Source of the DNA: Rhizohabitans arisaemae
Lineage (GTDB): Bacteria > Actinomycetota > Actinomycetes > Streptosporangiales > Streptosporangiaceae
Direction: 5' to 3'
Assembly (NCBI RefSeq): GCF_025996515.1
Contig: NZ_BLRH01000029.1
Span: forward strand, 124,001 to 188,000
Length of the DNA stretch: 64,000 nucleotides
The notes beneath the pieces were generated by a model, which was not told where the DNA came from, ran no database searches, and worked only from the letters and a program-made list of their open reading frames with translations. Each line of letters begins with the position of its first letter. The first letter of the stretch is position 1. The position numbers and the translations under genes are program-made. Positions 1 to 64,000 of the stretch are shown in pieces.

Positions 1-29
1 GCCCGCCTGCCACAGGGGCGCAGGCGGGC
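1..29. terminator. Strong hairpin at the window edge
   Basis: Bases 1-10 (GCCCGCCTGC) pair perfectly with bases 20-29 (GCAGGCGGGC) around a 9-base loop. No T-tract follows. It is probably a terminator for a gene to the left of the window or for the gene ending at 166. Confidence 0.55.
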
Positions 30-79
30 GAATCCGGATCCCGATGCGGAATTCGACACTGCGGTACGTGTCTCCGTCA

Positions 80-105
80 CCGAGCCCCTCCGGTGAAGGG
101 CTCGG
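80..105 (-). terminator. Hairpin downstream of secreted protein gene
   Basis: CCGAGCCC (80-87) pairs with GGGCTCGG (98-105) around a 10-base loop. It lies about 60 bases past the stop of the minus-strand gene that ends at 166, where a terminator is expected. Confidence 0.5.
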
Positions 106-165
106 CGATGGAGATCGCAGTGAAGTCGGCGTTGCTGTCGCGGTCCCGTCGGCGATCGGGGAGCC

Positions 166-756
166 TCAGTTCCAGGTCGCGTTCCTGAGGATCCCGGGCA
201 GGCCCGGCGTGTTCCACTGGTCGACGATTAGGATCTTCGATATCGGCAGGTACCACTCGCGCTGGTTAAAGCGCTTGATCTTGCCGTTGTAGCACTGGGT
301 TCTCCAGTTGTGATAGTCCGCCTTATGTCCGGGGCCGATCTGGCGCAGCCCCTTGCCCACGAGTTTGAATCCCCCGACGAGTGACGCGTTCTTCTTGACG
401 GGGCAGTGCACGACCCCGGTAGACGTGTAGAACGGGCTGCCGGGAGTGTAGGGGTTGAAGAACTCGTTGCCTATCTCGATTGTTTTGGGGCCGTAAACCC
501 AGAAGCCATCGCAAACAAAACCTTCTTTACGGGGGTTGGCGCAGGAGCCGGTCACGACACGCACCTGGTCGTACTCGAGTCTGTACACCTTCCAGGACTT
601 CGGAATCGTCAGAGTGAGGCCCTTGCGGAGGTGGAGGGACTTGGTGCCGGACTCCACGGTGGACGCCACAGCCGGGGTGGTGAGCAGAATGGAGGCGGTG
701 ACGGCAATCAATGTCAATGGGGCGATTCTCCGCAGCGGCCCTATGCTGACTTTCAT
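166..756 (-). CDS. Small secreted protein, paralogue of the protein at 15558-16148
   Basis: This 196-residue protein has a Sec signal peptide (basic start, hydrophobic core, cleavage near TPAVA at about residue 31), so it should be exported. The mature part has four cysteines, suggesting two disulfides, and ends with the segment QWNTPGLPGILRNATWN. A close paralogue of identical length lies at 15558-16148 with the same four cysteines and C-terminus. The start is supported by a GAAAGGAA Shine-Dalgarno within a stretch that is also conserved before the paralogue. I recognise no family; the function is unknown. It has no operon partner and reads towards the window edge. Confidence 0.8.
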   Translation of the reverse strand: MKVSIGPLRRIAPLTLIAVTASILLTTPAVASTVESGTKSLHLRKGLTLTIPKSWKVYRLEYDQVRVVTGSCANPRKEGFVCDGFWVYGPKTIEIGNEFFNPYTPGSPFYTSTGVVHCPVKKNASLVGGFKLVGKGLRQIGPGHKADYHNWRTQCYNGKIKRFNQREWYLPISKILIVDQWNTPGLPGILRNATWN

Positions 757-931
757 GGAACATTCCTTTCGTCATCCGGATAGACGTGACGCGGGACCGA
801 AAGGTTGGGACACGAATCAATAACGGGGAGTGTGTTTCTTTCTCTCCGGTTGTCCCTGCCACGGGACAAAAACATCAGGCTCTGATGTGCACTGAAAGAC
901 GGACGAGCCCATCGTCGGCTGAAACGTGCCG

Positions 932-2494
932 TCAGGTCGCGTTCGTGGCGGGATCCGGGGTTGGGGTTCGGTCCTTCGCCTGCGGTTCCTCGCTTTCGGC
1001 GGTTCCGACGTCCCGTAGGGCGATCGCGGACAGTGCCGCCAGGATCGCGATGCAGACGGCGCCGGCGAAGGCGGCCAGGTGCAGGCCGGAGAGGAACGCG
1101 TCCTTGGCCTGTTCCAGCAGGCCGTCGGGGAGACGCGAGGCCACCGAGGAGGCACCGGAGAGGCTGTCCCGGGTCGCGGTCACGATCTCGGCGGGCACCC
1201 CGGCCGGGATACGGTCGTCGATCCGGGCGCGGTAGACGGCGCCTGCGAGGCTTCCCAGCGTGGCGACTCCCAGGGCGAGGCCCAGCTCCTGGACCATCTC
1301 CGACATCGCGGAGGCCGATCCGGCCTTGGCCGGCGGGGACGCCCCGACCACCAGGTCGGTGCCCAGCGCCGCGATGGCGCCCAGGCCGAAGTAGACCAGG
1401 GAGAAACCCGCCACGGCCAGGCCGGGACCGGACGAGATCTCCACCTGGGTGAGCAGCAGATACCCCACCGTGGAGACGGCCAGGGTTCCGGCCATCACGT
1501 ATCCGGGGCGGATGCGCCGGGCGACCAGCGGCGCCCCGATCGCCGCCGCGAACATCATCAGGGCGGGGGGTCCCATCCACGCCCCGGCGGTCAGCGGGGG
1601 CAGTTCCTTCACGAGCTGCAGGTACTGCGTGACCAGCAGCATGACGCCGCCGACTCCGACCAGGCCGACGAGAAGGACGCTCAGCGCGGCGCTGAGGGCA
1701 CGGCCCGCGAACAGTCGTACATCCAGCAAGGGGTTGGGCAGGTGGAGCTGGCGCCGGACGAAAATCACGGCGAACGCCGCTCCGCCGAGAAGGGCCAGGC
1801 CCGGCTGGGTCGTGAGCCCGTCCTTGGCGGCTTCTTTGATGCCGTAGATCACCGGCAGGATGGCGGCGAGGGAGAGGGCGACACTCGGCAGGTCGAAGCG
1901 GCCGCTCCGCGGGGCGCGATACTCCGGTACCAGGAAAGGTGCGGTGATCAGGAGAAGGCCGCTGACCGGGACCGCGATCAGGAACGAGGAACCCCACCAG
2001 AAGTGCTCCAGAAGGGCGCCGCCCACCACGGGTCCGGCCGCCATGCCCAAGGAGAACATGGTCGCCCAGACCCCGATCGCCAATGCCCGCTGGCGCGCGT
2101 CGGTGAACATGTTGCTGATCAGCGCAAGCGTGGAGGGCATCAGCGTGGCTCCGGCGACGCCGAGCGCGGCCCGCGCGGCGATCAGCATTTCGGCGCTGAC
2201 GGAGTAGGCGGCCAGCACCGAGACCGCTCCGAAGGCCGCGGCGCCGATCATCAGCAGCCTGCGGCGGCCGATCCGGTCACCCAGGGTACCCATGGTGATG
2301 AGGAACCCGGCGATCAGGAACCCGTAGGCATCCATGATCCACAGCGCCTGGGTGCCGGTGGGCCGCAGATCCGTCGTCAGGGACGGCAGGACGAGATACA
2401 GCAGGGTGACGTCCAAGCCGAGCAGGGCGGTGGGCAAGGACAGCACGGCGAGGCCCGCCCACTCCTTGGGACCGGCTCGGCGTATCGTGCGCAT
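932..2494 (-). CDS. MFS drug exporter, DHA2 (EmrB/QacA) family
   Basis: This 520-residue integral membrane protein should expel drugs or metabolites using the proton gradient. Length and hydrophobicity fit the 14-helix DHA2 branch. Motif A (GTLGDRIGRRR) follows helix 2, and helix 1 carries the family D1-like segment LDVTLLYLVLP. The C-terminal tail is charged and cytoplasmic. It is divergent from the AfsR-like regulator at 2591 with only 96 bases between the starts, so that regulator may control it. The substrate cannot be read from sequence. A second exporter of the same family lies at 5029-6495. Confidence 0.9.
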   Translation of the reverse strand: MRTIRRAGPKEWAGLAVLSLPTALLGLDVTLLYLVLPSLTTDLRPTGTQALWIMDAYGFLIAGFLITMGTLGDRIGRRRLLMIGAAAFGAVSVLAAYSVSAEMLIAARAALGVAGATLMPSTLALISNMFTDARQRALAIGVWATMFSLGMAAGPVVGGALLEHFWWGSSFLIAVPVSGLLLITAPFLVPEYRAPRSGRFDLPSVALSLAAILPVIYGIKEAAKDGLTTQPGLALLGGAAFAVIFVRRQLHLPNPLLDVRLFAGRALSAALSVLLVGLVGVGGVMLLVTQYLQLVKELPPLTAGAWMGPPALMMFAAAIGAPLVARRIRPGYVMAGTLAVSTVGYLLLTQVEISSGPGLAVAGFSLVYFGLGAIAALGTDLVVGASPPAKAGSASAMSEMVQELGLALGVATLGSLAGAVYRARIDDRIPAGVPAEIVTATRDSLSGASSVASRLPDGLLEQAKDAFLSGLHLAAFAGAVCIAILAALSAIALRDVGTAESEEPQAKDRTPTPDPATNAT

Positions 2495-2576
2495 GGTCAG
2501 GCAAACCTTTCCGCAGGAGATCCGTGCCGCTCATGGTGCGTGTCGGCACGCACGAACCGCTGCCGGTCCGCTGCCG

Positions 2577-2590
2577 GATAATCTGATTGC
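2577..2590 (+). promoter_or_regulatory. Possible -10 box of a leaderless promoter
   Basis: GATAAT (2577-2582) lies 8 bases before the ATG at 2591 and no Shine-Dalgarno is visible. Transcription would then start at or next to the ATG, giving a leaderless message, which is common in actinomycetes. No convincing -35 box is seen. Confidence 0.35.
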
Positions 2591-4903
2591 ATGCGGTATG
2601 GGGTGCTTGGCCCACTGGCTGCCTGGGACGACGAGGGGCGTCAGATAAAGATCCCCGAAGCCAAGGTGCGCATGCTGCTGGCCATCCTGCTGGCGCATCA
2701 CGGCAGACCGGTGCCGGCCGACCTGCTGGTCGAGGAACTGTGGGCGGGTGATCCGCCGGGCAACCCGTCCAACACCCTGCAGACCAAGATCTCCCGATTG
2801 CGTCACCTCGTCGGCAGGGACGAGGTGATCCACGGGCCGGCGGGTTACCGGCTGCGTTTGGACGGTGAAGAGCCACAGGTCGACGCCCGGTTGTTCCAGG
2901 CACTGGCCGACGGTGCCCGCGCGACGGCGGATCCCGGCAGCCGGGCGCGGCTCCTCGCCGACGCGTTGATGTTGTGGCGGGGACCCGCCTACGCCGACGT
3001 CGCCGACGCCCCGTTCGCCTGCGCCGAGATCACCCGGTTGGAGGAGCTGCGGCTCACCGCCCTTGAGGACCAGGCCGAGGTGCGGCTGGAGCTCGGCGAA
3101 CACGCGCTGCTCGCCACGGAACTGGGTGACCTGGTCACCCGGCACCCGCTACGGGAGCGGCTGCGCATGGCGCAGATGCGCGCACTGTACCTGGCGGGCC
3201 GGCAGAGCGAGGCCCTGGCGGCGTTCCACGAGTTACGGGGCCGGCTCGCCGACGAGCTTGGCGTGGATCCGACTCCGGAGCTCACCGCGATGTACGAGGC
3301 GATCCTGCGACAGGAACCCCAACCGGGGATCGGCCCGCGGCACCGTACCAATCTCCCCTCGCCGGTGACGGCTCTGATCGGCCGGGAGGACGAGGTCACC
3401 ACGGTGCGGGGGTCGCTGTCCGCCGGCTCGGGAACGCGGCTGATCACGCTGACGGGTCCCGGGGGAGTCGGCAAAACCCGGCTGGCCGTCGCCGCGGCCC
3501 ACGACCTGGTGCCGTGTTTCCCGGACGGGGTGTGGCTGGTGGAGTTGGCGGGGCTGGCCCGCGGGTCCGCGCCGGACGACATCGCGGATCGGGTCGTCAC
3601 GGTGCTGGGTCTCTGCGACGCCGCGTCGGTGGACCCGGACGCGGCCGATCTCGTCGGCTGGCTTGGCCGGGCCCTGGTCGGCAAGCGCGTCCTGCTGTTG
3701 CTGGACAACGGTGAGCACCTGGTCGAGTCGCTCGCCATGCTCGCCGAACGGCTGCTGACCGCCGCCTCCGGCGCGCACCTGCTGGTGACCAGCCAGGAGA
3801 CGCTCGACGTTCCCGGTGAAGTGGTCCATCCCGTCCCGCCGCTGTGCGTGCCGGGTCCCGGGCAGGGGCCCGGCCCCGATGCGGCCGCTCGCTCCAGTGC
3901 CGTCCGGCTGTTCGTGGAACGGTCGGTGGCCGCGGTCCCGGGCTTCGTCCTCGACGCGAGCAACGCATCGGCCGTCAGCGCGATCTGCCGGAGGCTGGAC
4001 GGCATCCCGCTGGCCTTGGAACTCGTGGCGCCGCGGCTCCGCGTGCTCAGTCCCGATCGGCTCCTGGAACGTCTGGACGACCGGTTCAATCTGCCGTCCG
4101 GTCGGGTGAGGGGTCGGCCCGAGCGGCAGCGAACCCTGCAGGCGATGATCGACTGGAGCTGGGAGCTGCTGCGCGACGACGAGCGGACCGTGCTGCGCCG
4201 GCTGGCCGTACACGCGGACGGCTGCACGCTGGAGGCCGCCGAGGCCGTCTGCGCCGACGACGATCTGCCCGCCCGCAATGTCCTGGGCCTGGCGGCCCGG
4301 CTGGTGGATCGATCCCTGGTCGTTCGCGAGGGGGAACGCTTCCGGCTGCTGGAATCCGTCGCGGCGTACTGCGTCGAGCGCCTGGTGGACGCGGGCGAAC
4401 TCGACACGGTGCGGACTCGGTTCACGCGGTACCACACCGGGCTGGCCGAGCGTGCCGACTCCAAGCTGCGCGGCCCCGAGCAGCGCCGGTGGCTGAGCCG
4501 CATGGACGCCGAAACCGTCAATCTGCGCCGGGCGCTGGACATCATGGTCCACGGCGGGGAAACCGAGCCGGCACTGCGCCTGGTGAACGCGATGGCCTGG
4601 TACTGGATGCTCCGCGGCAAACTCACCGAGGCCCGCCGATCCCTGCGCGCCGCGTTGAGCCTTCAGGGCGGCAGGCCTGAGGCGAGAGCCGTCGCGCGAG
4701 CCTGGCTCGCGGGGGTCGAACTCCGTACACAGCCTGTGGACGAGTACGGCGAACCGCCGGCCGCTCTGCTGAACGGCGTCGACGACCCCGGGCTGCGGGC
4801 ACGGCTGCTCTGGTTTCTCGGCTCCGCTCCGCACGGTGCCGGCCACCGTTCCGAGGGACGGCGCATGGTCGAGGAGAGCCTGTTCACGCACCCCGGAGTT
4901 TGA
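2591..4903 (+). CDS. AfsR/SARP-type transcriptional regulator with NB-ARC-like ATPase, shortened C-terminus
   Basis: This 770-residue regulator has an N-terminal OmpR-like winged helix (about 1-90), a BTAD domain (about 95-240) and a P-loop ATPase. Walker A is GPGGVGKTR near residue 295 and a Walker B-like LLLLDNGEH follows. The C-terminal TPR region is short: family members of this architecture usually run to 900-1,100 residues, and the 955-residue homologue at 41154 shows the full form. The stop falls at the edge of a 49-bp repeat found again at 16849, so the tail may have been lost by rearrangement. It is divergent from the exporter at 932-2494, its most likely target. No Shine-Dalgarno is seen; see the -10 box at 2577. 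Confidence 0.85.
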   Translation: MRYGVLGPLAAWDDEGRQIKIPEAKVRMLLAILLAHHGRPVPADLLVEELWAGDPPGNPSNTLQTKISRLRHLVGRDEVIHGPAGYRLRLDGEEPQVDARLFQALADGARATADPGSRARLLADALMLWRGPAYADVADAPFACAEITRLEELRLTALEDQAEVRLELGEHALLATELGDLVTRHPLRERLRMAQMRALYLAGRQSEALAAFHELRGRLADELGVDPTPELTAMYEAILRQEPQPGIGPRHRTNLPSPVTALIGREDEVTTVRGSLSAGSGTRLITLTGPGGVGKTRLAVAAAHDLVPCFPDGVWLVELAGLARGSAPDDIADRVVTVLGLCDAASVDPDAADLVGWLGRALVGKRVLLLLDNGEHLVESLAMLAERLLTAASGAHLLVTSQETLDVPGEVVHPVPPLCVPGPGQGPGPDAAARSSAVRLFVERSVAAVPGFVLDASNASAVSAICRRLDGIPLALELVAPRLRVLSPDRLLERLDDRFNLPSGRVRGRPERQRTLQAMIDWSWELLRDDERTVLRRLAVHADGCTLEAAEAVCADDDLPARNVLGLAARLVDRSLVVREGERFRLLESVAAYCVERLVDAGELDTVRTRFTRYHTGLAERADSKLRGPEQRRWLSRMDAETVNLRRALDIMVHGGETEPALRLVNAMAWYWMLRGKLTEARRSLRAALSLQGGRPEARAVARAWLAGVELRTQPVDEYGEPPAALLNGVDDPGLRARLLWFLGSAPHGAGHRSEGRRMVEESLFTHPGV

Positions 4904-4949
4904 GCGAGGCGAGCGACCGAGCCTGATCGACGCCTCGCCGTCACCTCAC
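4901..4949. repeat. Dispersed 49-bp repeat, copy 1
   Basis: This segment matches 16849-16897 at 39 of 49 positions without gaps, including a shared 12-base end CCGTCACCTCAC and a shared GAGCGAGGCG near the start. Copy 1 contains the stop codon of the preceding regulator. Both copies lie beside the ends of converging genes. Confidence 0.6.
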
Positions 4950-5028
4950 TCTTGAGGCGCCTTGCCGGTTTCCTCCGGGCGCCTGGGAGTACCCCTTCCG
5001 AATGAAGAACGCCTGAATTGGAGCGGGA

Positions 5029-6495
5029 TCACTCCTGGGGCGCGTTCGCGCGCTTGGGGAGCAGGAACATCAGGGCTGCCGCGGCGAGGTAGCAGACGAT
5101 CTGCCAGGGCAGGATCGTGGCCAGGGCGTCGCTGTACGCGGTGAGCCGCGGGCCGGCGAGGGTTTCGTCGAGCCTGGCGAAGAACACGGCTCCGAGGACG
5201 GCGACACCGAACGCGTTGCCGAGCTGGGTGACGGTGGTGAGAACACCACCCGCGGCACCGGCGTCCTTGGCGGGAACCCCGGCCAGGACGACGTTGATCA
5301 GAGATGGGGCGGTGAGCCCCAGCCCCATGCCGCCGAGGAACAGGGGCAGGGCGAGGGTCCAGTAGGAAAGGGCGGCTCCGTCGCGGACGAACAGGAGCAG
5401 GAGGAGCTGGGACACGGCCAGGATCAAGGAGCCGCTGACGAGCAGGGCACGACCTGCGCGGTGGGCGAACTGGGCGCCGATGGGCGAGGTGACGATGGAG
5501 CCGAGGGCGTAGGGCAGGATCACCAGGCCGGTTTCGAGGGTGGTGCGTCCGGTCCCGAGCTGGAGGTAGAGGGAGAGCAGGAGGAAGAAGGAGCCGAGCG
5601 CCCCGAAGAACAGCAGGCAGACGGAGAGCCCGGCGGCGAAGGCGCGTTCGCGGAGCAGAGCCGGGTCGAAGATCGGCTGTCTGCCGTGTCGGGCCAGCCG
5701 CCGTGCGTTGACCAGGAACAGGGCGGTGACCGGAATCGAGCAGGCCAGGATGGCGAAACCCCACCAGGGCCAGCCCCAGTCGCGTCCCTGCACCAAGGGC
5801 AGGAGCAGGAGCAGCGCGGCGGTGGCGATGAGCACCGCACCGGGGAGGTCCAGCCGGGTGCCGTACGGCCTGCGGGACTCGGGCAGGTGGCGGACGGCGA
5901 TGATCAGCCCGGCTATCGCGATCGGCACGTTGATCCAGAAGATCGCTCGCCAGCCCAGGCCGAACAGGTCGGCCTCGACCAGCACCCCGCCGAGCAGTGG
6001 CCCGGCCACCGAGGCCAGGCCGAGCACGGCTCCGTACGCGCCCAGCGCCTTGGCCCGTGCCTCGGGGGTGAACGAGGCCCGGATGATGCCGAACACCTGC
6101 GGGATCATCAGCCCGCCGGCCAGGCCTTGTGCGACGCGCATGCCGGCGAGCACACTCCCGGTGGGCGACAGCCCGCAGCCGGCCGAGGCCAGGGTGAACG
6201 CGGCGAGGCCGAGGAGGAACACGCGTCGCCGCCCGAACTGGTCGCCGAGGCGGCCGCCGACGATCAGGCCGGCCCCCATGGCGAGCGTGTATCCGGCGAT
6301 CATCCACTGGAGGGTGGCCTCGCCGGCGTTCAGGTCCTCGGCTATCGCGGGGGCCGCGACACTGACGATCGTGGCGTCCAAGAGCTCCACGAACTCGGCG
6401 ATGAGGATCGCGGCCAGGACGACGGCGGCCGTCTTTCCGGAGAGAAGGGCGGGGGTCGCGGCCCCGCGGTCGTGGTGAAGGGCGTGGGTGGACAT
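5029..6495 (-). CDS. MFS drug exporter, DHA2 family, under MarR control
   Basis: This exporter of about 488 residues has 14 predicted helices. The D1-like segment LLDATIVSVAAP is in helix 1 and motif A (GGRLGDQFGRRR) follows helix 2. I place the start at the ATG at 6495 (MSTHALHH); an in-frame start at 6507 is also possible. It is divergent from a MarR regulator at 6618, and the shared promoter region holds a 29-bp palindrome, the classic layout of a drug-inducible exporter with its local repressor. The inducer and substrate are unknown. Confidence 0.9.
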   Translation of the reverse strand: MSTHALHHDRGAATPALLSGKTAAVVLAAILIAEFVELLDATIVSVAAPAIAEDLNAGEATLQWMIAGYTLAMGAGLIVGGRLGDQFGRRRVFLLGLAAFTLASAGCGLSPTGSVLAGMRVAQGLAGGLMIPQVFGIIRASFTPEARAKALGAYGAVLGLASVAGPLLGGVLVEADLFGLGWRAIFWINVPIAIAGLIIAVRHLPESRRPYGTRLDLPGAVLIATAALLLLLPLVQGRDWGWPWWGFAILACSIPVTALFLVNARRLARHGRQPIFDPALLRERAFAAGLSVCLLFFGALGSFFLLLSLYLQLGTGRTTLETGLVILPYALGSIVTSPIGAQFAHRAGRALLVSGSLILAVSQLLLLLFVRDGAALSYWTLALPLFLGGMGLGLTAPSLINVVLAGVPAKDAGAAGGVLTTVTQLGNAFGVAVLGAVFFARLDETLAGPRLTAYSDALATILPWQIVCYLAAAALMFLLPKRANAPQE

Positions 6496-6534
6496 GCTTG
6501 GCTGCACTCCAGGGCAGGGAACACGGTAGTATTG

Positions 6535-6563
6535 CTGCGTTACGCATTAAATGCGTAACGCAG
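6535..6563. promoter_or_regulatory. 29-bp perfect palindrome, probable MarR operator
   Basis: Two 14-base arms, beginning CTGCGTTACGCATT, are perfectly complementary around one central base at 6549. It sits between the exporter start at 6495 and the regulator start at 6618, so one bound dimer could cover both promoters. A second, shorter palindrome, CTGCGCAGCGCAG, lies at 6584-6596. Confidence 0.85.
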
Positions 6564-6617
6564 TGAATATACACCAAAACTTGCTGCGCAGCGCAGCGAT
6601 TGAGATGGGGTGGCGTC

Positions 6618-7103
6618 GTGGCGAACGCGGATCAGGAGCGGGAAAGGCTGCTCGGCGAGCTCATCGGGGCCGCGGTGCCGAGCTGGGCGATCCGCGTCGT
6701 GCAGCTCAACGGCGTCGTCGCCACCCGGCTCGGCGTCACCGACACCGACGTGCAATGCCTGCACGTGCTGGGACAGTACGGCCCGGCGACGCCGGGGGAG
6801 CTGGCCAAGCGGGTGAACCTCACCACAGGATCGGCCTCACGCATGATCGACCGGCTGGTCGACGCCGGCTGCGTCCGCCGGATACCCGACCCCGGCGACC
6901 GCAGGCGCGTCCTCATCGAGCCGACCCAGGAGGGTCTGGAGCGGGTCGGCAACGCCTACGCCGGGCTGATCTCCCGCACCCGGGACGACCTCGGTGGGTT
7001 CGCCGACGAGGAACTCCGCGTTCTGCTCCGTTTCCTGGCCGCGGCCGAACGCAGCACCGCCGCCGAGGTCCACCGCTTCCAGTCCGACGACGGCCGGCCG
7101 TGA
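6618..7103 (+). CDS. MarR-family transcriptional regulator
   Basis: This repressor of about 161 residues has the MarR winged helix. The recognition region includes ELAKRVNLTTGSASRMIDRL and the wing includes DPGDRRR. Such proteins bind palindromic operators as dimers and release them when a small ligand binds. I chose the GTG at 6618 (protein begins ANADQERER after the start); an in-frame TTG at 6600 is less likely. Its target is almost certainly the 29-bp palindrome just upstream, which would control both itself and the divergent exporter at 5029-6495. Confidence 0.88.
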   Translation: MANADQERERLLGELIGAAVPSWAIRVVQLNGVVATRLGVTDTDVQCLHVLGQYGPATPGELAKRVNLTTGSASRMIDRLVDAGCVRRIPDPGDRRRVLIEPTQEGLERVGNAYAGLISRTRDDLGGFADEELRVLLRFLAAAERSTAAEVHRFQSDDGRP

Positions 7104-7608
7104 CTTCTTCAGTCGAGCCGCCTGGTCATGCCGGGCGCCGCTCTCTCGGCCGCCGCCGAGGAGGTCGGCTCAGGATCCGGCTGAGTGTGTTGTGGCTCCC
7201 CGTGTACTCCATGCACGGTCAGGCGACCACCCGATACCCCTGTGCCTCCACAGTGCGGACGGCTACCTGGAGTCGATCTCGCAGGCTTTCGCCCACTTCA
7301 CGGGAGTGGGACTTGACGCCGACACGGCCACCTGGCGCAACGGAGGGGGTGCCGGAGTCTCATGTCCATGATCCTGACGGAATCCTTCCCCGCACGGCGA
7401 CCGGATTGCGCTCGCCGACCTGCGCGTGATCGACGGGCGGCACCCAGGCGGCCCTCAATTGACGCAGACCGACTCGCCCAGGCGGCTTGCAGCGTTTCGT
7501 CAGAGGTTCGGTACGGGCTGCGCCGCACACTCGTGTAGCCGGGGCACGAGCGTGACGTCGTGACCCGAGGGGCGGGCGCGTGGACCTCGAACGCGGGCCT
7601 GCGCGCGG
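7104..7608. other. 505-bp gap between converging genes
   Basis: No intact gene is supported here. A plus-strand stretch at about 7197-7371 reads like a piece of a decayed coding sequence (for example DGYLESISQAFAHFTGVG), but it has no start or partner I can defend. No terminator hairpin was found. Confidence 0.3.
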
Positions 7609-8508
7609 TCAGAGCAGGCTGCGCAGGAATTCCCTGGTGCGGACGGCGTCCGTACCGGAGGCGAACTCGGAGGCGACGAAGTCCGTCACCCCGGCGTCGG
7701 ACAGGAGCCCTAGCTGGTCGGCGACGGTCTTCTCGTCGCCGACCAGGGCGACGTCGGCGGGGCCGGCCGCGCCTTCCCGGTCGAGCATCGCCCGATAGGA
7801 CGGCACGTCGGTGTACGCCCGGTAGACCTGGCCGGCCCGGGCCCGTGCCGCCGCCACGTCGTCGGTGACGCAGACGGGGAGGGCGCAGACGATCCGCGGG
7901 TGGGGGCGGCCCTCGGCCGCCGCGGTGATCGTGGGGATCGCGTGGTTCGCGACCGTTCCGGGGCCGGTCATCCACAGGATGGTCCCGTCGGCCACCCGGC
8001 CGGCCAGTTTCAGCATCTGCGGGGCGAGGGCCGCGATGAGGACCTGCATCGCCCCCTTGCTGGGTGTGGTCAGCCGCATGTGGGCGCTGACCGTCTCACC
8101 GTCGAAGTCGACCTGCCCGCCACGGAGGAGCGGGATGAGAACGGACAGGTATTCGCGCATGTGCCGGATCGGCTTGTCGTAGCTGTAGCCGTACATGCCC
8201 TCGGTGATGAACCGGTGGGACAGCCCGACCCCGAGGGTGAGCCGCCCGCCGACCACCGCGTCGACGGTCAGCGCCTGCTGCGCGAGGGCCGCGGGGTGTC
8301 GGGGATAACTCGGGACCACCGCGGTGCCGAGCTCGATGTCCGGGGCGTCCGGTCCCGTCACGGCCAGTGCCGTCAGAGCGTCCAGCCCGAAGATGTGCGG
8401 CATCCAGACGGAGGCGAAGCCCTCCTGCGAGGCGCGGATCAGCTTTTCGCGCAGCTCGTCGATCGCCTCCGGCCTCATGGGCGCGTCGAGCAACAACCCT
8501 ATCCGCAT
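7609..8508 (-). CDS. LLM-class F420-dependent oxidoreductase
   Basis: This 299-residue luciferase-like TIM-barrel enzyme belongs to the bacterial LLM family that usually uses reduced coenzyme F420 in actinomycetes. The start MRIGLLLDAP at 8508 forms the first beta strand of the barrel; a longer reading frame to 8580 adds a stretch unlike the family. Supporting features are VWMPHIFGLDALTAL, LGTAVVPSYPRHPAALAQQA and LTLGVGLSHR, typical of the family's conserved strands. It is divergent from the acyl-CoA operon that starts at 8669 and may serve the same catabolic route. The substrate is unknown. Confidence 0.85.
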   Translation of the reverse strand: MRIGLLLDAPMRPEAIDELREKLIRASQEGFASVWMPHIFGLDALTALAVTGPDAPDIELGTAVVPSYPRHPAALAQQALTVDAVVGGRLTLGVGLSHRFITEGMYGYSYDKPIRHMREYLSVLIPLLRGGQVDFDGETVSAHMRLTTPSKGAMQVLIAALAPQMLKLAGRVADGTILWMTGPGTVANHAIPTITAAAEGRPHPRIVCALPVCVTDDVAAARARAGQVYRAYTDVPSYRAMLDREGAAGPADVALVGDEKTVADQLGLLSDAGVTDFVASEFASGTDAVRTREFLRSLL

Positions 8509-8575
8509 CCGTCCACGTGCCTTTCGATCCGATGTTAACGACAAACAACCCACATTCAAGCAGAAACATATCTTG

Positions 8576-8589
8576 TGCAAGGTCTTGCA
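8576..8589. promoter_or_regulatory. 14-bp palindrome in the divergent promoter region
   Basis: TGCAAG (8576-8581) and CTTGCA (8584-8589) are perfect inverted arms separated by GT, and flanking bases extend the symmetry with one indel. It lies between the start at 8508 and the operon start at 8669. The tandem TetR regulator at 14286 is a reasonable candidate to bind it. Confidence 0.5.
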
Positions 8590-8668
8590 TCAAGAAGTTA
8601 ACTGCGAATAACCTCCCGATTGTGTGGCTCGGCTGCGGTCACCAAGAGCCGGGAAGAAGGGAGAAGCG

Positions 8669-9853
8669 GTGGAACGTCGGGTGTACGTCGCGGGCGTCGG
8701 GATGATCCCGTTCACAAAGCCCAGCGCCGGCCAGACCTATGACGTCATGGGAGAGCGCGCGCTGCACGAGGCGCTCAAGGACGCCGCGGTCGGGTACGAC
8801 CTCATCCAGCAGGCCTACGCCGGCTACGTCTACGGCGACTCGACCAGTGGTCAGAAGGTCGTCTACGGGGCGGGACTCACCGGGATCCCCGTCGTCAACG
8901 TCAACAACAACTGCTCCACCGGCTCGTCGGCCCTGTGGCTGGCCCGTCAGGCGGTGGAGTACGGCGCGGCCGAATGCGTCGTGGCCGTGGGCTTCGAGCA
9001 GATGAACCCCGGGGCGCTCCAGAACGTGTGGAACGACCGGCCGCTGGTGTTCGACCGGCACTCCGCGGCCATGTCCCTGGTCCAGGAACCGTCGGACGCG
9101 CCCCTCGCCGCGCAGTTCTTCGGCGGTGGCGGCGCCGCCCACACGGCGAAGTACGGCACGGCCCCGGAGACGTTCGCGAAGATCGCGGTGAAGGCGCGCC
9201 GGCACGCCGCGAACAACCCGTGCGCCGTCTTCCGGACACCCGTGACCGAGGAGGAGGTGCTCGCCTCACCGCACGTGTTCGGCCCCCTGACCAGGCTGCA
9301 GTGCTGCCCTCCCACCCGCGGGGCCGCGGCGGCCGTGCTCTGCGGCGAGGAGTTCGCGCGCAGGCACGGGCTGCGGACCGACGTGGTCATCCGGGCCCAG
9401 GCGCTGACCACCGACACGGCGAGCAGCTTCACCTCGGGCGACATGATGCGGGTCGTCGGTTACGACATGGCCCGCGAAGCGGCCAGGCAGGTGTACGAAG
9501 CCTCGGGAGTCGGTGCCGAGGACCTCGACGTGGTGGAACTGCACGACTGCTTCACCACCAACGAGCTGATCACGTATGAGGCCCTGGGCCTGACTCCGGA
9601 AGGCACCGCGGAACGGTTCGTGATCGACGGTGACAACACGTACGGGGGCCGGGTCGTCACCAACCCCTCAGGCGGTCTGTTGTCCAAGGGGCACCCGCTG
9701 GGCGCGACCGGGCTGGCCCAGTGCGCGGAGATCACCTGGCAACTGCGCGGCGAGGCGGCGGCCCGCCAGGTCGAGGACGCGCGTCTCGGCCTCCAGCACA
9801 ACGTCGGCCTCGGCGGGGCCTGCGTGGTCACCCTCTACGAGAAGGCGTCGTGA
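8669..9853 (+). CDS. SCP-x-type thiolase / lipid-transfer acetyl-CoA acetyltransferase
   Basis: This 394-residue enzyme should cleave a 3-ketoacyl-CoA with CoA in the last step of a beta-oxidation cycle. The nucleophilic cysteine is in NNNCSTGSS (Cys82), the active-site histidine is in LSKGHPLGATG, and the C-terminal cysteine is in LGGACVVT. These spacings fit the SCP-x thiolase branch, often used for sterol side chains and branched substrates. The GTG at 8669 is preceded by GAAGGGAGAA. It opens an operon and its stop overlaps the next start (GTGA). Confidence 0.9.
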   Translation: MERRVYVAGVGMIPFTKPSAGQTYDVMGERALHEALKDAAVGYDLIQQAYAGYVYGDSTSGQKVVYGAGLTGIPVVNVNNNCSTGSSALWLARQAVEYGAAECVVAVGFEQMNPGALQNVWNDRPLVFDRHSAAMSLVQEPSDAPLAAQFFGGGGAAHTAKYGTAPETFAKIAVKARRHAANNPCAVFRTPVTEEEVLASPHVFGPLTRLQCCPPTRGAAAAVLCGEEFARRHGLRTDVVIRAQALTTDTASSFTSGDMMRVVGYDMAREAARQVYEASGVGAEDLDVVELHDCFTTNELITYEALGLTPEGTAERFVIDGDNTYGGRVVTNPSGGLLSKGHPLGATGLAQCAEITWQLRGEAAARQVEDARLGLQHNVGLGGACVVTLYEKAS

Positions 9854-10290
9854 ACCTCGCGGTCGCGATCGGGATGACGTTCCCGCGCCACACGGTCGAG
9901 GTCGAGCGGGGCAGGCTCCGTTTCTACGCCGAAGTCATCGGGGAGGAGGCGCCGCGTTTCACCGACGTCGACGCCGCGGCCGAAGCCGGTTACCCCGATC
10001 TGCCGGTGCCTCCCGCGTTCCTGTTCTGCCTGGAGATGGCCCGGCCTGGAGATCGGTTCGGCTATCTCCAGCACCTTGGCATAGACCTCCGCAAAGTGCT
10101 TCACGGGGAGCAGCGTTTCGACTATCACGCCATGGCGTTCGCGGGCGACACGCTGATCTTCGACACCAGGATCACGGACGCCTACGAGAAGAAGGGCGGA
10201 GCGCTCGGCTTCCTGGTCCGCAGCACGCATGTGACCCGGGCGGGCGCTCCGATCGCCGATCTCACCTCCACCATCGTGGTGACGCGATGA
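9850..10290 (+). CDS. MaoC-like (FAS1-like) dehydratase domain protein
   Basis: This 146-residue hot-dog-fold protein begins at the GTG at 9850, overlapping the thiolase stop by four bases. It resembles the N-terminal half of two-domain MaoC enoyl-CoA hydratases (VEVERGRLRFYAEVIGE, then DLPVPPAFLFCLEM) and lacks the hydratase-2 catalytic motif. It probably pairs with the next protein, which has that motif, to form a heterodimeric enoyl-CoA hydratase, as known for mycobacterial steroid-pathway hydratases. The pairing is inferred from family knowledge and gene order. Confidence 0.8.
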   Translation: MNLAVAIGMTFPRHTVEVERGRLRFYAEVIGEEAPRFTDVDAAAEAGYPDLPVPPAFLFCLEMARPGDRFGYLQHLGIDLRKVLHGEQRFDYHAMAFAGDTLIFDTRITDAYEKKGGALGFLVRSTHVTRAGAPIADLTSTIVVTR

Positions 10291-10652
10291 AACTGGAGAT
10301 CCCGACGATCACCCGCACCACGCTGGCCTTGTACGCCGGTGCGTCCGGGGACCACAACCCGATGCACATCGACTTGGACGTGGCCCGGTCGGCAGGCCTG
10401 CCGGACGTGTTCGCGCACGGCATGCTCTCCATGGCCTATCTGGGTCGCCTGCTCACCGACTTGGTCGACCAGGGACGGATCCGTACGTACGCCGTCCGAT
10501 TCACCGCCGTCACACCGGTGCACGCCAAGCCCGTCTGCACCGCGGTCGTCACGAAAGTCGAGAACGGCCTCACCTATCTCGACCTGACGGTGACGACGGA
10601 GGAGGGCACGCAGACCCTCACCGGGCAAGCGATCATCGAGGGGGAGTTGTGA
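10287..10652 (+). CDS. MaoC-family enoyl-CoA hydratase, catalytic subunit
   Basis: This 121-residue hot-dog-fold protein carries the hydratase-2 motif YAGASGDHNPMHID with the catalytic Asp and His, followed by AHGMLSMAYLG. It should add water to a trans-2-enoyl-CoA. The ATG at 10287 overlaps the previous stop (ATGA), and its own stop overlaps the SDR start, so translation is coupled through the operon. It is likely to act as a dimer with the product of 9850-10290. Confidence 0.87.
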   Translation: MKLEIPTITRTTLALYAGASGDHNPMHIDLDVARSAGLPDVFAHGMLSMAYLGRLLTDLVDQGRIRTYAVRFTAVTPVHAKPVCTAVVTKVENGLTYLDLTVTTEEGTQTLTGQAIIEGEL

Positions 10653-11449
10653 AACTCGACGGAAGAGTGGCGATCATCACCGGTGGCGGCCGCGGCATCG
10701 GGCGGGCGATCGCCCTGAAGCTGGCCTCCGAAGGTGCCCGGGTCGTGGTCAACGACCTGGACGAGGAGCCCGCCGAGGAGACGGCGGAGGTCATTCGCGG
10801 CTCCGGCGGCGAAGCGTCCGTCTGCGTCGGCAGCGTCACCGCGGAGGACTTCGCCGGCCGGATCACGGCGGAGGCGGTGAAGCGTTTCGGCGGGCTGGAC
10901 ATCATCGTCAACAACGCCGGCTACACCTGGGACAACGTCGTCCAGAAGATGAGCGACGAGCAGTGGGACGCCATGCAGGACGTCCACGTCAAGGCGCCGT
11001 TCCGGATTCTGCGGGCCGCCCATCCGTTCATCAAGGCCAATCCAACCGACTATCACCGCAAAGTGGTGAACATCTCCTCGGCCTCCGGTCTCGGCGGGCA
11101 TCCCGGCCAGGCGAACTACTCCAGTGCCAAGGCCGCGGTCATCGGGCTCACCAAGGCGCTGAGCAAGGAGTGGGGGCGGTACAAGGTCAACGTCAACGCG
11201 GTGGCGTTCGGGCTCATCGAGACGCGGCTCACGGTGGCGGTGTCCGGGGAGGACACCATCCGGGTCGAGGGGCGCGAGATCAAGGTGGGGATCGGCACCG
11301 CGTTCCTCGACGCCGCTCAGTCCGCGATCCCCCTGGGCAGGGCGGGTACGGCGGCCGAGGCGGCCGGAGCGGTCTACCTGCTCTGCGTGCCGGAATCCGA
11401 CTACATCAGCGGCCAGGTTCTGCTCTGCGGCGGTGGCCTGTCCCTCTAA
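10649..11449 (+). CDS. SDR-family 3-hydroxyacyl-CoA dehydrogenase-like oxidoreductase
   Basis: This 266-residue short-chain dehydrogenase has the cofactor loop TGGGRGIG near residue 12, the NNAG motif, and the catalytic Ser with the YSSAK (YxxxK) pair. The acidic residue in VVVNDLDEE favours NAD over NADP. In this operon its likely role is oxidation of the 3-hydroxyacyl-CoA made by the hydratase, feeding the thiolase. The start GTG at 10649 overlaps the previous stop. It resembles FabG, but the catabolic context makes beta-oxidation more likely than synthesis. Confidence 0.88.
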   Translation: MKLDGRVAIITGGGRGIGRAIALKLASEGARVVVNDLDEEPAEETAEVIRGSGGEASVCVGSVTAEDFAGRITAEAVKRFGGLDIIVNNAGYTWDNVVQKMSDEQWDAMQDVHVKAPFRILRAAHPFIKANPTDYHRKVVNISSASGLGGHPGQANYSSAKAAVIGLTKALSKEWGRYKVNVNAVAFGLIETRLTVAVSGEDTIRVEGREIKVGIGTAFLDAAQSAIPLGRAGTAAEAAGAVYLLCVPESDYISGQVLLCGGGLSL

Positions 11450-11459
11450 GGGAGGTTCG

Positions 11460-11567
11460 ATGTGCCTGAGCCCGATGGCCGACGAGGACGCGGATCCGCC
11501 GTTCGATCGTGGACAAATGCCGATCGTTCCGACCATGGACTGGCTTGACGAGACGGAGGAGACATGA
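11460..11567 (+). CDS. 35-residue ORF coupled to acyl-CoA dehydrogenase
   Basis: An ATG at 11460 follows a good Shine-Dalgarno (AAGGGAGG) just after the SDR stop. It opens a 35-residue acidic frame, starting MCLSPMADEDADPPFDRG, that stops at 11567 in a 4-base ATGA overlap with the next gene. The residues are rich in Asp, Glu and Pro with one Cys and one Trp; no signal peptide or helix is obvious. I do not recognise a family. It is either a real small protein or a short coupling ORF that brings ribosomes to the dehydrogenase. Confidence 0.55.
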   Translation: MCLSPMADEDADPPFDRGQMPIVPTMDWLDETEET

Positions 11568-12706
11568 CCTACACCTCCTCGTGGATCACCGACGACGTCG
11601 CTCTCCTCGGTGACACCGCCAGGCGGTTCTTCGTTGCGGAGGCGGTTCCCCGGCAGCGGAGGTGGGAGGCCGAGCGGCGTGTCGACCGCGCCTTCTGGAC
11701 CCAGGCGGGCGAGATCGGACTGCTGTGCGCGGGCGTTCCCGAGGTGTACGGCGGGGGCGGGGGAGTCTTCGCCCACGACCTGATCATCCTGCAGGAGCAG
11801 GCGCGGATCCTGGAACTCGGATTCGGCAACCCCGTTCACAGCGGGATCGTCGCCCACTACCTCACCTCCTTCGGCACCGAGGATCAGAAACGACGATGGC
11901 TGCCCGGAATGGCGTCGGGGGAGGCGGTGGCGGCCATCGCCATGAGTGAGCCCGGCGCCGGTTCGGACCTGCAGTCGATCACGACTCGCGCGGTGCGCGA
12001 CGGCGACGACTATGTGATCAGTGGGGCCAAGACCTTCATCACCAACGGCGGCGGCTGCGATCTGGTGCTCGTCGTCGCCGCCACCGACCCGCCGAGCCGT
12101 GCCCGCGGCATCTCCCTGTTCCTCGTCGACGCCGGTACACCGGGGTTCAGGCGGGGCCGGGTCCTGGAGAAGATCGGACAGCACACCGGCGACACCGCCG
12201 AACTGTTCTTCGACGAGGTCAGGGTGCCGTCCGGTGCCCTGCTCGGCGGGGTCGAGGGGCAAGGGTTCGCCCAGCTCATGCGGCAGCTCCCGCAGGAGCG
12301 ACTGATCATCGGGATCATGGCGGTGACCGCCGCGGAGGAGGCGCTGGCCCAGACGGTCGCCTACGTCAAGCAGCGCCGGGTCTTCGGCGAACCGCTGATC
12401 GCCAAGCAGAACACCCGCTTCGAGCTCGCCGAGTGCGCCACGCTGGTCCACGCGGGCCGGGTGTTCGTCGACTCGTGTGCCGAACGGCACCTGCGCGGCG
12501 AGCTCGACTCGGCGACCGCCTCCATGGCCAAGTGGTGGCTGACCGACGTGCAGTGCCAGGTCGTCGACCGCTGCCTCCAGCTGTTCGGCGGATACGGCTA
12601 CATGCGGGAGTACCCGATCGCCCGGATGTACGAGGACGCGCGGGCCCAGAAGATCTACGGCGGCACGAACGAAATCATGAAAGAGCTCATCGCACGATCC
12701 CTCTAG
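11564..12706 (+). CDS. Acyl-CoA dehydrogenase
   Basis: This 380-residue flavoenzyme should introduce the 2,3 double bond into an acyl-CoA, the first beta-oxidation step. The family signature AMSEPGAGSDLQS binds FAD and substrate, ITNGGGCDLVLVV follows, and the C-terminal YGGTNEIMKE holds the usual catalytic Glu position. Length matches the family. It starts inside the stop of the 35-residue ORF. Together with ligase, hydratase pair, SDR and thiolase it completes one full oxidation cycle within the operon. Confidence 0.93.
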   Translation: MTYTSSWITDDVALLGDTARRFFVAEAVPRQRRWEAERRVDRAFWTQAGEIGLLCAGVPEVYGGGGGVFAHDLIILQEQARILELGFGNPVHSGIVAHYLTSFGTEDQKRRWLPGMASGEAVAAIAMSEPGAGSDLQSITTRAVRDGDDYVISGAKTFITNGGGCDLVLVVAATDPPSRARGISLFLVDAGTPGFRRGRVLEKIGQHTGDTAELFFDEVRVPSGALLGGVEGQGFAQLMRQLPQERLIIGIMAVTAAEEALAQTVAYVKQRRVFGEPLIAKQNTRFELAECATLVHAGRVFVDSCAERHLRGELDSATASMAKWWLTDVQCQVVDRCLQLFGGYGYMREYPIARMYEDARAQKIYGGTNEIMKELIARSL

Positions 12707-12715
12707 GAGGGGTTC

Positions 12716-14263
12716 ATGTACCTGACCCAGGGTCTGCACCGTTCCCTGCAGCAGAATCCGGACGCGCCGGCCACGATCTTCGGGGATCGCGTGCGGACCG
12801 TCCGCGAACTCGCCGACCGGGTGTCCCGCCTCGCGGCGGCGCTGCGGGCGATGGACGTCGCCGACGGCGAGCGCGTCGGGGTGCTCGCCCTCAACTCCGA
12901 CCGTTTCGCCGAGATCCTCCTGGCGGTCCCCTGGACCGGCGGCGTGGTCAATCCGGTCAACATCCGCTGGAGTCCGGCGGAGATCGTCTACTCGCTGGCG
13001 GAGTGCCAGACCGACATCCTGTTCGTGGACGACGCCTTCGCCGCGTACGCGCCCGTACTCAGGCAGGGGTATCCCGCGCTGCGGAAGGTCGTCCACATCG
13101 GGGACGGACCCCTCCCCGAGGGCATGCTCGACTACGAGGAGCTCATCGCGGCCCACGAGCCGATCCCGGATGTACGGCGCGGCGGCGATTCGCTCCTCGG
13201 CATCTTCTACACGGGGGGCACCACGGGCTTCCCCAAAGGGGCCATGATCAGTCACGCGAACCTGTTCGTCGCCACGTACGGTTCCCGCGCCACCGCGCCG
13301 ACCGGGCTGCCGGGAGGCAAGTCGCTGCTGGTCGCGCCCATGTTCCATATGGCCGCGTTCGCCGCCTGGTACACCCAGCTCGTCCTCGGCGGCACGCATG
13401 TGATCGTCCCGTTCTTCGAACCCGGCACGGTCATCGAGACGATCGCCCGGCACCGGGTGAGCTACGTGATGCTGGTACCCACCATGATCCAGATGCTCGT
13501 CGATCACCCGTCGGCCGCGGAACACGATCTGTCCTGCGTGCGCCACGTGGTCTACGGCGCGTCCCCGATCAGCGAGACCCTGCTGCGCCAGGCGATGCGG
13601 ACGTTTCCGCGGGCGGAGTTCGTCCAGGCGTACGGCATGACCGAGCTCGCGCCCGCCGCCACCCTGCTCACGTCCGAGGACCACCGGGAGGGCACCCGGC
13701 TGCGGTCGGCGGGCCGGGCGGCCATGCACGCCGAAGTGGCCGTCGTCGGCCCCGACGACCAGGTCCTTCCCCCGGGTCGGGTGGGCGAGGTGGTCGTCCG
13801 CGGCGGGCACGTCATGCTCGGGTACTGGAACAAGCCGGCGGAGACCGCGGAGGCGCTGCGCGGCGGGTGGATGCACACCGGCGACGGCGGCTACCTGGAC
13901 GAGGACGGCTACCTCCACATCGTCGACCGGATCAAAGACATGATCATCAGCGGTGGCGAGAACGTCTACTCCGCCGAAGTCGAGAACGCCCTGGCCGCTC
14001 ACCCCGCCGTCGCCCTGTGCGCCGTGATCGGGATCCCCGACGCCGTGTACGGCGAACGCGTCCACGCCGTGATCAAGCTCAAGCCGGGCGCGACCGCCAC
14101 GCTCGCCGAGATCCGAGACCACTGCAAGAGCCTCATCGCCGGCTACAAGGCGCCACGCAGCTGCGAATTCGTCGAAGACTTCCCGCTGTCGGCAGCCGGG
14201 AAGATCCTCAAGCGCGAGCTGCGCAAGCCGTACTGGGAGGAAAAGGATCGCACGGTCCAGTGA
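12716..14263 (+). CDS. Acyl-CoA synthetase (AMP-binding, ANL family)
   Basis: This 515-residue adenylating enzyme should activate a carboxylic acid to its CoA thioester. The P-loop is YTGGTTGFPKGAM, the A5-like motif is QAYGMTELAP, the hinge region has DRIKDMIISGGENVYSAE, and the C-terminal catalytic Lys lies in AAGKILKREL. It starts 10 bases after the dehydrogenase stop behind AGGAGG and is the last enzyme of the operon. The substrate is unknown; the SCP-x thiolase hints at a branched or polycyclic acid. Confidence 0.92.
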   Translation: MYLTQGLHRSLQQNPDAPATIFGDRVRTVRELADRVSRLAAALRAMDVADGERVGVLALNSDRFAEILLAVPWTGGVVNPVNIRWSPAEIVYSLAECQTDILFVDDAFAAYAPVLRQGYPALRKVVHIGDGPLPEGMLDYEELIAAHEPIPDVRRGGDSLLGIFYTGGTTGFPKGAMISHANLFVATYGSRATAPTGLPGGKSLLVAPMFHMAAFAAWYTQLVLGGTHVIVPFFEPGTVIETIARHRVSYVMLVPTMIQMLVDHPSAAEHDLSCVRHVVYGASPISETLLRQAMRTFPRAEFVQAYGMTELAPAATLLTSEDHREGTRLRSAGRAAMHAEVAVVGPDDQVLPPGRVGEVVVRGGHVMLGYWNKPAETAEALRGGWMHTGDGGYLDEDGYLHIVDRIKDMIISGGENVYSAEVENALAAHPAVALCAVIGIPDAVYGERVHAVIKLKPGATATLAEIRDHCKSLIAGYKAPRSCEFVEDFPLSAAGKILKRELRKPYWEEKDRTVQ

Positions 14264-14272
14264 CACCATCCC

Positions 14273-14285
14273 TAACATTGGCGGG
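14273..14285 (+). promoter_or_regulatory. Possible -10 box for the TetR gene
   Basis: TAACAT (14273-14278) ends 7 bases before the ATG at 14286, and no Shine-Dalgarno is visible. This fits a leaderless message started just at the gene, so the regulator may be transcribed apart from the operon. Confidence 0.35.
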
Positions 14286-15530
14286 ATGAGGGGCACGGCA
14301 AAGGGCAAATCCCGGCCCAAGGACCGCCGCGCGCAGATCCTGCGCACCGCGGCGACACTCTTCCACGACCGCGGCTATCACGGGGTGGGCGTGGACGAGA
14401 TCGCCGCGGCCCTGGGAATCTCCGGCCCCGCGCTCTACCGGCACTTCCGCGGCAAGCACGACCTGCTGTGGCATGCGATAGACAGCGGAATGGCCGCGTT
14501 CGAGGCCGTACGGAGCGACGACCTCGACACCTGGCTCGACGCCATGGTCACGGTGGGATTGGACGGCCGCGACTTCGGCGCCCTGTGGCAGCGGGAGGTA
14601 CGCAACCTCAACGAACCCGAACGGGCGGAGTTCCGGCGGCGCCTGCGGCATAACGCCGAACGCACCGCGGAGCTGTTGCGCGGCCGCCGGCCCGATCTCG
14701 GCGAGGACGACGCGCGCCTGCTGGCCTGGGCGATCACCGCCGTCGTCGGCAGTCCGGCGCACCACCACGCCACCCCCGAGAACTACCCGGTGTTGCTCCG
14801 GGCCATGGTGGCCCGCGTGGCCGGCAGCGAGTCGTTGATCGCGACGGTCTCCTCCCCGAGGCCGGCACTGTCCCAGCCCAGACGGGCCTCCACCCGCGAG
14901 GCCCTTCTGGCCGCCGCCACCCGGCTGTTCAGCCGGTACGGCTTCGCCGGTGTCTCCAACGACGACATCGGCGCGGCCGTCGGCGTGACCGGTCCCACGC
15001 TCTACAAGCACTTCGCCAGCAAGACCGAGATCCTCACCGCCGCGCTCAACCGAGGCGACGAGGCCCTCAAGCTCGCCCTCGACCGCGCGCTGTCCCGCTC
15101 GGCCGATCCGCCGCACGCCTTGGCGGAGGTGGTGACCTTCTACGTCGACTTCGCCACCCACCATCCCGACCTCATCGGCGTGTTGATCAGCGAGGTGACC
15201 CACCTTCCCGCCGAGGAACGGCAGGCCAACCGGCGGCGGCAACGCCAGTACGTGGCCGAGTGGACCCGCCTGCTCCGCCAGGGCCGGCCGGCGCTCTCGG
15301 AACCGGAGGCCCTGGCCGTGGTCCACTGCGCGCTCACCGTGATCAACGACCTGGTCCGCCTGCCCTTGGCCCATACCCGAGCCGACCTGACGCAGGAACT
15401 CACCGACCTCGCACTCGAGATCCTTCACGCCTGGCCGCCGCCCCCGTTCGGCGGCTCACCCTCCGCGAAGCCCGTCACCGTGTCCCGTGCCGAGGACGGC
15501 ATCAGGAGGGGAGGATCATCGGGCTGCTGA
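14286..15530 (+). CDS. Tandem double TetR-family regulator
   Basis: This 414-residue protein contains two TetR units in one chain. The first helix-turn-helix is near residues 30-60 (DEIAAALGISGPALYRHF) and the second near 225-250 (DDIGAAVGVTGPTLYKHF), each followed by its own helical domain. A usual TetR protein has about 200 residues and acts as a dimer, so this chain could be a built-in dimer with two non-identical halves. It directly follows the acyl-CoA operon and is its likely regulator, with an acyl-CoA or acid as ligand. The palindrome at 8576 is a candidate site. Confidence 0.88.
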   Translation: MRGTAKGKSRPKDRRAQILRTAATLFHDRGYHGVGVDEIAAALGISGPALYRHFRGKHDLLWHAIDSGMAAFEAVRSDDLDTWLDAMVTVGLDGRDFGALWQREVRNLNEPERAEFRRRLRHNAERTAELLRGRRPDLGEDDARLLAWAITAVVGSPAHHHATPENYPVLLRAMVARVAGSESLIATVSSPRPALSQPRRASTREALLAAATRLFSRYGFAGVSNDDIGAAVGVTGPTLYKHFASKTEILTAALNRGDEALKLALDRALSRSADPPHALAEVVTFYVDFATHHPDLIGVLISEVTHLPAEERQANRRRQRQYVAEWTRLLRQGRPALSEPEALAVVHCALTVINDLVRLPLAHTRADLTQELTDLALEILHAWPPPPFGGSPSAKPVTVSRAEDGIRRGGSSGC

Positions 15531-15550
15531 TCGAGGAGGCAGGCGATCAG
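15527..15550. terminator. Weak hairpin between converging genes
   Basis: CTGATCG (15527-15533) pairs with CGATCAG (15544-15550) around 10 bases, overlapping the TetR stop. It lies between the TetR gene and the convergent secreted protein gene. Evidence is weak without a T-tract. Confidence 0.35.
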
Positions 15551-15557
15551 TGGATTT

Positions 15558-16148
15558 TCAGTTCCAGGTCGCGTTTCGGAGGATCGTGGGCAGGCCCGGT
15601 GTGTTCCACTGGTCGAGGATTAGGATTTGCGACTTCGGCAGGTACCACTCGCGCTGGTAGAAGCGCTTGACCTTGCCGCTGTCGCACTGGGTTTTCCAGT
15701 TGCGGTAGTGCGCCTTATGCCCGGGGCCGATTTGGCGCAGCCCCTTGCCTGCGAGTTCAAACGAACCGCCGAACGATGAGTTCTTGTCGAAGGGGCAGGA
15801 CACGACCCCGGTAGACGTGTAGAAGGCTTCGTCGGGGGTGTAGGGCGCAAGAAGCTCGTTACCTATCTGGATCTGTTTGGGGCCCATAACCCAGAAGCTG
15901 TCGCAACCCGACTCGTCGTATCCGGTACGGGTGCAGGAGCCGGTTACGATTTGGACCTGGTCGTGCCCGAGGTTGTACGCCTTCCAGGACTTGGGAACCG
16001 TCAGCGTGAGGCCCTTGCGGAAGTGGAGGGACTTGGTACCGGCCTCGGCGGTGGACGCCGCCGCCGGGGTGGCGATCAGAGTGCCTGCGGTGACGGTGGC
16101 CAAGGCCAGCGCGGCGATTCTCCGCAGTGGCACCGTTTTGAGTTCCAC
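15558..16148 (-). CDS. Small secreted protein, paralogue of 166-756
   Basis: This 196-residue exported protein has a signal peptide ending near ATPAAA. It is a full-length paralogue of the protein at 166-756, with equal length, four matching cysteines, the segment GTKSLHFRKGLTLTVPKSWK and the same C-terminal QWNTPGL-ILRNATWN pattern. The region just upstream, including TTTCGTCATCCGG (16160-16172), is also conserved between the copies, so promoter and ribosome site were duplicated along with the gene. Function unknown. Confidence 0.82.
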   Translation of the reverse strand: MELKTVPLRRIAALALATVTAGTLIATPAAASTAEAGTKSLHFRKGLTLTVPKSWKAYNLGHDQVQIVTGSCTRTGYDESGCDSFWVMGPKQIQIGNELLAPYTPDEAFYTSTGVVSCPFDKNSSFGGSFELAGKGLRQIGPGHKAHYRNWKTQCDSGKVKRFYQREWYLPKSQILILDQWNTPGLPTILRNATWN

Positions 16149-16481
16149 GGAATATTCCCTTTCGTCATCCGGGTAGGAGCGCCGCAGAAGCGAAAGGTCG
16201 GGTAGCGAATCGATAACGGCAAGCGCGCTTCTCCATCACCTGTCGCGCTTCCGCCGCTTACGAATTCCGCCTCCGGGAATCAATGAGCTGATGAGGCGGG
16301 CTACTTTCACCGCATGGGCTTACCTTTGAGATCATACGATATCGGTTGATTCGACAGGACGATTCGCCGTATCGGCGGCGGTGCACCCCACGGCATCATC
16401 GACACCCGCCGGACGACCCGCTTCCCAAGCTTTCCTCTACGGCCTGTAGAGTGTGCGGACCGTCGGGTGAAGGGGTGGAGT
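16149..16481. other. 333-bp divergent intergenic region
   Basis: It should hold the promoters of the secreted protein (minus) and the small membrane protein (plus). Apart from the leader segment shared with the paralogue at 757-790 I see no gene, repeat or clear operator. Confidence 0.4.
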
Positions 16482-16778
16482 GTGCTGCGCTGGTTTCGGG
16501 TCGTCGCGGTGGCCGAAGCGTGTTCGTGGGCGGGCTTGCTGGTCGGGATGTTCTTCAAGTACGTGACCGAGTCCGGGGAACTCGGGGTGAAGGTGTTCGG
16601 GCCGATCCACGGGGCGCTGTTCGTGCTGTACGCGGTCGGGGTGGTGCTCTCGGCGCGGGAGGCCGGCTGGAGCCGGGGCGCGGTGATCCTCGGTCTGCTG
16701 TGCGCGGTGCCGCCGTTCACCTCGATCTGGTTCGAGCGGCGGATGGCGGCGCGTACGGCGGCAGCGCAGGCCGCCTGA
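16482..16778 (+). CDS. DUF3817-like small integral membrane protein
   Basis: This 98-residue protein has about three hydrophobic segments (AVAEACSWAGLLVGM, HGALFVLYAVGVVL, GAVILGLLCAVPPF) and a basic C-terminal tail, matching the DUF3817 family of actinobacterial membrane proteins. Its function is unknown. I chose the GTG at 16482 because AAGGGG lies 6 bases upstream; an in-frame GTG at 16467 is also possible. It converges on the beta-propeller gene ending at 16900, with a terminator hairpin between. Confidence 0.75.
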   Translation: MLRWFRVVAVAEACSWAGLLVGMFFKYVTESGELGVKVFGPIHGALFVLYAVGVVLSAREAGWSRGAVILGLLCAVPPFTSIWFERRMAARTAAAQAA

Positions 16779-16798
16779 CCTGTCTTTAGCCCGGTGTG

Positions 16799-16828
16799 GC
16801 AGGCCGTCGGGACGCCCCGGCGGCCTGC
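16799..16828. terminator. Bidirectional terminator hairpin
   Basis: GCAGGCCGTCGGG (16799-16811) pairs with CCCGGCGGCCTGC (16816-16828) over 13 positions with one T-G wobble and a 4-base loop. It lies between converging genes. Confidence 0.65.
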
Positions 16829-16848
16829 GGTCGATGTCATCCGGGATT

Positions 16849-16897
16849 CGAGCGAGGCGGGTGGCCGAGGCCGGTCACCGCCACGCCGTCACCTCAC
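16849..16897. repeat. Dispersed 49-bp repeat, copy 2
   Basis: It matches 4901-4949 at 39 of 49 bases, in the same orientation. It lies just before the end of the minus-strand gene at 16900, as copy 1 lies at the end of a regulator gene. Confidence 0.6.
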
Positions 16898-16899
16898 CG

Positions 16900-17832
16900 C
16901 TACGACGCTCCACCCTTCCGTTCCGTCCATGCTTCGTGTGAGTTGTCCCCCGGAAGCACCCAGACGTCGGCATCGGGCCGGTCGATCTTCCGGAGCAGCG
17001 TCGCCTTGCCGGTGGCCTTGGAGATCCGGTAGACCTCCACCCCCGTCTTGGTCTTCGATCGGACGATCACACGTCCCGCCTGGTCGAAGTCGAGGTCGTC
17101 GATGTACTGCCCGCGGGGCAGCCGGACGGTCACCGGGCCGCTCGCGCGGTTGGTACGCAGATTGAGCAGGCGCAGCTTGCGGTACTTACCCCAGGTGCCG
17201 ACCGGTACCGCCGCGGTGATGTGGTCGTTCGCCAGCGCCGTCGGCGAGAGCCGCGTCTTCACGCGCGTCCGGGTGCGCAGCCCTCGGTCGAACGCCGTCA
17301 GCCGGTGTTCCCCGGCCAGCAGCATCCGCTTGCCGTCCGGGCTGAACCCCAGGAAACTCCAGGCGTCCGTCTTTCCGGGGGGTGGCAGCACCGTGCCCTT
17401 CCGCAGGTCCGCGAAGATTCCCACCCCCGGAGCCGAGGTTGTCGTGACCACGTAGCTTCCGTCGTCCGACACCACCGGCCACTCCTCGTCGATCGAGGCC
17501 GCCGTGAGTTTCGGGGAAACCACCCTCTCCTTGCCGTTCACCGTCCGCTCGACGAACAACCCATCCGATTTCCTGAAATAGAAGAAGTGCCGCCCGTCCC
17601 CGCTGACCAGGAACGGGGCCCGCTCACCGGCGTTGACGACGTCGTCGGGCGCCTCGGTGAGTGCCTCCGGTACCTCCACCACGTCTCCGTTGGCCAGCAC
17701 CAGTTTCCAGGTCTGCGTCGCCTGCGCGTACGCGATCGTGTCCGGTGCGGAAGACGTGGAAGCCGCCGCCGACTGTCCCATCGGTATCGGCGCTGTCAGG
17801 AGAAGTATTGCTAGAGCTATACGTAATCCCAT
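16900..17832 (-). CDS. Secreted beta-propeller-like (TolB/WD40-like) protein
   Basis: This 310-residue protein has a signal peptide (ALAILLLTAPIPMGQSAAA). The mature part has repeats of the propeller-blade type seen in TolB-like proteins, such as LVSGDGRHFFYFRKSDG, VVSDDGSYVVTT and LGFSPDGKRMLLAG. Such folds bind proteins or cell-wall material; no catalytic residues are apparent. A related-style lipoprotein gene lies upstream at 17960-19186 on the same strand, so both may be surface sensors or scaffolds. No specific function can be assigned. Confidence 0.7.
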   Translation of the reverse strand: MGLRIALAILLLTAPIPMGQSAAASTSSAPDTIAYAQATQTWKLVLANGDVVEVPEALTEAPDDVVNAGERAPFLVSGDGRHFFYFRKSDGLFVERTVNGKERVVSPKLTAASIDEEWPVVSDDGSYVVTTTSAPGVGIFADLRKGTVLPPPGKTDAWSFLGFSPDGKRMLLAGEHRLTAFDRGLRTRTRVKTRLSPTALANDHITAAVPVGTWGKYRKLRLLNLRTNRASGPVTVRLPRGQYIDDLDFDQAGRVIVRSKTKTGVEVYRISKATGKATLLRKIDRPDADVWVLPGDNSHEAWTERKGGAS

Positions 17833-17959
17833 GTTTCATGAGATACCAGAGTTTTCAGGTTGTTTCTGATCTTTCGGGATATCTCGGATGTGAGTGACCA
17901 TCGACTCCGGTGCCGTCGTCGGTGGCGAACCCATGTCGGCGTCCAGGGTCCCGCGACCT

Positions 17960-19186
17960 TCAGCCGCAGCTCCCGCGCTTGAGCGGGACGGTCTTCTTCC
18001 GCGCGGCCCGGTCCGGCGAAGTCTCGAGGTAGCCGCCGACAGCCTCCTCCCCGTCCGGGATCAGCCCCGGGTCGCGAGCCTGCAGCCGCTCCCGGTCAAT
18101 TCGGCCGGTCCGCCGAGCGTCGCCGGTCAGGATGTCCAGCGCATAGGTCTCCTCGATCGTGTCATCGCCCGGCTGGTTGCGGATGACGCCCACGAGCACC
18201 TCCCGGGGGTTCAGCCAGCCGATCCCCCATCCCCGTCCGACGTCTTTCGGCAGCTTGGGGGTGACCACCGAGCGGTTCTTCCCGGTACGGAGATCCACGG
18301 TGACCAGTTTGTCCGGTCTGATGTCACCGTCGCCGCACACGGCGAAGCCTCTGGGGGCGAGGTCGAAGGCGAGGCCGTCCTTGGCGATGAACCCTTCGAG
18401 GGTGAGCTCATTGTTGAGCTGCCGGACGACGATGTGGTGTGCGGGGCCGCCCGTGGTCTGGAGGCGGACCCCGGTGTCCGTCGCTGTCTCCGTGGTGAAC
18501 CGGGTGCCGGTCTCGTCCACGCCGATCACTCCCTCCGGGGCCTCGCGGATCTCTCCGGTCGTGACCTTGGCGATCATCTCCTTCACCTTGTGGTGCCCGC
18601 GCTGCTCGCCTTTCTCGTCCACCTCCGCGAGCACGACGTCGGAGACCAGCAGCCATCCGGCACCCAGGAACTTCAGTTCGGTGGGGTAGTTTCTCCCCGC
18701 GTCCCAGGTGGGGGTGTACCGCATCGGGGTGATCGCGCCGCTCGCCAGCTCGCGCACGACCAGCTGCCCGTCATGGGCCTGGAAGTAGGCGACGCGCAGG
18801 CCGTCCGGGCTGATCGCCAGGGGGGCCGTGTCGTCTTCCACGCCGTCCCAATAGTCGCCCAGCGCCTCGGGGAGGTACCAAAGGGCACCGTCACGGGTCA
18901 GCAGGCGCCAATGGCCGCACGCCACTCCTGTGTCGTAGGGGGACACCGAGCCGCAGCCATAGGCGAAGGTGGCGGGGCCGACTCCGGAGGAGGGGAGCAT
19001 TCGCAGGCCTGGCGGCACCTCGGTCACCGACGCGAGCGTCTTGGCCGGCGCCGCGGGCGACCGGGTGACGGCGGACGGGGAGCCACGCGCGGCTTTCGGC
19101 GTCGATCCGGCCGGAGCGGTTGAGGAGCAGCCTACGACCAGCGTTGCTCCGATGAACAGCAGCGCAACCTTCGTCAACGGTCTCAT
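17960..19186 (-). CDS. Lipoprotein with TolB-like beta-propeller repeats
   Basis: This 408-residue protein has a lipoprotein signal (LLFIGATLVVGC, lipid attachment at Cys20), then a Pro/Ala/Ser-rich linker and blade-like repeats (PLAISPDGLRVAYFQAHDG and others). It should be anchored outside the membrane. It is in the same orientation as the smaller propeller protein at 16900 and divergent from a helix-turn-helix protein at 19301. Role unknown; it resembles other actinomycete lipoproteins annotated only as WD40-like. Confidence 0.75.
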   Translation of the reverse strand: MRPLTKVALLFIGATLVVGCSSTAPAGSTPKAARGSPSAVTRSPAAPAKTLASVTEVPPGLRMLPSSGVGPATFAYGCGSVSPYDTGVACGHWRLLTRDGALWYLPEALGDYWDGVEDDTAPLAISPDGLRVAYFQAHDGQLVVRELASGAITPMRYTPTWDAGRNYPTELKFLGAGWLLVSDVVLAEVDEKGEQRGHHKVKEMIAKVTTGEIREAPEGVIGVDETGTRFTTETATDTGVRLQTTGGPAHHIVVRQLNNELTLEGFIAKDGLAFDLAPRGFAVCGDGDIRPDKLVTVDLRTGKNRSVVTPKLPKDVGRGWGIGWLNPREVLVGVIRNQPGDDTIEETYALDILTGDARRTGRIDRERLQARDPGLIPDGEEAVGGYLETSPDRAARKKTVPLKRGSCG

Positions 19187-19239
19187 GCTCCGTTGGAGCG
19201 TGCGGCAAAGCCGGTGGTTGGGCCGACATTGTCACGAAC

Positions 19240-19251
19240 ATATCACGATAT
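19240..19251. promoter_or_regulatory. Short AT-rich palindrome between divergent genes
   Basis: ATATC and GATAT are perfect arms around AC, in the space between the lipoprotein start at 19186 and the start at 19301. A TTGACA at 19264-19269 could be a -35 box for the plus-strand gene. Either could be chance in this AT-richer stretch. Confidence 0.35.
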
Positions 19252-19300
19252 TTTGAACGAATGGTTGACAACATAGTGTTCATTAGCCATTCTGGAGGGC

Positions 19301-19723
19301 ATGTCAGAAGATCCCTTCACTCCGCCGAATCCCGATCAGGTGCGGGCACATCGCGTGTACGCCGCCCTCGCCCGCATCGCCGAGCGGCACGCGGCCACGC
19401 GTGACCAGCGTGATCGTCAAGTTCACCCGGAGGTCTTGGGTCCGCACGAGGCGGTCAGGCTGGTGTCGTTCCTCGCCGCGGGATCCGCGGAGCCGGACGA
19501 CGGCGAGCCGGAGGTCGATCAGGCGGATATCACCGCCGCACTCACCCTCATTCCGCTCGTGCAGGCCGAGATGGAACAGCTGGAGGCGTCCCTGCTGCTC
19601 ATCGCGCGAGGCCGCGGCCTCACCTGGCAGGAGATCGCCTTCGGGTTGGGGCTTGGCACTCCCCAGGCCGCCCGGCAGCGCTATGAGCGGCTGTCCGGCC
19701 GGGTGGCGGCAAACCAGGGGTAG
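19301..19723 (+). CDS. Small helix-turn-helix DNA-binding protein
   Basis: This 140-residue protein ends with a sigma-region-4-like helix-turn-helix, LTWQEIAFGLGLGTPQAARQ followed by RYERL, typical of a group of small actinomycete DNA-binding proteins. The N-terminal part is helical and acidic. GGAGG lies just upstream of the ATG. It is divergent from the propeller lipoprotein at 17960-19186 and could regulate it. It lacks a sigma region 2, so it is not itself a sigma factor. Confidence 0.7.
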   Translation: MSEDPFTPPNPDQVRAHRVYAALARIAERHAATRDQRDRQVHPEVLGPHEAVRLVSFLAAGSAEPDDGEPEVDQADITAALTLIPLVQAEMEQLEASLLLIARGRGLTWQEIAFGLGLGTPQAARQRYERLSGRVAANQG

Positions 19724-19905
19724 TCCGCCTGGGCGATCAAGACGAGCCCGCGTCATCGGCCGTACGGCGTGGACGCCAACTGAACGGTTCGCCCCGCTCG
19801 TCGACACCACTCGTTGATCAAAGATCGGCGCCCGGACACGGCACCCTCCTGACAAGATCGATACGTTACGGCGTTTACGCTGGTCAGGTCATATGGGGGG
19901 AGAGA

Positions 19906-20814
19906 ATGGGTCCGATCCTTGTGACCGGTGCCGGGGGAGGCGTCGGAAGCGTCGGCCGTACCGTCACCGGGTTGCTGATCGGCCGCGGCCTCCCCGTACG
20001 CGCGCTGGTCCACCATGACGACGAGCGTGCCGACGCCCTGCGCGGTCTCGGCGCGGACGTGGTCGTCGGAGATCTCACCCGCCCCACGGACGTGGCGCGC
20101 GGCCTCGACGGTGTCCGTCGGATGTTCTTCGCGATGAGCGTGTCGCCCTCCTACCTGGAGGCCGCCGCCACCGTGGCGACCGTGGCCCGCGCCCTCGGCC
20201 CGCTGGAAGCCCTGGTCGACATCTCCCAGATGACGGTCTCGCAGATGGACGCCCTCAGCACCGAGGAATCCCGCCAGCAGCGGCTGCACTGGCTGTCCGA
20301 ACAGCTGCTGGACTGGTCCGCCCTGCCGGTCGTGCACATCCGTCCCACGATTTTCCTGGAAAACCCGCTGTTCACCACGCTGGCCGCGAGCTCCGTCGCG
20401 GACCGGGGCGTCATCGAGCTCCCGTTCGGGCGGGGCCGTACCTCGCCGATCGCCGCCGCCGACGTCGCGGAGGTCGTGACCGCCGTCCTCGCGAACCCCG
20501 GACCGCACATCGGGCAGGTCTACGAGTTGACCGGCCCGCGCGCCCAGGACATGACCGGCGTGGCCGGGGAGTTCTCCCGCGCGCTGGGCAGACCGATCTC
20601 GTACGTGGACGTGCCCCCGGATGAGTGGGCCGACCGTGTGCTGTCCCACGCCGGGCTTGGGCCACACGTCGAACAGCATCTGGCCACCATGGCCCGGCTG
20701 CACCGGCGGAATCGCTACGACCGCTCCACCCGGACCGTCGAAGAGATCACCGGCCGTCCGGCCCAGACGATTGAGGATTTCGTCGCCCGACATGCCGATC
20801 TGTTCAGCCGGTGA
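19906..20814 (+). CDS. NmrA-like NAD(P)-binding protein (atypical SDR)
   Basis: This 302-residue protein has an N-terminal Rossmann motif (TGAGGGVGSVGR) and the NmrA-type pattern GADVVVGDLTRPTDVARGLDG. It lacks the usual YxxxK catalytic pair of classical SDRs, as NmrA/QOR-like members do. These proteins sense or reduce quinones or similar small molecules. The ATG at 19906 follows GGGGGAGAG. It converges on the multicopper oxidase gene, with no clear terminator between. Substrate unknown. Confidence 0.8.
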   Translation: MGPILVTGAGGGVGSVGRTVTGLLIGRGLPVRALVHHDDERADALRGLGADVVVGDLTRPTDVARGLDGVRRMFFAMSVSPSYLEAAATVATVARALGPLEALVDISQMTVSQMDALSTEESRQQRLHWLSEQLLDWSALPVVHIRPTIFLENPLFTTLAASSVADRGVIELPFGRGRTSPIAAADVAEVVTAVLANPGPHIGQVYELTGPRAQDMTGVAGEFSRALGRPISYVDVPPDEWADRVLSHAGLGPHVEQHLATMARLHRRNRYDRSTRTVEEITGRPAQTIEDFVARHADLFSR

Positions 20815-20945
20815 TGAGACGTCGCATGGTTGCTCCCTCAAGCCGGGTACGGCGAGGTTCCGCTGTCCGCCGACGCGGAGGGTGTTTCACGTAGGCGGGT
20901 TGTGCGAGGAGGCCGCAAGTTGAAGCCGTTCCGAGGCCGCCCGAG

Positions 20946-22505
20946 CTAGACGACGTCGATGTTGGCCATCATCGCCATGTCCTCATGTTCGAGGTTGTGG
21001 CAGTGCATCACGTATCGGCCGCGGTAGCCGGTGAAGCGCACCAGGATCTGAACCACTTCGTAGGGGCGGACGTCGACGGTGTCCTTCCAGCCGCCGTCCG
21101 AGGGCCGGGGTTTGCGGCCGTTCCGGCCGACCACCTGGAAGTGGCCGAGGTGGACGTGGACGGGGTGGTGGAAATCCGAGGTGAGGGTCCACAGCTCGGT
21201 GGTGCCGAGCGCCGGGTCGGCGATCGCGCCGGCCGGGTCGAACGGCAGGCCGTTGATCATCCACTTCTTGCCGTGCGGGCCCGGACCGCTCAGCCTGAAG
21301 TCGAACCGGCGCCTGCGTACGGCTTGCGCGGGTGACGGCGTGGGAACGTCGGCGAGCCTGGCCGGGATCGCGCTGTCGTCCTTGGCCCGGCGGGTGACGT
21401 GGAACCTCATGACGTCGCGGGTGGCTCCGGTGCCGAGGTGGTTGCGCAACACCACGCGGGTACCGACGGGGTACGCCGCGAAGTCGACGACGACGTCGGC
21501 GCGTTCACCGCTCGCCACCACCAGCTCGTCGAGGCGCTGCGGCCGCCCCAGCAGCCCGACGTCGCTTCCGATCTGGACGAACGCCGCACCAGAGGGTGGC
21601 GGCGGGTCCAAGCGCAGGTCGAGACGGCGGGCGTTGCAGGCGTTGAGGATCCTGAGCCGGTACCGAATCGCGGCGACCTCCTTCTCCGGCCACGGTGCCC
21701 CGTTGACCAGGATCGCGTCGCCTTCGACGCCTTGGTGGTGGGCGCCCTTCACGCCGGGCTGCTTCAGCAGCGTCGGGTCGAGGGACGGGTAGCGCAGGGA
21801 GCCGTCCGCCTCGAACGCACGGTCGCAGATCAGCAGCGGGATCTCCTGCTCGCCGCGGGGCAGCGGCAGCGCGTCCTCGGCGTCGTCCCGGATGATGAAC
21901 ATGCCGGCGAGACCGCGGTAGACCTGCGGTGCGGTGAAGTCCATCCGGTGGTCGTGGTACCACAGCGTGGCGGCCTGCTGGTCGAGGGGAAACTCGTGCG
22001 TGAACCGCTCCGCGGCCAGCTTCCACACCGACTGGTCGTGCGCCGCGTGCGGGCTGTGGCCGGGATCGAATCCGGTGAGTCGAGGGGGTACGACCAGATG
22101 GGTGGGGTAGCCGTCGAACTCGGCCGGCGTCACCCCGCCGTGCAGGTGCGTGGACGTGGGCACCGGCAGGGTGTTGCGGATCCGGACCCGGATCGGCTTC
22201 CCGCGCCGGACGTCGAAGGTCGGGCCGGGGAACGTTCCGTCGTATCCCCATATCTCGGTCCGAGTGCCCGGGATGATCTCCAGCTTGGCCTGCCGTTGCA
22301 CCAGCTCATAGGTGCCGTCGGCGCCGGGTTCGGCGATCGCGGGGACAGGAAGCGGGACGGTGAACGGCCGGGGGAGGGGGAGCCGGCTGGTGAGCAAGGC
22401 GCCGCTCCGCTCGGTGGTCGAGGCTCCGCATCCGGTCAGGCCCGCCGCGGCGGTGCCGGCGAGCAGGCCGAGGAATCCGCGTCGCGAGATCCTGGCCGGG
22501 CTCAT
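20946..22505 (-). CDS. TAT-exported multicopper oxidase (lipoprotein)
   Basis: This 519-residue enzyme starts at 22505 with a twin-arginine signal (SRRGFLGLLAG) and a lipobox-like LTGC, so it should be folded with copper before export and then lipid-anchored. All four copper-binding motifs are present: THLHGG, WYHDH, HPVHVHLG and the C-terminal HCHNLEHEDMAM with an axial Met. It resembles CotA/bilirubin-oxidase-type enzymes that oxidise phenols or metal ions using oxygen. Its start overlaps the stop of the upstream membrane protein (ATGA). Natural substrate unknown. Confidence 0.9.
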   Translation of the reverse strand: MSPARISRRGFLGLLAGTAAAGLTGCGASTTERSGALLTSRLPLPRPFTVPLPVPAIAEPGADGTYELVQRQAKLEIIPGTRTEIWGYDGTFPGPTFDVRRGKPIRVRIRNTLPVPTSTHLHGGVTPAEFDGYPTHLVVPPRLTGFDPGHSPHAAHDQSVWKLAAERFTHEFPLDQQAATLWYHDHRMDFTAPQVYRGLAGMFIIRDDAEDALPLPRGEQEIPLLICDRAFEADGSLRYPSLDPTLLKQPGVKGAHHQGVEGDAILVNGAPWPEKEVAAIRYRLRILNACNARRLDLRLDPPPPSGAAFVQIGSDVGLLGRPQRLDELVVASGERADVVVDFAAYPVGTRVVLRNHLGTGATRDVMRFHVTRRAKDDSAIPARLADVPTPSPAQAVRRRRFDFRLSGPGPHGKKWMINGLPFDPAGAIADPALGTTELWTLTSDFHHPVHVHLGHFQVVGRNGRKPRPSDGGWKDTVDVRPYEVVQILVRFTGYRGRYVMHCHNLEHEDMAMMANIDVV

Positions 22506-22939
22506 CGGGCGTCCTTCCGTCCGCGGGTGAAGCGGCGCCGATCCGAGCGTGGTGACCACACCGCGATGAGGAGGGCCACCAGCAGTCCGAACAGCAGGAC
22601 ACCCACGGGGATGTGCAAGGCGATGGCACGGGCGTACCCGAGCGCCGCCTGCAGCTCGATCACCACGAAGATCCCGATACTCACGGAGACGGGCCATGCG
22701 GGACCTCGCCCCGGCCGCCACGCCAGAATGGAGGCGATGATCTGCAGGAAGGCGAGCACCACGAGGAACGAGGCGATCATGCCGTGCAGGTCGAGCATGC
22801 CGACGTCCCCGGTGACGAACAGCCCGGCCAGCACCGGCTGGACGAGGGCGAGCAGGGTGACGGCCATCGCGAGCACGCGCAGCGACCACTTCGCCCAGCG
22901 GGCCATGCCCGGCGGCCGCGATGCTTGAGCAGCGGTCAT
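22502..22939 (-). CDS. Four-helix integral membrane protein (DUF6220-like)
   Basis: This 145-residue protein has about four hydrophobic helices (LRVLAMAVTLLALVQPVLAG, HGMIASFLVVLAFLQIIAS, WPVSVSIGIFVVIELQAALG, IPVGVLLFGLLVALLIAVW) with histidines in helices 2 and 4, and a basic tail. The pattern resembles small cytochrome-like or DUF6220 proteins. Its stop overlaps the start of the multicopper oxidase, so the two are translated together. It could pass electrons to or assist the oxidase, but that is inference. Confidence 0.75.
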   Translation of the reverse strand: MTAAQASRPPGMARWAKWSLRVLAMAVTLLALVQPVLAGLFVTGDVGMLDLHGMIASFLVVLAFLQIIASILAWRPGRGPAWPVSVSIGIFVVIELQAALGYARAIALHIPVGVLLFGLLVALLIAVWSPRSDRRRFTRGRKDAR

Positions 22940-23148
22940 GACTTGTCCCGCGTCTTCCGATCGACGACCACGGCGACGACCGCACCGGCGATTCCCAGCA
23001 CGGGCATCAGGCTGCCCAGCAGGATTCCCAGGCCGGTGCCGACACCCTCTCCCCCGGAGACCAGGGGGCGGGCCAGGGCCGAGGTAAGCAACGCTCCCGC
23101 GATCAGGCCCAGGAACAGGCCGAGCACCGCTACGCCGAGTGTTCTCAT
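22936..23148 (-). CDS. Small two-helix membrane protein upstream of the oxidase pair
   Basis: This 70-residue protein has two hydrophobic helices (LGVAVLGLFLGLIAGALLTS and IAGAVVAVVV) joined by a Gly-rich loop, with a charged C-terminal tail. Its stop overlaps the start of the next gene by four bases, making a three-gene coupled operon that ends with the multicopper oxidase. I place the start at the ATG at 23148; an upstream in-frame GTG at 23202 cannot be excluded. No family recognised. Confidence 0.6.
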   Translation of the reverse strand: MRTLGVAVLGLFLGLIAGALLTSALARPLVSGGEGVGTGLGILLGSLMPVLGIAGAVVAVVVDRKTRDKS

Positions 23149-23315
23149 GCCTTGAAAACCTACGGACGCAGCCGCTCCACGTCGTCCGCCCGAGGTCGAC
23201 ACCCGAACGTCGATTTCCGGTGTATCGCGGGTGCAGGAGTACCTCGGATGTCGACACGGTCCGTCGTCCGATGGTCGGAAGGGGCCGGTATCGGACTCGA
23301 CTACCCTAGGTGGGC

Positions 23316-24461
23316 GTGAGAAGACGGCAGGTCGTGATCGACGCTTGCCTGGGCGGCGTCGTCGCCTTGGTCGTCGCGGTCGCGATCACCGCGAACACGG
23401 GTGGCAGCCGTGGACCGGATCTCGGCGCCTACATGTTCGCGGTGGGCCTCGGGCTGCTGATGTTCGTCCGGAGACAGCACCCGTCGCTGACGCTGATCGT
23501 GACGGCAGTGGGTCTGGTCGGCTACTACATCGCCGACTATCCGCCGATCGGCCTGGCGGTGCCCGTCGCCGCCGCACTGTACTCCGCGGCCGAACACGGC
23601 AAGCTGATGCTCGCCGGCGGGGTGGCCGTCTTCCTGCTGCTGTCCTCCTCCTTCTTCCGGCTGCGCGACGGCCAGGAACTCGCCTATCTCCTCGGCTACG
23701 AACTGTCGTGGTCGGTGGCGGTCATGGCGGGTGCCGTCGCGCTCGGCGACGGGGTGCGCAGCCGCCGGATCCGCAACGCGCAACAGCGCCAACGCGAACT
23801 GGACCTGCTGGAGGCGAGCCGGCAGGAAGCCGCGAGGCGCATCACGCAGGAGCGCCTCCAGCTCGCACGCGATCTCCACGATGTCCTCGCCCACACCACG
23901 ACCGTCATCTCCATCCAGGCCGACGTGGCCCGCGAGGCACTTCAGGTCCGCGACGTCGACGCCGCGCAGGCCGCTCTTTCGATAATCCGGTCGGCCGGTG
24001 GGCAAGCCACCCAAGAGCTCCGTGCCACGCTCACCCTGCTCCGGCAACCCGCGGAGGGGGCGTCACGCGTCCCGGTCGGCAGCCTGGAACACCTCGGCCG
24101 CCTGGCCGCCGTCACCACGGAAAGCGGACTGCCGGTCACCGTCCACGTCGACGGCGAGCGACCCCCTCCGCCCACCGTGGTCGACGTCACCGCGTATCGC
24201 ATCGTGCAGGAGGCGCTCACCAACGCCGTACGCCACGCCAACGCCACGCATGTGGCCGTACACGTGCGCTATCGGCCCGATCGGGTCGACGTCACCGTGA
24301 AGGACGACGGCCGTGGAGGCGACGGCGGTACGGGCGGCGGCGGGCACGGGCTGACCGGGATGCGCGAACGCGCGGAGCTGATCGGCGGAACCCTCACCGT
24401 CATCGCCGGGGGCGACGGCTTCGAGGTCCGCGCGTCGCTGCCGTTCGAGGGGGCGCGATGA
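23316..24461 (+). CDS. DesK/NarX-type sensor histidine kinase
   Basis: This kinase of about 381 residues has roughly five N-terminal membrane helices and a HisKA_3 dimerisation domain. The phosphorylated His is in ARDLHDVLAH, near residue 188. A C-terminal HATPase has NAVRHA (N-box) and GHGLTGMRERA (G-box). It should phosphorylate the response regulator that overlaps its stop. TACCCT at 23302-23307 may be a -10 box that would make the GTG at 23316 leaderless; the GTG at 23310 is the alternative. The signal is unknown. It is divergent from the multicopper-oxidase operon, a possible target. Confidence 0.87.
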   Translation: MRRRQVVIDACLGGVVALVVAVAITANTGGSRGPDLGAYMFAVGLGLLMFVRRQHPSLTLIVTAVGLVGYYIADYPPIGLAVPVAAALYSAAEHGKLMLAGGVAVFLLLSSSFFRLRDGQELAYLLGYELSWSVAVMAGAVALGDGVRSRRIRNAQQRQRELDLLEASRQEAARRITQERLQLARDLHDVLAHTTTVISIQADVAREALQVRDVDAAQAALSIIRSAGGQATQELRATLTLLRQPAEGASRVPVGSLEHLGRLAAVTTESGLPVTVHVDGERPPPPTVVDVTAYRIVQEALTNAVRHANATHVAVHVRYRPDRVDVTVKDDGRGGDGGTGGGGHGLTGMRERAELIGGTLTVIAGGDGFEVRASLPFEGAR

Positions 24462-25117
24462 TCCGCGTCGCCATCGTGGACGACCAGCACCTGGTCCGTG
24501 CCGGATTACGCGCGCTGGTCGAGCGGGCGCCCGACATCACCGTCGTGGGTGAGGCGGCCGACGGGGAACGCGCGTGGGCCCTGTGCCAAGAGTTGCATCC
24601 CGACGTGGTCCTGATGGACATCCGCATGCCGGGCGTGGACGGCATCGAGGCGACCCGGCGGATCAAGGGCGACGAGCGGCTGGCCGGCATTCATGTCGTC
24701 ATGCTGACCACTTTCGATACGGACGAACATGTTTTCGCCGCCATCCAGGCGGGCGCCGCCGGTTTCCTGCTCAAGGATGCCGACCCCGACGAACTGCGCC
24801 GGGCCGTGCGCATCGTCGCCTCCGGCGACGCCCTCCTGTCCCCTGCGGTGACCCGCCGGGTGATGGACGCCGCGGCGCGTTCGGCCATCCGGCCCCCCGT
24901 CACGGAACCGATCAAACGGCTCACGGACCGGGAGCGGGAAGTCCTGTATCACATCGGCTGCGGGCTCTCGAACGACGAGATCGCCGCGGAACTCCACATC
25001 ACCTCGGCCACGGCGCGTACCTACGTCAGCCGTCTCCTCGCCAAGCTCCACGCCCGAGACCGCTCTCAACTCGTCGCGCTCGCCTACCAGTCCGGCCTCA
25101 TTCAAGCCCCGGGTTGA
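24458..25117 (+). CDS. NarL/LuxR-family response regulator
   Basis: This 219-residue regulator has a receiver domain (acidic pair DDQ near residue 9, phospho-acceptor Asp in VVLMDIRMPG, Lys in FLLKDAD) and a C-terminal LuxR helix-turn-helix (LTDREREVLYHIGCGLSNDE). It starts inside the stop of the kinase gene (ATGA), so both partners are made together. Target genes are not shown by sequence; the divergent oxidase operon is the nearest candidate. Confidence 0.92.
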   Translation: MIRVAIVDDQHLVRAGLRALVERAPDITVVGEAADGERAWALCQELHPDVVLMDIRMPGVDGIEATRRIKGDERLAGIHVVMLTTFDTDEHVFAAIQAGAAGFLLKDADPDELRRAVRIVASGDALLSPAVTRRVMDAAARSAIRPPVTEPIKRLTDREREVLYHIGCGLSNDEIAAELHITSATARTYVSRLLAKLHARDRSQLVALAYQSGLIQAPG

Positions 25118-25211
25118 CCGCGAGGCCGGATTCCGGGTGGACAGCCCTTCCGCGACCACGGTGACGCGTCCCCGACCGGGTTCCCGACGGCTGCGGGGGA
25201 GCACATCGGAG

Positions 25212-25255
25212 GCTCTTCGCCATCGGATGGGAACCCCGTACCGATGGCGAAGAGC
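25212..25255. terminator. Strong bidirectional terminator
   Basis: GCTCTTCGCCATCGG (25212-25226) and CCGATGGCGAAGAGC (25241-25255) form a perfect 15-bp stem around a 14-base loop, between the converging response regulator and amidase fragment. Confidence 0.8.
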
Positions 25256-25299
25256 GTGCCGAGCCGGATCCGCACCGCAAGCCCGGGTGTCTCGGTCGG

Positions 25300-26715
25300 C
25301 TACGGCAGCGTCGGCAGGTAGGTCGGCGGTTTGCGTACCTGTCCGGCCTGCTCGAACGCGTAGCCCAGGGCGATAAGGGTCGGCTCGGAGAACCGGCCGC
25401 CGAAGAAGGTGACGCCGAGCGGCAGGACGTTCTTGGCGTATCCACCGGGGATCGTGATCGCGGGGTAGCCGGAGACGGCCGCCGGTGTGGAGGAGGCGAT
25501 GTAGCCGGAGAAGTCGTCGCCCTTGGTCAGGCTCGTCAGCCACGCTTCGCCGTTGGTCGGCGCGAGCACCGCGTCGAGCCGGTGCGCGGCCATCGCGGAG
25601 TCGATCGCCTGCCGGGCGAGCGAGGTCGCCTTCTCCCTGAGGGCGCGGTACGCGGGGTCGTTCAGGTCACCGCTGGTCGCCTGGGCCTGTTCGAACAGCT
25701 CCTGCCCGAAGTAGCGGAGCTCGGTCGAGGCGTGCCGCTTGTTGAACTCGATCAGTTCGGCGAGGCTGCTCGGGTGCCGTCCCGGGGTTTGGGCCAGGTA
25801 GACGTTGATGTCGTGCTTGAACTCGGTCAGCAGGGCGGGGAACTCCGCCTCGCCGATCTGGTCCACCCCGGTCAGGTCGACATTGTCGACCACGGTCGCG
25901 CCCTGCGCCCGGAGCGTGGCGACGGTGGTGTCCAGCGTGGCGAGCACCGCTTGGTCGGCCCCTGCGGCCGCCCGCCAGACGCCGATGCGCTTGCCGGTCA
26001 GCGCGTCCGGCTGCAGGGCCTTGAGGTAGTCGCGGTTGCCACCGGGGACGGTGGCCGGGTCTTTGGGGTCGGTTCCTTGGATGACCGAGAGCACCGCGGC
26101 GGCGTCGGTGACGTTCCTGGTGATGGGGCCGGCGGTGTCCTGGGCCAGGGAGAGCGGGACGATTCCGGTCCGGCTGACCAGGCCGACCGTGGGCTTGATG
26201 CCGACGGTGCCGGTCACCCCCGCCGGGCAGACGATCGAGCCGTCGGTCTCGGTGCCGATGGTGACGGCGGCCAGGCCGGCCGCGGCGGCGACCGCCGAGC
26301 CGCTGCTGGATCCGCAGGGGTTGCGGTCCAGGACGTAGGGATTGCTCGCCTGGCCGCCGACGGCGCTCCAGCCGCTGGAGGAGGGACTGGAGCGGAAGTT
26401 GGCCCACTCCGACATGTTGGCCTTGCCGAGGATGATCGCCCCCGCTTCGCGCAGCCGCCGGACGACGAACGCGTCCCGGTTCGGGCGGGAGTCCAGCAAC
26501 GCCAGCGAGCCGGCGGTCGTGCGGAGCCGTCCGGCGGTGTCGACGTTGTCCTTGAGCAGGACCGGGATACCTTCCAGCGGGCTGCGTGCCCCTTGGCGCC
26601 GCCGCCGGTCGCTCCGTTCCGCTTCCCGCAGCGCAGCGGGGTTGGTCGAGATGACGGCGTGCAGCCGCGGGTTCAGCCGGCGAATGCGGTCGAGGTAGAA
26701 CCGGGTGAGCATCAC
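25300..26715 (-). pseudogene. Secreted amidase, C-terminal part of a gene split by an integrative element
   Basis: This 471-codon frame is an amidase-signature hydrolase without its beginning. The catalytic Lys is in VLLKDNVDT, and the Ser-cisSer-Ser set is in GSSSGSAVAAAAG and TDGSIVCPAG. Homologues have a signal peptide and about 60 residues before LTRFYLDRIRRLNP; here that part is missing because the frame is interrupted at 26717. The missing piece lies at 38888-39079. Removing the intervening 12,184 bp joins the two in frame to a 531-residue protein. A GTG at 26715 could still start translation, but the product would lack its export signal. Confidence 0.93.
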
Positions 26716-26744
26716 CGAGACGAACTATGGAATGTGCCACTTCT
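26698..26744. other. attL: attL of the integrative element
   Basis: Chromosomal half-site (B arm) 26698-26716, crossover dinucleotide GA at 26717-26718, element half-site (P arm) 26719-26744. The B arm is the inverted partner of 38903-38921 (14 of 19 positions). The P arm is the inverted partner of 38875-38900 (18 of 26 positions, including AGAAGTG/CACTTCT). This two-fold symmetry around a dinucleotide is the layout of large serine integrase sites. Confidence 0.85.
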
Positions 26745-26794
26745 CTTGGCTAGCTTGGAGCCGCAGGAGATCAGCCCCCGAAACGGAGCATCCC

Positions 26795-28435
26795 GTGGCA
26801 CACAGTCCCGACCAGGCCGACGAGAAGACGGCTCGCATCCAGCAGATTCGGCAGGCCATGCTCACCGGCGCCGCCATGACCATCGACGGCATCCCCGGAT
26901 CGTGGAACCCCGCAGGCGACACCTGGACCACCGACGACCCGGCATCGGGTGACGCCCTGGCGCTCGCCCGTATCTCCGACGCCGAGGACGGCGACGTTGA
27001 CGGAGTGGCCCGCCAGGTCCAGGACCTATGCGACCACGCCGCCCGCACTCAAGCCCGTATCGGCATGATCCTTGTCGAGAACGACACCAGCGCGTTCAAA
27101 CGCCGCAGGATCGAACTTCCCAACGGGGAACACCAGCTGCGCACCGTCCGCCCCCAGTTCCGCCGTGCCTTGAAACTCCTCACAGAACCCCGGTTCCGGC
27201 GGTTTCTCACCGTTCACCTTGACCGGACGGTCCGCGACCCGCGCGACTTGGAAGACCTGATCGACGTCATCGAGACCTCACGCCCCCGGATCGTGGTCGA
27301 CTCGGTAACCGGATCACTCCGGCTTGCCAGCGACTCCGACATCACCGCCGCGCGGATTCTGTGCGCCGTCGCCAACCAGTCGTCACGGGACACCGCACGC
27401 CGTGTCTCGCGCAAGAAACGCCAACTCGCCGAGGAGGGTCATTTCCAGGGAGGCCGCCGCCCCTACGGTTTCGAGCCGGACGGCGAGACCATTCGCAAGT
27501 CGGAAGCCGACGTGATCGCTCGCTATCACGCCGTGGCGTTGTCCGGTGTGGCCGTCCGGGAGATCACCCGGGACATGAACGCCGCCGGACACCGTAACGC
27601 CAATGGCGAGCTGTGGACCGGTCAGTCCGCACGCACGATGTTGCTACGCCCGCGAAACGCCGGTCTGAGCGTGCACCGCCCCGTGCAGGACCTACCGCAG
27701 TCCCGGTATTACACCCCCGACGACGTGGTGGGCCGTCTCCCGGGCGACCCGATCGTCGCCGAAGACGACTATTGGGCTTTGGTGGCCAAGTGGACCGACC
27801 CCGACCGGCGTACCAACGTCCGGGGAACCGCACCGGTGTTGCTGGGAAGCGGCACGTTCCGGTGTCACTGCGGAAGCGTGCTGAGAGCTTCGCCGTGGCA
27901 CCAGACGCGCAAGGTTCCCGGTAGCACCGAGAAGGAGACCGTCGTTCGCAAGACATACCGCTGTTCCGCGCCCGGCAAGGGGCATGTCACCGTCCCCGCC
28001 GCCGAGCTGGACGCCTTAGTGGAAGCGTTGATCATCGAGCGCATCCAGATAAGCAAGCCCGCCGACATCATCGGCGAGGAGGCCGCCGACTCGGTGGACG
28101 TGGCCGCCCTGAACGCCGAGGTGGCCAAACACCGGGAACGGCTGATCGACATCGCCGCCGACCGCGACAACGACCTGATCACCCGAGCTCAGATGCTGGA
28201 GATGACCGCCCGCCGCCGATCCAAGATCCAAGTCTTGGAGGCTCAGATCAGCGCGGCCAACGCCGACCGTCATCCCGTTCACCGGCTCATCAACGCCCCA
28301 GACGTCCAGGCGGCATGGGATGAGCTGGACTTCGGGGAACAGCGCGCCGTGGTCCGGCGCCTGGTGAACCTCACCGTCCGACGGGTGGGAAGTGGAAGTC
28401 GCCTGCCGATCAGGGAACGGATCGAGATCACCTGA
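26795..28435 (+). CDS. Large serine recombinase (integrase)
   Basis: This 546-residue integrase should catalyse attP x attB recombination through a covalent serine-DNA link. The N-terminal resolvase domain has the family start LARISDAEDGD with the catalytic Ser, VARQ, and VHLDRTVRDPRDLEDLIDVI. A recombinase domain (RRPYGFEPDG) and a zinc-binding domain (FRCHCGSVL and a later YRCSAPGKGH) follow, then a coiled coil and a C-terminal tail. The GTG at 26795 has GGAG upstream. It starts about 50 bases inside attL, the usual position. No separate excision factor is recognisable; the small gene at 28514 is one candidate. Confidence 0.92.
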   Translation: MAHSPDQADEKTARIQQIRQAMLTGAAMTIDGIPGSWNPAGDTWTTDDPASGDALALARISDAEDGDVDGVARQVQDLCDHAARTQARIGMILVENDTSAFKRRRIELPNGEHQLRTVRPQFRRALKLLTEPRFRRFLTVHLDRTVRDPRDLEDLIDVIETSRPRIVVDSVTGSLRLASDSDITAARILCAVANQSSRDTARRVSRKKRQLAEEGHFQGGRRPYGFEPDGETIRKSEADVIARYHAVALSGVAVREITRDMNAAGHRNANGELWTGQSARTMLLRPRNAGLSVHRPVQDLPQSRYYTPDDVVGRLPGDPIVAEDDYWALVAKWTDPDRRTNVRGTAPVLLGSGTFRCHCGSVLRASPWHQTRKVPGSTEKETVVRKTYRCSAPGKGHVTVPAAELDALVEALIIERIQISKPADIIGEEAADSVDVAALNAEVAKHRERLIDIAADRDNDLITRAQMLEMTARRRSKIQVLEAQISAANADRHPVHRLINAPDVQAAWDELDFGEQRAVVRRLVNLTVRRVGSGSRLPIRERIEIT

Positions 28436-28469
28436 CATCGGCCAGGCTGCCGATTCGTTCAACGACAGG

Positions 28470-28495
28470 TGCCCCGGGGGGACGACCCCGGGGCA
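28470..28495. terminator. Terminator after the integrase
   Basis: TGCCCCGGGG (28470-28479) pairs with CCCCGGGGCA (28486-28495) around six bases and is followed by TCTGCTTTT on the plus strand. It ends the integrase transcript and may also serve the converging gene. Confidence 0.8.
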
Positions 28496-28513
28496 TCTGC
28501 TTTTCCGGCTTGT

Positions 28514-28747
28514 TCAGCGTCGGCGTATGGCGAAGACCATTGCCAGATACTCGCGGTCTTCCCCGTCCAGCGGCCCCAGCCGCCCCGCCGTCTGTTTGAT
28601 CCATTCACGGTCTTCGGAGGTCAGCCGTTCACGAGCGGTCTGCCCGCAGCCCTGTTCCGCCGACATCGGCTGTACCACATGGTCACGCTGGTCACGCACC
28701 GCAGCCAGCGCGGCAGGCGCACACACCGGGGTTCCCGCCGTCCTCAC
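28514..28747 (-). CDS. Small hypothetical protein between integrase and replication gene
   Basis: The frame codes up to 77 residues from a GTG at 28747, ending with a helical, charged segment RLTSEDREWIKQTAGRLGPL and then DGEDREYLAMVFAIRRR. An ATG start at residue 28 would give about 50 residues. Small helical proteins with this kind of end are common at this position in actinomycete integrative elements. It could be an excision or regulatory factor, but I cannot assign a family. The start is uncertain because the nearest AAAGGA is unusually close. Confidence 0.45.
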   Translation of the reverse strand: MRTAGTPVCAPAALAAVRDQRDHVVQPMSAEQGCGQTARERLTSEDREWIKQTAGRLGPLDGEDREYLAMVFAIRRR

Positions 28748-28916
28748 CGTCCTTTCGTCGCCGCCGTCATGGTGTTTACGCACGTCAGAGCCAGCCGGAA
28801 AAGTGCCGGCATCGGTCCTTGCGAGCAGGAAAGGAGCGCTTCGCGCGGCCCTTTTCAATGGCGACCCTGCGTCACCGGCCGCCGGGCCCACGCGCATCTT
28901 GACCGCCCCGCACCGG

Positions 28917-30566
28917 TCAGGCCGCCGAGGTGACGACCGCACCGGGAGGGTCACCGTCGGCCCGCGCCAGCGCCGCCCGCAGACGATCACGCCAGCGTTG
29001 CCGATCCGCTATCGCCCGCAGCAGCCGCAACGCCAGCGGGGACGCCCGAGGGCTTCCCGGGTCGACCGGCCGCCACAGGTACCGGCCCGGATCTTCGCCC
29101 GCATCGGCGTTCACGCCGAGTTGTTCGAGCACCCAGGCGCGACGGTCGGCCCGATGACCGGCCAGGGTCTTGCCCGACCACTTGCGCGACACCAGCACCC
29201 GCCGACCCGCATAGCCCAGGTGGGCGGGCTTGTGCGCCCGACCCCGGCAGGTCCCGGGCACCATGCCCGGTTTGGCGCCCTTGGGCTGCACCCCGTACCG
29301 CAGCCAGTTGCAGCACCCGGGCGAGCACGGCTCGTACCGCAGCACGTCCGCCAGCCGCTCGACGTGCCGACGCTGATCATCGGAGTCGGGGACGTGGCAG
29401 TCACCGATCGACTTGGTGAGGTACTTGGACAGGTACCGCAGGCAGCGGTCGGCATCGGGTGACCCGGCAAGAACCCCCTTCACGTCGACCTGCCGCCCGA
29501 GCCGGACCACGTGAAACGGCTCAGCGTCCGGATCGTCGCCGAGAGCGTCCAACGCCTCATCCCAGGTGGGCAGCAGCGCACCCGTGGCAGGGTCGGCGTA
29601 TCCGGTGCCCTCACCGGTCCACACCGGCGAACGGTCCCCTTCGAAACGGACCACGTCGGCCGACGGCCACCACACCTGGTGGTAGGTCGCCGCCGCCACT
29701 GCCTTCACGTCGGCCCGGGGCATCGTGCCGCGCATCGCCAGATGCAGATGCGGAGCACCCCGCCGTTGCGGTTCCACCGTGGCGAAGTACTGGACGTCGA
29801 ACCCCGCCACCCGGCGCAGGTTCTGCACGAACCGGTCCACCACCCGAGGGAAGTGGATCGCATCCCGAGCCGCCCGCCGGTAGTCGTAGCTGGCAGGGTC
29901 GACCGGCGTACCGTCCGATCGCACCTTGCCGTAGCTGTCACAGGTCAACGTGATGAACAGGCTCGGACGGTACCCCTTGCCGTCTCTCGCGGCATAGGTC
30001 CGGCCGACCGTGCGCGGTTCGAGCCGACGCCGAGGCAGATCCGGGGTGTCCTGCCGTCGCCGAGTCGACCGGGCCCGCCGAGACGACGGATCGACCTTCA
30101 GGACGCCGCGCACCCCCGCCGCGTTGAGATCGCCGTCCAGCAGCTCGACGACCTGTTCATAGGTCGCCGTGTCGCCGCCGTTCTCCCGCGCGTCATCAAG
30201 CAGGCATTGCGCGTCGGCCCGTTCGACGGCAAGGTGCACCTGGTCACCGTCGGGCGTCTCACGGCCCGCCACCGGTTCGACGGCCAGGTGCCAGCCTTCC
30301 CGGCACTGAGCCCGCCGCAGCGCCGCCGCCCGCCTGGCACACGGTTCACAGCGGCTTGCCAGGGTCGCCCCGCACGGGATCAGCACCCGTTCGGTCCGGC
30401 CGCCGAGCACATCCACCCGTTCCAGCTCGACAGGACGGACGCACACCCCGTTCACCCTGGCGGCCTCCACCGCCACATCCAGCGCCACCGGCATCGACGC
30501 CCGCACCGGCCCCACCGCCGACGAGGACACCGGCATCCCGTTCACGGCACCGCCCGTCAACGGCAT
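28917..30566 (-). CDS. repSA: RepSA-type replication initiator
   Basis: This 549-residue protein should nick the element's origin and start rolling-circle-type replication after excision. It has an HUH-like metal motif (RGAPHLHLAMRG) and a downstream Tyr motif (CLRYLSKYLTKSIG), both typical of RepSA/pSAM2-type initiators. Cysteine pairs (ASRCEPCARR near the N-terminus, CSPGCCNWLRYG near the C-terminus) suggest zinc binding. It overlaps the small Cys-rich gene by 10 bases and is the last large gene of a minus-strand block with traB. The symbol follows family usage only. Confidence 0.88.
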   Translation of the reverse strand: MPLTGGAVNGMPVSSSAVGPVRASMPVALDVAVEAARVNGVCVRPVELERVDVLGGRTERVLIPCGATLASRCEPCARRAAALRRAQCREGWHLAVEPVAGRETPDGDQVHLAVERADAQCLLDDARENGGDTATYEQVVELLDGDLNAAGVRGVLKVDPSSRRARSTRRRQDTPDLPRRRLEPRTVGRTYAARDGKGYRPSLFITLTCDSYGKVRSDGTPVDPASYDYRRAARDAIHFPRVVDRFVQNLRRVAGFDVQYFATVEPQRRGAPHLHLAMRGTMPRADVKAVAAATYHQVWWPSADVVRFEGDRSPVWTGEGTGYADPATGALLPTWDEALDALGDDPDAEPFHVVRLGRQVDVKGVLAGSPDADRCLRYLSKYLTKSIGDCHVPDSDDQRRHVERLADVLRYEPCSPGCCNWLRYGVQPKGAKPGMVPGTCRGRAHKPAHLGYAGRRVLVSRKWSGKTLAGHRADRRAWVLEQLGVNADAGEDPGRYLWRPVDPGSPRASPLALRLLRAIADRQRWRDRLRAALARADGDPPGAVVTSAA

Positions 30567-30739
30567 CCCCCCGCACCAGGCCGGTAGTCGTACCCGTACT
30601 CACCCGGGCACAGCAGCGACCGTTGCCCGCACCCCCGGCACTCGGCCACCCCCGCCCGCACATCGATGAAGATCCCGCCGTCCTCACCGCAGGACGCGCA
30701 CACCCCGTCGAGGTAACCGCTCACGTCCGGATACATCAC
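30557..30739 (-). CDS. Small zinc-ribbon-like element protein
   Basis: This 60-residue protein carries two cysteine pairs (CASC and CRGC, with a further Cys later), so it probably forms a zinc ribbon. It begins at a GTG that overlaps the translocase stop (GTGA) and overlaps the start of repSA, so it is translationally coupled to both. Small proteins at this place are common in related elements and are usually annotated only as mobile element proteins. Confidence 0.7.
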   Translation of the reverse strand: MMYPDVSGYLDGVCASCGEDGGIFIDVRAGVAECRGCGQRSLLCPGEYGYDYRPGAGGCR

Positions 30740-32166
30740 ACGACCCCCTTGAACATCGCCGAGTAGCCGAGCACCATCTGACGGATGTCGTCATCGCTGA
30801 CGTAGCCCGCCCGCACCCTCACCGGAGTCGGGTCGGCCTCCAGACGGACGAACCCGATACCCGCCCCCACACTCGGGTTGGACGGATCACGGGCGATCTG
30901 ATCGCACAGCGCCCCCCGATCCCGCGCACCGTCCCCGAGCACGAGATCCACCTGTTCGGCCTCATCCAGCCGCAGCGCGATCTTGTCCGGGAACAGGTTC
31001 CGGATCGTCAGCACCTCTTTGCGCGGGTCCTGGAGAGCAGCCAGCACGCACACGCCGACCGCGCGGCCCTGTGTCGTCAGCGTGGCCAGCGACGCCGAGA
31101 TCCGCTGCTTCAGCCCCCGATCGGGCTGGTAGGCCGTCAGGAACGCCACCTCGTCCACGATCACCAGGACGAACGGGTCCGCTGTGGTGGCTTCATGGTT
31201 GCGGCGGACCCCCGCGTACCGGTCCGCGCGTTCCTGCATCACCTCCACCGCAGCCTCCAGCAACTCGGCGCAGTCCTCAGGCGAGGAGGCGTACCGGGAG
31301 AACAGCGCCCGCCCGTAGGACAGCTCCATACGCTTGGGATCCAAACCCCAGATCTCGGCCAGCCCCGCCGCCACGGCAGGGAGCAGCCCCCGCACCGCCC
31401 CCCACAACCACGAGCCCTTACCGGCACCCGTGGCACCGGCGATCAGGACGTGCGTCCCGTGCAGCTTCAGCCGGTACGGCCTGCCGTCCTCACCCACCCC
31501 GATCTCCGCGTGCGCCACCAGCGGCCCGTCCGGGATCGGGCGAGCGGCAAGCGGCCTGCCCAGCGGGTCACGACGCGGGAACACCAGGCGCACCCGCCCC
31601 GGCATGGGAGAGGTCACCTTGCACCAGGACGCGCCGAACCCGTGCGCCAGACCGCCGGACACGTCAGCCCAGTCCTGATCGGTCTGGCCGCGCAGCATCT
31701 GCACCGTCACCGTGTCGGCCCACCCGTTGCAGGTGACCTTGACCAGGTCCGGCGCGAACGTCGACCCTTCCACCGACCGCGCCAGACCGGTGATCGCCAT
31801 GACCCCGCCCCAGCGGCGCCGATACACCCACATCCACCGCCACCAGGCCAGCAGCCGCCAGCCCACGACGACGATGAACTTTTCCGGCCACCAGGACGCC
31901 CAGAATCCCAGGCCGCACCCCAGCACGGCCACCATGACGAGCGTGACCCGCCAGCCGCACACCCACCACAGCACCCCGACCCCGGAGGTCAGGCCGCAGG
32001 CCAGCGGGTGACGCACCAGCAGCCGGACCAGGCCGCGCAGCACCCGCCACACCGTCAGCCAGATCGTGACCACGGCCGGAGTCGGCAGCACCACCGGCCG
32101 GAACACCACCGTGTCAGGCCGCGTGGACACCAGACCTTCAGTCGCCCCAGGCAACTGACGAAGCAT
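30736..32166 (-). CDS. FtsK/SpoIIIE-type DNA translocase (TraB/TraSA-like)
   Basis: This 476-residue protein has two N-terminal membrane helices (about residues 55-115) and an FtsK-type ATPase domain with Walker A AGATGAGKGSWLW and Walker B FVLVIVDEVAFL. In actinomycete elements one such protein is enough to move double-stranded DNA to a neighbouring cell. The ATG at 32166 is backed by AAGGGG; longer frames lack a site. It is followed by the zinc-ribbon protein and repSA in one coupled operon. Confidence 0.9.
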   Translation of the reverse strand: MLRQLPGATEGLVSTRPDTVVFRPVVLPTPAVVTIWLTVWRVLRGLVRLLVRHPLACGLTSGVGVLWWVCGWRVTLVMVAVLGCGLGFWASWWPEKFIVVVGWRLLAWWRWMWVYRRRWGGVMAITGLARSVEGSTFAPDLVKVTCNGWADTVTVQMLRGQTDQDWADVSGGLAHGFGASWCKVTSPMPGRVRLVFPRRDPLGRPLAARPIPDGPLVAHAEIGVGEDGRPYRLKLHGTHVLIAGATGAGKGSWLWGAVRGLLPAVAAGLAEIWGLDPKRMELSYGRALFSRYASSPEDCAELLEAAVEVMQERADRYAGVRRNHEATTADPFVLVIVDEVAFLTAYQPDRGLKQRISASLATLTTQGRAVGVCVLAALQDPRKEVLTIRNLFPDKIALRLDEAEQVDLVLGDGARDRGALCDQIARDPSNPSVGAGIGFVRLEADPTPVRVRAGYVSDDDIRQMVLGYSAMFKGVV

Positions 32167-32396
32167 GAGAAGAACCCCTTTTCTGCACCAGACGACACGA
32201 CACATCACGCCCGCCACCTCGGTGACGGACGCCGGACAACTGGGAGACTGGGAAAACGGGAGGGGGTGACTCCCGGAGGACCCCGGAGCCGATGAGACTC
32301 CGGGGGACGACCCCGGCGCACGAGCCGAGGGGGGGAAGCACGGCGACAGCCGAAGGGCCGCCGACCCGGGAGGAGGTCAGCGGCCCCGACTACCGG

Positions 32397-32834
32397 CTAG
32401 ATCTCTGCGGCCTTACCGCCGCGCGGCGCAGGCGAGGACCCCGCCGCCGCAACACCGCGCATCCCCGACGCGCGGAAGGAGTAGGCCAGACGCCCTTGCC
32501 CGTTCACATACGGGGTGACCGTCATGCCCTCGAACACCACCGGCGTGAACGGCAGCCCGAGCGCCGCCATCTGTGCCGGGATCTCGGGCACCACCGGCTG
32601 AACCGGAGAAGAGATCTTCACCGCCAGCGACTTGCCCGCCGCCTTTGCGGCAGGGTCCGCGTCCAGCACCGGCACCGACCAGACCGGTTCCCCGGTCTCC
32701 TTGTCCCGGGAGGGGACGGGCTTTGCCGGAGTGGACGCCTCGAAATCCAGGACCGGGGTAACCTCACCGGTCACGAAACAACCGTTCGGGAAGACTTGAT
32801 CGAAGCCGACAGGGATACGTCCCTGTAGCGCCAT
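32397..32834 (-). CDS. Pra-like activator of replication, integration and excision
   Basis: This 145-residue protein begins MALQGRIPVGFDQVFPNGCF and has a mixed beta-rich body (TGEVTPVLDFE, RDKETGEPVWSVPVLDAD, GMTVTPYVNGQGRLAYSFRA). This pattern matches the family annotated as plasmid replication, integration and excision activator in Streptomyces elements. Pra of pSAM2 switches on rep, xis and int genes. It lies upstream of the translocase on the same strand, with about 230 bases between. The assignment rests on remembered family patterns. Confidence 0.72.
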   Translation of the reverse strand: MALQGRIPVGFDQVFPNGCFVTGEVTPVLDFEASTPAKPVPSRDKETGEPVWSVPVLDADPAAKAAGKSLAVKISSPVQPVVPEIPAQMAALGLPFTPVVFEGMTVTPYVNGQGRLAYSFRASGMRGVAAAGSSPAPRGGKAAEI

Positions 32835-33029
32835 TCACACCCCTTTGATCGTTTGGCAGGTAAGCGGGGGAACGACCGGCAACGACCCCGTGTTCCCGCC
32901 CCAGGTCACAGGCAGGGGTTTCGGTCAACCCGGAAACACGGCTCCCAGGAATCCCAGACGTCACATCGGAAACAGCGGTCACAGACCATGATCTCTACCA
33001 GCGGGTAGTTTATGTTCCGAACAGCGAGT

Positions 33030-33043
33030 GTGACCTGCGTCAC
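33030..33043. promoter_or_regulatory. Inverted repeat upstream of the pra-like gene
   Basis: GTGAC (33030-33034) and GTCAC (33039-33043) are perfect arms around CTGC. A related TGTGACC recurs some 15 bases downstream. It lies about 200 bases upstream of the minus-strand pra-like gene and could be a repressor site. Confidence 0.4.
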
Positions 33044-33116
33044 GTTTAGGTTCGGGTGTGACCGAAAGTCAGGGGAATCATTCAGTCTATCGGTGTGGGA
33101 CAGGCCCGCGCAGCGG

Positions 33117-33468
33117 TTGCCGAATTCCCCGCCCAGCCGCCGGAACCCGGCATCGATCCCCAGCTCGACGAGACCGCCCGCTCGTCACCAGGACCACCCG
33201 ACCACGATTGCCGAACTGTTCCGCCCCGGATCACCGGACGAGCCCCAGCGACTCGACGAAGCAGGCATCGGCAACTCCCGCGACCCCGGCAACGACGATT
33301 GCCGAATTTTCCGGCCCGGCAACGCCCTTCGACTCGACGAGACCACCCGCTCGTCACCAGGCCGCCCGACCACTCGCCACAGCGGCAGACACCGGCGGAC
33401 ACAACATCGACAACAAAGCAATTGCCGAATTTTCCTTATATGGATCAAGGGCGACGCTGCGCGTCGCC
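33117..33468. repeat. Iteron-like direct repeats plus hairpin
   Basis: TTGCCGAA occurs four times in the same orientation at 33117, 33208, 33299 and 33422; the first three are exactly 91 bases apart. A second motif, CTCGACGAGACC followed by CCCGCTCGTCACCAGG, occurs at about 33163 and 33333, with a shortened copy at 33252. Just after the fourth box is a perfect hairpin, GGCGACGC-TGC-GCGTCGCC (33450-33468). Iterons plus a hairpin suggest a replication or partition/transfer locus. Confidence 0.55.
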
Positions 33469-34207
33469 ACGGCGCCCCGCGCCGCCGAGGGGATCGGGAC
33501 ACCGGGCGTGCGGCCTGACGGCCGGTCCCGGCGCCCGCCCCCTCAGCACCGCCAGGCGCCGAGCGGAACACACGCCCACCAAACAGGCACCGGCCGCATC
33601 ACACGAGATCCAGCCAAGCCGTCCCTCACACGTTCACGACATCGACCCCCGCAACGACCCCAAGCCCGGACCGACGAACCGTCGACCGCAATCCGGCACC
33701 CACGGCACACACGGAACCGTCACGCATCGGGCTTGGACAGCGAACCGGCAACGCAGGCGCAGGACCAGCCGTTACGCGTCCGGCACAACCGCTACGCGGC
33801 CCCTACGGGGTGCCTTGCATTATGCCGGCGGCTGCACTCCGTAATCACCGGTCGCCCCTTTCACGCCCTCGAACGACGACCCGCCCACCGGCACCGGCAG
33901 GCCCACACCGGCAGCAGAACCGACCCGATCGACAGGGTTCCCCCACGCCGAGCACCCACCCGCGCACAGGAACACGATCGCCGAACGGCCGATGTGGACA
34001 AGTGGTGACCGGCGATCGACGCCAACGCTTCCGATCCTCATTCGCTGCGCTCACTCCGGTTCGGGTCGTCGGCCCCGGACACGAGCGGCAGGCCATCAGC
34101 CGGGCCAAGGCACACCCCGCACACGCCGCCGGGAGGGTCACCGTCATCCCGTGACCGAGGAACACCCTCGACCCCAGACGGCCACCCTCCCGGCGCACCT
34201 CTCCCTC

Positions 34208-34657
34208 TCAACCGGCCCGATACACCACCACCGCCGTCACAACGGCAGCCATCAGCGCCAGGACCAGCACATCCACCGCCCACCGGTTCAGCACATGCTT
34301 GGACAAGGCGATCCGGGCGACCCGCCGGGCATCGGCCTCCACATCCCCCTCATAGGGAAGCCCCCGCGCCAGACCGACCCACCCCCCGGCATCCCGGGGC
34401 AGCCGAGGACGCACCACCCACAGCAGCAGCACCGCCGCCACCGCCAGCAGCAGCGCCACCATCCCCGCACCGGCCAGCGCCACCCCCGCGAGCCGACCCG
34501 AGGACGCCACCGCCCCCACACCCCCCAGGCCCACACCCGTGAACGCCAGCATCAGCGCCGCCTTTGTGTCCGCGAACACCACCGCCCCTTGCGCATCGGC
34601 CAACTCCCGCGCCGCGCCGATCGACGGGCGCCCGTGAACATCGCCGGAATCGCTCAC
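34208..34657 (-). CDS. PycTM-like (DUF5706) membrane protein
   Basis: This 149-residue protein has two hydrophobic regions, a pair of helices at the centre (LAFTGVGLGGVGAV and VALLLAVAAVLLLWVV) and one near the C-terminus (AVDVLVLALMAAVVTAVVV). The signature ADTKAALMLAFTG and the VRPRLP segment after helix 2 fit the DUF5706/PycTM family, membrane effectors of Pycsar cyclic-nucleotide defence. No cyclase gene is adjacent. A small element spread protein is the alternative. The GTG at 34657 overlaps the stop of the preceding winged-helix gene by four bases; it is last in the operon. Confidence 0.65.
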   Translation of the reverse strand: MSDSGDVHGRPSIGAARELADAQGAVVFADTKAALMLAFTGVGLGGVGAVASSGRLAGVALAGAGMVALLLAVAAVLLLWVVRPRLPRDAGGWVGLARGLPYEGDVEADARRVARIALSKHVLNRWAVDVLVLALMAAVVTAVVVYRAG

Positions 34658-34938
34658 ATCAACCCCAGATCCCGCGAGGCGTTCAGACCCCACGTCGTGA
34701 TCTTGTAGTGGCGCCGCCACCGCGCCCGTCTGCCCCCGCCGCCCACCATGCGCTGACTATGGCGGACCCATCCCCGAGCCTCCAGGCGCACCAGGACCCG
34801 CGAGGTGACGCCTTCCATCCGGCACAGATCATCATCCGACACCGGGCTGTGTTGGTCACCGGCCAGGTGACGCAGAACCGACCGCATCCGAACCCCCACT
34901 CTGACCACGGGCAGCGCCCGCCCCCCGGCATCCATCAC
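34654..34938 (-). CDS. Winged-helix protein 1 of a four-gene paralogous array
   Basis: This 94-residue protein is a single winged helix: helices around VRMRSVLRHLAGD and SDDDLCRMEGVTSRVLVRLE, then the wing GWVRHSQ and a Lys-rich end (RRHYKITTWGLNASRDLG). It is the most divergent of four neighbours and lacks their DPDREW motif. It starts at a GTG overlapping the previous stop and its stop overlaps the PycTM-like gene, so the two are tightly coupled. DNA target unknown. Confidence 0.72.
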   Translation of the reverse strand: MMDAGGRALPVVRVGVRMRSVLRHLAGDQHSPVSDDDLCRMEGVTSRVLVRLEARGWVRHSQRMVGGGGRRARWRRHYKITTWGLNASRDLGLM

Positions 34939-35249
34939 CGGCTACCCGCCCGCTCAGGTACGCCCGTTCGCACGACCGTTGCAACCGGCGGCAGCCAGCT
35001 CGGACCCTCCCGCCGACCACCGGCCGTCAGCCGGTAGTGATCAACCAGCGCAACAGAGCCCCCGCTCACCACGGCCCGCTCATCGACCGCCACCAGGCCC
35101 AGAGCCCTCAGATGCGCCAGCGGGCGCCGCACATCGGCCGAGTCGACACCCAGTTCCGCCACCGTCCACTCCCGGTCCGGCTCATCAACCATGATCCGCA
35201 GCACAGCCGCCGTGGTACCCGCCAGCACCACCGAAAGGCGCCTACTCAC
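34935..35249 (-). CDS. Winged-helix protein 2 of the array
   Basis: This protein of about 104 residues has the shared pattern VLRIMVDEPDREWTVAELG, a recognition region (DSADVRRPLAHLRALGLV) and a wing ending in HYRLTAGGRR. I chose the GTG at 35249 because GAGAGG lies 7-8 bases upstream; an in-frame start at 35282 is possible. It overlaps the next gene by four bases. It may bind DNA alone or as a heteromer with its paralogues. Confidence 0.72.
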   Translation of the reverse strand: MSRRLSVVLAGTTAAVLRIMVDEPDREWTVAELGVDSADVRRPLAHLRALGLVAVDERAVVSGGSVALVDHYRLTAGGRREGPSWLPPVATVVRTGVPERAGSR

Positions 35250-35338
35250 CGGTGTCCCTCTCCCTGATCTTGAGTTGACCATCCATCAAACGGCCGACTA
35301 GAGTCCGCCGCACTCACCGTCGGCAAGGCATGCCCGCC

Positions 35339-35626
35339 TCACCCGGGTTCGGTCCCACCGCCCCCGCCGTCACCGGTCCTCTCCTTTGCCTCCGCGACCC
35401 CCTCCCCGGTCACCCGGTAGAAGTTGGTGATCAGCGAACGGTCCGACCCCGGCAACAGGACACGGCGTTTCTCGACCGACACCCAGCCCAGCGACTCCAA
35501 TCTGCCGAGCGAATGCGAAACGTCCTTCAGACCGGCCCGCATCTTCAGCTGCACCCGCGTCCACTCCCGATCCGGATCCTCAGCCAGGATCCGCAGGACG
35601 GAGGCCGTCACGCGCCCCACCTTCAC
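35339..35626 (-). CDS. Winged-helix protein 3 of the array
   Basis: This 95-residue protein shows the array motif VLRILAEDPDREWTRVQLK, then DVSHSLGRLESLGWVSVEKR and the wing NFYRVTGEGVAEAK, with a Gly-rich acidic tail. It starts at a GTG that overlaps the stop of winged-helix gene 4 (GTGA). The next gene lies 89 bases downstream. Resembles PadR/MarR-like single-domain regulators; function unknown. Confidence 0.75.
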   Translation of the reverse strand: MKVGRVTASVLRILAEDPDREWTRVQLKMRAGLKDVSHSLGRLESLGWVSVEKRRVLLPGSDRSLITNFYRVTGEGVAEAKERTGDGGGGGTEPG

Positions 35627-35943
35627 CGGGACGACCCCCCTTCACCCGAGGACGAGCCGACCCCGCCAAGACGTGCTGTGGCCTCATCCAGCCCCTTGGC
35701 GGTGATCTTGTAGTAGCGGCGGGCTTTGGGAAACGCCTTCCCATCAGGACCGGTACGCCGCACCGTGTAGCTCACCCAGCCGTGAAACTCAAGCCGCAAC
35801 ATCGTGTTGCCCACCGAGGTGACCCCCGCCTCCTTTCGAAGATCGGCTTCCGGCCACTCCCGGTCAGGGTCAGCCACCAGCCGCCCCAGCACGATCGCCA
35901 TCGAGCGACCCAGGTGCACGATCGGCTTGTGATGTACCGGCAT
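35623..35943 (-). CDS. Winged-helix protein 4 of the array
   Basis: This 106-residue protein has VLGRLVADPDREWPEADLR, the recognition region TSVGNTMLRLEFHGWVSYT and the wing-like RRYYKITAKGLDEATARLG. The ATG at 35943 follows GGGAAGAG. Its stop overlaps the start of winged-helix gene 3. The end RYYKITAKGL matches the corresponding piece of protein 1 (RHYKITTWGL), supporting descent of the whole array from one gene by tandem duplication. Confidence 0.75.
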   Translation of the reverse strand: MPVHHKPIVHLGRSMAIVLGRLVADPDREWPEADLRKEAGVTSVGNTMLRLEFHGWVSYTVRRTGPDGKAFPKARRYYKITAKGLDEATARLGGVGSSSGEGGSSR

Positions 35944-35960
35944 CTCTCTTCCCTTCATGA

Positions 35961-36251
35961 TCAACGGAACCCTTGCTGATCTTCTTCGATCCACACCGCG
36001 AACAGCCCTTTCAGCCGAGCCACCGCATCGGCGCACTCACCCGCCGAGCCCAACGGGGTAGTCCCTCCCAGCAGCAGAACCGCAGGACCGTACTCGTGCA
36101 CGGTCCGGCAGCTCACCGCGACACCCAGCCGTTCACCGGGCACCCACACCCAGACCTCATCGGCACCGGCCCACCGGCCGCGCAAACCCTGACGACCCGC
36201 GCAGGCCAGGAACGCCGACAGGAACCCCCGGACCTCATCCGGCGTGCCCAC
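35961..36251 (-). CDS. Hypothetical protein in the element operon
   Basis: This 96-residue protein starts at a GTG at 36251 and has an alpha/beta pattern (helix EVRGFLSAFLACAGRQG, strands DEVWVWVPGERLGVAVSC and GPAVLLLGG, helix CADAVARLKGLFAVWIEE). No membrane segment or known motif is evident. It lies between the HATPase and the winged-helix array, with 17 bases to the next gene, so it is part of the same operon. Possibly a small ligand-binding or partner protein; no function assigned. Confidence 0.65.
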   Translation of the reverse strand: MGTPDEVRGFLSAFLACAGRQGLRGRWAGADEVWVWVPGERLGVAVSCRTVHEYGPAVLLLGGTTPLGSAGECADAVARLKGLFAVWIEEDQQGFR

Positions 36252-36318
36252 CCCCGGTCACCCCCGCCCGGACCAGCAGCGCAACCCCCGAACCCAGGCC
36301 CAGCCACCCGAGCCTCAT
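36235..36318 (-). CDS. 27-residue hydrophobic ORF coupled to the HATPase gene
   Basis: An ATG at 36318 lies in a 4-base ATGA overlap with the HATPase stop and opens a 27-residue frame: MRLGWLGLGSGVALLVRAG followed by a Gly-rich end. It stops inside the start of the next gene. The composition suits a small membrane peptide or a coupling ORF. It is unrecognised and could be chance, but both overlaps are of the type used for translational coupling. Confidence 0.4.
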   Translation of the reverse strand: MRLGWLGLGSGVALLVRAGVTGGGHAG

Positions 36319-36809
36319 ACGGCACCCGCGACACGACGGCCCGCCCCCACGGTCACCACCACGATCTTGCCCCGACCCCCGAACGGCCGCCGGATCACCG
36401 ACAGCACGCCCAGCCCCTCGACGACGTCCAGCCCCCGCCCCCGCTCACGCCACCAGCCCCACCACCGCCACCAGTACCGGCGCCGAGGCCGCCTCGACCT
36501 CGCGTCATACACCCCCACCCGCACCCACGCCCCGGACCCCTCGCCCGCAGGAAACGCCGTCACCAGCAACAGAAACGGTGTCTTCCCGTAGCGTTCCGCG
36601 TTCGTCGCCAGCTCGGAAACCGCCGTCACCGCATCGCTGACCAGAACGTCAGACGGATCGAACCCCCACCGTTCGACAAGAACATCGCGGACCAGTTGCC
36701 GCGCCCGCCGAACCGGGAAAGGCCCGGTGTCCAGGCGATACAGCGCGGTCGCCGACGACCTGAAAAGATCGACTTTCCACCCGACGTGGGACGTACTAGC
36801 GTGCTGCAT
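36315..36809 (-). CDS. HATPase-domain (SpoIIAB/RsbW-like) regulatory protein
   Basis: This 164-residue protein has a GHKL ATPase fold: the N-box is SELATNAERYG, with a following PFLLLVTAF strand, and the G-box-like segment is GRGLDVVEGLGVL. Such small actinomycete kinases act as anti-sigma-like or XRE-partner regulators. The ATG at 36809 has a very good GGAGGTG site. It is divergent from the XRE-TPR gene at 37015, a pairing seen in many actinomycete regulatory loci. It leads the eight-gene minus-strand operon. Confidence 0.82.
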   Translation of the reverse strand: MQHASTSHVGWKVDLFRSSATALYRLDTGPFPVRRARQLVRDVLVERWGFDPSDVLVSDAVTAVSELATNAERYGKTPFLLLVTAFPAGEGSGAWVRVGVYDARSRRPRRRYWWRWWGWWRERGRGLDVVEGLGVLSVIRRPFGGRGKIVVVTVGAGRRVAGAV

Positions 36810-37014
36810 AGATCGCACCTCCATGCGATCGGGACCCGCCAAGATCGTTCGCGCGGCTTTGGCGGGTTCACCATTTTCAGGAGCGCCAGACGATGCCGGA
36901 TGTCGAAAAAGTCTGTTTTGTCTTCTCTGGGCCCGGACGCTGGCAAACACGTATCCTGAATGTGGATGTGCGAATCCCCTAGTCCTTTATTCCGGTCAGG
37001 AATACTCTGGGCTA

Positions 37015-38139
37015 GTGGAGGCTAACGATCTCAGCCAAGCGCTTCAGGTCATCATGTCCCGCTACGGATGGACCCAGCTCCAGACGGCCGAAAACCTAGG
37101 GTTGCGGCAACCGTATCTATCGAAGATCATAAATCGTAAGAACGATCTCAAGATCACAGACGCTCAGGAGGCATTCAGGCGCATAGGGTGGCAGCTCACC
37201 CTCACATTAAGAGAGGAACCCGATGAAGTGAAACGACGAGAATTCATGGCGTCTGCCGCCGCAGTAGCCTTCATTCCCAGCCCACAGGCTAGCCCCTATC
37301 AAGACCCTGAATACTTGAAATCGCTGGCAAGCCGGTTGCACAACCTCACCAGTATGCAAGGCGGGATACCAGTAGCGGCAGAAGCCGTTCGGCACGCTTC
37401 CCAAGTACAATCAGCAATCCGCAACGTAACGAGCCCTCACACAAATAAAGCCGCCTCTGAATTGATTTGGCGGACATCACTTGTAATTAGCGATATTCCT
37501 GGCAAGCAAGCCAAATCAGAAGTTCTAGGGAAACTGGCGCTTAACCTCGCCGCACGGAGCCGGGATACCCTCAGCCAGGGTGAATGCCTGCAAACGTTGA
37601 GTGCCATTGCCCGACGCAACGGAGAACAGGACAAGGCGATTGTGTACGCCAAATCTGGTCTCAGTCTGGCAGACCTGACGTCAGAGCTTAAGGCGCGGCT
37701 GACCTGTCGTATGGGTCAGGCACTTGCTCTCAATCCGCATATGAAAGCCCAGGCAAGACACTACATCGATAAGGCACTAACAATCGATGGTCTCGACACT
37801 GCGGGTCGAGCAGCGATCATCGGCAACTCCGGTACAGCGCTCGCCGATCTCAACGAGAACGTTGCCCACGGAATGCTAACGCAGGCAGCGACAATGTGTG
37901 AGGACTTCAGCCCGCTCATGCAAGCTGGCTATTTGGCTGCAAATACCATCTCACTCCTTAACAGGCGTGAATTCGACGAAGCCGCAGAGTGGATGGGCAA
38001 GCTAGCCACATTGCTACCAATGCTTAATTCGGGCGGACTCGACAAGGATGTTCGGAACATTCTTGCGCTATGCACCAAGGAAAGCGGTCTGTCTGACGCC
38101 AAAGATCAGTTGGCGTTTGCGGTTGGCCGAACCATCTAG
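37015..38139 (+). CDS. XRE-family helix-turn-helix regulator with TPR-like C-terminus
   Basis: This protein of about 374 residues has an N-terminal XRE helix-turn-helix (LSQALQVIMSRYGWTQLQTA then ENLGLRQPYLSKIINRKND) and a long all-helical, TPR-like region. That architecture is common in actinomycete regulators paired with HATPase proteins. The GTG at 37015 is the first in-frame start near the domain; the ribosome site is poor. The gene and its surroundings (36.8-38.7 kb) are clearly richer in A/T than the rest of the window, suggesting a separate origin. It probably controls the divergent operon. Confidence 0.8.
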   Translation: MEANDLSQALQVIMSRYGWTQLQTAENLGLRQPYLSKIINRKNDLKITDAQEAFRRIGWQLTLTLREEPDEVKRREFMASAAAVAFIPSPQASPYQDPEYLKSLASRLHNLTSMQGGIPVAAEAVRHASQVQSAIRNVTSPHTNKAASELIWRTSLVISDIPGKQAKSEVLGKLALNLAARSRDTLSQGECLQTLSAIARRNGEQDKAIVYAKSGLSLADLTSELKARLTCRMGQALALNPHMKAQARHYIDKALTIDGLDTAGRAAIIGNSGTALADLNENVAHGMLTQAATMCEDFSPLMQAGYLAANTISLLNRREFDEAAEWMGKLATLLPMLNSGGLDKDVRNILALCTKESGLSDAKDQLAFAVGRTI

Positions 38140-38257
38140 GAGCGCCCAGCCTTAACCACATTGCCTCTAGTCCATACCCTGGAAGTCGGCAAGATGTATC
38201 TACACACCCTCTTGCAATGTTGACCCGGAGATGGTCAATCGGAGGCAGGAGGTTCGA

Positions 38258-38449
38258 ATGGGCTGGAAGAAGGCCGCCGGAGGCGGACAAGAGTCGTGTC
38301 CAGGCTGTAGCGGTAGTGGCAGCAATGCCCAACAGTTCGCGCGGCTCATCCCCAAAGACCAGACCGCCGACCAAGAGAACGACCAGATGGTGACCGAAGT
38401 CGTATACGTTGACTGCAAACGCTGCAACGGGACAGGAACGGCCTACTGA
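38258..38449 (+). CDS. DnaJ-type zinc-binding miniprotein 1
   Basis: This 63-residue protein holds two CxxCxGxG motifs (CPGCSGSG and CKRCNGTG), the zinc centre unit of DnaJ, without a J-domain. The ATG at 38258 has AGGAGG six bases upstream; a longer frame from 38231 is less likely. Its stop overlaps the start of the next, similar gene. It is probably a zinc-dependent protein- or nucleic-acid-binding module; partner unknown. Confidence 0.72.
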   Translation: MGWKKAAGGGQESCPGCSGSGSNAQQFARLIPKDQTADQENDQMVTEVVYVDCKRCNGTGTAY

Positions 38450-38667
38450 TGACGATCAGGGAAGAGCGCATGATATGTCCCCGCTGCTACGGGGCGGGTC
38501 ACGTCGTCGTTGGTCGCATGGCGATAGTCGATCGGCAGATCGTCACCGCAGGCGTCGAGGAGATGTGCAAGTCATGTCAAGGTCGGCGCTACCTCACGTA
38601 CACCGTGGGCACGGTCGATGACTTCGAGTTCGAGCAACCGCCGGACAGTCAGCCACCAACGGAGTGA
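38449..38667 (+). CDS. DnaJ-type zinc-binding miniprotein 2
   Basis: This 72-residue protein has CPRCYGAGHV and CKSCQGRRY, again a split CxxCxGxG-type zinc centre, with an acidic Pro-rich tail. Its ATG shares one base with the previous stop (TGATG), so the two are coupled. The pair sits alone between the XRE gene and attR and ends at a strong terminator. A heterodimeric zinc unit is plausible. Confidence 0.7.
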   Translation: MTIREERMICPRCYGAGHVVVGRMAIVDRQIVTAGVEEMCKSCQGRRYLTYTVGTVDDFEFEQPPDSQPPTE

Positions 38668-38669
38668 TC

Positions 38670-38708
38670 AAGGCCACGGATCGACATGGTTGTTCGATCC
38701 GTGGCCTT
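38670..38708 (+). terminator. Strong intrinsic terminator
   Basis: AAGGCCACGGATCG (38670-38683) and CGATCCGTGGCCTT (38695-38708) form a perfect 14-bp stem around 11 bases, three bases after the stop of zinc miniprotein 2. Confidence 0.88.
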
Positions 38709-38874
38709 TCGTCATTTCGGGCACTCCAGGTCATGGAGCCACGGCAGCCGTGGTGGCCAGCAGCAACCGATGCGCAACGTAGAAGCCAACACCAGCGGTG
38801 ATACCAAGTTGAGACCCGCTGTCCCAGGGGTAGTAGCTTGCCTTCAATCTCGGTAGCTCAGGCACGTAGATTCC

Positions 38875-38921
38875 AGAAGTGTCACAATCAAACGTTGGGA
38901 GAGGTGAGGCGTCCTCGGTTC
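38875..38921. other. attR: attR of the integrative element
   Basis: Element half-site (P arm) 38875-38900, crossover dinucleotide GA at 38901-38902, chromosomal half-site (B arm) 38903-38921. Joining 26698-26716, GA and 38903-38921 recreates a 40-bp attB inside the amidase reading frame. Confidence 0.85.
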
Positions 38922-39079
38922 ATGGCGCGCTGCAGGTCGAGGACGGTCGCGCGGTCGAGGTCCAGCCCGCGCAGGAGCGTATCGGGGGGTTGCATGACTG
39001 CTTTGTTGGCGTGCGCTGGGAGTGCCAGGGATAACCCGGTGGCGAGTGTCACTGCTGCCAGCCATCGCGGAATAGTCAT
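38888..39079 (-). pseudogene. Secreted amidase, N-terminal part of the split gene
   Basis: This 63-codon frame begins MTIPRWLAAVTLATGLSLAL with a signal peptide cleaved near PAHA, then LDLDRATVLDLQRAMNRGRLTS, the known lead-in of secreted amidases. After Ser60 it runs into element DNA and stops after three foreign residues. The continuation VMLTRFYLDRI is at 26715. Promoter and export signal thus remain here, while the catalytic domain lies 12.2 kb away. Confidence 0.9.
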
Positions 39080-39105
39080 AGGCGATCAGCGTAGTGACCA
39101 CACTT

Positions 39106-39134
39106 AAACTTGAAAATGTTTCTATTTCAAGTTT
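39106..39134. promoter_or_regulatory. AT-rich perfect inverted repeat upstream of the amidase start
   Basis: AAACTTGAAA (39106-39115) and TTTCAAGTTT (39125-39134) are perfect 10-base arms around 9 bases, 27 bases upstream of the amidase ATG and about 180 bases before the sigma factor gene. It is chromosomal, outside attR, and looks like an operator. Confidence 0.6.
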
Positions 39135-39316
39135 TAGCGGGATGCATCGACCAGGGACATGTCGGTCGTCGGGCTGAAGATTGTGAATCCATCGAGCCGC
39201 GGCGCGTTCTCTTCGATGCGGTCGTTCCGGTCACGCGGAAAGGTCGGAGCGGGAAGCCGCCATAGCGGTCCGGTGCCCCGAGCGTCTTCAGGGGCAACCG
39301 AATTGTGGAGGTGATC

Positions 39317-39838
39317 GTGGACGCCGCAGCAGAGCGACGTTTCCGCGACTTCGTGGCGGCGCGCTCCCCCGCATTGATGCGCCTGGCCTTCCTGCTGAGC
39401 GGTGGTGATCAGCACGCGGCGGAGGATCTGCTCCAGATCGCGCTGGCCAAGACGGTCGCCCGGTGGCACGCCGTGGATGAGCCGGAGGCCTATGTGCGCC
39501 GGGTCCTGTACCGCCAGCAGATTTCCCTGTGGCGCCGGGCCACGCGCAGACGCGAGATCGCGGTGGCGGAGCCACCGGAGGGGGTGGCCCAGGACGCCAC
39601 ACAGGCGATCCACATGAAGATCGTTGTACGACATGCGCTGGCCAGGCTCACCCCGCGCCAGCGGGCGGTGCTGGTCTTGCGCTATTTCGAGGACCTCCCC
39701 GAAGCGGAGGTCGCGGCGGTTCTGGGCTGCTCGGTGGGGACCGTGCGCAGCACCGCCCATCGGTCACTGGCCAAGCTCAGGGTCCTCGTGCCCGAGCTGG
39801 CCGAGCCGTACACCATGCTCGGGGAGGCGATGGCATGA
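39317..39838 (+). CDS. SigE-family RNA polymerase sigma factor (ECF)
   Basis: This protein of about 173 residues has sigma region 2 (LMRLAFLLSGGDQHAAEDLL, EAYVRRVLYRQQISLWRR) and region 4 (LTPRQRAVLVLRYFEDLPEA, then VLGCSVGTVRSTAHRSLAKL), with the length and style of the SigE-type ECF group of actinomycetes. I chose the GTG at 39317 because GGAGG lies 5 bases upstream; in-frame GTGs at 39305 and 39311 are alternatives. Its stop overlaps the next start (ATGA). The partner downstream may be its membrane regulator. Confidence 0.9.
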   Translation: MDAAAERRFRDFVAARSPALMRLAFLLSGGDQHAAEDLLQIALAKTVARWHAVDEPEAYVRRVLYRQQISLWRRATRRREIAVAEPPEGVAQDATQAIHMKIVVRHALARLTPRQRAVLVLRYFEDLPEAEVAAVLGCSVGTVRSTAHRSLAKLRVLVPELAEPYTMLGEAMA

Positions 39839-41073
39839 CGATCGACGAAATCGTGAAGGAGACGCTTGGCCGCTGGGCGGACGAGGCACGAGTCCCCGGC
39901 GGGCTTGCGGACCGGGCGCTCGCCCGGCGCAGGCGCGGCCGGGTCAGGACGTTCGCGGTGATCGCGGGGGCCACCGCAGCCGTCGTGGCCGCCGCCGTCG
40001 TCGTCGCCCCGGCGGTGCTTCCCCGCAGGGGCGACGACACCAGGATCGCCTTGGCCGGCAACTCGCTGATCGTCGACGGCCCCGCCGTCGCGCTCCCGCA
40101 GTCCGGGGAGCTGTCGGCCGACTCGGACGCCGCACCGCCCACCAAGCTGGTGGCGACGCCTGAAGCGGCCATGTACGCCTACTACGTCTGGGACTACGAG
40201 CAGCTTCCGGACAAGCGGCAGCGCTACCGCCAGACCTGGTACCTCTACAACCCGGCCACGGCGACCTACGAGAAGACCCCGTGGGCGGTGGTCGACGTCG
40301 CCGACGGCGGGTACGTCGCGGTGCTGGAGGAGCAGCACGCCCGCAGGGTCGGTGTGCTGGGTCCCGATCGGCAGGTGAAGTGGGTCGACCTGCCGCACCC
40401 CGCGTCCTCGGTGAAGTGGTCTCCGGACGGCGGGAAGCTGCTGCTGACCAGCTACAGCGCGAACCCGCACGGCCAACTGGAAATGTCGGGGACGGTGGTC
40501 GTGCACCGATCGCCCGCCACCCGGACCGGCTTCTCGGTGGTCGACGTGAAGAGCGGCCAAGTGAGTTTCCGTCCGCTGACGTCCGTGGACGGTGACCTAG
40601 GCGCCAACCTCTGGCTGTACTGGAGTCAGGACGGCAGCCTGATCTGGGAGACCCAGAGCACGCCTCCGTCGACCAAGCGGTTTTACGACCTCGAGGGCAG
40701 GCCCCGGCCGGCCCCGCCGCACGTGGCCGAGACGTACCAGGAGGCGGGGCTGTCGCCGAGCGGCCGATCACTGATGGTCGACAGCCCTGACCAGAGTGCG
40801 ATCGTGGCGGTGAAGGACGTGGCCTCGGGCACGACCACCCCGCTCCGTCCGCTTGCGGGCCACTGGATCGAGCAGAGCGTCGCCTGGTCGGGTGAGGACA
40901 AGGTGATTGTCTGGGCCTGCGAACTCGAGGGCACGAACAACTGCCGGGTCAGTGAGTTCCGCAACCGCCTGCTGCTGGTGGACGCCGACGGCGGGCAGGC
41001 GGTGCCGCTCACCGGTTACATGGCGAACAGCCAGGAGCCCGGCGCGTGGGTTCCGCTCTTCGCCCGCCGCTGA
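39835..41073 (+). CDS. Membrane-anchored propeller-like protein coupled to the sigma factor
   Basis: This 412-residue protein has a short cytoplasmic N-terminus, one membrane helix (FAVIAGATAAVVAAAVVVAP, near residues 41-60) and a large extracytoplasmic part with TolB/WD40-like strands (VKWSPDGGKLLLTS, AGLSPSGRSLMVDS). The topology is like an anti-sigma factor with a sensor domain, although the cytoplasmic part (about 38 residues) is shorter than a full anti-sigma domain and no zinc-binding HxxxC is seen. Its start overlaps the sigma factor stop, so function in the same signalling pathway is likely. Confidence 0.78.
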   Translation: MTIDEIVKETLGRWADEARVPGGLADRALARRRRGRVRTFAVIAGATAAVVAAAVVVAPAVLPRRGDDTRIALAGNSLIVDGPAVALPQSGELSADSDAAPPTKLVATPEAAMYAYYVWDYEQLPDKRQRYRQTWYLYNPATATYEKTPWAVVDVADGGYVAVLEEQHARRVGVLGPDRQVKWVDLPHPASSVKWSPDGGKLLLTSYSANPHGQLEMSGTVVVHRSPATRTGFSVVDVKSGQVSFRPLTSVDGDLGANLWLYWSQDGSLIWETQSTPPSTKRFYDLEGRPRPAPPHVAETYQEAGLSPSGRSLMVDSPDQSAIVAVKDVASGTTTPLRPLAGHWIEQSVAWSGEDKVIVWACELEGTNNCRVSEFRNRLLLVDADGGQAVPLTGYMANSQEPGAWVPLFARR

Positions 41074-41094
41074 GACACCGCGCCATGGCATAGG

Positions 41095-41139
41095 GTCGGC
41101 CCGCCCCGGACCGGGGAAACCGGAAGGGGGCGGGCCGAC
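41095..41139. terminator. Bidirectional terminator
   Basis: GTCGGCCCGCCCC (41095-41107) and GGGGCGGGCCGAC (41127-41139) form a perfect 13-bp stem between the converging propeller protein gene and the SARP regulator. Confidence 0.82.
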
Positions 41140-41153
41140 GCCGAACGGTTCGG

Positions 41154-44021
41154 TCAGTGCTGGCACCCGCAGATCGACGTGGTCAGGCGCCGGGCCATCG
41201 CGGTCACGTCGTCCCGGCTCAGGGAGGCGCCCACGGCGACCGCCTCCGTGTAGGTCTCCTCCGGCAGGGCGGAGCGTACCGAGAACGTGTTGCGCGGGCC
41301 GTCCAGCGGGTCCATGGCCTCGGGGGAGTAGCCGACCCGGCCGCCGATGGCCTCCACCGCGCCGAGCAGCATCGCGCCCTGCGTCGCCTGTCCCGCCATG
41401 CCGAGCGCGCCGGCCAGCACGTGCACGCCCGCGAGCCAGCTGGTCACGTCCAGTCCCCGGTCAAGCAGGATGATCATGTGTGCGGCCTGGCGGATCGCCT
41501 GGTTCGCGTCTCCCAGGTCCATGGACACCTTGGCGGCGATCCACCACGCCGAGACGGACGCCCACTCGTGCCCGCACAGATCGGCGATGGTGGCGGCCCG
41601 CATCAGCTGTTCGGACGCGAGCCGGAAGTCCCCGTTCGCCCTGGTGATCTGCCCGCGGATCATCATCGCCTCCGCCTCGATCCACGGCAGGCCGACGGAG
41701 GGGGCCAGCTGTGTCGCTTCGCGGATCAGCTCCTGGGCGCCTTCGGGGTCACCCGCGAGCTGCTGGAAGTAGGCCCGGTACGGGAGGGCCCGGGCGATGA
41801 CCTCGATCTCACCGGAGCGTTCGGCCGTCGTCGAGGCCAGGTTGGCGTCCTCGTTGCCGCCGAGCGCGTCCCCCACGAGGTAGCGCAGCATCGCCCGGCC
41901 CACCAGGACCTGCCCACGCTCGGGGTGCTCGGCGTCGGCGGAGCCGAGCGCCCGGTTCGCCCACCCGATGCCTTCGTGTCCCTGGCCGGTGCGATACCAG
42001 TACCAGGACAGCGACGCGATGAGGCGGAGTGCGGAGTCGACGTCGCCGGTCGACATGGCGTGGCTCAGCGCCGAGCGCATGTTGGCCTGTTCCTGCTGAA
42101 GCCGGCGCATCCAGATGTCGGCGTCGAACGATCGCATCCGGCGGCCGGCGGTGTCGGCCAGTGAGATCGCCCAGGCGAGGTGCCGGTCCGCCCAGCGGGG
42201 CCGCTCTTCCACGGTAAGCAGACGGTGCGCGTACTGTTTGATCGTTTCCAGGAGGCGGTAGCGGCGCGGGGTGTCCGCGGTCTCGGTGGTGACCAGCGAT
42301 TTGGCGATCAGCGCCCGCAGGTTCGGGAGGACTTTGGGCCGGTCGCTCAGCCACTGGGCCGCCTCCAGGTCGAAGCCTCCTTCGAACAGGGCGAGGCCGC
42401 CCAGGAGCTTCAGCTCGTCCTCGCTGAGGAGGCGGACGCTTGACTCGATCACCGCTTCCAGGTTGCGGTGCCGCGCCGGCGCCGTACGGGATCCCGAGGA
42501 CAGCAGGTCGAAGCGGTCGTCGAGGCCTTCGTGGATCTGCTCCAGGGACAGGATCCGCGTCTGGGCGGCGGCCAGTTCGATGGCGAGCGGAAGCCCGTCG
42601 AGGCTCCGGCAGATTTCGGCGATGAGCTCGCGTTCCGCGCGGCGGGGCCGCCATCCGGGCCGCAGGGAAACGGCTCGTTCGACGAACAGCTCGACGCCGG
42701 CGCCGTCCGGGTCCAGCGGCGGGAGTTCCCAGGTGACCTCTCCCGCGATCGCGAGGGCTTCCCGGCTGGTGGCGAGCAGCCGCAGGCCGGGGCAGCGCGT
42801 CACCAGCTCTTCGGCGTGGGCGGCGATCTCGTCCACGAGGTGCTCGCAGTTGTCCAGGACGAGGAGGATCTCGCGGTCGCCGATCGCGGCGGTCAGCTCG
42901 GCGGTGCTCTTGGCGAACGAGGCGCCTATGGTCGTACCGACGAGGTCGGGGAGGAGGGCGGGGTCGGTCAGGTCCGCGAGGAGTACGGCCCACGGGCCTT
43001 CGGCCACGGTGTACCCTCTGGCCGCCTCGAACGCGGTGCGCGTCTTGCCGGAACCGCCGGGGCCGGTGATCGTCACGATCCGGTGGGATGCCAGGAGGCC
43101 TTTGACCCCCGCCACGTCGTCGTCGCGGCCGATCAGTCTGGTCACCGGGGCCGGGATCGACGAGACCTGCGCACTCTTCGACGGGGCGGCGGGAGCGGGC
43201 CGGGGGACGACGGCCTGAACGCTTGTGCGCGGAGCGGCCCCGTCCAGTTCCGGATCCTGGTTGAGAACCGCGGTCTCCATGGCTCGCAGTCCGGGACCCG
43301 GGTCGACGCCCAGTTCTTCCAGCAGGTGTTCGCGGGCCGTGCGCAGCGCCGCCAGGGCGCCGCCTTGCCGCCCGCTCCGGTAGAGGGCGAGCGCGAGGAG
43401 CTCCCAGGCGCGCTCGGAGAGGGGGTGCTCGCGGACCAGCCCCTCCAGGTCGCTGAGGACCGAGGCGTCCACCCCCAGGGCGAGCCGGGCCGCCGCGTGG
43501 TCCTGGCGGGCGTCGAGGCGGGCGCTTTCCAGCCGGGCGATCTCGGCCGCCGCCACCTCACTGTCCTGCAGGTCGGCGTAGGCGGGTCCGCGCCAGAGGG
43601 CGAGCGCGGCCGACAGATGCTCCGCCGCCACCAGCGGTTCCTCTTTGAGCAGGCGGGAGCCGCGTTTGGCGAGTTCGGTGAAGCGCTCGGAGTCCACCGT
43701 CTCCGGCCGTACCCGCAGCGTGTAGCCGGGCCCTTGCCGGTCCACGATTCCGTGCGCGGTGCGGGGGGCGCGGTCCGGCTCAAGCGTTCGGCGCAGCCTG
43801 GTGACGTAGGAATGAAGGGTGCCGACCGCGGATTCGGGGGAACGCCCGTCCCAGATGGCCTCCACGATCCGATCGACGGTGACGACTCTGCCCTGTGCGA
43901 TGAGCAGGGTCGCGAGCAGCGCTTTGATCCTCGTCCCCCCGAGGTCGAGGTCGACGCCCTCCCGCGTCACGGTTAGCGGTCCAAGAACGGAAAAGTGAAG
44001 CTCGGCCCCCCTGGCATCCAC
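41154..44021 (-). CDS. AfsR-type SARP regulator (BTAD, NB-ARC-like ATPase, TPR), probable RiPP cluster regulator
   Basis: This 955-residue regulator has an N-terminal winged helix (LHFSVLGPLTVTREG, to about residue 100), a BTAD domain (to about 255), an ATPase with Walker A TGPGGSGKTRTAFEAA and Walker B ILLVLDNCEHLVDE, and a TPR-rich C-terminus. Such proteins activate antibiotic and RiPP clusters by binding direct repeats at promoters. It lies downstream of the C39 exporter on the same strand and is the only regulator next to the cluster. Compare the 770-residue relative at 2591, which lacks part of the C-terminus. Confidence 0.88.
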   Translation of the reverse strand: MDARGAELHFSVLGPLTVTREGVDLDLGGTRIKALLATLLIAQGRVVTVDRIVEAIWDGRSPESAVGTLHSYVTRLRRTLEPDRAPRTAHGIVDRQGPGYTLRVRPETVDSERFTELAKRGSRLLKEEPLVAAEHLSAALALWRGPAYADLQDSEVAAAEIARLESARLDARQDHAAARLALGVDASVLSDLEGLVREHPLSERAWELLALALYRSGRQGGALAALRTAREHLLEELGVDPGPGLRAMETAVLNQDPELDGAAPRTSVQAVVPRPAPAAPSKSAQVSSIPAPVTRLIGRDDDVAGVKGLLASHRIVTITGPGGSGKTRTAFEAARGYTVAEGPWAVLLADLTDPALLPDLVGTTIGASFAKSTAELTAAIGDREILLVLDNCEHLVDEIAAHAEELVTRCPGLRLLATSREALAIAGEVTWELPPLDPDGAGVELFVERAVSLRPGWRPRRAERELIAEICRSLDGLPLAIELAAAQTRILSLEQIHEGLDDRFDLLSSGSRTAPARHRNLEAVIESSVRLLSEDELKLLGGLALFEGGFDLEAAQWLSDRPKVLPNLRALIAKSLVTTETADTPRRYRLLETIKQYAHRLLTVEERPRWADRHLAWAISLADTAGRRMRSFDADIWMRRLQQEQANMRSALSHAMSTGDVDSALRLIASLSWYWYRTGQGHEGIGWANRALGSADAEHPERGQVLVGRAMLRYLVGDALGGNEDANLASTTAERSGEIEVIARALPYRAYFQQLAGDPEGAQELIREATQLAPSVGLPWIEAEAMMIRGQITRANGDFRLASEQLMRAATIADLCGHEWASVSAWWIAAKVSMDLGDANQAIRQAAHMIILLDRGLDVTSWLAGVHVLAGALGMAGQATQGAMLLGAVEAIGGRVGYSPEAMDPLDGPRNTFSVRSALPEETYTEAVAVGASLSRDDVTAMARRLTTSICGCQH

Positions 44022-44198
44022 AGCTGGCCTGTCCCTTCAGTCACGACCCTGCAAGGGTACGCAGGATAATCCCGGATTAGAACATCCGAAATTGTGACTG
44101 ACACCGTATTTTTATGACCTTTCAGTTTGCTTACTGCTTGGTGTCTCCTCAGGTCAGCTGCGGTGGAGGGGGTACGGGACGCCGCGGCGCCCGGCCTG

Positions 44199-44222
44199 AG
44201 CCGCCGCCGGCCGTACCGGCTC
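44199..44222. terminator. Weak hairpin after the exporter gene
   Basis: GAGCCG (44199-44204) pairs with CGGCTC (44217-44222) around 12 bases, about 30 bases past the exporter stop on the minus strand. The stem is short. Confidence 0.3.
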
Positions 44223-44249
44223 AGAGGTTGGACGCGGTCGCACGGCGGG

Positions 44250-46391
44250 TCAGCGGGAGGCCGCCTGGGCGGCGACCAGCGCGGCGTACTTGCCGCCCTC
44301 GGCCATGAGCCGATCGTGGGTGCCGCTCTGCACGATCCGCCCGGCGTCCAGCACCAGGATCAGATCGGCGTCCCTGATCGTGCTCAGCCGATGGGCGATC
44401 ACGATTCTGGTCTGCGAAAGCCAGCACAGATTGGATTCGATCGCCGCTTCGGTGACGCTGTCCAGGTTGCTGGTGGCCTCGTCGAGCAGGAGCACCTTCG
44501 GCTGGGACAGGACGGCGCGGGCCAGGGCCAGCCGCTGACGCTGACCGCCGGAGAGACCGCCGCCGTCGGTGAGCATGGTCTCGTACCCCATCGGCATCGC
44601 CATCACCTCGTCGTGCAAGGCGGCGAGGACGGACGCGTCCACGATGCGCTCCAGCGTGGCGTCGGGGTCGTTGAACGCGATGTTCTCCCGGATCGAGCCG
44701 TTGAACAGGGAAGGGTCCTGGGTGACCACCCCGAACTGGCGGCGGAGCGTGCGCAGGTTCAACTCCGGCAGCGGGACGCCGTCGTAGCGGATCTCGCCCT
44801 CCGTCGGGGTGTGCAGCGCCAGCAGCAGCTTGGCCAGCGTGCTCTTGCCCGAGCCCGAAGCCCCCACCAGGGCGACCTTCTGCCCCGGCCGGATGGAGAC
44901 CGAGACGTCGCGCACCGTCCAGGGCGCCCGCGGATCGTGGCGGAAACCGACCCGGTCGAGGTCGATGGCGCCACGCAGCCGCAGCACCTCGATGCCCTGG
45001 CCCGGTTCGGGGTCGGAGGCCAGGATGTCGGAGAGCCGGTCGAAGTGCGCACCCGCCTGCTGCAAGCTCTGCAGGCTGCTCATCAGCGAACTCAGCGGGG
45101 TCAGCGCGGCCAGCGCGACGGCGTTGAGCGCGATCAGCGTGCCCACGGTGAGCTGGCCCTCCAGCACCCGCCAGGTGCCGAGCCAGAGCAGTCCGAGCGG
45201 GGTGACCACCCGGATCGCGGACAGTGCCGCCTCCAGGACGCCGTGGGTGAGCCCGCCGCGGACGTCCGCGTTGAGCTGCCTGGAGAAGTGGGCCGACCAC
45301 TGATCCACCGCACGTTCCTCGGCGCCGGACGCCTTCAACGTCTCGATTCCGCTGATCGTCTGGATGAGGCTGCCCTGTGAGGCGGACAGGGCGGTCAGCT
45401 CCTGCCGGGCCAGGAGGTTGACCCGGCGGGCGGTGACCAGCAGCAGGAGTGACTGGAGCGCCACCACGCCGGTCAGGGCCAGCCCGAACACCGGATCCCG
45501 GAAGTAGACCAGCACCAGGTAGCCGATGGCGAGGGGCCCGTCCAGCAGCGCCGTGACGATCTGACCGGTGAGGATGTCCCGAAGGGCCGACACGCTGGTG
45601 GCCCTGGTCACCAGGTCGCCGGTGCCGCGCTGGGAGAAGTACCGGTAGGGCAGGGCCACCAGGTGGCCGACCACCCCCTCGGTGAGCTCCTGGTCGGCGC
45701 GGGCCCGTACCGCCACCAGCAGGGCGGCCCGCAGGTAGCCGATGACGAACTGCGCCACCCCGGCCAGCAGCACGGCCACGCCCAGCAGCGGCAGCAGGTC
45801 CACGGCGCGTTCCGGGACGATCGTGTCGATGAGCAGTTCGGCGAAGAACGGCAGGGCCAGCCCCAGCAGCTGCAGCAGGAGCGAGGCCGTGACGATCTGT
45901 GCGAAGAGGCCGCGGCGGCGCCGCACCAGGGTGTGCAGGAACTCCCGCCGCCAGGTGCTCGCCGCCGAGGACGAGCCGCGCTGGAACCCCTCGCTCGGCT
46001 CGAAGGCCAGCAGGACGCCGGTAAACCCCGCGCTGAACTCCGCCGCGGTCAGCTGCCGGCGCCCCTGACCGGGGTCGACCACGGTCACCCGGTCCGGCGA
46101 CCGGCGTTCGACCACCACGAAATGGCGGAACTCCCAGTGGACTATCGCCGGGAGCGGCACGCGAGCCAGATCCTCGGGAGCCAGGGAGAACGCCCGGGCC
46201 TTCAGGCCGTGCTCACGGGCACCCTCCAGGATGGCCCGTGCGGTCAGCCCGTCCCTGCCCACACCCAGCCGCTCCGACACCGCGTGCACGGTGGTGCGCT
46301 GCCCGTGGTGGCCGAGGACCATGGCCAGGCACGCGGCGCCGCACTCGGTGACCGTGTTCTGCAGGATGACGGGGACACGGCGGCGTCTCAC
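44250..46391 (-). CDS. C39 peptidase-containing ABC exporter (PCAT) for GG-leader peptides
   Basis: This 713-residue protein should cut leader peptides after GG and export the core. The N-terminal C39 peptidase has the oxyanion Gln11, catalytic Cys17 (QNTVTECGAAC), His90 (WEFRHFVVV) and Asp106 (VVDPGQG). Six membrane helices follow (about residues 160-440), then an ATPase with Walker A GASGSGKST, signature LSGGQRQR and Walker B LLLDEATSNLD. All three precursor peptides at 49126-49780 carry a GG site. The GTG start overlaps the stop of a 21-codon ORF. Confidence 0.93.
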   Translation of the reverse strand: MRRRRVPVILQNTVTECGAACLAMVLGHHGQRTTVHAVSERLGVGRDGLTARAILEGAREHGLKARAFSLAPEDLARVPLPAIVHWEFRHFVVVERRSPDRVTVVDPGQGRRQLTAAEFSAGFTGVLLAFEPSEGFQRGSSSAASTWRREFLHTLVRRRRGLFAQIVTASLLLQLLGLALPFFAELLIDTIVPERAVDLLPLLGVAVLLAGVAQFVIGYLRAALLVAVRARADQELTEGVVGHLVALPYRYFSQRGTGDLVTRATSVSALRDILTGQIVTALLDGPLAIGYLVLVYFRDPVFGLALTGVVALQSLLLLVTARRVNLLARQELTALSASQGSLIQTISGIETLKASGAEERAVDQWSAHFSRQLNADVRGGLTHGVLEAALSAIRVVTPLGLLWLGTWRVLEGQLTVGTLIALNAVALAALTPLSSLMSSLQSLQQAGAHFDRLSDILASDPEPGQGIEVLRLRGAIDLDRVGFRHDPRAPWTVRDVSVSIRPGQKVALVGASGSGKSTLAKLLLALHTPTEGEIRYDGVPLPELNLRTLRRQFGVVTQDPSLFNGSIRENIAFNDPDATLERIVDASVLAALHDEVMAMPMGYETMLTDGGGLSGGQRQRLALARAVLSQPKVLLLDEATSNLDSVTEAAIESNLCWLSQTRIVIAHRLSTIRDADLILVLDAGRIVQSGTHDRLMAEGGKYAALVAAQAASR

Positions 46392-46453
46392 CGGGCGGCC
46401 TCCGGCACGGGTACGGCCGAGACGGCCGGCGGGACGAGGACGGCGTCTCTCAT
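46388..46453 (-). CDS. 21-residue ORF coupled on both sides
   Basis: The ATG at 46453 overlaps the stop of the HlyD-like stub (ATGA) and its own stop overlaps the exporter start (GTGA). The peptide is MRDAVLVPPAVSAVPVPEAA plus a final Arg. No GG site, cysteines or membrane helix are present. It may only carry ribosomes from one gene to the next, or be a small protein of the export complex. The exact double overlap argues against chance. Confidence 0.5.
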   Translation of the reverse strand: MRDAVLVPPAVSAVPVPEAAR

Positions 46454-46839
46454 CGGCGCAGGTCCAGAAGGAGTACGGCCAGGATGGCGCCGGACGCCAC
46501 CAGTGCGGCCACCACGATCCACAGCAGCAGGAACGACGGACCGCTGATCATGAGCGGCATGCGGGTCGCGGCACGGGATCCGGCCGCGTGGCGGATCGCC
46601 TCCTCGCGGAAGAGACCTCCGGCCGGGCGCGCCACGGGGGAGGGGGCGGCAGGGGCCGCCTGCGGAGCGGGGCCGGCGGGCACGACCCGGTGGCCGGGAT
46701 CGGCCGGGGCGAACCGGGGAGGACCCGGTGGGGAGGTCTGGGGAGCGGGACCGGAAGGTGCGGCCTGGGCGTCGACCGGATGGCTCGCCCGGAACCGGGC
46801 CGGAGCCTGCATGGGATGGGTGCGGTCGTGGTCGGTCAT
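46450..46839 (-). CDS. Truncated HlyD-like membrane stub (exporter partner)
   Basis: This 129-residue protein has a long Pro/Ala-rich N-terminal region, then GLFREEAIRHAAGSRAATRM and one membrane helix (FLLLWIVVAALVASGAILAV) close to the C-terminus. The Phe-Arg-Glu-Glu-Ala lead-in before the helix resembles the beginning of HlyD-type membrane fusion proteins, but the whole extracytoplasmic barrel and hairpin are missing. Context next to the C39 exporter supports a partner role. The ATG at 46839 follows GAGG. Alternative: an unrelated single-pass protein. Confidence 0.6.
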   Translation of the reverse strand: MTDHDRTHPMQAPARFRASHPVDAQAAPSGPAPQTSPPGPPRFAPADPGHRVVPAGPAPQAAPAAPSPVARPAGGLFREEAIRHAAGSRAATRMPLMISGPSFLLLWIVVAALVASGAILAVLLLDLRR

Positions 46840-46920
46840 GGAACGGAACCTCAAAACGCTGGACGGGACAGTGGGATGGCCGGGTACCGTCCGTGGACGC
46901 CCCGATCGGGGGCTCCCCCA

Positions 46921-47050
46921 CCGGCGGCGGCGGAGGATCGGCATCGGAGGTTGGGGAGAGAATGCCGATCTCCGGCCGCCGCCGGTCCCCGTGGCGGCGG
47001 CGGAGAATCGGCTGTTAAGGGGGAGAACGCCGATCTCCTGCCGCCGCCGG
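46921..47050. repeat. Four alternating inverted copies of a 20-22-bp GC-rich repeat
   Basis: Copies A (46921-46942) and C (46993-47012) read GGCGGCGGCGGAG then G or A, then ATCGGC; copies B (46964-46985) and D (47029-47050) are their inverse, beginning GCCGATCTCC. A can pair with B and C with D, or B with C, so mutually exclusive hairpins can form. They fill most of the gap between the TIGR04500-like gene and the HlyD-like stub, all transcribed on the minus strand. Confidence 0.8.
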
Positions 47051-47052
47051 TG

Positions 47053-47093
47053 CCGCGCCTCGTCGCCGAGGCGTCATCGACGACGAGGCGCGG
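47053..47093 (-). terminator. Hairpin after the maturation protein gene
   Basis: CCGCGCCTCGTCG (47053-47065) and CGACGAGGCGCGG (47081-47093) form a perfect 13-bp stem starting four bases past the stop on the minus strand. It probably limits readthrough into the exporter genes. Confidence 0.75.
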
Positions 47094-47096
47094 TGC

Positions 47097-48092
47097 TTAG
47101 AGCCAGAACCACCTGATGCGCGCCTTGGCCCGCCGGTCCGCCAGGTAGGCGGTGAAGGCGGCCCGCCCCGCCGCGGCCAGCGCGACGGCGTCGGGCCGGG
47201 CCGGGCGACGTCGCCGTACGGCACCGAAGAGGAACGTGTCCCGGTACGGCACGGGGCCGACCGCCGAGCCCTCGGCGGCGTTTCGCAGCGGCTCGGGCAG
47301 TTCGGCCGCCATCCGGTCGGCCACCTGGACGGTGAGTTCACCGGAGAGGTCCGCGACCGCCGCGGCCACCGCCGAGAAGGGGTCGTCCTGGCCGGCCAGC
47401 TCGGCGAGACCGGACTCGGGGCCGAGCACCCACACGGCCGACACCTGGTCGAACTCCCGGATGTGATCGTCGAAGTAGGTTCGGGCCGACTCGCGCTCGA
47501 CGCGGTCCCGGAACCGGTTGGCCCTGGCCACGGAGTACAGGTGGTTCTGGTACGCCTCGGGGGTCAGGTTGACCTCTTCCAGCCACCGGGACATGGCGGC
47601 TCGGCTGTACAGGCCGCGCCGGCGGCGGTAGTCGTCGGAGGCCCGCTGCAGCTCCTCCGGGGAAGGTTCCGGCTCGCCTGCGGTCTCGAGCTGGAAGATG
47701 CAGTGGTCGATGAGGTCGTCGTGGACGGTGCGGTCACGCTCGGCGTGGGCCCGCAGGGTGAGCAGCGCCGTCTGGACGGAGATCTCCTCGTCGTCCACAC
47801 TGAGCACCTTGCTCGCCGCCCAGTGCGTCGAGTGGTCGATCGTCCACGGGACGCCGTCCTCGACGGACGCGGTGATCGCGACGGTGCCGCCGTCCGGATG
47901 GTCGACGAGCAGGTCGTAGTCGACCGTCGTGGTGCCCGGGCGGATGTCCGGGACGAGCTGGGCGCGGGATTCGGGGTGGGCGGCGCGCCAGGCGGCGACG
48001 GCCCGCTTCGCGTCCGGTACGCCTGTACGGTCGCGCGGCAGCCCGCGGAGCAGGTCCACCGCCGCGGCGAGGGTCTCCGGGTAGCCGGTCAC
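47097..48092 (-). CDS. Putative peptide maturation protein (TIGR04500 / PpiC-related)
   Basis: This 331-residue protein starts at a GTG overlapping the ATP-grasp stop. The N-terminal half has the pattern TVDYDLLVDHPDGGTVAITA; the C-terminal half has a SurA/PpiC-like helical section (YSRAAMSRWLEEVNLTPEAY, RDRVERESARTYFDDH) followed by LGPESGLAEL. This combination fits the TIGR04500 family, known only as a putative RiPP maturation protein beside ATP-grasp enzymes. It may bind the precursors or isomerise prolyl bonds. Soluble and cytoplasmic. Confidence 0.78.
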   Translation of the reverse strand: MTGYPETLAAAVDLLRGLPRDRTGVPDAKRAVAAWRAAHPESRAQLVPDIRPGTTTVDYDLLVDHPDGGTVAITASVEDGVPWTIDHSTHWAASKVLSVDDEEISVQTALLTLRAHAERDRTVHDDLIDHCIFQLETAGEPEPSPEELQRASDDYRRRRGLYSRAAMSRWLEEVNLTPEAYQNHLYSVARANRFRDRVERESARTYFDDHIREFDQVSAVWVLGPESGLAELAGQDDPFSAVAAAVADLSGELTVQVADRMAAELPEPLRNAAEGSAVGPVPYRDTFLFGAVRRRRPARPDAVALAAAGRAAFTAYLADRRAKARIRWFWL

Positions 48093-49081
48093 GCGGGCAC
48101 CCCCTGTACTGCCGGGCGCTCGTCGGCGGCCAAGCGCTCGGCGATCGCCTCGGAGATGGGCAGGCCGGTGACCTCCTCCACCCATCCCCACTGACCGTTG
48201 GGATTGAGTTCCAGGTACACGTACTCGCCTTCCGGGGTGAGGATCATGTCGATACAGCCGAAGTCCAACCCCAGGGACCTGACCAGCTCCACGCAGCGCC
48301 GCTCCAGATCCTTCGGCAGGTCGTAAACGCCGTACTCGGTGAAGGTGCCTTCGTAGTGCCGGAAGTCGTCGAGGGTGGCCCGTGATCCCTGAGAGTGGAT
48401 CTCCGCGGTGAAGACCTGGTCGCCGACGACGTTGATCCGCAGCTCCACGGCCTTGTCGACCCTGGGCTGGAGGATCACGGGTGCGTGGACGAGTCGGTGA
48501 CGACTGGTGAGGTGGCGCCGGGTGACCGCCGTGGTGTAGAAGGCGTTCCCGAACCCGTCGAAGTTGTAGGGGAGGGCCTCAACCTCCTTGGCCATGAGCC
48601 GGCCGCCCGCCTCGGACCACGCCACGGCCAGGCCCTCGGGGTCGTTGGTGACGGTGGTGTCGGGAACGGTGAAGCCGAGCTTGGCCGCGGCGGCAAGGTT
48701 GACCAGCTTGCTCTGGGTACGGATGAGTACGCCGAGCCGTGCCGGGAACCAGCGGGTTTCGAAGGTGTCCTCCCAGCCGTCGAGGAAGATCCGTCCGATC
48801 CTCTCCACATACCGCCGATAGCCGGGGTCCATGGTGTCCGACGCCGCGCGCGGATCGCGAGGACGCCGTATCCATACAGCGCTGACATCCGCTGAGTCGA
48901 TCTCCGCGTCCGCCGTCACCAGGGTGTGCCGCCACGCTCCGCCGACCAGCCGGGACGTCATCCGGGCGGAGACGGGGAAGTCGCCGGGATCCCAGCGATA
49001 GACCTCGATACCGCGTTCGAGGAGCTTACGGAGGACGAGGTCGACCGATCGGTCGTCCTCGCTGCTGAGTATCAGGATCAC
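48089..49081 (-). CDS. MvdD-like ATP-grasp peptide ligase (graspetide maturase)
   Basis: This 330-residue ATP-grasp enzyme should join Asp/Glu side chains to Ser/Thr or Lys of a precursor peptide (graspetide omega-ester or amide rings). It has VYRWDPGDFP near the N-terminus, the ATP-binding Lys segment GRLMAKEVEALPYN, ELRINVVGDQVFTAEIHSQ, and the hallmark metal motif YLELNPNGQWGWVEE near the C-terminus. The three precursor genes lie immediately upstream on the same strand, so they are its substrates. It could be the first modifying enzyme of the cluster. Confidence 0.9.
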   Translation of the reverse strand: MILILSSEDDRSVDLVLRKLLERGIEVYRWDPGDFPVSARMTSRLVGGAWRHTLVTADAEIDSADVSAVWIRRPRDPRAASDTMDPGYRRYVERIGRIFLDGWEDTFETRWFPARLGVLIRTQSKLVNLAAAAKLGFTVPDTTVTNDPEGLAVAWSEAGGRLMAKEVEALPYNFDGFGNAFYTTAVTRRHLTSRHRLVHAPVILQPRVDKAVELRINVVGDQVFTAEIHSQGSRATLDDFRHYEGTFTEYGVYDLPKDLERRCVELVRSLGLDFGCIDMILTPEGEYVYLELNPNGQWGWVEEVTGLPISEAIAERLAADERPAVQGVPA

Positions 49082-49125
49082 CAGATTTCCTCAAGTGGTA
49101 GGGCGGAGCCGCCCCGGATCGGTTG

Positions 49126-49290
49126 CTAGCTGACGTCCCTGCAGCTGTCCGGCTGACCGTTGTTGATCGAGGTGCAGTACTTTCCGGTCGCGGGCTCCAT
49201 CCCCGGACGGCCGCCGATGACGGTATCGAGGGCGTCGTCGGTGAGCTCGAAAGCCGCAGCGTCGTCGAGGTCGTCGATGCGAATGGTCAT
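49126..49290 (-). CDS. RiPP precursor peptide 1
   Basis: This 54-residue peptide has the leader MTIRIDDLDDAAAFELTDDA ending in VIGG (cut after residue 27), then the core RPGMEPATGKYCTSINNGQP followed by DSCRDVS. The leader matches the double-glycine type cut by C39 exporters and is nearly the same in peptides 2 and 3. The core has two cysteines, four Ser/Thr and acidic residues suited to ring formation by the ATP-grasp enzyme. No Trp is present. It is the last of three tandem precursor genes. Confidence 0.9.
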   Translation of the reverse strand: MTIRIDDLDDAAAFELTDDALDTVIGGRPGMEPATGKYCTSINNGQPDSCRDVS

Positions 49291-49341
49291 TTTCTTGATT
49301 CCTGTCTCGCGTCGTTGTCGGGGGGCCGGCTTGGGATGGGA

Positions 49342-49362
49342 TGGCACCGCGAGACGGTGCCA
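49342..49362 (-). promoter_or_regulatory. Hairpin between precursor genes 2 and 1
   Basis: TGGCACCG (49342-49349) and CGGTGCCA (49355-49362) form a perfect 8-bp stem with a five-base loop, starting 10 bases after the stop of precursor 2 on the minus strand. It may end or stabilise the upstream message, setting the ratio of peptides to enzymes. Confidence 0.65.
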
Positions 49363-49372
49363 CCCCACGTGA

Positions 49373-49537
49373 TCAGCCCTGCCAGTCCCGGCAGTTGTCC
49401 GACTGGCCGTTGGTGGCGGCGCACACGATCATGCTCGGGCCCAGCATGCCATCACGACCGCCGATGACGGTGTCCAAGGCGTCGTCGGTGAGCTCGACAG
49501 CCGCAGAGGCGTCGAGGTCGTCGATACGAACGGTCAT
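49373..49537 (-). CDS. RiPP precursor peptide 2
   Basis: This 54-residue peptide has the leader MTVRIDDLDASAAVELTDDA ending in VIGG, then the core RDGMLGPSMIVCAATNGQSD followed by NCRDWQG. Cysteines and the NGQxDxCRD pattern align with precursor 1, so the two are sequence variants of one scaffold. It is the only one of the three cores with a tryptophan, which matters if the radical SAM enzyme is a Trp methyltransferase. The frame is short but is backed by its near-identical leader. Confidence 0.9.
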   Translation of the reverse strand: MTVRIDDLDASAAVELTDDALDTVIGGRDGMLGPSMIVCAATNGQSDNCRDWQG

Positions 49538-49627
49538 TGGTTCACGTTCCTTTGTGGTATGGGTTTCGCGCGGGCCGGTCCTCGCCGGACTGACTCGCGG
49601 TGAAATCGGCGACTTGACGGAGACGTA

Positions 49628-49780
49628 TCAGATGCCGGAAATCACGGGGTCGTAGCATCCGGGCGGGCCGCCGAGCGGGGTCTTCGGCTGCTGAGGCTCG
49701 CGGCCGCCGATCACAACGTCCAGGTTGTCGTCGGTGAGCTCTACGGCGCTGTCGCTGAGGTCGTCGATGCGAATAGTCAT
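49628..49780 (-). CDS. RiPP precursor peptide 3
   Basis: This 50-residue peptide has the leader MTIRIDDLSDSAVELTDDNL ending in VIGG, then a different core, REPQQPKTPLGGPPGCYDPV followed by ISGI. The core is Pro-rich with one Cys and lacks the two-cysteine pattern of the others, so it may yield a distinct product. AGGAG precedes the ATG. It is first in order on the minus strand, nearest the radical SAM gene. Confidence 0.9.
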   Translation of the reverse strand: MTIRIDDLSDSAVELTDDNLDVVIGGREPQQPKTPLGGPPGCYDPVISGI

Positions 49781-50147
49781 TCTTTCGAACTCCTTTTTTC
49801 TGCGGATTTCTCGCGCAAAGGAAATTCTCGACGACCGGACTTGCGGTGAACTTGGCCCTTGCTTGGGGCCACTTGAAGTCACTTGAAAGCGATTGCCACG
49901 GCGCATTGTCCAGGTCAGGTGGTTGGCCTGGAAATCGATTGCCGCGCAGGCGGTGACAACTTCCGATTATGGTTGAGGATACGTCCGTCATGACGATTGT
50001 CAATGATTGCTGTTTCCCCGACCGTAATTCCCTCGCCGATTCGGCGCCAAATAGGGATGTTTTTGCGGACCATGGATGCCGCAGTCAGCTGGTTCGGCGC
50101 GCCCCCGAATGAACGGGCGGGACCGGGTACGGACCCGCCCGCGGTGC
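49781..50147. other. 367-bp gap between radical SAM gene and precursors
   Basis: No gene is supported. The stretch is richer in A/T than its surroundings and should hold a promoter for the precursor genes. GATTGCC recurs at about 49890 and 49937 (followed by ACGGCGCA and GCGCAGG). No precise promoter can be called. Confidence 0.4.
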
Positions 50148-51872
50148 TCAGTTCGGTGGGAAGGCGCTGGTGCTGGTGCCGCTCATGATGGCTTCCCGGT
50201 CTCGCCAATGCGCCCAGAACGCCCCGGTGTAGCCCTTCCGCTTGAGGCTGGTGAGGAAGGGGTTGTCGGCGTAGTTGTTGTCGTTCTCGCTGCTTCCGTC
50301 GATCGTCGGGAGCATGACCCGGTAGTACTCGGATTTGGGGATACGGTCCCAGAGGAAGTCGACGGAGGCGCGCCAGATTCCGTTCGGACTGTTCACGGTC
50401 GCCGGGTCCTCGGGGAGATCCGGCGAGAAATAACAGACCAGCCGGAAATCCCCCGACTCATCGAACATGAACTGCCGTTCGTACTCGACCGGGCCGCTGC
50501 ATTGGGCCATCGGCTTCAAGACGATCGGGTCGACGGCGTTGTTGGACTGGAGTCCGGGGACCGTACGGACTCCGTCGCATTCCCGGGCCAGCCGGATCGC
50601 CAGGTCGGTGTAGGGGAACAGGCGCAGGCCCAGGCTGAAGCCGGTGACCGTGGCGTCCAGCTCCATCAGGGTGTCCACGCACGCGCGCATGGTCTCCTGG
50701 GTCTCGCCGGGCATCCCCAGGAGGGCTTCGACCATGGTGAGCATGCCGTACCGGTGGCTCAGCTCCACCAGGCGCACCGTGTCCGCGAAGTCGTAGTACT
50801 TCGTGCCCTTCTTGGTGACCTTCCATCCGTCGAGCATCTCGGGGCGCACATGGTCCGTGCCGACGTTCACCCCCGCGCATCCCGCCCCCGCCAGGAGCTC
50901 CGCGAACTCCTCGTCGAACGGGGACGGCTGACAGTAGATCCAGAGCCGGAGGCGGTGCAGCGAGGTGGAGACGTCGCGGTCCTTACGCCGGACGATCTCC
51001 CGGAGGAGCTCCTTGGTGTGCGCGATCGCCAGGTTGAACTCGCTGTCCGTCGTGTGCAGGTCGTGGATCCCCTGGTCGGTCAGGGACTCCATCTCGTCCA
51101 CCACGGAGGCGATGCTCCGCCGGGTGAGCCGGGTGCCCTTGGCGTCCGGCTCCACGCACTGCGTGCACCGGTAGACGCAGCCGTTCTTGGTGAGGATGCT
51201 GCCCAGGCCGCCCATCCGGTAGTACGCGAGGTTGTCGACCCGGTACGGCACGCCCGATCGCCGGGTGTAGGGGCGTTCGGCGTCCACCTGCCAGGCCCGG
51301 CTCTCGTTGTGGCCGGTGGGAAAAGGCAGGGCGGCGGCACCGTCGGAGGGGCGCGCGCCCAGCGCGGGCGGCGGCACCCGTACCACCTGCCCGGAGCCCC
51401 GGTTGACGAGGAGCCCGGGGATGCCGTCGGCGGAACAGCCTGCGTGCAGGGCCTCCGCCAGGTCGCAGACGATGTTCTCCCCGGGTCCTTTCACCCCGAA
51501 GTCGACGCCGAGGTAGTCGACGAGGGCGAAGGGCATCGTGGAGAACCCGACGCCTCCGGCGACGACGGGGGAGTCGGTCAGTCCGCGGATCTCATCGATG
51601 ATCGACTTGTACAGGTTGACGAAGGGGCGCTGTTCGAAGGCGTACACGGTGTCGGTGTTGCGGCAGGTGACGCCGACCAGGAGCGGTCGGTTGCCGTGGA
51701 AGTAGGCGCGCAGCACCTGCCGCCAGTCGTCCAGGTGAAACGTCAGATCCAGCACGTGCGGTTCGAAGCCGGCGGCCTCAAGCGCGGTGGACAGCACGTC
51801 CAATGCGTAGGGGGCGATGGGAGGGTGTACCTGGTTGGGGTTGACCAGCACAACAACGCCTTTGCATTGCAT
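50148..51872 (-). CDS. Cobalamin-binding radical SAM enzyme (TsrM/class B methyltransferase-like)
   Basis: This 574-residue enzyme has an N-terminal B12-binding-like domain (VVVLVNPNQVHPPIAPYALD, then LVGVTCRNTDTVYAFEQ and AGGVGFST) and a radical SAM barrel with the CxxxCxxC iron-sulfur motif at Cys232, Cys236 and Cys239 (NGCVYRCTQC). The N-terminal domain is similar in style to TsrM, which methylates tryptophan C2, and to PhpK. It likely methylates a carbon centre in the RiPP core. GGAGAG precedes the ATG. It is first in the cluster; the exact reaction is unproven. Confidence 0.87.
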   Translation of the reverse strand: MQCKGVVVLVNPNQVHPPIAPYALDVLSTALEAAGFEPHVLDLTFHLDDWRQVLRAYFHGNRPLLVGVTCRNTDTVYAFEQRPFVNLYKSIIDEIRGLTDSPVVAGGVGFSTMPFALVDYLGVDFGVKGPGENIVCDLAEALHAGCSADGIPGLLVNRGSGQVVRVPPPALGARPSDGAAALPFPTGHNESRAWQVDAERPYTRRSGVPYRVDNLAYYRMGGLGSILTKNGCVYRCTQCVEPDAKGTRLTRRSIASVVDEMESLTDQGIHDLHTTDSEFNLAIAHTKELLREIVRRKDRDVSTSLHRLRLWIYCQPSPFDEEFAELLAGAGCAGVNVGTDHVRPEMLDGWKVTKKGTKYYDFADTVRLVELSHRYGMLTMVEALLGMPGETQETMRACVDTLMELDATVTGFSLGLRLFPYTDLAIRLARECDGVRTVPGLQSNNAVDPIVLKPMAQCSGPVEYERQFMFDESGDFRLVCYFSPDLPEDPATVNSPNGIWRASVDFLWDRIPKSEYYRVMLPTIDGSSENDNNYADNPFLTSLKRKGYTGAFWAHWRDREAIMSGTSTSAFPPN

Positions 51873-52713
51873 AGCTCTCCTTCATCATTGGTCAGACGTC
51901 CGGCGCGGTGGTGTGGCGCAGAGCTGGGGAAACCTCCGATGCGTGGGTAGGCGCCCCGATTCGGGGAGAATCGGCAGGGGCAGGGTGGCTGCCGGAGCCA
52001 CCGTCGAAGCCGGACGGCACAGAGCGAGGTTGAGAAACGCCCGACGGTGATCGGGCGCCGGGAACCATGACGCCGCCTCGACATCCCAGGGGTGGATGAG
52101 GCCATGGGTCGAGGCGTCGCGTGACAGGTGCCCTGGCGTGCGAGCACGGTGGTGCCGTGCACTCCCGGTCCGGTGGCGAAGGTAGGGCGATCGCCGACCT
52201 GTTCACCACCTCTCCCATCGCGTTTCGCGCGATGGTCGCGTTAGATACGGCTGTCAAAAACCCGGAACAGCCCGACAGAGTACCGCTTCACCGGTAACTT
52301 TGCGGATGAACGGTTGATCTTTGACATATCCCTGTCGAAGGCGAACAAAACCTGGGTTCCGGTCCCGGATGATCGTGCTTTTTCTCGTCGCCGAGCTCAA
52401 GGTGAGAGGGGCCTGACCTGAGCCGAGCGGTACGGGCACACGGCGCCGTCCACCACGGTGGAGAGGGTGAAACGGTCCACCGGGTCCGGCGGACGGGAAC
52501 GCGATCCCAGTCAAGGGCGGTGGGGCCATCCGCATCGCGAATCAGGGTCCGCGGATGTCCGCGACCCCGACGGCGGATTGTCAAGACCGTTTGAAGACCG
52601 ACGGCCGGGTACGGCGCAAAGGCCGGGGACCGCGACGGTTTCGCTGACCGGCGAAGGGAGCGGGACAGCGTGCCGGGTGGCACGGCGCACGCCGTACCAC
52701 CCGGGGTTTTGCG
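51873..52713. other. 841-bp intergenic region upstream of the RiPP cluster
   Basis: It must contain the promoter of the radical SAM gene (minus strand) and the end of the muramidase-amidase gene. Open frames here lack ribosome sites and coding-type sequence. SARP binding repeats are expected but none could be assigned by eye. The only clear structure is the hairpin at 52673-52704. Confidence 0.45.
52673..52704. terminator. Hairpin downstream of the peptidoglycan amidase gene
   Basis: CCGGGTGGCACGGC (52673-52686) pairs with GCCGTACCACCCGG (52691-52704), 13 of 14 positions, with a four-base loop. GGTTTT follows on the plus strand. It lies ten bases past the minus-strand stop. Confidence 0.7.
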
Positions 52714-54177
52714 TTATTGGCAGTGTTCGAAGGGGCTGTTGTAGGCCGACGAGCCGGCCTTGCCACCCCACTTCACGCACTTGCCGGCGGCGATCGCCCG
52801 TACCGGGCCGGCGAAGTACTCGAAGTTGCCCGAGTCGGTGACTCGCTTCTTGCCCTTGACTTCCAAGTAGGCGCTGACAGCGGTGGCCTTGCCCAGCGAG
52901 GTCTTCTTGACGGTGGCCACACAGTTGTTGCGGTTGGCCGAGTTGTACAGCAGGTAGACCGTGCCCGCCGTGCCCAGCGCGGCCTGGTCGATCACCCGGT
53001 AGCCGCTGCCGCAGACCGACTGCGGGGTGTGCGGGTTGGTGCCACCGCCCCCGCCACCGCCGCCACCGGCGTTGACGTACTGCATGTACCGGTTCCAGTC
53101 CCAGTGCTGACCGGGGTCGGTGTGGGTGGCACCCGGGACCGCGTGGTGCCCCACGATGGTCGTGCGGTTCTTGGGGATGTTGTACCGGCCGGCGATGTTG
53201 CGGACCAGCGCGGCGGAGGCCCGGTACATCGAGTCGGTGAACCAGGAGGGGTTGCTCACGTACCCCTCGTGCTCGATGCCGATCGAGCGGTTGTTGAAGG
53301 AACCGGCGTGGAAGGCCCGGTTCTTCTCCTTGACCATCTGGGTGACGTCACCGTCGGAGGAACGGATGACGTAGTGCGCCGAGGTGGGGTTGGGACGGGG
53401 ACCGTTCTGGAACCAGGAGATCGCCCCGGCGTAGGAGCCCTGGGTCACGTGGATGACGATCCGGTCGATCGCCGCGCTGGTCGGGCGGTTGGCGACGGCG
53501 TAGTTGCTCGGGTGGGCGGGCACCCAGCGAGCCGACGGGTAGTCCACGGAGCCGGCCGCGGCCGTGGCGCTCCGGTTCAGGTCCCGGGCCGAGGCGTAGG
53601 CACCGCGGTCGGGCCGGACGGACTGCGGCGGCACGGTGACGGTCTCGCCGTCGGGCGTCTGGGCGGTGACACCCTGCGCCAGCAGGTCGTACACCGTGTC
53701 GGCGTAGAGCCTGGCCACCTCCGGCGAGGCGGCGTTGCCGTACTTGGCCAGCGCCCGATACCACCGTCCCAGGTCCTTGCGGGCCGTCGCGTCCAGGCCG
53801 AGATCGTCGGCGTAGGCGCGCAGGACGGCCGCGCCGCCGGTGATGTTGGCGGCGTCGTCGGTCTTCAGCGCCGCGACCGGCTGGTTCGTCAGCGTGGCCG
53901 CACGCTCCAGCGTCTGGGTGGTGGGGTTGCTGACCAGGTGCATCACCCCGTAGCCGCCGCTCGCGCTGGGCTCGCCGCCATGGCCGTCGAGGCGGGTCTC
54001 GGCGTAGGCGAGCGTGACCAGCAGATCACGCGGAACCTCATAGGCGCCGGCGGCGCGGGTGAACGCCTCGGTCATGGTCTCCGGGGCGACCGCGACGGCC
54101 GAGGGGCCGGTCACCAGGGCGGAGAGGAGGAGCGAACCGGCCGCCAGTGCGGCCGATACGCGGAGTCGAGCCTTCAC
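52714..54177 (-). CDS. Secreted N-acetylmuramoyl-L-alanine amidase with lysozyme-like and C-terminal wall domains
   Basis: This 487-residue exported enzyme should cut peptidoglycan. The GTG at 54177 gives a clean signal peptide (VSAALAAGSLLLSALVTGPS). A lysozyme-like region follows (VPRDLLVTLAYAETRLDGHG, SGGYGVMHL), then an Amidase_2 domain (IDRIVIHVTQGSYAGAISWF, NNRSIGIEHEGY, VGHHAVPGATHTDPG with zinc ligands). After a nine-Gly linker comes a 105-residue Cys-containing domain shared with the next gene. Two catalytic types in one chain are unusual. The longer frame to 54222 is unlikely. Confidence 0.88.
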   Translation of the reverse strand: MKARLRVSAALAAGSLLLSALVTGPSAVAVAPETMTEAFTRAAGAYEVPRDLLVTLAYAETRLDGHGGEPSASGGYGVMHLVSNPTTQTLERAATLTNQPVAALKTDDAANITGGAAVLRAYADDLGLDATARKDLGRWYRALAKYGNAASPEVARLYADTVYDLLAQGVTAQTPDGETVTVPPQSVRPDRGAYASARDLNRSATAAAGSVDYPSARWVPAHPSNYAVANRPTSAAIDRIVIHVTQGSYAGAISWFQNGPRPNPTSAHYVIRSSDGDVTQMVKEKNRAFHAGSFNNRSIGIEHEGYVSNPSWFTDSMYRASAALVRNIAGRYNIPKNRTTIVGHHAVPGATHTDPGQHWDWNRYMQYVNAGGGGGGGGGTNPHTPQSVCGSGYRVIDQAALGTAGTVYLLYNSANRNNCVATVKKTSLGKATAVSAYLEVKGKKRVTDSGNFEYFAGPVRAIAAGKCVKWGGKAGSSAYNSPFEHCQ

Positions 54178-54225
54178 AGATTGTCCTTGAGGGATGGGGG
54201 GATCGATCGAAGAATCCGGCACACG

Positions 54226-55254
54226 TCAGCCGCAGTGCTCGAACGGGCTGTTGTAGACGGCCGTGCCCGCCTTGCCGCCCCACTTGACGCACTTGCCGGG
54301 AGCGGCCGCACGGACCGGTCCGGCGAAGTAGGTGAAGTTGCCGTTGTCGGTGACGCGTGGCTTGCCCTTGACTTCCAGGTACGCGCCGACGGCGGTGGCC
54401 TTGCCGAGCGAGTTCTTCTTGATCGTGGTGACGCAGTTGTTGCGGTTGGCGGAGTTGTACATCAGGTAGACCGTGCCGCCGGCGCCCAGGGCGGCCGAGT
54501 CGACCACCCGGTAGCCGTTGCCGCAGACCGACTGCGGGGTGTGCGGGTTGGCGCCACCGCCGCCACCCCCGCCGCCGCTGCAGGCGTTCTTCGAGGTCAC
54601 GGTCTGAATCGGGTACCCGAAGGTGACCCCGTTGAAGACGGCCTTGCGGATGTTGCCGGGGTAGCCCGCGCCCTGCCGCACCTCGAAGTGCAGGTGGGGC
54701 GAGATGTTGTTGCCGGGCCTGCTGGTCTTGCCGACCGTGCCGACCTTCTGGCCCTGCGCGACGGTGTCGCCGGCACTGACCGAGCGCACGTTCAGGTGGG
54801 CGTAGAACGTCGTCCAGCCACCGCCGTGGTCGATCTTGACCAGGTTGCCGAAGCCGTTCTGCGAGCCCTGGTGGGAGGAGATGACCACCTTGCCCGCGGC
54901 GGCGGCGACCACCGTGTCACCGAGGTCGGCGGAGGCCGTGTTACCCCGGTTGAAGTCGAGTTCGTAGCCCCGGTGGGCGCTGCTCCCGCTGTTGTTGCCG
55001 GCCCAGGCCTGGCCGCAGGGGAAGGGCAGCTGGAAACCCGGGGACGACCTGAACGTGGAGTAGCTTTCGGTTGATGCGACCTCGTTCGGCGGGTCGTTCT
55101 CGTGCCCGGGGGCGCTCGGCGTGGCCGAAGGCGGCGGGGACGGCGTCGTCGAGGGCGACGGCGTGGCCGGGTTGGCGGCCGCGGCGGTCGCGCCGGTGAG
55201 CAGCAGGCCGGGCAACGCCATGCAGCCGGCGACCACCATCAGCTTCAGTCTCAT
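54226..55254 (-). CDS. Secreted M23-family metallopeptidase with the same C-terminal domain
   Basis: This 342-residue exported endopeptidase starts at 55254 (MRLKLMVVAG) behind GGAAAGGA. It has a signal peptide, a Pro/Ser/Thr linker, and an M23 LytM domain with zinc ligands in HRGYELDFN and HLHFEV. An eight-Gly linker and a 105-residue domain (NPHTPQSVCG to NSPFEHCG) follow. That domain matches the end of the neighbouring amidase almost residue for residue. The two genes are 48 bases apart in one operon, so the enzymes probably act together on the cell wall. Confidence 0.9.
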   Translation of the reverse strand: MRLKLMVVAGCMALPGLLLTGATAAAANPATPSPSTTPSPPPSATPSAPGHENDPPNEVASTESYSTFRSSPGFQLPFPCGQAWAGNNSGSSAHRGYELDFNRGNTASADLGDTVVAAAAGKVVISSHQGSQNGFGNLVKIDHGGGWTTFYAHLNVRSVSAGDTVAQGQKVGTVGKTSRPGNNISPHLHFEVRQGAGYPGNIRKAVFNGVTFGYPIQTVTSKNACSGGGGGGGGANPHTPQSVCGNGYRVVDSAALGAGGTVYLMYNSANRNNCVTTIKKNSLGKATAVGAYLEVKGKPRVTDNGNFTYFAGPVRAAAPGKCVKWGGKAGTAVYNSPFEHCG

Positions 55255-55935
55255 GTCGATCCTTTCCAAAGGCCGACAGGTATACGCACCCGCCGGCGAT
55301 CAAGATCCGGGTCGGTGTGGATGGCGCGAAGGCGACCACCCGGTGACCCGGTCACCCGCCTGATGCGCGGCGCGCATGAGGCGGCGGAACCCGTCACGGT
55401 CGTCCGACCGATCAAGGCATGGGGCTCCTGGGGCTGAAGTGGTGGTCAGCTTGCCACGTGATCGACGAACGTGTGTTGAAGTTTCACAATTTGTCGAAAT
55501 ATTTTGTGACAACTGTATTGACAGCACGTCGTATGGACGGAGTTACCAATCGAGCGTTTGGGCAAGTGAAATCGGTCCACGTAGCGGCGCCGTCTGTCAT
55601 TGAAATCACGGTGCGCATCCGAAAAACTTCGGCACGCATATCAGGGAGATATGGGCAGTTTGTTGATGTATGGCAGTTTTGGAGTTGTTGGGGCGTGTCC
55701 GTGCTCCCCGGCTTTGAGCCGCCCCGGCGGTCCCGGATCGCGTACTCCGGTGAGCCCGCGTGCCGCCGTACAGCACGGAAATCGGTGGCGCCCGGCTGGT
55801 CCCTCTATGCGGCGGAGCGCGAAACGGACCGCTGGGCGGGTTTCGCGATGCCCTCGGGCGCAGGTGATCGTCCGGTACGGCCGAGTGCGGCGACAGGCGT
55901 CGGGCACGGCGTTTTTGGTCAGGATGCTTCAACGA
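55255..55935. other. 681-bp intergenic region upstream of the peptidoglycan hydrolases
   Basis: No gene is supported. The left part has the palindrome at 55342-55356. The stretch 55480-55680 is rich in A/T, with CACAA and TTGTG as well as TTGTC and GACAA inverted pairs around 55490-55515, which suggests promoter or operator DNA. I looked for a ydaO-type riboswitch, common before such genes in actinomycetes, and did not see one. Confidence 0.45.
55342..55356. promoter_or_regulatory. 15-bp perfect palindrome
   Basis: GGTGACC (55342-55348) and GGTCACC (55350-55356) are perfect arms around one C, 88 bases upstream of the M23 gene start. Likely an operator; the regulator is unknown. Confidence 0.5.
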
Positions 55936-56784
55936 TCACATGTGGGCCAGTCTCCCGTAATGGCGGAACAGGCGGATGCCGCCCTTGTCGGCATCGGCTT
56001 GTTCCGCCAACAGTGACCAGCAGCGTGCGAACAACTCGCGGGCGTGGGTTCCGGGCCAGGGCTGGGGAAGCAACTCCGGCGGCACCAGCGGGTCGGGTTC
56101 CATCGCGCGGGCGAACTCGGCGGCCAGTTCCACCGCGATGGTCAACCGCATCGCCTCGGTGAGCCGGGTGTCGCGCAGCCGGTCGAGCCGGGCCTGGGCG
56201 ACCGCGGCGAGCCGGTGGTGGCGCTCGGCGATCTCGGTCAGCGGCCACAGGGTCCGGGCCAAAACGACAGGGTCGTCCTGCTCACCGCGACGTAGATCAC
56301 GGGTTGTCAGAAAGGTCACGTAGTTGAGGACGTCGAGCCGACGGGCGTGCTCCTCGACGTACGGTTCCCACGGGTTGGCATTGACATACAGGCCGCCGTG
56401 GACAGGCGCCCCGCCGAGAGCGATGATCGCGGCACGCAGGCCGTCGCGGCCGGTCCTGGAGCTCTCCGGCACGGCGAAGCCGATCAGATGCCACACGCCG
56501 TCCCAGGGGGCCAGGCCGGCGTCCTGCCGGTAGGCATAGACGACGAACTCGACGTTAAGCCCCAGCGACCGCTCGGTGTGGCCGGTGGCACGCAGGGTTG
56601 CCTTGCGCCCACGCCCCTCTTGGACGAAACGCCCCTCCGCCACCAGCCGTTTGACACACAGGCGCACCTGCTGGTCGGTCATGCCCAGCAGCTCGCCGAT
56701 CGTGTACAGCTCACCGGCGTCGACCGTGAGGTCGGCGCGGACCAGCGCTTCGACGAGCATTCGGGTAGGGACGTGCACGTCCAT
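55936..56784 (-). CDS. PaaX-family transcriptional regulator
   Basis: This 282-residue protein has the PaaX layout: an N-terminal winged helix (LYTIGELLGMTDQQVRLCVK, then RLVAEGRFVQEGRGRKA), the middle domain WDGVWHLIGFAVPESSR and a C-terminal domain (PWPGTHARELFARCW). PaaX proteins repress catabolic genes and are released by acyl-CoA ligands such as phenylacetyl-CoA. No phenylacetate genes are nearby, so the target is unknown. The ATG at 56784 has GGAGG upstream. Confidence 0.88.
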   Translation of the reverse strand: MDVHVPTRMLVEALVRADLTVDAGELYTIGELLGMTDQQVRLCVKRLVAEGRFVQEGRGRKATLRATGHTERSLGLNVEFVVYAYRQDAGLAPWDGVWHLIGFAVPESSRTGRDGLRAAIIALGGAPVHGGLYVNANPWEPYVEEHARRLDVLNYVTFLTTRDLRRGEQDDPVVLARTLWPLTEIAERHHRLAAVAQARLDRLRDTRLTEAMRLTIAVELAAEFARAMEPDPLVPPELLPQPWPGTHARELFARCWSLLAEQADADKGGIRLFRHYGRLAHM

Positions 56785-57135
56785 GCCGCAGCCTCCATCT
56801 GTGGACTCACCTGTCGGAGAAAGATTGCGATCGTATGGCCCGATGACAGCCGCCACCGCACTTGGCAAGATACGGTGACGTCGGTCTTACAGGGTGTCGG
56901 CAGTACCGCCAGGCATGTGGCGGCGATGCCCTTGAAGCGGAGAAGATCACCTGCCGGCTGTCCGGGCCGCTGCGTCGGTGACCACCGTGTCCTCGACAGG
57001 TGGTGGGTCGGCAGGTGCGGTACCGCCCGAGGCGGAGCGTTCCGTACCCGCGGGTGGCCGGTCACGTTGCCGAAGGAGTTCTTGAACGGGGTGCTCCCCC
57101 GCGAACGCGAGAGAGCACCGGGTGCCGTCGCAGGG
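56785..57135. other. 351-bp gap upstream of the PaaX gene
   Basis: It should hold the PaaX promoter and the end of the hydrolase gene (both minus strand). Nothing else is recognisable. Confidence 0.4.
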
Positions 57136-58161
57136 CTACCGTCCGTGCTCCTTCACATATGCCGTGAGCGTGTCCAGGTAGCCGGGGGCAAAGAGGGACC
57201 GGGGCGCGGCAACGGCCGTGATCAGGGCCCAGGTACTGTCGGGGTCCAGCTCGTGCCTTGCCGAGCTGTGTGCGGCGCCGATCAGGTTCTTGACGGTGAG
57301 GAGGCCGGCGGGGATACCCGCGCGGTAGGCGGCCTCCGTGTCCTCGACATCGACGTTCCGGTCGTGGTCTGCCAGGACGAGAAGGGTGGGGGTGCGCACC
57401 TTGGGGAGTTGGTCCGTGACATCGGCCCGGAAGTTCAGGAGTGCGAACCGCCACCGATCCTTGCTCATCGGCAGGTTGTTCAGTCCGGACGCGAGGTACT
57501 CGTCGTAGCTCGCCGCCTTCTCCATGAGGCGGGTCCGGGCGGCCTGCCGGCGGAGCTCCGCGCTGAGCTGCTCGGCTGATGCGCCCTGATCGTGGAGCTT
57601 GGCACTCAGGTAGTACTCACCCTGGCGCAACCAGTTGACCGCCGGGCTTGTAAGAATCATGAATCGCAGATCTGCGCGATGCCCCGCCACCTTCGGCAAC
57701 ACCCAGCCGGCTTGGCTGAACCCCAACAGGCCGAGCCGGGCCGGGTCGATCTCGGGCTGCTTCTTCGCCCAGTCCAGCGCCGCGTCGACCTCTGCGCTGC
57801 GGTCGCTCATGCTCTGGTCCAGCCAGTTCCCCGGTGCGCCGTCGACGCCGGGCTTGTTCCAGGACAGCGACGCGTATCCGGCCCGTCCGAGCGCTTCCCA
57901 GATCGGCCGGTAGAACTCGTCCCCGGTGGCCTCCATAGGGCCATCCCCATGGGCGAAGACCACCAGGCCCCGTGGGCCCTTCCCTTCCTCCGGCATCGCG
58001 AGCAGCGCCTTCAACGGCTGCTTCGGACCCGGGATGGTCACCCACTTCTCCCGCAAGCCGAAGTCGTGCTGAACCTCGACCCACACCACGGCACCCACGG
58101 CAGTCAGCACGATCGTGCAGGTGAGGATGAGCCAGCGCTTGATCCGTCTTCTCTCGCTCAT
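57136..58161 (-). CDS. Membrane-anchored alpha/beta hydrolase
   Basis: This 341-residue protein has an N-terminal membrane helix or uncleaved signal (WLILTCTIVLTAVGAVVWV), then an alpha/beta hydrolase domain with the oxyanion-side VVFAHGDGP, the nucleophile elbow GFSQAG (Ser), the acid in LVLADHDRNVD and a late His in AHSSARHELD. It should hydrolyse an ester or peptide outside the membrane. The promoter region holds a TATCATGATA palindrome. Substrate unknown. Confidence 0.85.
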   Translation of the reverse strand: MSERRRIKRWLILTCTIVLTAVGAVVWVEVQHDFGLREKWVTIPGPKQPLKALLAMPEEGKGPRGLVVFAHGDGPMEATGDEFYRPIWEALGRAGYASLSWNKPGVDGAPGNWLDQSMSDRSAEVDAALDWAKKQPEIDPARLGLLGFSQAGWVLPKVAGHRADLRFMILTSPAVNWLRQGEYYLSAKLHDQGASAEQLSAELRRQAARTRLMEKAASYDEYLASGLNNLPMSKDRWRFALLNFRADVTDQLPKVRTPTLLVLADHDRNVDVEDTEAAYRAGIPAGLLTVKNLIGAAHSSARHELDPDSTWALITAVAAPRSLFAPGYLDTLTAYVKEHGR

Positions 58162-58186
58162 GAAACTATCGTAGTTGATTCGATCG

Positions 58187-58196
58187 TATCATGATA
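58187..58196. promoter_or_regulatory. Palindrome upstream of the hydrolase gene
   Basis: TATCATGATA is a perfect 10-bp palindrome 26 bases before the hydrolase start, with CGTAT and ATACG flanks nearly extending it. Probably a repressor site of the TetR type. Confidence 0.45.
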
Positions 58197-58395
58197 TACG
58201 AAATGATGGTCGGGGGTGGTCGTGGGGGTCACGGCCGTCGGCGGCTCCCCGCCACCGACGCCGGGAACGTTTGTCGATGTCCGCCTCGCACGTGGTGGCC
58301 TGTCGTGGGCGTCCTCTCCTTCACCACCCGAAGCCGTCTCGCCGACCGTACGGAACGCCGGTTCCACCGAACACGCGGGGCGTGTCGTGACGGGG

Positions 58396-59073
58396 TCACT
58401 TCGGCGGGTGCCACCGGTAGCGACGCTCGGGGCGTCCGGTGGAGCCGTAACGCAGGGACACCACGACCTGCCCGATCGCGGTGAGGTGTTCGAGGTAGCG
58501 GCGGGCGCTCACCCGGGAGATGCCGACCCGGGTGGCGCACTCGGTCGCGGACAGTGTCCCGTCCGTGGTGGCCAGTGCGCGCTTGACCAGTTTCACGGTC
58601 TCCACGCTCATGCCCTTGGGCAGCGCCGGAGCGGCGGACGGTCCGCCGCCGGCCAGGAGCCGATCCACGTCGGCCTGGCTGTGGATGACCCCGTCGCCCG
58701 GGCCCGCGCGCTGTGCGGCGTAGCGCTCCAGCCGTACCCGCAGATCGTCGAACTCGAAGGGTTTGAGCAGGTAGCCCACCACCCCGCGGCGGGCCGCGCG
58801 CCGTACGGTCTCGATCTCGCGCGCCGCACTGATCACGATGACGTCGCAGTCGTGCCCGGTGGCGCGCATGCGGTTGATCACCTCAAGCCCGAACAGATCG
58901 GGGAGGTAGAGGTCGAGCAGGACGAGGTCGGGGCGGAGGTCACCGACCGCGGCGAGAGCCTGCTCACCCGAGTGCGCGACACCGATCACCTGAAAGCCCT
59001 CGACCTTGCGGACGAATCCGCTGTTGATCTTCGCGACCATGAAGTCGTCGTCCACGACAAGCACATCGATCAC
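58396..59073 (-). CDS. CitB/DcuR-type response regulator
   Basis: This 225-residue regulator has a receiver domain (DDDFMV near residue 8, phospho-Asp in LVLLDLYLPD, Lys in YLLKPFEFDD) and a C-terminal helix-turn-helix of the CitB type (LSATECATRVGISRVSARRY). It starts at a GTG that overlaps the kinase stop (GTGA). Systems of this type control uptake of C4-dicarboxylates or citrate, and the divergent tct genes are the obvious target. Confidence 0.9.
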   Translation of the reverse strand: MIDVLVVDDDFMVAKINSGFVRKVEGFQVIGVAHSGEQALAAVGDLRPDLVLLDLYLPDLFGLEVINRMRATGHDCDVIVISAAREIETVRRAARRGVVGYLLKPFEFDDLRVRLERYAAQRAGPGDGVIHSQADVDRLLAGGGPSAAPALPKGMSVETVKLVKRALATTDGTLSATECATRVGISRVSARRYLEHLTAIGQVVVSLRYGSTGRPERRYRWHPPK

Positions 59074-60704
59074 CGGGACGCCTCCGTCGGCTCGCGGGTG
59101 GGGTTGCCCACCGAAATCCGCGCCGTGAACATGGCACCGTCGGCGGTGTTGGTCACGGCCACCTCGCCGCCCCGGCGGCGGCAGACCAGCTGGGTGAGCG
59201 CCAGGCCGATGCCCCGCTGCCCCTCCTGGGCGGCCTTGGTGGTGAAGCCGCGGGTGAACACCTCCTGGGCGAGCTCCGGGGCGACGCCGGGGCCGGAGTC
59301 CCGTACGACGATCTCCACGCTGGAGGTGTCCTGCCGGAGCTCCACCTCGACCCACGCCCCATCCCCGGCGTCGCCCGTACAGGCCGCGTCGATGGCGTTG
59401 TCCACCAGGTTGCCGGTCACCGTGGCCACATCCGCGGCGTCCACGGGGTCGAGCCGGTCCAGCGAGCTCCGCTCCGACACGCGGAGCCGGACCCGGCGCT
59501 CCGCGGCCAGGGAGGACTTGGCCATCAGCAGCGCCTCCACGGCGGTGTCGCGGATCAGGCTGGACAGCCGGAGATCGAAGGACTCCCGGTGGTGGCGCAG
59601 GGCGCGGATGTAGCGGACCACCTCGCCCAGCTCGTCCGTCTGGATCAGACCGGAGATGACGTGCAGCTGGTTGGCGAACTCGTGCGCCTGGGCCCGCAGC
59701 AGCTCGGTGGAGCTGCGGAAGGAGCCGAGTTCCCGCTCCAGCTGGGCCAGCTCGGTCCGATCCCGCAGCGTGGTCACCGTACCCAGGCCACGCCCGTCCT
59801 TGACGATGGTCATCCGGTTCATCACCAGCACCCGGCCCCGATGGATGACGATCTCGTCGCGGGCTTCGCCGTCGCCCGCCAGCACGTCGTGCAGACGTCC
59901 CTCGACACCGAGGGCGGCCAGGCTCATCCCCACGGCGTGCTCCGGGAGGTCCAGCAGCCTGCGGCCCACGTCGTTGACGAGGGTGAGCCGGAGCTGGGGG
60001 TCGAGCGCCACCACGCCTTCGGCGATGCCGTGCAGCATCGCCTCCCGGTGCTCGGTCAGCCCGGCGATCTCCCGCGGTTCCATGCCCAGCGTCTGCCGTT
60101 TGATCCGCCGGGCGAGCAGCCAGGAACCGATGCCGCCGAGCACACTGGCCACACCCAGGTAGATCGCCAGGTAGGACGACGCGCCCACCAGCCGCTGCCA
60201 GGCGGTGGGGGCGGCCATGCCGATCATCACGGTGCCGACGTGGCGGCCGTGGTGATCCGGGGAGGCGTCCAGCACGGGGACCTGGGCGGACAGTTCCTGC
60301 TCCCCGTCGATCAGCAGATAGCCGGTCCAGCCCCGCGCCTCCGCGACCCCCGGATCCCCCAGCGGCAGCGGCATCCCGATGATCGTGGTGTTGGTGGAGC
60401 TGACGATCTTTCCGCGGACGTCGGCGATCGTCACCGAGGAAACCCCGGACTGGGTCAGCGTGGAGTGCACCAAGGGGGCGAGCAGTTCGGCCGGGGCGGG
60501 CTGTTCGAGCTGCTCGCGTACGAGCGGATTCCAGGACAGCTGTTCGGCCAAGGCGGTCACCCGGCGGCCCTCGACCCGGTCGAAGGTCGCCGCGGACTGG
60601 GTCAGGGAGATGGCACCCACGGCAGCCAGAACCACCACGACGATGGCGAACTGAAGGACCAGCAGTTCACCGGCGAGGGTAGGCTGACGGCGCTTTACGA
60701 CCAC
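59070..60704 (-). CDS. CitA/DctS-type sensor histidine kinase
   Basis: This 544-residue kinase has two membrane helices (about residues 13-35 and 175-195) flanking an extracytoplasmic sensor domain of the CitA/DcuS type. A PAS domain follows (EGVVALDPQLRLTLVNDVGR), then the dimerisation helix with the likely phospho-His in QAHEFANQLHVISGL and a HATPase (NLVDNAIDAA, GQRGIGLALTQ). It should sense a carboxylate outside the cell and signal through the overlapping response regulator. It is divergent from tctC. Confidence 0.9.
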   Translation of the reverse strand: MVVKRRQPTLAGELLVLQFAIVVVVLAAVGAISLTQSAATFDRVEGRRVTALAEQLSWNPLVREQLEQPAPAELLAPLVHSTLTQSGVSSVTIADVRGKIVSSTNTTIIGMPLPLGDPGVAEARGWTGYLLIDGEQELSAQVPVLDASPDHHGRHVGTVMIGMAAPTAWQRLVGASSYLAIYLGVASVLGGIGSWLLARRIKRQTLGMEPREIAGLTEHREAMLHGIAEGVVALDPQLRLTLVNDVGRRLLDLPEHAVGMSLAALGVEGRLHDVLAGDGEARDEIVIHRGRVLVMNRMTIVKDGRGLGTVTTLRDRTELAQLERELGSFRSSTELLRAQAHEFANQLHVISGLIQTDELGEVVRYIRALRHHRESFDLRLSSLIRDTAVEALLMAKSSLAAERRVRLRVSERSSLDRLDPVDAADVATVTGNLVDNAIDAACTGDAGDGAWVEVELRQDTSSVEIVVRDSGPGVAPELAQEVFTRGFTTKAAQEGQRGIGLALTQLVCRRRGGEVAVTNTADGAMFTARISVGNPTREPTEASR

Positions 60705-60801
60705 AATGAACTCTATCTCCGCTGGTCACACAAGGGTGACCGGTACGTTGCCGGGTCCGCACAATCATGGCGCCGGACTCGTCAATGTGAAAGAGACGCC
60801 C

Positions 60802-61803
60802 ATGAGAATTCGTCTCACCGCCCTCGTGGCGGCGCTGTCCCTGCTCGGAGCGGTCGGCTGCGGGGCGACCGCGGCCAAGGAGCCCGGTACGGCGCCGAGC
60901 GCGGCCGGCGGGTCACTCACCGGGTTGCGCATCATGGTGCCCAACACCCCGGGCGGCGGCTACGACACCACGGCCCGGACCGCCGCCAAGGTCATGGAGG
61001 AAGCGAAGATCGCTTCGGGGATCCAGGTGTTCAACCTGCCCGGGGCCGGCGGCACCGTCGGCCTTCAGCGCACGATCAACGAAAAGGGCAACGGCAAGCT
61101 GGCCATGCAGATGGGCCTAGGTGTGGTCGGCGCCTCCTACTCCGCCAAGTCCTCCGCGACCCTGCCCCAGACCACACCGATCGCCAAGCTGATCGAGGAG
61201 GCGGGCGCGATCGTGGTCTCGAAGGACTCGCCGTACAAGACCATCGGGGATCTGGTCACGGCGTGGAAGGCGGACCCGAAGAAGGTCACCGTCGGAGGCG
61301 GCTCCTCACCCGGCGGGCCGGACCACCTGCTGCCGATGCAGCTGGCCAAGGCCGTCGGGATCGATCCCAAGCAGGTCAACTTCGTCTCCTACGACGGGGG
61401 CGGCGAGTTGCTGCCCGCGATCCTGGGCAACAAGATCGGCTTTGGCGCGAGCGGCTTCGGCGAGTTCCTCGACCAGGTCGAGGCCGGGCAGGTGCGGGTC
61501 CTCGCGGTCACCAGTGAGCAGCCCATCGACGTGCTGAAGGACGTGCCGACCCTGAAGGCCGCCGGCATCGACCTGGTCTTCACCAACTGGCGGGGAATCG
61601 TCGCCCCGCCGGGGATCGGCGACGCCGACAAGAAGATGTGGATCGACGCCTTCACCCGGATGCACCAGACCCCGCAGTGGAAGGCCGAACTGACCAAGCG
61701 CGGCTGGACCGACTCCTTCATCACCGGTGACGAGTTCGCCGCGTACCTCACGGAACAGGACAAGGCCGTCGCCGCCATCCTTAGCGAACTCGGGTTGACG
61801 TGA
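60802..61803 (+). CDS. tctC: Tripartite tricarboxylate transporter substrate-binding lipoprotein (TctC/Bug)
   Basis: This 333-residue protein starts at 60802 (MRIRLTALVAAL) with a lipoprotein signal (LLGAVGCG, lipid Cys near residue 18). The mature part has the Bug-family pattern MVPNTPGGGYDTTAR, LPGAGGTVGLQ and WRGIVAPPG. It should capture a carboxylate and deliver it to TctAB. The stop overlaps the start of tctB. It is divergent from the two-component system that probably controls it. Confidence 0.9.
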   Translation: MRIRLTALVAALSLLGAVGCGATAAKEPGTAPSAAGGSLTGLRIMVPNTPGGGYDTTARTAAKVMEEAKIASGIQVFNLPGAGGTVGLQRTINEKGNGKLAMQMGLGVVGASYSAKSSATLPQTTPIAKLIEEAGAIVVSKDSPYKTIGDLVTAWKADPKKVTVGGGSSPGGPDHLLPMQLAKAVGIDPKQVNFVSYDGGGELLPAILGNKIGFGASGFGEFLDQVEAGQVRVLAVTSEQPIDVLKDVPTLKAAGIDLVFTNWRGIVAPPGIGDADKKMWIDAFTRMHQTPQWKAELTKRGWTDSFITGDEFAAYLTEQDKAVAAILSELGLT

Positions 61804-62309
61804 CCCTCGAAGCGGAGGAGATCCGGGGCAAGGACCGCGCACAGTACGGCGTGTGCGCGTTCCTCGCCCTGACCGGTGTCGCGGTCATCTTCGACGCCCT
61901 ACGGATCACCCATCTGACCAGCAGCAACGACCCGATCGGGCCACGGCCCGTACCGGTGATCCTGGGGATCGCGCTGCTGGTCACGGCGGTGATCTACGCC
62001 GTGGACGTGGCGCGCGGCGGGCGGGGGGAGCCGGAGGCGGGTGAGGACGTCGACCTGACCACCCCGGTGGACCGGCGTACCGTGCTGCTCCTGGTCGGCT
62101 TCTTCCTGGCCAACGCCGCCCTGATCGAGCCGCTCGGCTGGGTGATCAGCGGCGCCGTCCTGTTCTGGGGTTCGGCGTTCGCCCTCGGCAACCGGCACCA
62201 CGTGCGCGGCCTGGTGATCGCGGGGGCACTCTCCCTCGGCACCTTCTACGCATTCGCGATCGGTCTGGGCGTCAACCTGCCGGCCGGAGTTCTGCAGGGG
62301 ATCCTCTAG
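61800..62309 (+). CDS. tctB: Tripartite tricarboxylate transporter small membrane subunit (TctB)
   Basis: This 169-residue protein has four membrane helices ([68 protein letters not shown]), the usual TctB topology. It begins at a GTG inside the tctC stop and its last base is shared with the tctA start, so the three subunits are coupled. It should form the membrane complex with TctA. Confidence 0.87.
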
Positions 62310-63808
62310 TGGAGAATCTGAGTCACCTGCTCGACGGGTTCGCCAACATCGTCTCCCCGATCAACCTGCTCATGGCCTTGATCGGGGTGGTCGCGGGCAC
62401 CGCGGTCGGGGTGCTCCCCGGCATCGGTCCCGCCATGACGGTAGCCCTCCTACTGCCCATCACGTACGGGCTGGAGCCGACCCAGGCGTTCATCCTGTTC
62501 GCCGGGATCTACTACGGCGGCATGTACGGGGGATCGACCACGTCCATCCTGCTCAACACGCCCGGCGAATCCTCCTCGGTGGTCACCGCGATCGAGGGGA
62601 ACCTGATGGCCAAGGCGGGACGCGCCGCCCAGGCCCTGGCCACGGCGGCGATCGGCTCGTTCGTCGCCGGCACCCTCGCCACCCTGGCCCTGGTGTTCGT
62701 CACCCCCGTGGTGGTGGACTTCGCGGTCGGCCTCGGCTCGCCGGACTACTTCGCGATCATGATGCTGGCCTTCCTCGCGGTGTCGATCGTCCTCGGCACC
62801 TCGCGGGTGCGCGGCTTCGCGTCGCTCCTCGTCGGACTGGTGATCGGGCTGATCGGGATCGACCGGGTGACCGGGCAGCAGCGGCTCACCCTGGGCATCC
62901 CGGAGCTGGCCGACGGCATCGACGTGGTGGTCGTCGCCGTCGGGATCTTCGCCGTCGGCGAGGCGCTCTGGGTCGCCGCCCACCTGCGCCGCAAGTCGGT
63001 CGCGGTCATCCCGGTCGGCCGTCCGTGGCTGAGCCGGCAGGACTGGCGGCGCTCCTGGAAACCCTGGCTCCGCGGGGCCGCCCTCGGCTTCCCGTTCGGC
63101 GCGGTCCCCGCCGGAGGCGCCGAGGTCCCCACCTTCCTCTCCTACGCGGCGGAGAAGAAGCTCACCAAGCACCCCGAGGAGTTCGGGAAGGGCGCCATCG
63201 AGGGGGTGGCCGGGCCGGAGGCCGCCAACAACGCCTCCGCGGCGGGTTCGCTGGTCCCGATGCTGGCCATCGGCCTGCCCACGACGGCGGTCGCCGCGGT
63301 GATGCTGGCCGCGTTCGAGTCGTACGGGATCCAGCCCGGCCCGCTGCTCTTCGAGCGGGAGCCCATCCTGGTCTGGACGCTGATCGCGAGCCTCTTCCTC
63401 GGCAACCTGCTCCTGCTCGTGCTCAACCTGCCCCTCGCCCCGGCCTGGGCCCGGCTTCTGCGGATCCCCCGCCACTACCTGTACGCCGGCATTCTCTTCT
63501 TCGCCTCCATGGGGGCCTACGCGGTCAACGCCAAGCCACTGGACCTGGTGTTGCTCCTGCTCCTGGGGTTGCTCGGCTTCGGCATGCGGCGGTTCGGATT
63601 CCCCGTCCTCCCGCTGATCGTCGGTGTCATCCTCGGTCCCCGGGCGGAGCTGCAGGGCCGGCGCTCCCTCCAGCTGTCCGGCGGCGAGCTGTCCGGGCTG
63701 ATCGGCGGACCCGTCTCCTACACGATCTACGCGATCATCGCGTTGATCCTCCTCTGGCCGCTGCTCAGAAGGCTGCCGATCTTCACCAAGCCAAGGAGGC
63801 CCGCATGA
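62309..63808 (+). CDS. tctA: Tripartite tricarboxylate transporter large membrane subunit (TctA)
   Basis: This 499-residue protein with about 12 helices carries the TctA signature [20 protein letters not shown] near residue 33 and a repeated half-signature with [16 protein letters not shown], followed by ITGL-type glycine-rich loops. It should move the carboxylate, probably driven by an ion gradient. The GTG start shares one base with the tctB stop. Its own stop overlaps the next start (ATGA). Confidence 0.92.
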
Positions 63809-64000
63809 CGGTCCTGGTGGGCTACGTCCCGTCCCCGCAGGGCGAAGCCGCCCTGCACGCCGGGATCTCCGAAGCCCGGCGCCGCGCCGAACCCCTGGTG
63901 GTGGTGAACACCGCCAGGGGCGACATCCCGGCCGACCCGCGGCTGGCCCCCGAGGAGGACCTCGACCGGGTCATGCGGATCCTCAACCATTCGGAGGTCG
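63805..64000 (+). CDS. Universal stress protein (UspA family), partial
   Basis: Only the first 65 residues lie in the window. They show the UspA-fold beginning [20 protein letters not shown] with strand [11 protein letters not shown]. The ATG overlaps the tctA stop, so it belongs to the transporter operon; UspA genes are often found after tct genes. The rest continues beyond 64000. Confidence 0.8.

Follow-up and report, generated by a model that had tools for sequence, protein, structure and literature searches.

Graspetides are a little-studied kind of ring-linked peptide. The closest characterised system to the locus described here is that of rosaritide, a group 21 graspetide encoded by the mir cluster of Micromonospora rosaria, in which the synthetase MirB is inactive on the precursor unless its TIGR04500 partner MirC is present (PMC13097080). 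In the accessible text of that paper rosaritide is described as the first graspetide shown to need such a partner, and no second TIGR04500-dependent graspetide was found in the literature searched. The same text reports a SurA-like domain in MirC, with 3RGC as the nearest characterised structure, and the rings S8-D22, S9-D26 and T11-D24 in rosaritide, with S8, S9 and T11 as donors and D22, D24 and D26 as acceptors; a truncated rosaritide gave no significant inhibition of four bacteria (PMC13097080).

In the available part of PMC8939145, TIGR04500 figures in the list of families associated with graspetide loci, and conserved Cys are noted for many of the new precursors. Disulfides are mentioned for a Cys removed from ThfA, for engineered lasso chimeras and for cyclised proteins (accessible text of PMC13003496 and PMC12291112), and an engineered lasso-graspetide is cited in the accessible text of PMC13352647. 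The literature search, with most subscription papers outside its scope, found no report of core Cys joined by a natural disulfide in a bacterial graspetide.

We analysed a 64,000-nucleotide stretch of Rhizohabitans arisaemae DNA (the window) and consider it fairly probable, judging by sequence, that it holds a partner-protein-type graspetide cluster whose product or products are beta-hairpins that carry one or two ester rings flanked by a disulfide. Its three paralogous precursors could give up to three products. The system is of a known kind, its two-Cys core appears to be new, and a hairpin combining ester and disulfide is the best-supported predicted structure.

Organization of the gene cluster

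The cluster lies on the minus strand, in the transcription order P1, P2, P3, synthetase, TIGR04500 partner, Pro-rich protein and C39 transporter, with the following features.

50148-51872, minus strand: TsrM-like tryptophan C2-methyltransferase, full-length (TIGR04428, 1039 bits)
49976..50003, minus strand: promoter-like site TTGACA-16-TATCCT, upstream of P1 (consensus scan, 10/12 match)
49628..49780, minus strand: P1 graspetide precursor, core REPQQPKTPLGGPPGCYDPVISGI, one Cys, Pro-rich (50 aa ORF, leader common to P2/P3)
49373..49537, minus strand: P2 graspetide precursor, core RDGMLGPSMIVCAATNGQSDNCRDWQG, two Cys (54 aa ORF)
49126..49290, minus strand: P3 graspetide precursor, core RPGMEPATGKYCTSINNGQPDSCRDVS, two Cys (54 aa ORF)
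48089..49081, minus strand: graspetide synthetase, ATP-grasp ligase, 330 aa, DFR motif (PF21068, 60 bits, cut-off 27)
47097..48092, minus strand: TIGR04500 partner protein, MirC-like, 331 aa, GTG start (244.9 bits, cut-off 180)
46450..46944, minus strand: small Pro-rich protein, 164 aa, hydrophobic C-terminal stretch (no family above cut-off)
44250..46391, minus strand: peptidase-containing ABC transporter, C39 peptidase (PF03412, PF00664 and PF00005 above cut-off)
41154-44021, minus strand: large AfsR/SARP-type regulator with BTAD domain, downstream of the exporter (family profile)

The three precursor ORFs jointly cover exactly 49126-49780, and each has an ATG start with a purine-rich stretch immediately upstream. 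The promoter-like site is predicted by consensus only, shuffled sequences averaging 0.1 such sites. The GTG start of the partner overlaps the synthetase stop by four bases, as it does in the related locus L031. In the related clusters L032 and L033 a histidine kinase and a LuxR-type response regulator lie nearby, versus the AfsR/SARP-type regulator of the window. The TIGR04428 cut-off, passed by the gene upstream of the promoter-like site, is passed in 3/338 genomes of the window's family, the window's own included.

Synthetase, partner protein and exporter

The synthetase contains an MvdD-type pre-ATP-grasp domain (PF21068). It also matched TIGR04187 (232.5 bits), TIGR04185 (209.8 bits) and TIGR04184 (200.8 bits), all below the curated cut-offs (350 for TIGR04187). 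The solved structures matching it best were those of graspetide ligases, with 5IG8, 7M4S, 5IG9, 7MGV and 9BOU as solved relatives; we take the first three to be microviridin-type synthetases. With this ligase adjoining precursors that combine a conserved leader with a core carrying Ser/Thr/Lys and Asp/Glu, the locus can be assigned to the graspetide class by its gene content.

The TIGR04500 profile was run on 47097-48152. A predicted model of the partner (mean pLDDT 83.4) retrieved SurA-like chaperones, with 3RGC (Cj1289) first at E 5e-7, on which the model superposes loosely (TM 0.25-0.31, rmsd 13.6). The transporter scored 620.6 bits against TIGR03796, below the cut-off of 853.3, and by family it is predicted to cleave the GG leader and export the peptide. 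Relatives of the Pro-rich protein scoring at least 40 bits by phmmer were present in L030, L032, L041, L055, L063, L069 and L076, matches that are weak and of low complexity; its gene sits immediately before the exporter gene.

Like the rosaritide system, the window holds a precursor, a synthetase, a TIGR04500 partner with a SurA-like fold, a C39 transporter and a GG leader. Given the same gene set and the 3RGC-like partner, the cluster would be expected to work like that of rosaritide.

Precursor cores and their relatives

The leaders of P1-P3 close with VIGG and are identical at 21/26 (P1/P2), 21/26 (P1/P3) and 23/27 (P2/P3) aligned residues; a search of the window's own genome with P3 returned only the P1, P2 and P3 copies at E 0.001 or better. 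The cores of P2 and P3 carry two Cys 10 and 11 positions apart (Cys12-Cys22 in P2, Cys12-Cys23 in P3), just as the initial annotation had described for its first two cores, which in plus-strand order are P3 and P2. Its third core, P1, is indeed Pro-rich with one Cys, but is not simply unlike the others: Thr8 is retained, and so is a C-x-D whose Cys and Asp fall in the columns of Cys2 and of the final Asp of the two-Cys cores. The GGPPGCYD of P1 also resembles [DN]PPG[VYI]C cores in L101, L102, L103, L106 and L108, from a distant TIGR04500-linked branch, a likeness that may reflect convergence or an old paralogue.

Eight aligned partner proteins, used as the query against genome contigs, identified 50 related loci (L030-L079) in Streptosporangium, Nonomuraea, Microbispora, Actinomadura and related genera. 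A synthetase was present in 44/50, an exporter match above 300 bits in 34/50 and accepted precursors in 41/50; none was accepted in L047, L052, L053, L061, L062, L067, L068, L070 and L072. No exporter match was found in L031 or in the 11 kb region L134. A P3 search of 341 genomes of the window's family matched 13 at E 0.01 or better, its own genome included. Precursors in L030, L031 and L032, loci of Microtetraspora niveoalba, Spongiactinospora sp. TRM90649 and Streptosporangium saharense, share the leader of the window and have an NG[QE]-P-D-T-C-x-D core; genes for a synthetase and a TIGR04500-like partner lie next to them. Leader conservation, on which the initial annotation had staked its reading, is seen in alignments of the relatives' precursors, and its proposal of a duplicated graspetide precursor set served by one enzyme kit is supported. 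Seven relatives also have two or three cores per cluster (L032, L041, L049, L101, L106, L108 and L113).

The six cores formed by P2, P3 and the closest cores from L030, L031 and L032 are called group A here; those of the relatives and of the sister locus L134 are as follows.

L030, group A core: RDMIGPSPKVCTSINNGQPDTCWDLS
L031, group A core: RPPMTPPSPRVCTSINNGQPDTCWDFS
L032, group A cores: RPPMTPPSPRVCTSINNGQPDTCWDPQG and RPTSAPPSPKVCTSVNGEPDTCSDYPY
L134, Cys-less sister core: REPMTPPTPKLSSSLGNGTRGDPLPDTFT

The L134 core has Ser in place of Cys1 and no later Cys, and keeps Thr8 and two Asp four apart. Genes for DsbA-like, VKOR, thioredoxin/AhpC-like and DsbD-type proteins flank this Cys-less cluster (L134:1-1195, 9695-11001); they may be housekeeping genes. 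Group B (L033-L037, L124 and L129) comprises seven distinct single-Cys cores, with two Asp three apart in 7/7, and group C comprises nine loci with eight distinct cores, whose two Cys have 7 to 15 residues between them. Other core types, for example those of SWYIGGKPAEW and SAWTLDDVPYEWW type, lack Cys. A single-Cys family of RCYHTNGTEGRPSDGWVSDY type occurs in L065, L066, L073 and L079 (Nonomuraea and [Actinomadura] parvosata).

A tree of 64 synthetases was built by a 'quick' method with no bootstrap (support figures starred as given), leaving out the four duplicate rows L114, L116, L136 and L137; 4/64 rows lack a core label, each locus is labelled by its core with most Cys, and L124 and L129 belong to group B by core only, outside the tree. 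The window grouped with L030, L031 and L032 (99*), then with L134 (81), then with group B (99*, ten rows), and group C formed a separate 99* clade. The 60 labelled rows comprise 24 with no Cys, 19 with one and 17 with two, and Cys number requires 12 changes on the tree, versus 28.3 on average after shuffling. Single Cys occur in L110 and L115b of a distant clade, versus two in L118 and in a core of L113, so that the group as a whole does not keep to pairing.

The Cys pair and the proposed product

All six group A cores, P2 and P3 included, carry Ser/Thr at C1-4 and Asp at both C2-2 and C2+2. In group C, 9/9 loci carry Ser at C1-4, with Ser/Thr occupying C1+1 and Asp/Glu occupying C2-1. Inside the Cys pair, 13/14 distinct cores have a donor and an acceptor at matching offsets of +1/-1 or +2/-2, P2 being the exception; shuffling the loop residues only gave a mean of 1.5 and a maximum of 7, with 0/5000 as high as 13/14, in a test whose offsets were picked after inspecting the sequences and whose shuffles ignore kinship. 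Given this kinship, the count rests on two clades and not on fourteen events. Among ten representatives that we chose ourselves, 9/10 had matched donor-acceptor offsets, versus a shuffled mean of 1.1. In L134, the nearest Cys-less sister, both Cys are missing. Ala occupies the two P2 positions that are Thr-Ser in most group A cores, so the donor of P2 would have to be Ser8, Thr15 or Ser19.

An AlphaFold2 model of P3 (seven sequences), of low confidence (pLDDT 59.9, pTM 0.19), places strands at core positions 10-13 and 22-25. If these strands pair end to end, C12 faces C23, S14 faces D21 and K10 faces D25. The matched spacing is the pattern that consecutive cross-strand rungs of a hairpin would give. 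The disulfide that the initial annotation had raised as a possibility thus gains indirect support from the conserved core positions, the matched offsets and the low-confidence P3 model. Counting against a disulfide, no DsbA-like, VKOR or DsbD-type family was found among the scanned neighbours of the two-Cys loci L030-L032 (among 39 ORFs of five relatives). That the disulfide directly replaces the Ser-Glu pair found in SW..GKPAEW cores was also considered and is not supported: two MAFFT runs place the Ser of those cores one after or three before Cys1.

From these observations and from the MirB/MirC system, we propose that the three precursors are transcribed and translated and that their leaders recruit the synthetase-partner complex, upon which the synthetase would form omega-ester links between the side chains of Ser/Thr and Asp. 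The likeliest ring in P3 and most close relatives would form between the second residue after Cys1, a Ser, and the second before Cys2, an Asp; another ring may connect Ser/Thr8 with the Asp two after Cys2. The C39 transporter would then cut after GG and export the peptide, and the disulfide would close outside the cell, Cys12-Cys23 in P3 or Cys12-Cys22 in P2, as the next rung of the same beta-hairpin. With Thr8 but only one Asp in its second half, and with a single Cys, P1 would form at most a Thr8-Asp18 ring, with no internal disulfide expected; its lone Cys counts against strict pairing. Cut after GG, the cores have calculated neutral monoisotopic masses of 2882.2745 (P3), 2881.2364 (P2) and 2505.2685 (P1) when linear; two dehydrations and a disulfide would give 2844.2378 for P3 and 2843.1996 for P2, and one dehydration 2487.2580 for P1.

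Alternative roles of the Cys

In group B the single Cys occupies the Ser/Thr8 column, whether counted from the conserved Ser pair or in both MAFFT runs, which is the S/T-to-C column expected of a nucleophile, and these cores are candidates for a natural thioester graspetide. Were Cys the graspetide donor in the two-Cys cores as well, a natural thioester would join Cys12 to an Asp, nested as in fuscimiditide, with the second Cys free or rearranging the thioester; the spacing of four shared by positions 8/12 and acceptors 21/25 would suit such nesting, and synthetases can form thioesters with substituted donors (accessible text of PMC13097080 and PMC12291112). However, a thioester needs one Cys only, and both Cys co-occur in group A (6/6) and group C (9/9) and are both missing from L134; moreover, no natural thioester graspetide was found in the accessible parts of the graspetide literature consulted. 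Since group B suggests that Cys can occupy a donor position, the thioester retains some probability, and for the two-Cys cores we regard it as unlikely.

It is distinctly unlikely that the Cys stay reduced and either bind a metal or serve dimerisation, with only the ester rings mattering. Unpaired Cys are tolerated in the single-Cys cores (P1, group B and group F), and type II pamtides bind zinc by Cys, though by four Cys in a zinc ribbon, unlike here (accessible text of PMC10787088). Reduced Cys would not predict the matched donor and acceptor offsets inside the pair, and each core offers metal only two Cys.

A decayed locus, or a dead paralogue in P1, with no mature peptide, would explain why P1 lacks most of the conserved core positions; in a relative, region L135, from which the group B precursor L124 comes, the matches to synthetase and partner are broken across frames, through either a decayed copy or a sequencing error. 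In the window, by contrast, the genes are open and the four-base overlap of synthetase and partner is that of L031, and we regard this reading as highly unlikely.

A thioether, the other linkage that the initial annotation had allowed for, would be made by a radical SAM enzyme, and a B12-binding radical SAM gene (50148-51872) does lie directly upstream of the precursors; it gives a weak match to TIGR03975 (RiPP radical SAM C-methyltransferase; 18 bits versus a cut-off of 282), and PMC8939145, in its accessible part, proposes radical SAM thioethers for conserved Cys of graspetide precursors generally. However, this gene matches a tryptophan 2-C-methyltransferase (TIGR04428, 1039 bits; 6WTE, 855 bits), no SPASM model is among the 22 families listed for it, and it has no phmmer relative in the 50 loci L030-L079 or in 24 further regions (some duplicates). 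The nine window proteins scanned include no second radical SAM enzyme, and no SPASM-type maturase was found conserved with the precursor. The neighbour scan covered 39 of 51 ORFs picked around L030-L033 and L134, the remaining 12 comprising synthetases, partners and exporters, one precursor frame, one antisense frame and L033:1-907. The 39 include no radical SAM family, and no peptide-modifying family, radical SAM or other, is common to the five loci. A thioether is therefore extremely improbable, and the upstream gene was rejected as its source, being TsrM-like and not found with the cluster elsewhere.

Comparison with known graspetide systems

The ester and disulfide hairpin that we favour may belong to a wider natural class, a reading that we put forward tentatively and with some doubt, in which a disulfide and omega-esters form consecutive rungs of one hairpin, the disulfide takes the place of rosaritide's central Thr-Asp ester, and the donor at position 8 can be either Ser/Thr (ester) or Cys (a possible natural thioester, as in group B). 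If so, evolution would swap one cross-link chemistry for another at set positions while keeping one synthetase-partner pair, related enzyme pairs would handle cores ranging from three esters, via ester and disulfide, to single small hairpins, and the window and its relatives would be a ready test set for the exchange of cross-link positions and chemistries. An ester/disulfide hybrid could also be useful in peptide design, as reduction would open the disulfide and leave the esters in place.

The microviridin core motif is TxKxPSD. The window resembles the microviridin system (MdnB/MdnC) in that its best solved synthetase matches include 5IG8, 7M4S and 5IG9, whereas its precursors have no TxKxPSD core (P3 reads TGKY and then CTS; P1 and P2 have no such block) and the window includes a TIGR04500 partner. 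Fuscimiditide has a stem-loop shape, to which the predicted hairpin would be similar. As in fuscimiditide and the graspimiditides (group 13), there are two predicted acceptor Asp four apart (Asp18 and Asp22 in ThfA, according to the accessible text of PMC13003496); unlike the graspimiditides, no isoaspartyl methyltransferase family was found among the nine window proteins scanned, and a Cys pair is added here. The stryphnines, sponge knottins, are likewise ribosomal and bear a Ser-Glu side-chain ester as well (accessible text of PMC13418204), but they are of sponge origin, with no relation in sequence or enzymes shown to the window system.

The comparison with rosaritide can be carried to single residues. 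A rosaritide-type core is encoded in region L109 beside a TIGR04500 gene (LPRNGAGSSKTIDDIPGGGRPDTDTDFD) and fits the residue numbering in the accessible text of PMC13097080; relative to this system, the window synthetase is 39% identical (two-sequence BLASTP, E 8e-67) and the partner 29%. Aligned by eye with one gap, the L109 core and P3 correspond at S8/T8, K10/K10, I15/I15 and PDTDTD/PDSCRD. Unlike rosaritide, P1-P3 have no SSxT...DxDxD pattern, P2 and P3 lack the S8-S9-x-T11 donor block, and these two belong to a set of three precursors. Where rosaritide has D22-x-D24-x-D26, P2 and P3 read D-x-C-x-D, with Cys in place of the middle acceptor. The positions of rosaritide's T11-D24 and S9-D26 sum to 35 each, and the pairs that would face each other in P3 if its strands pair end to end, C12/C23, S14/D21 and K10/D25, have the same sum.
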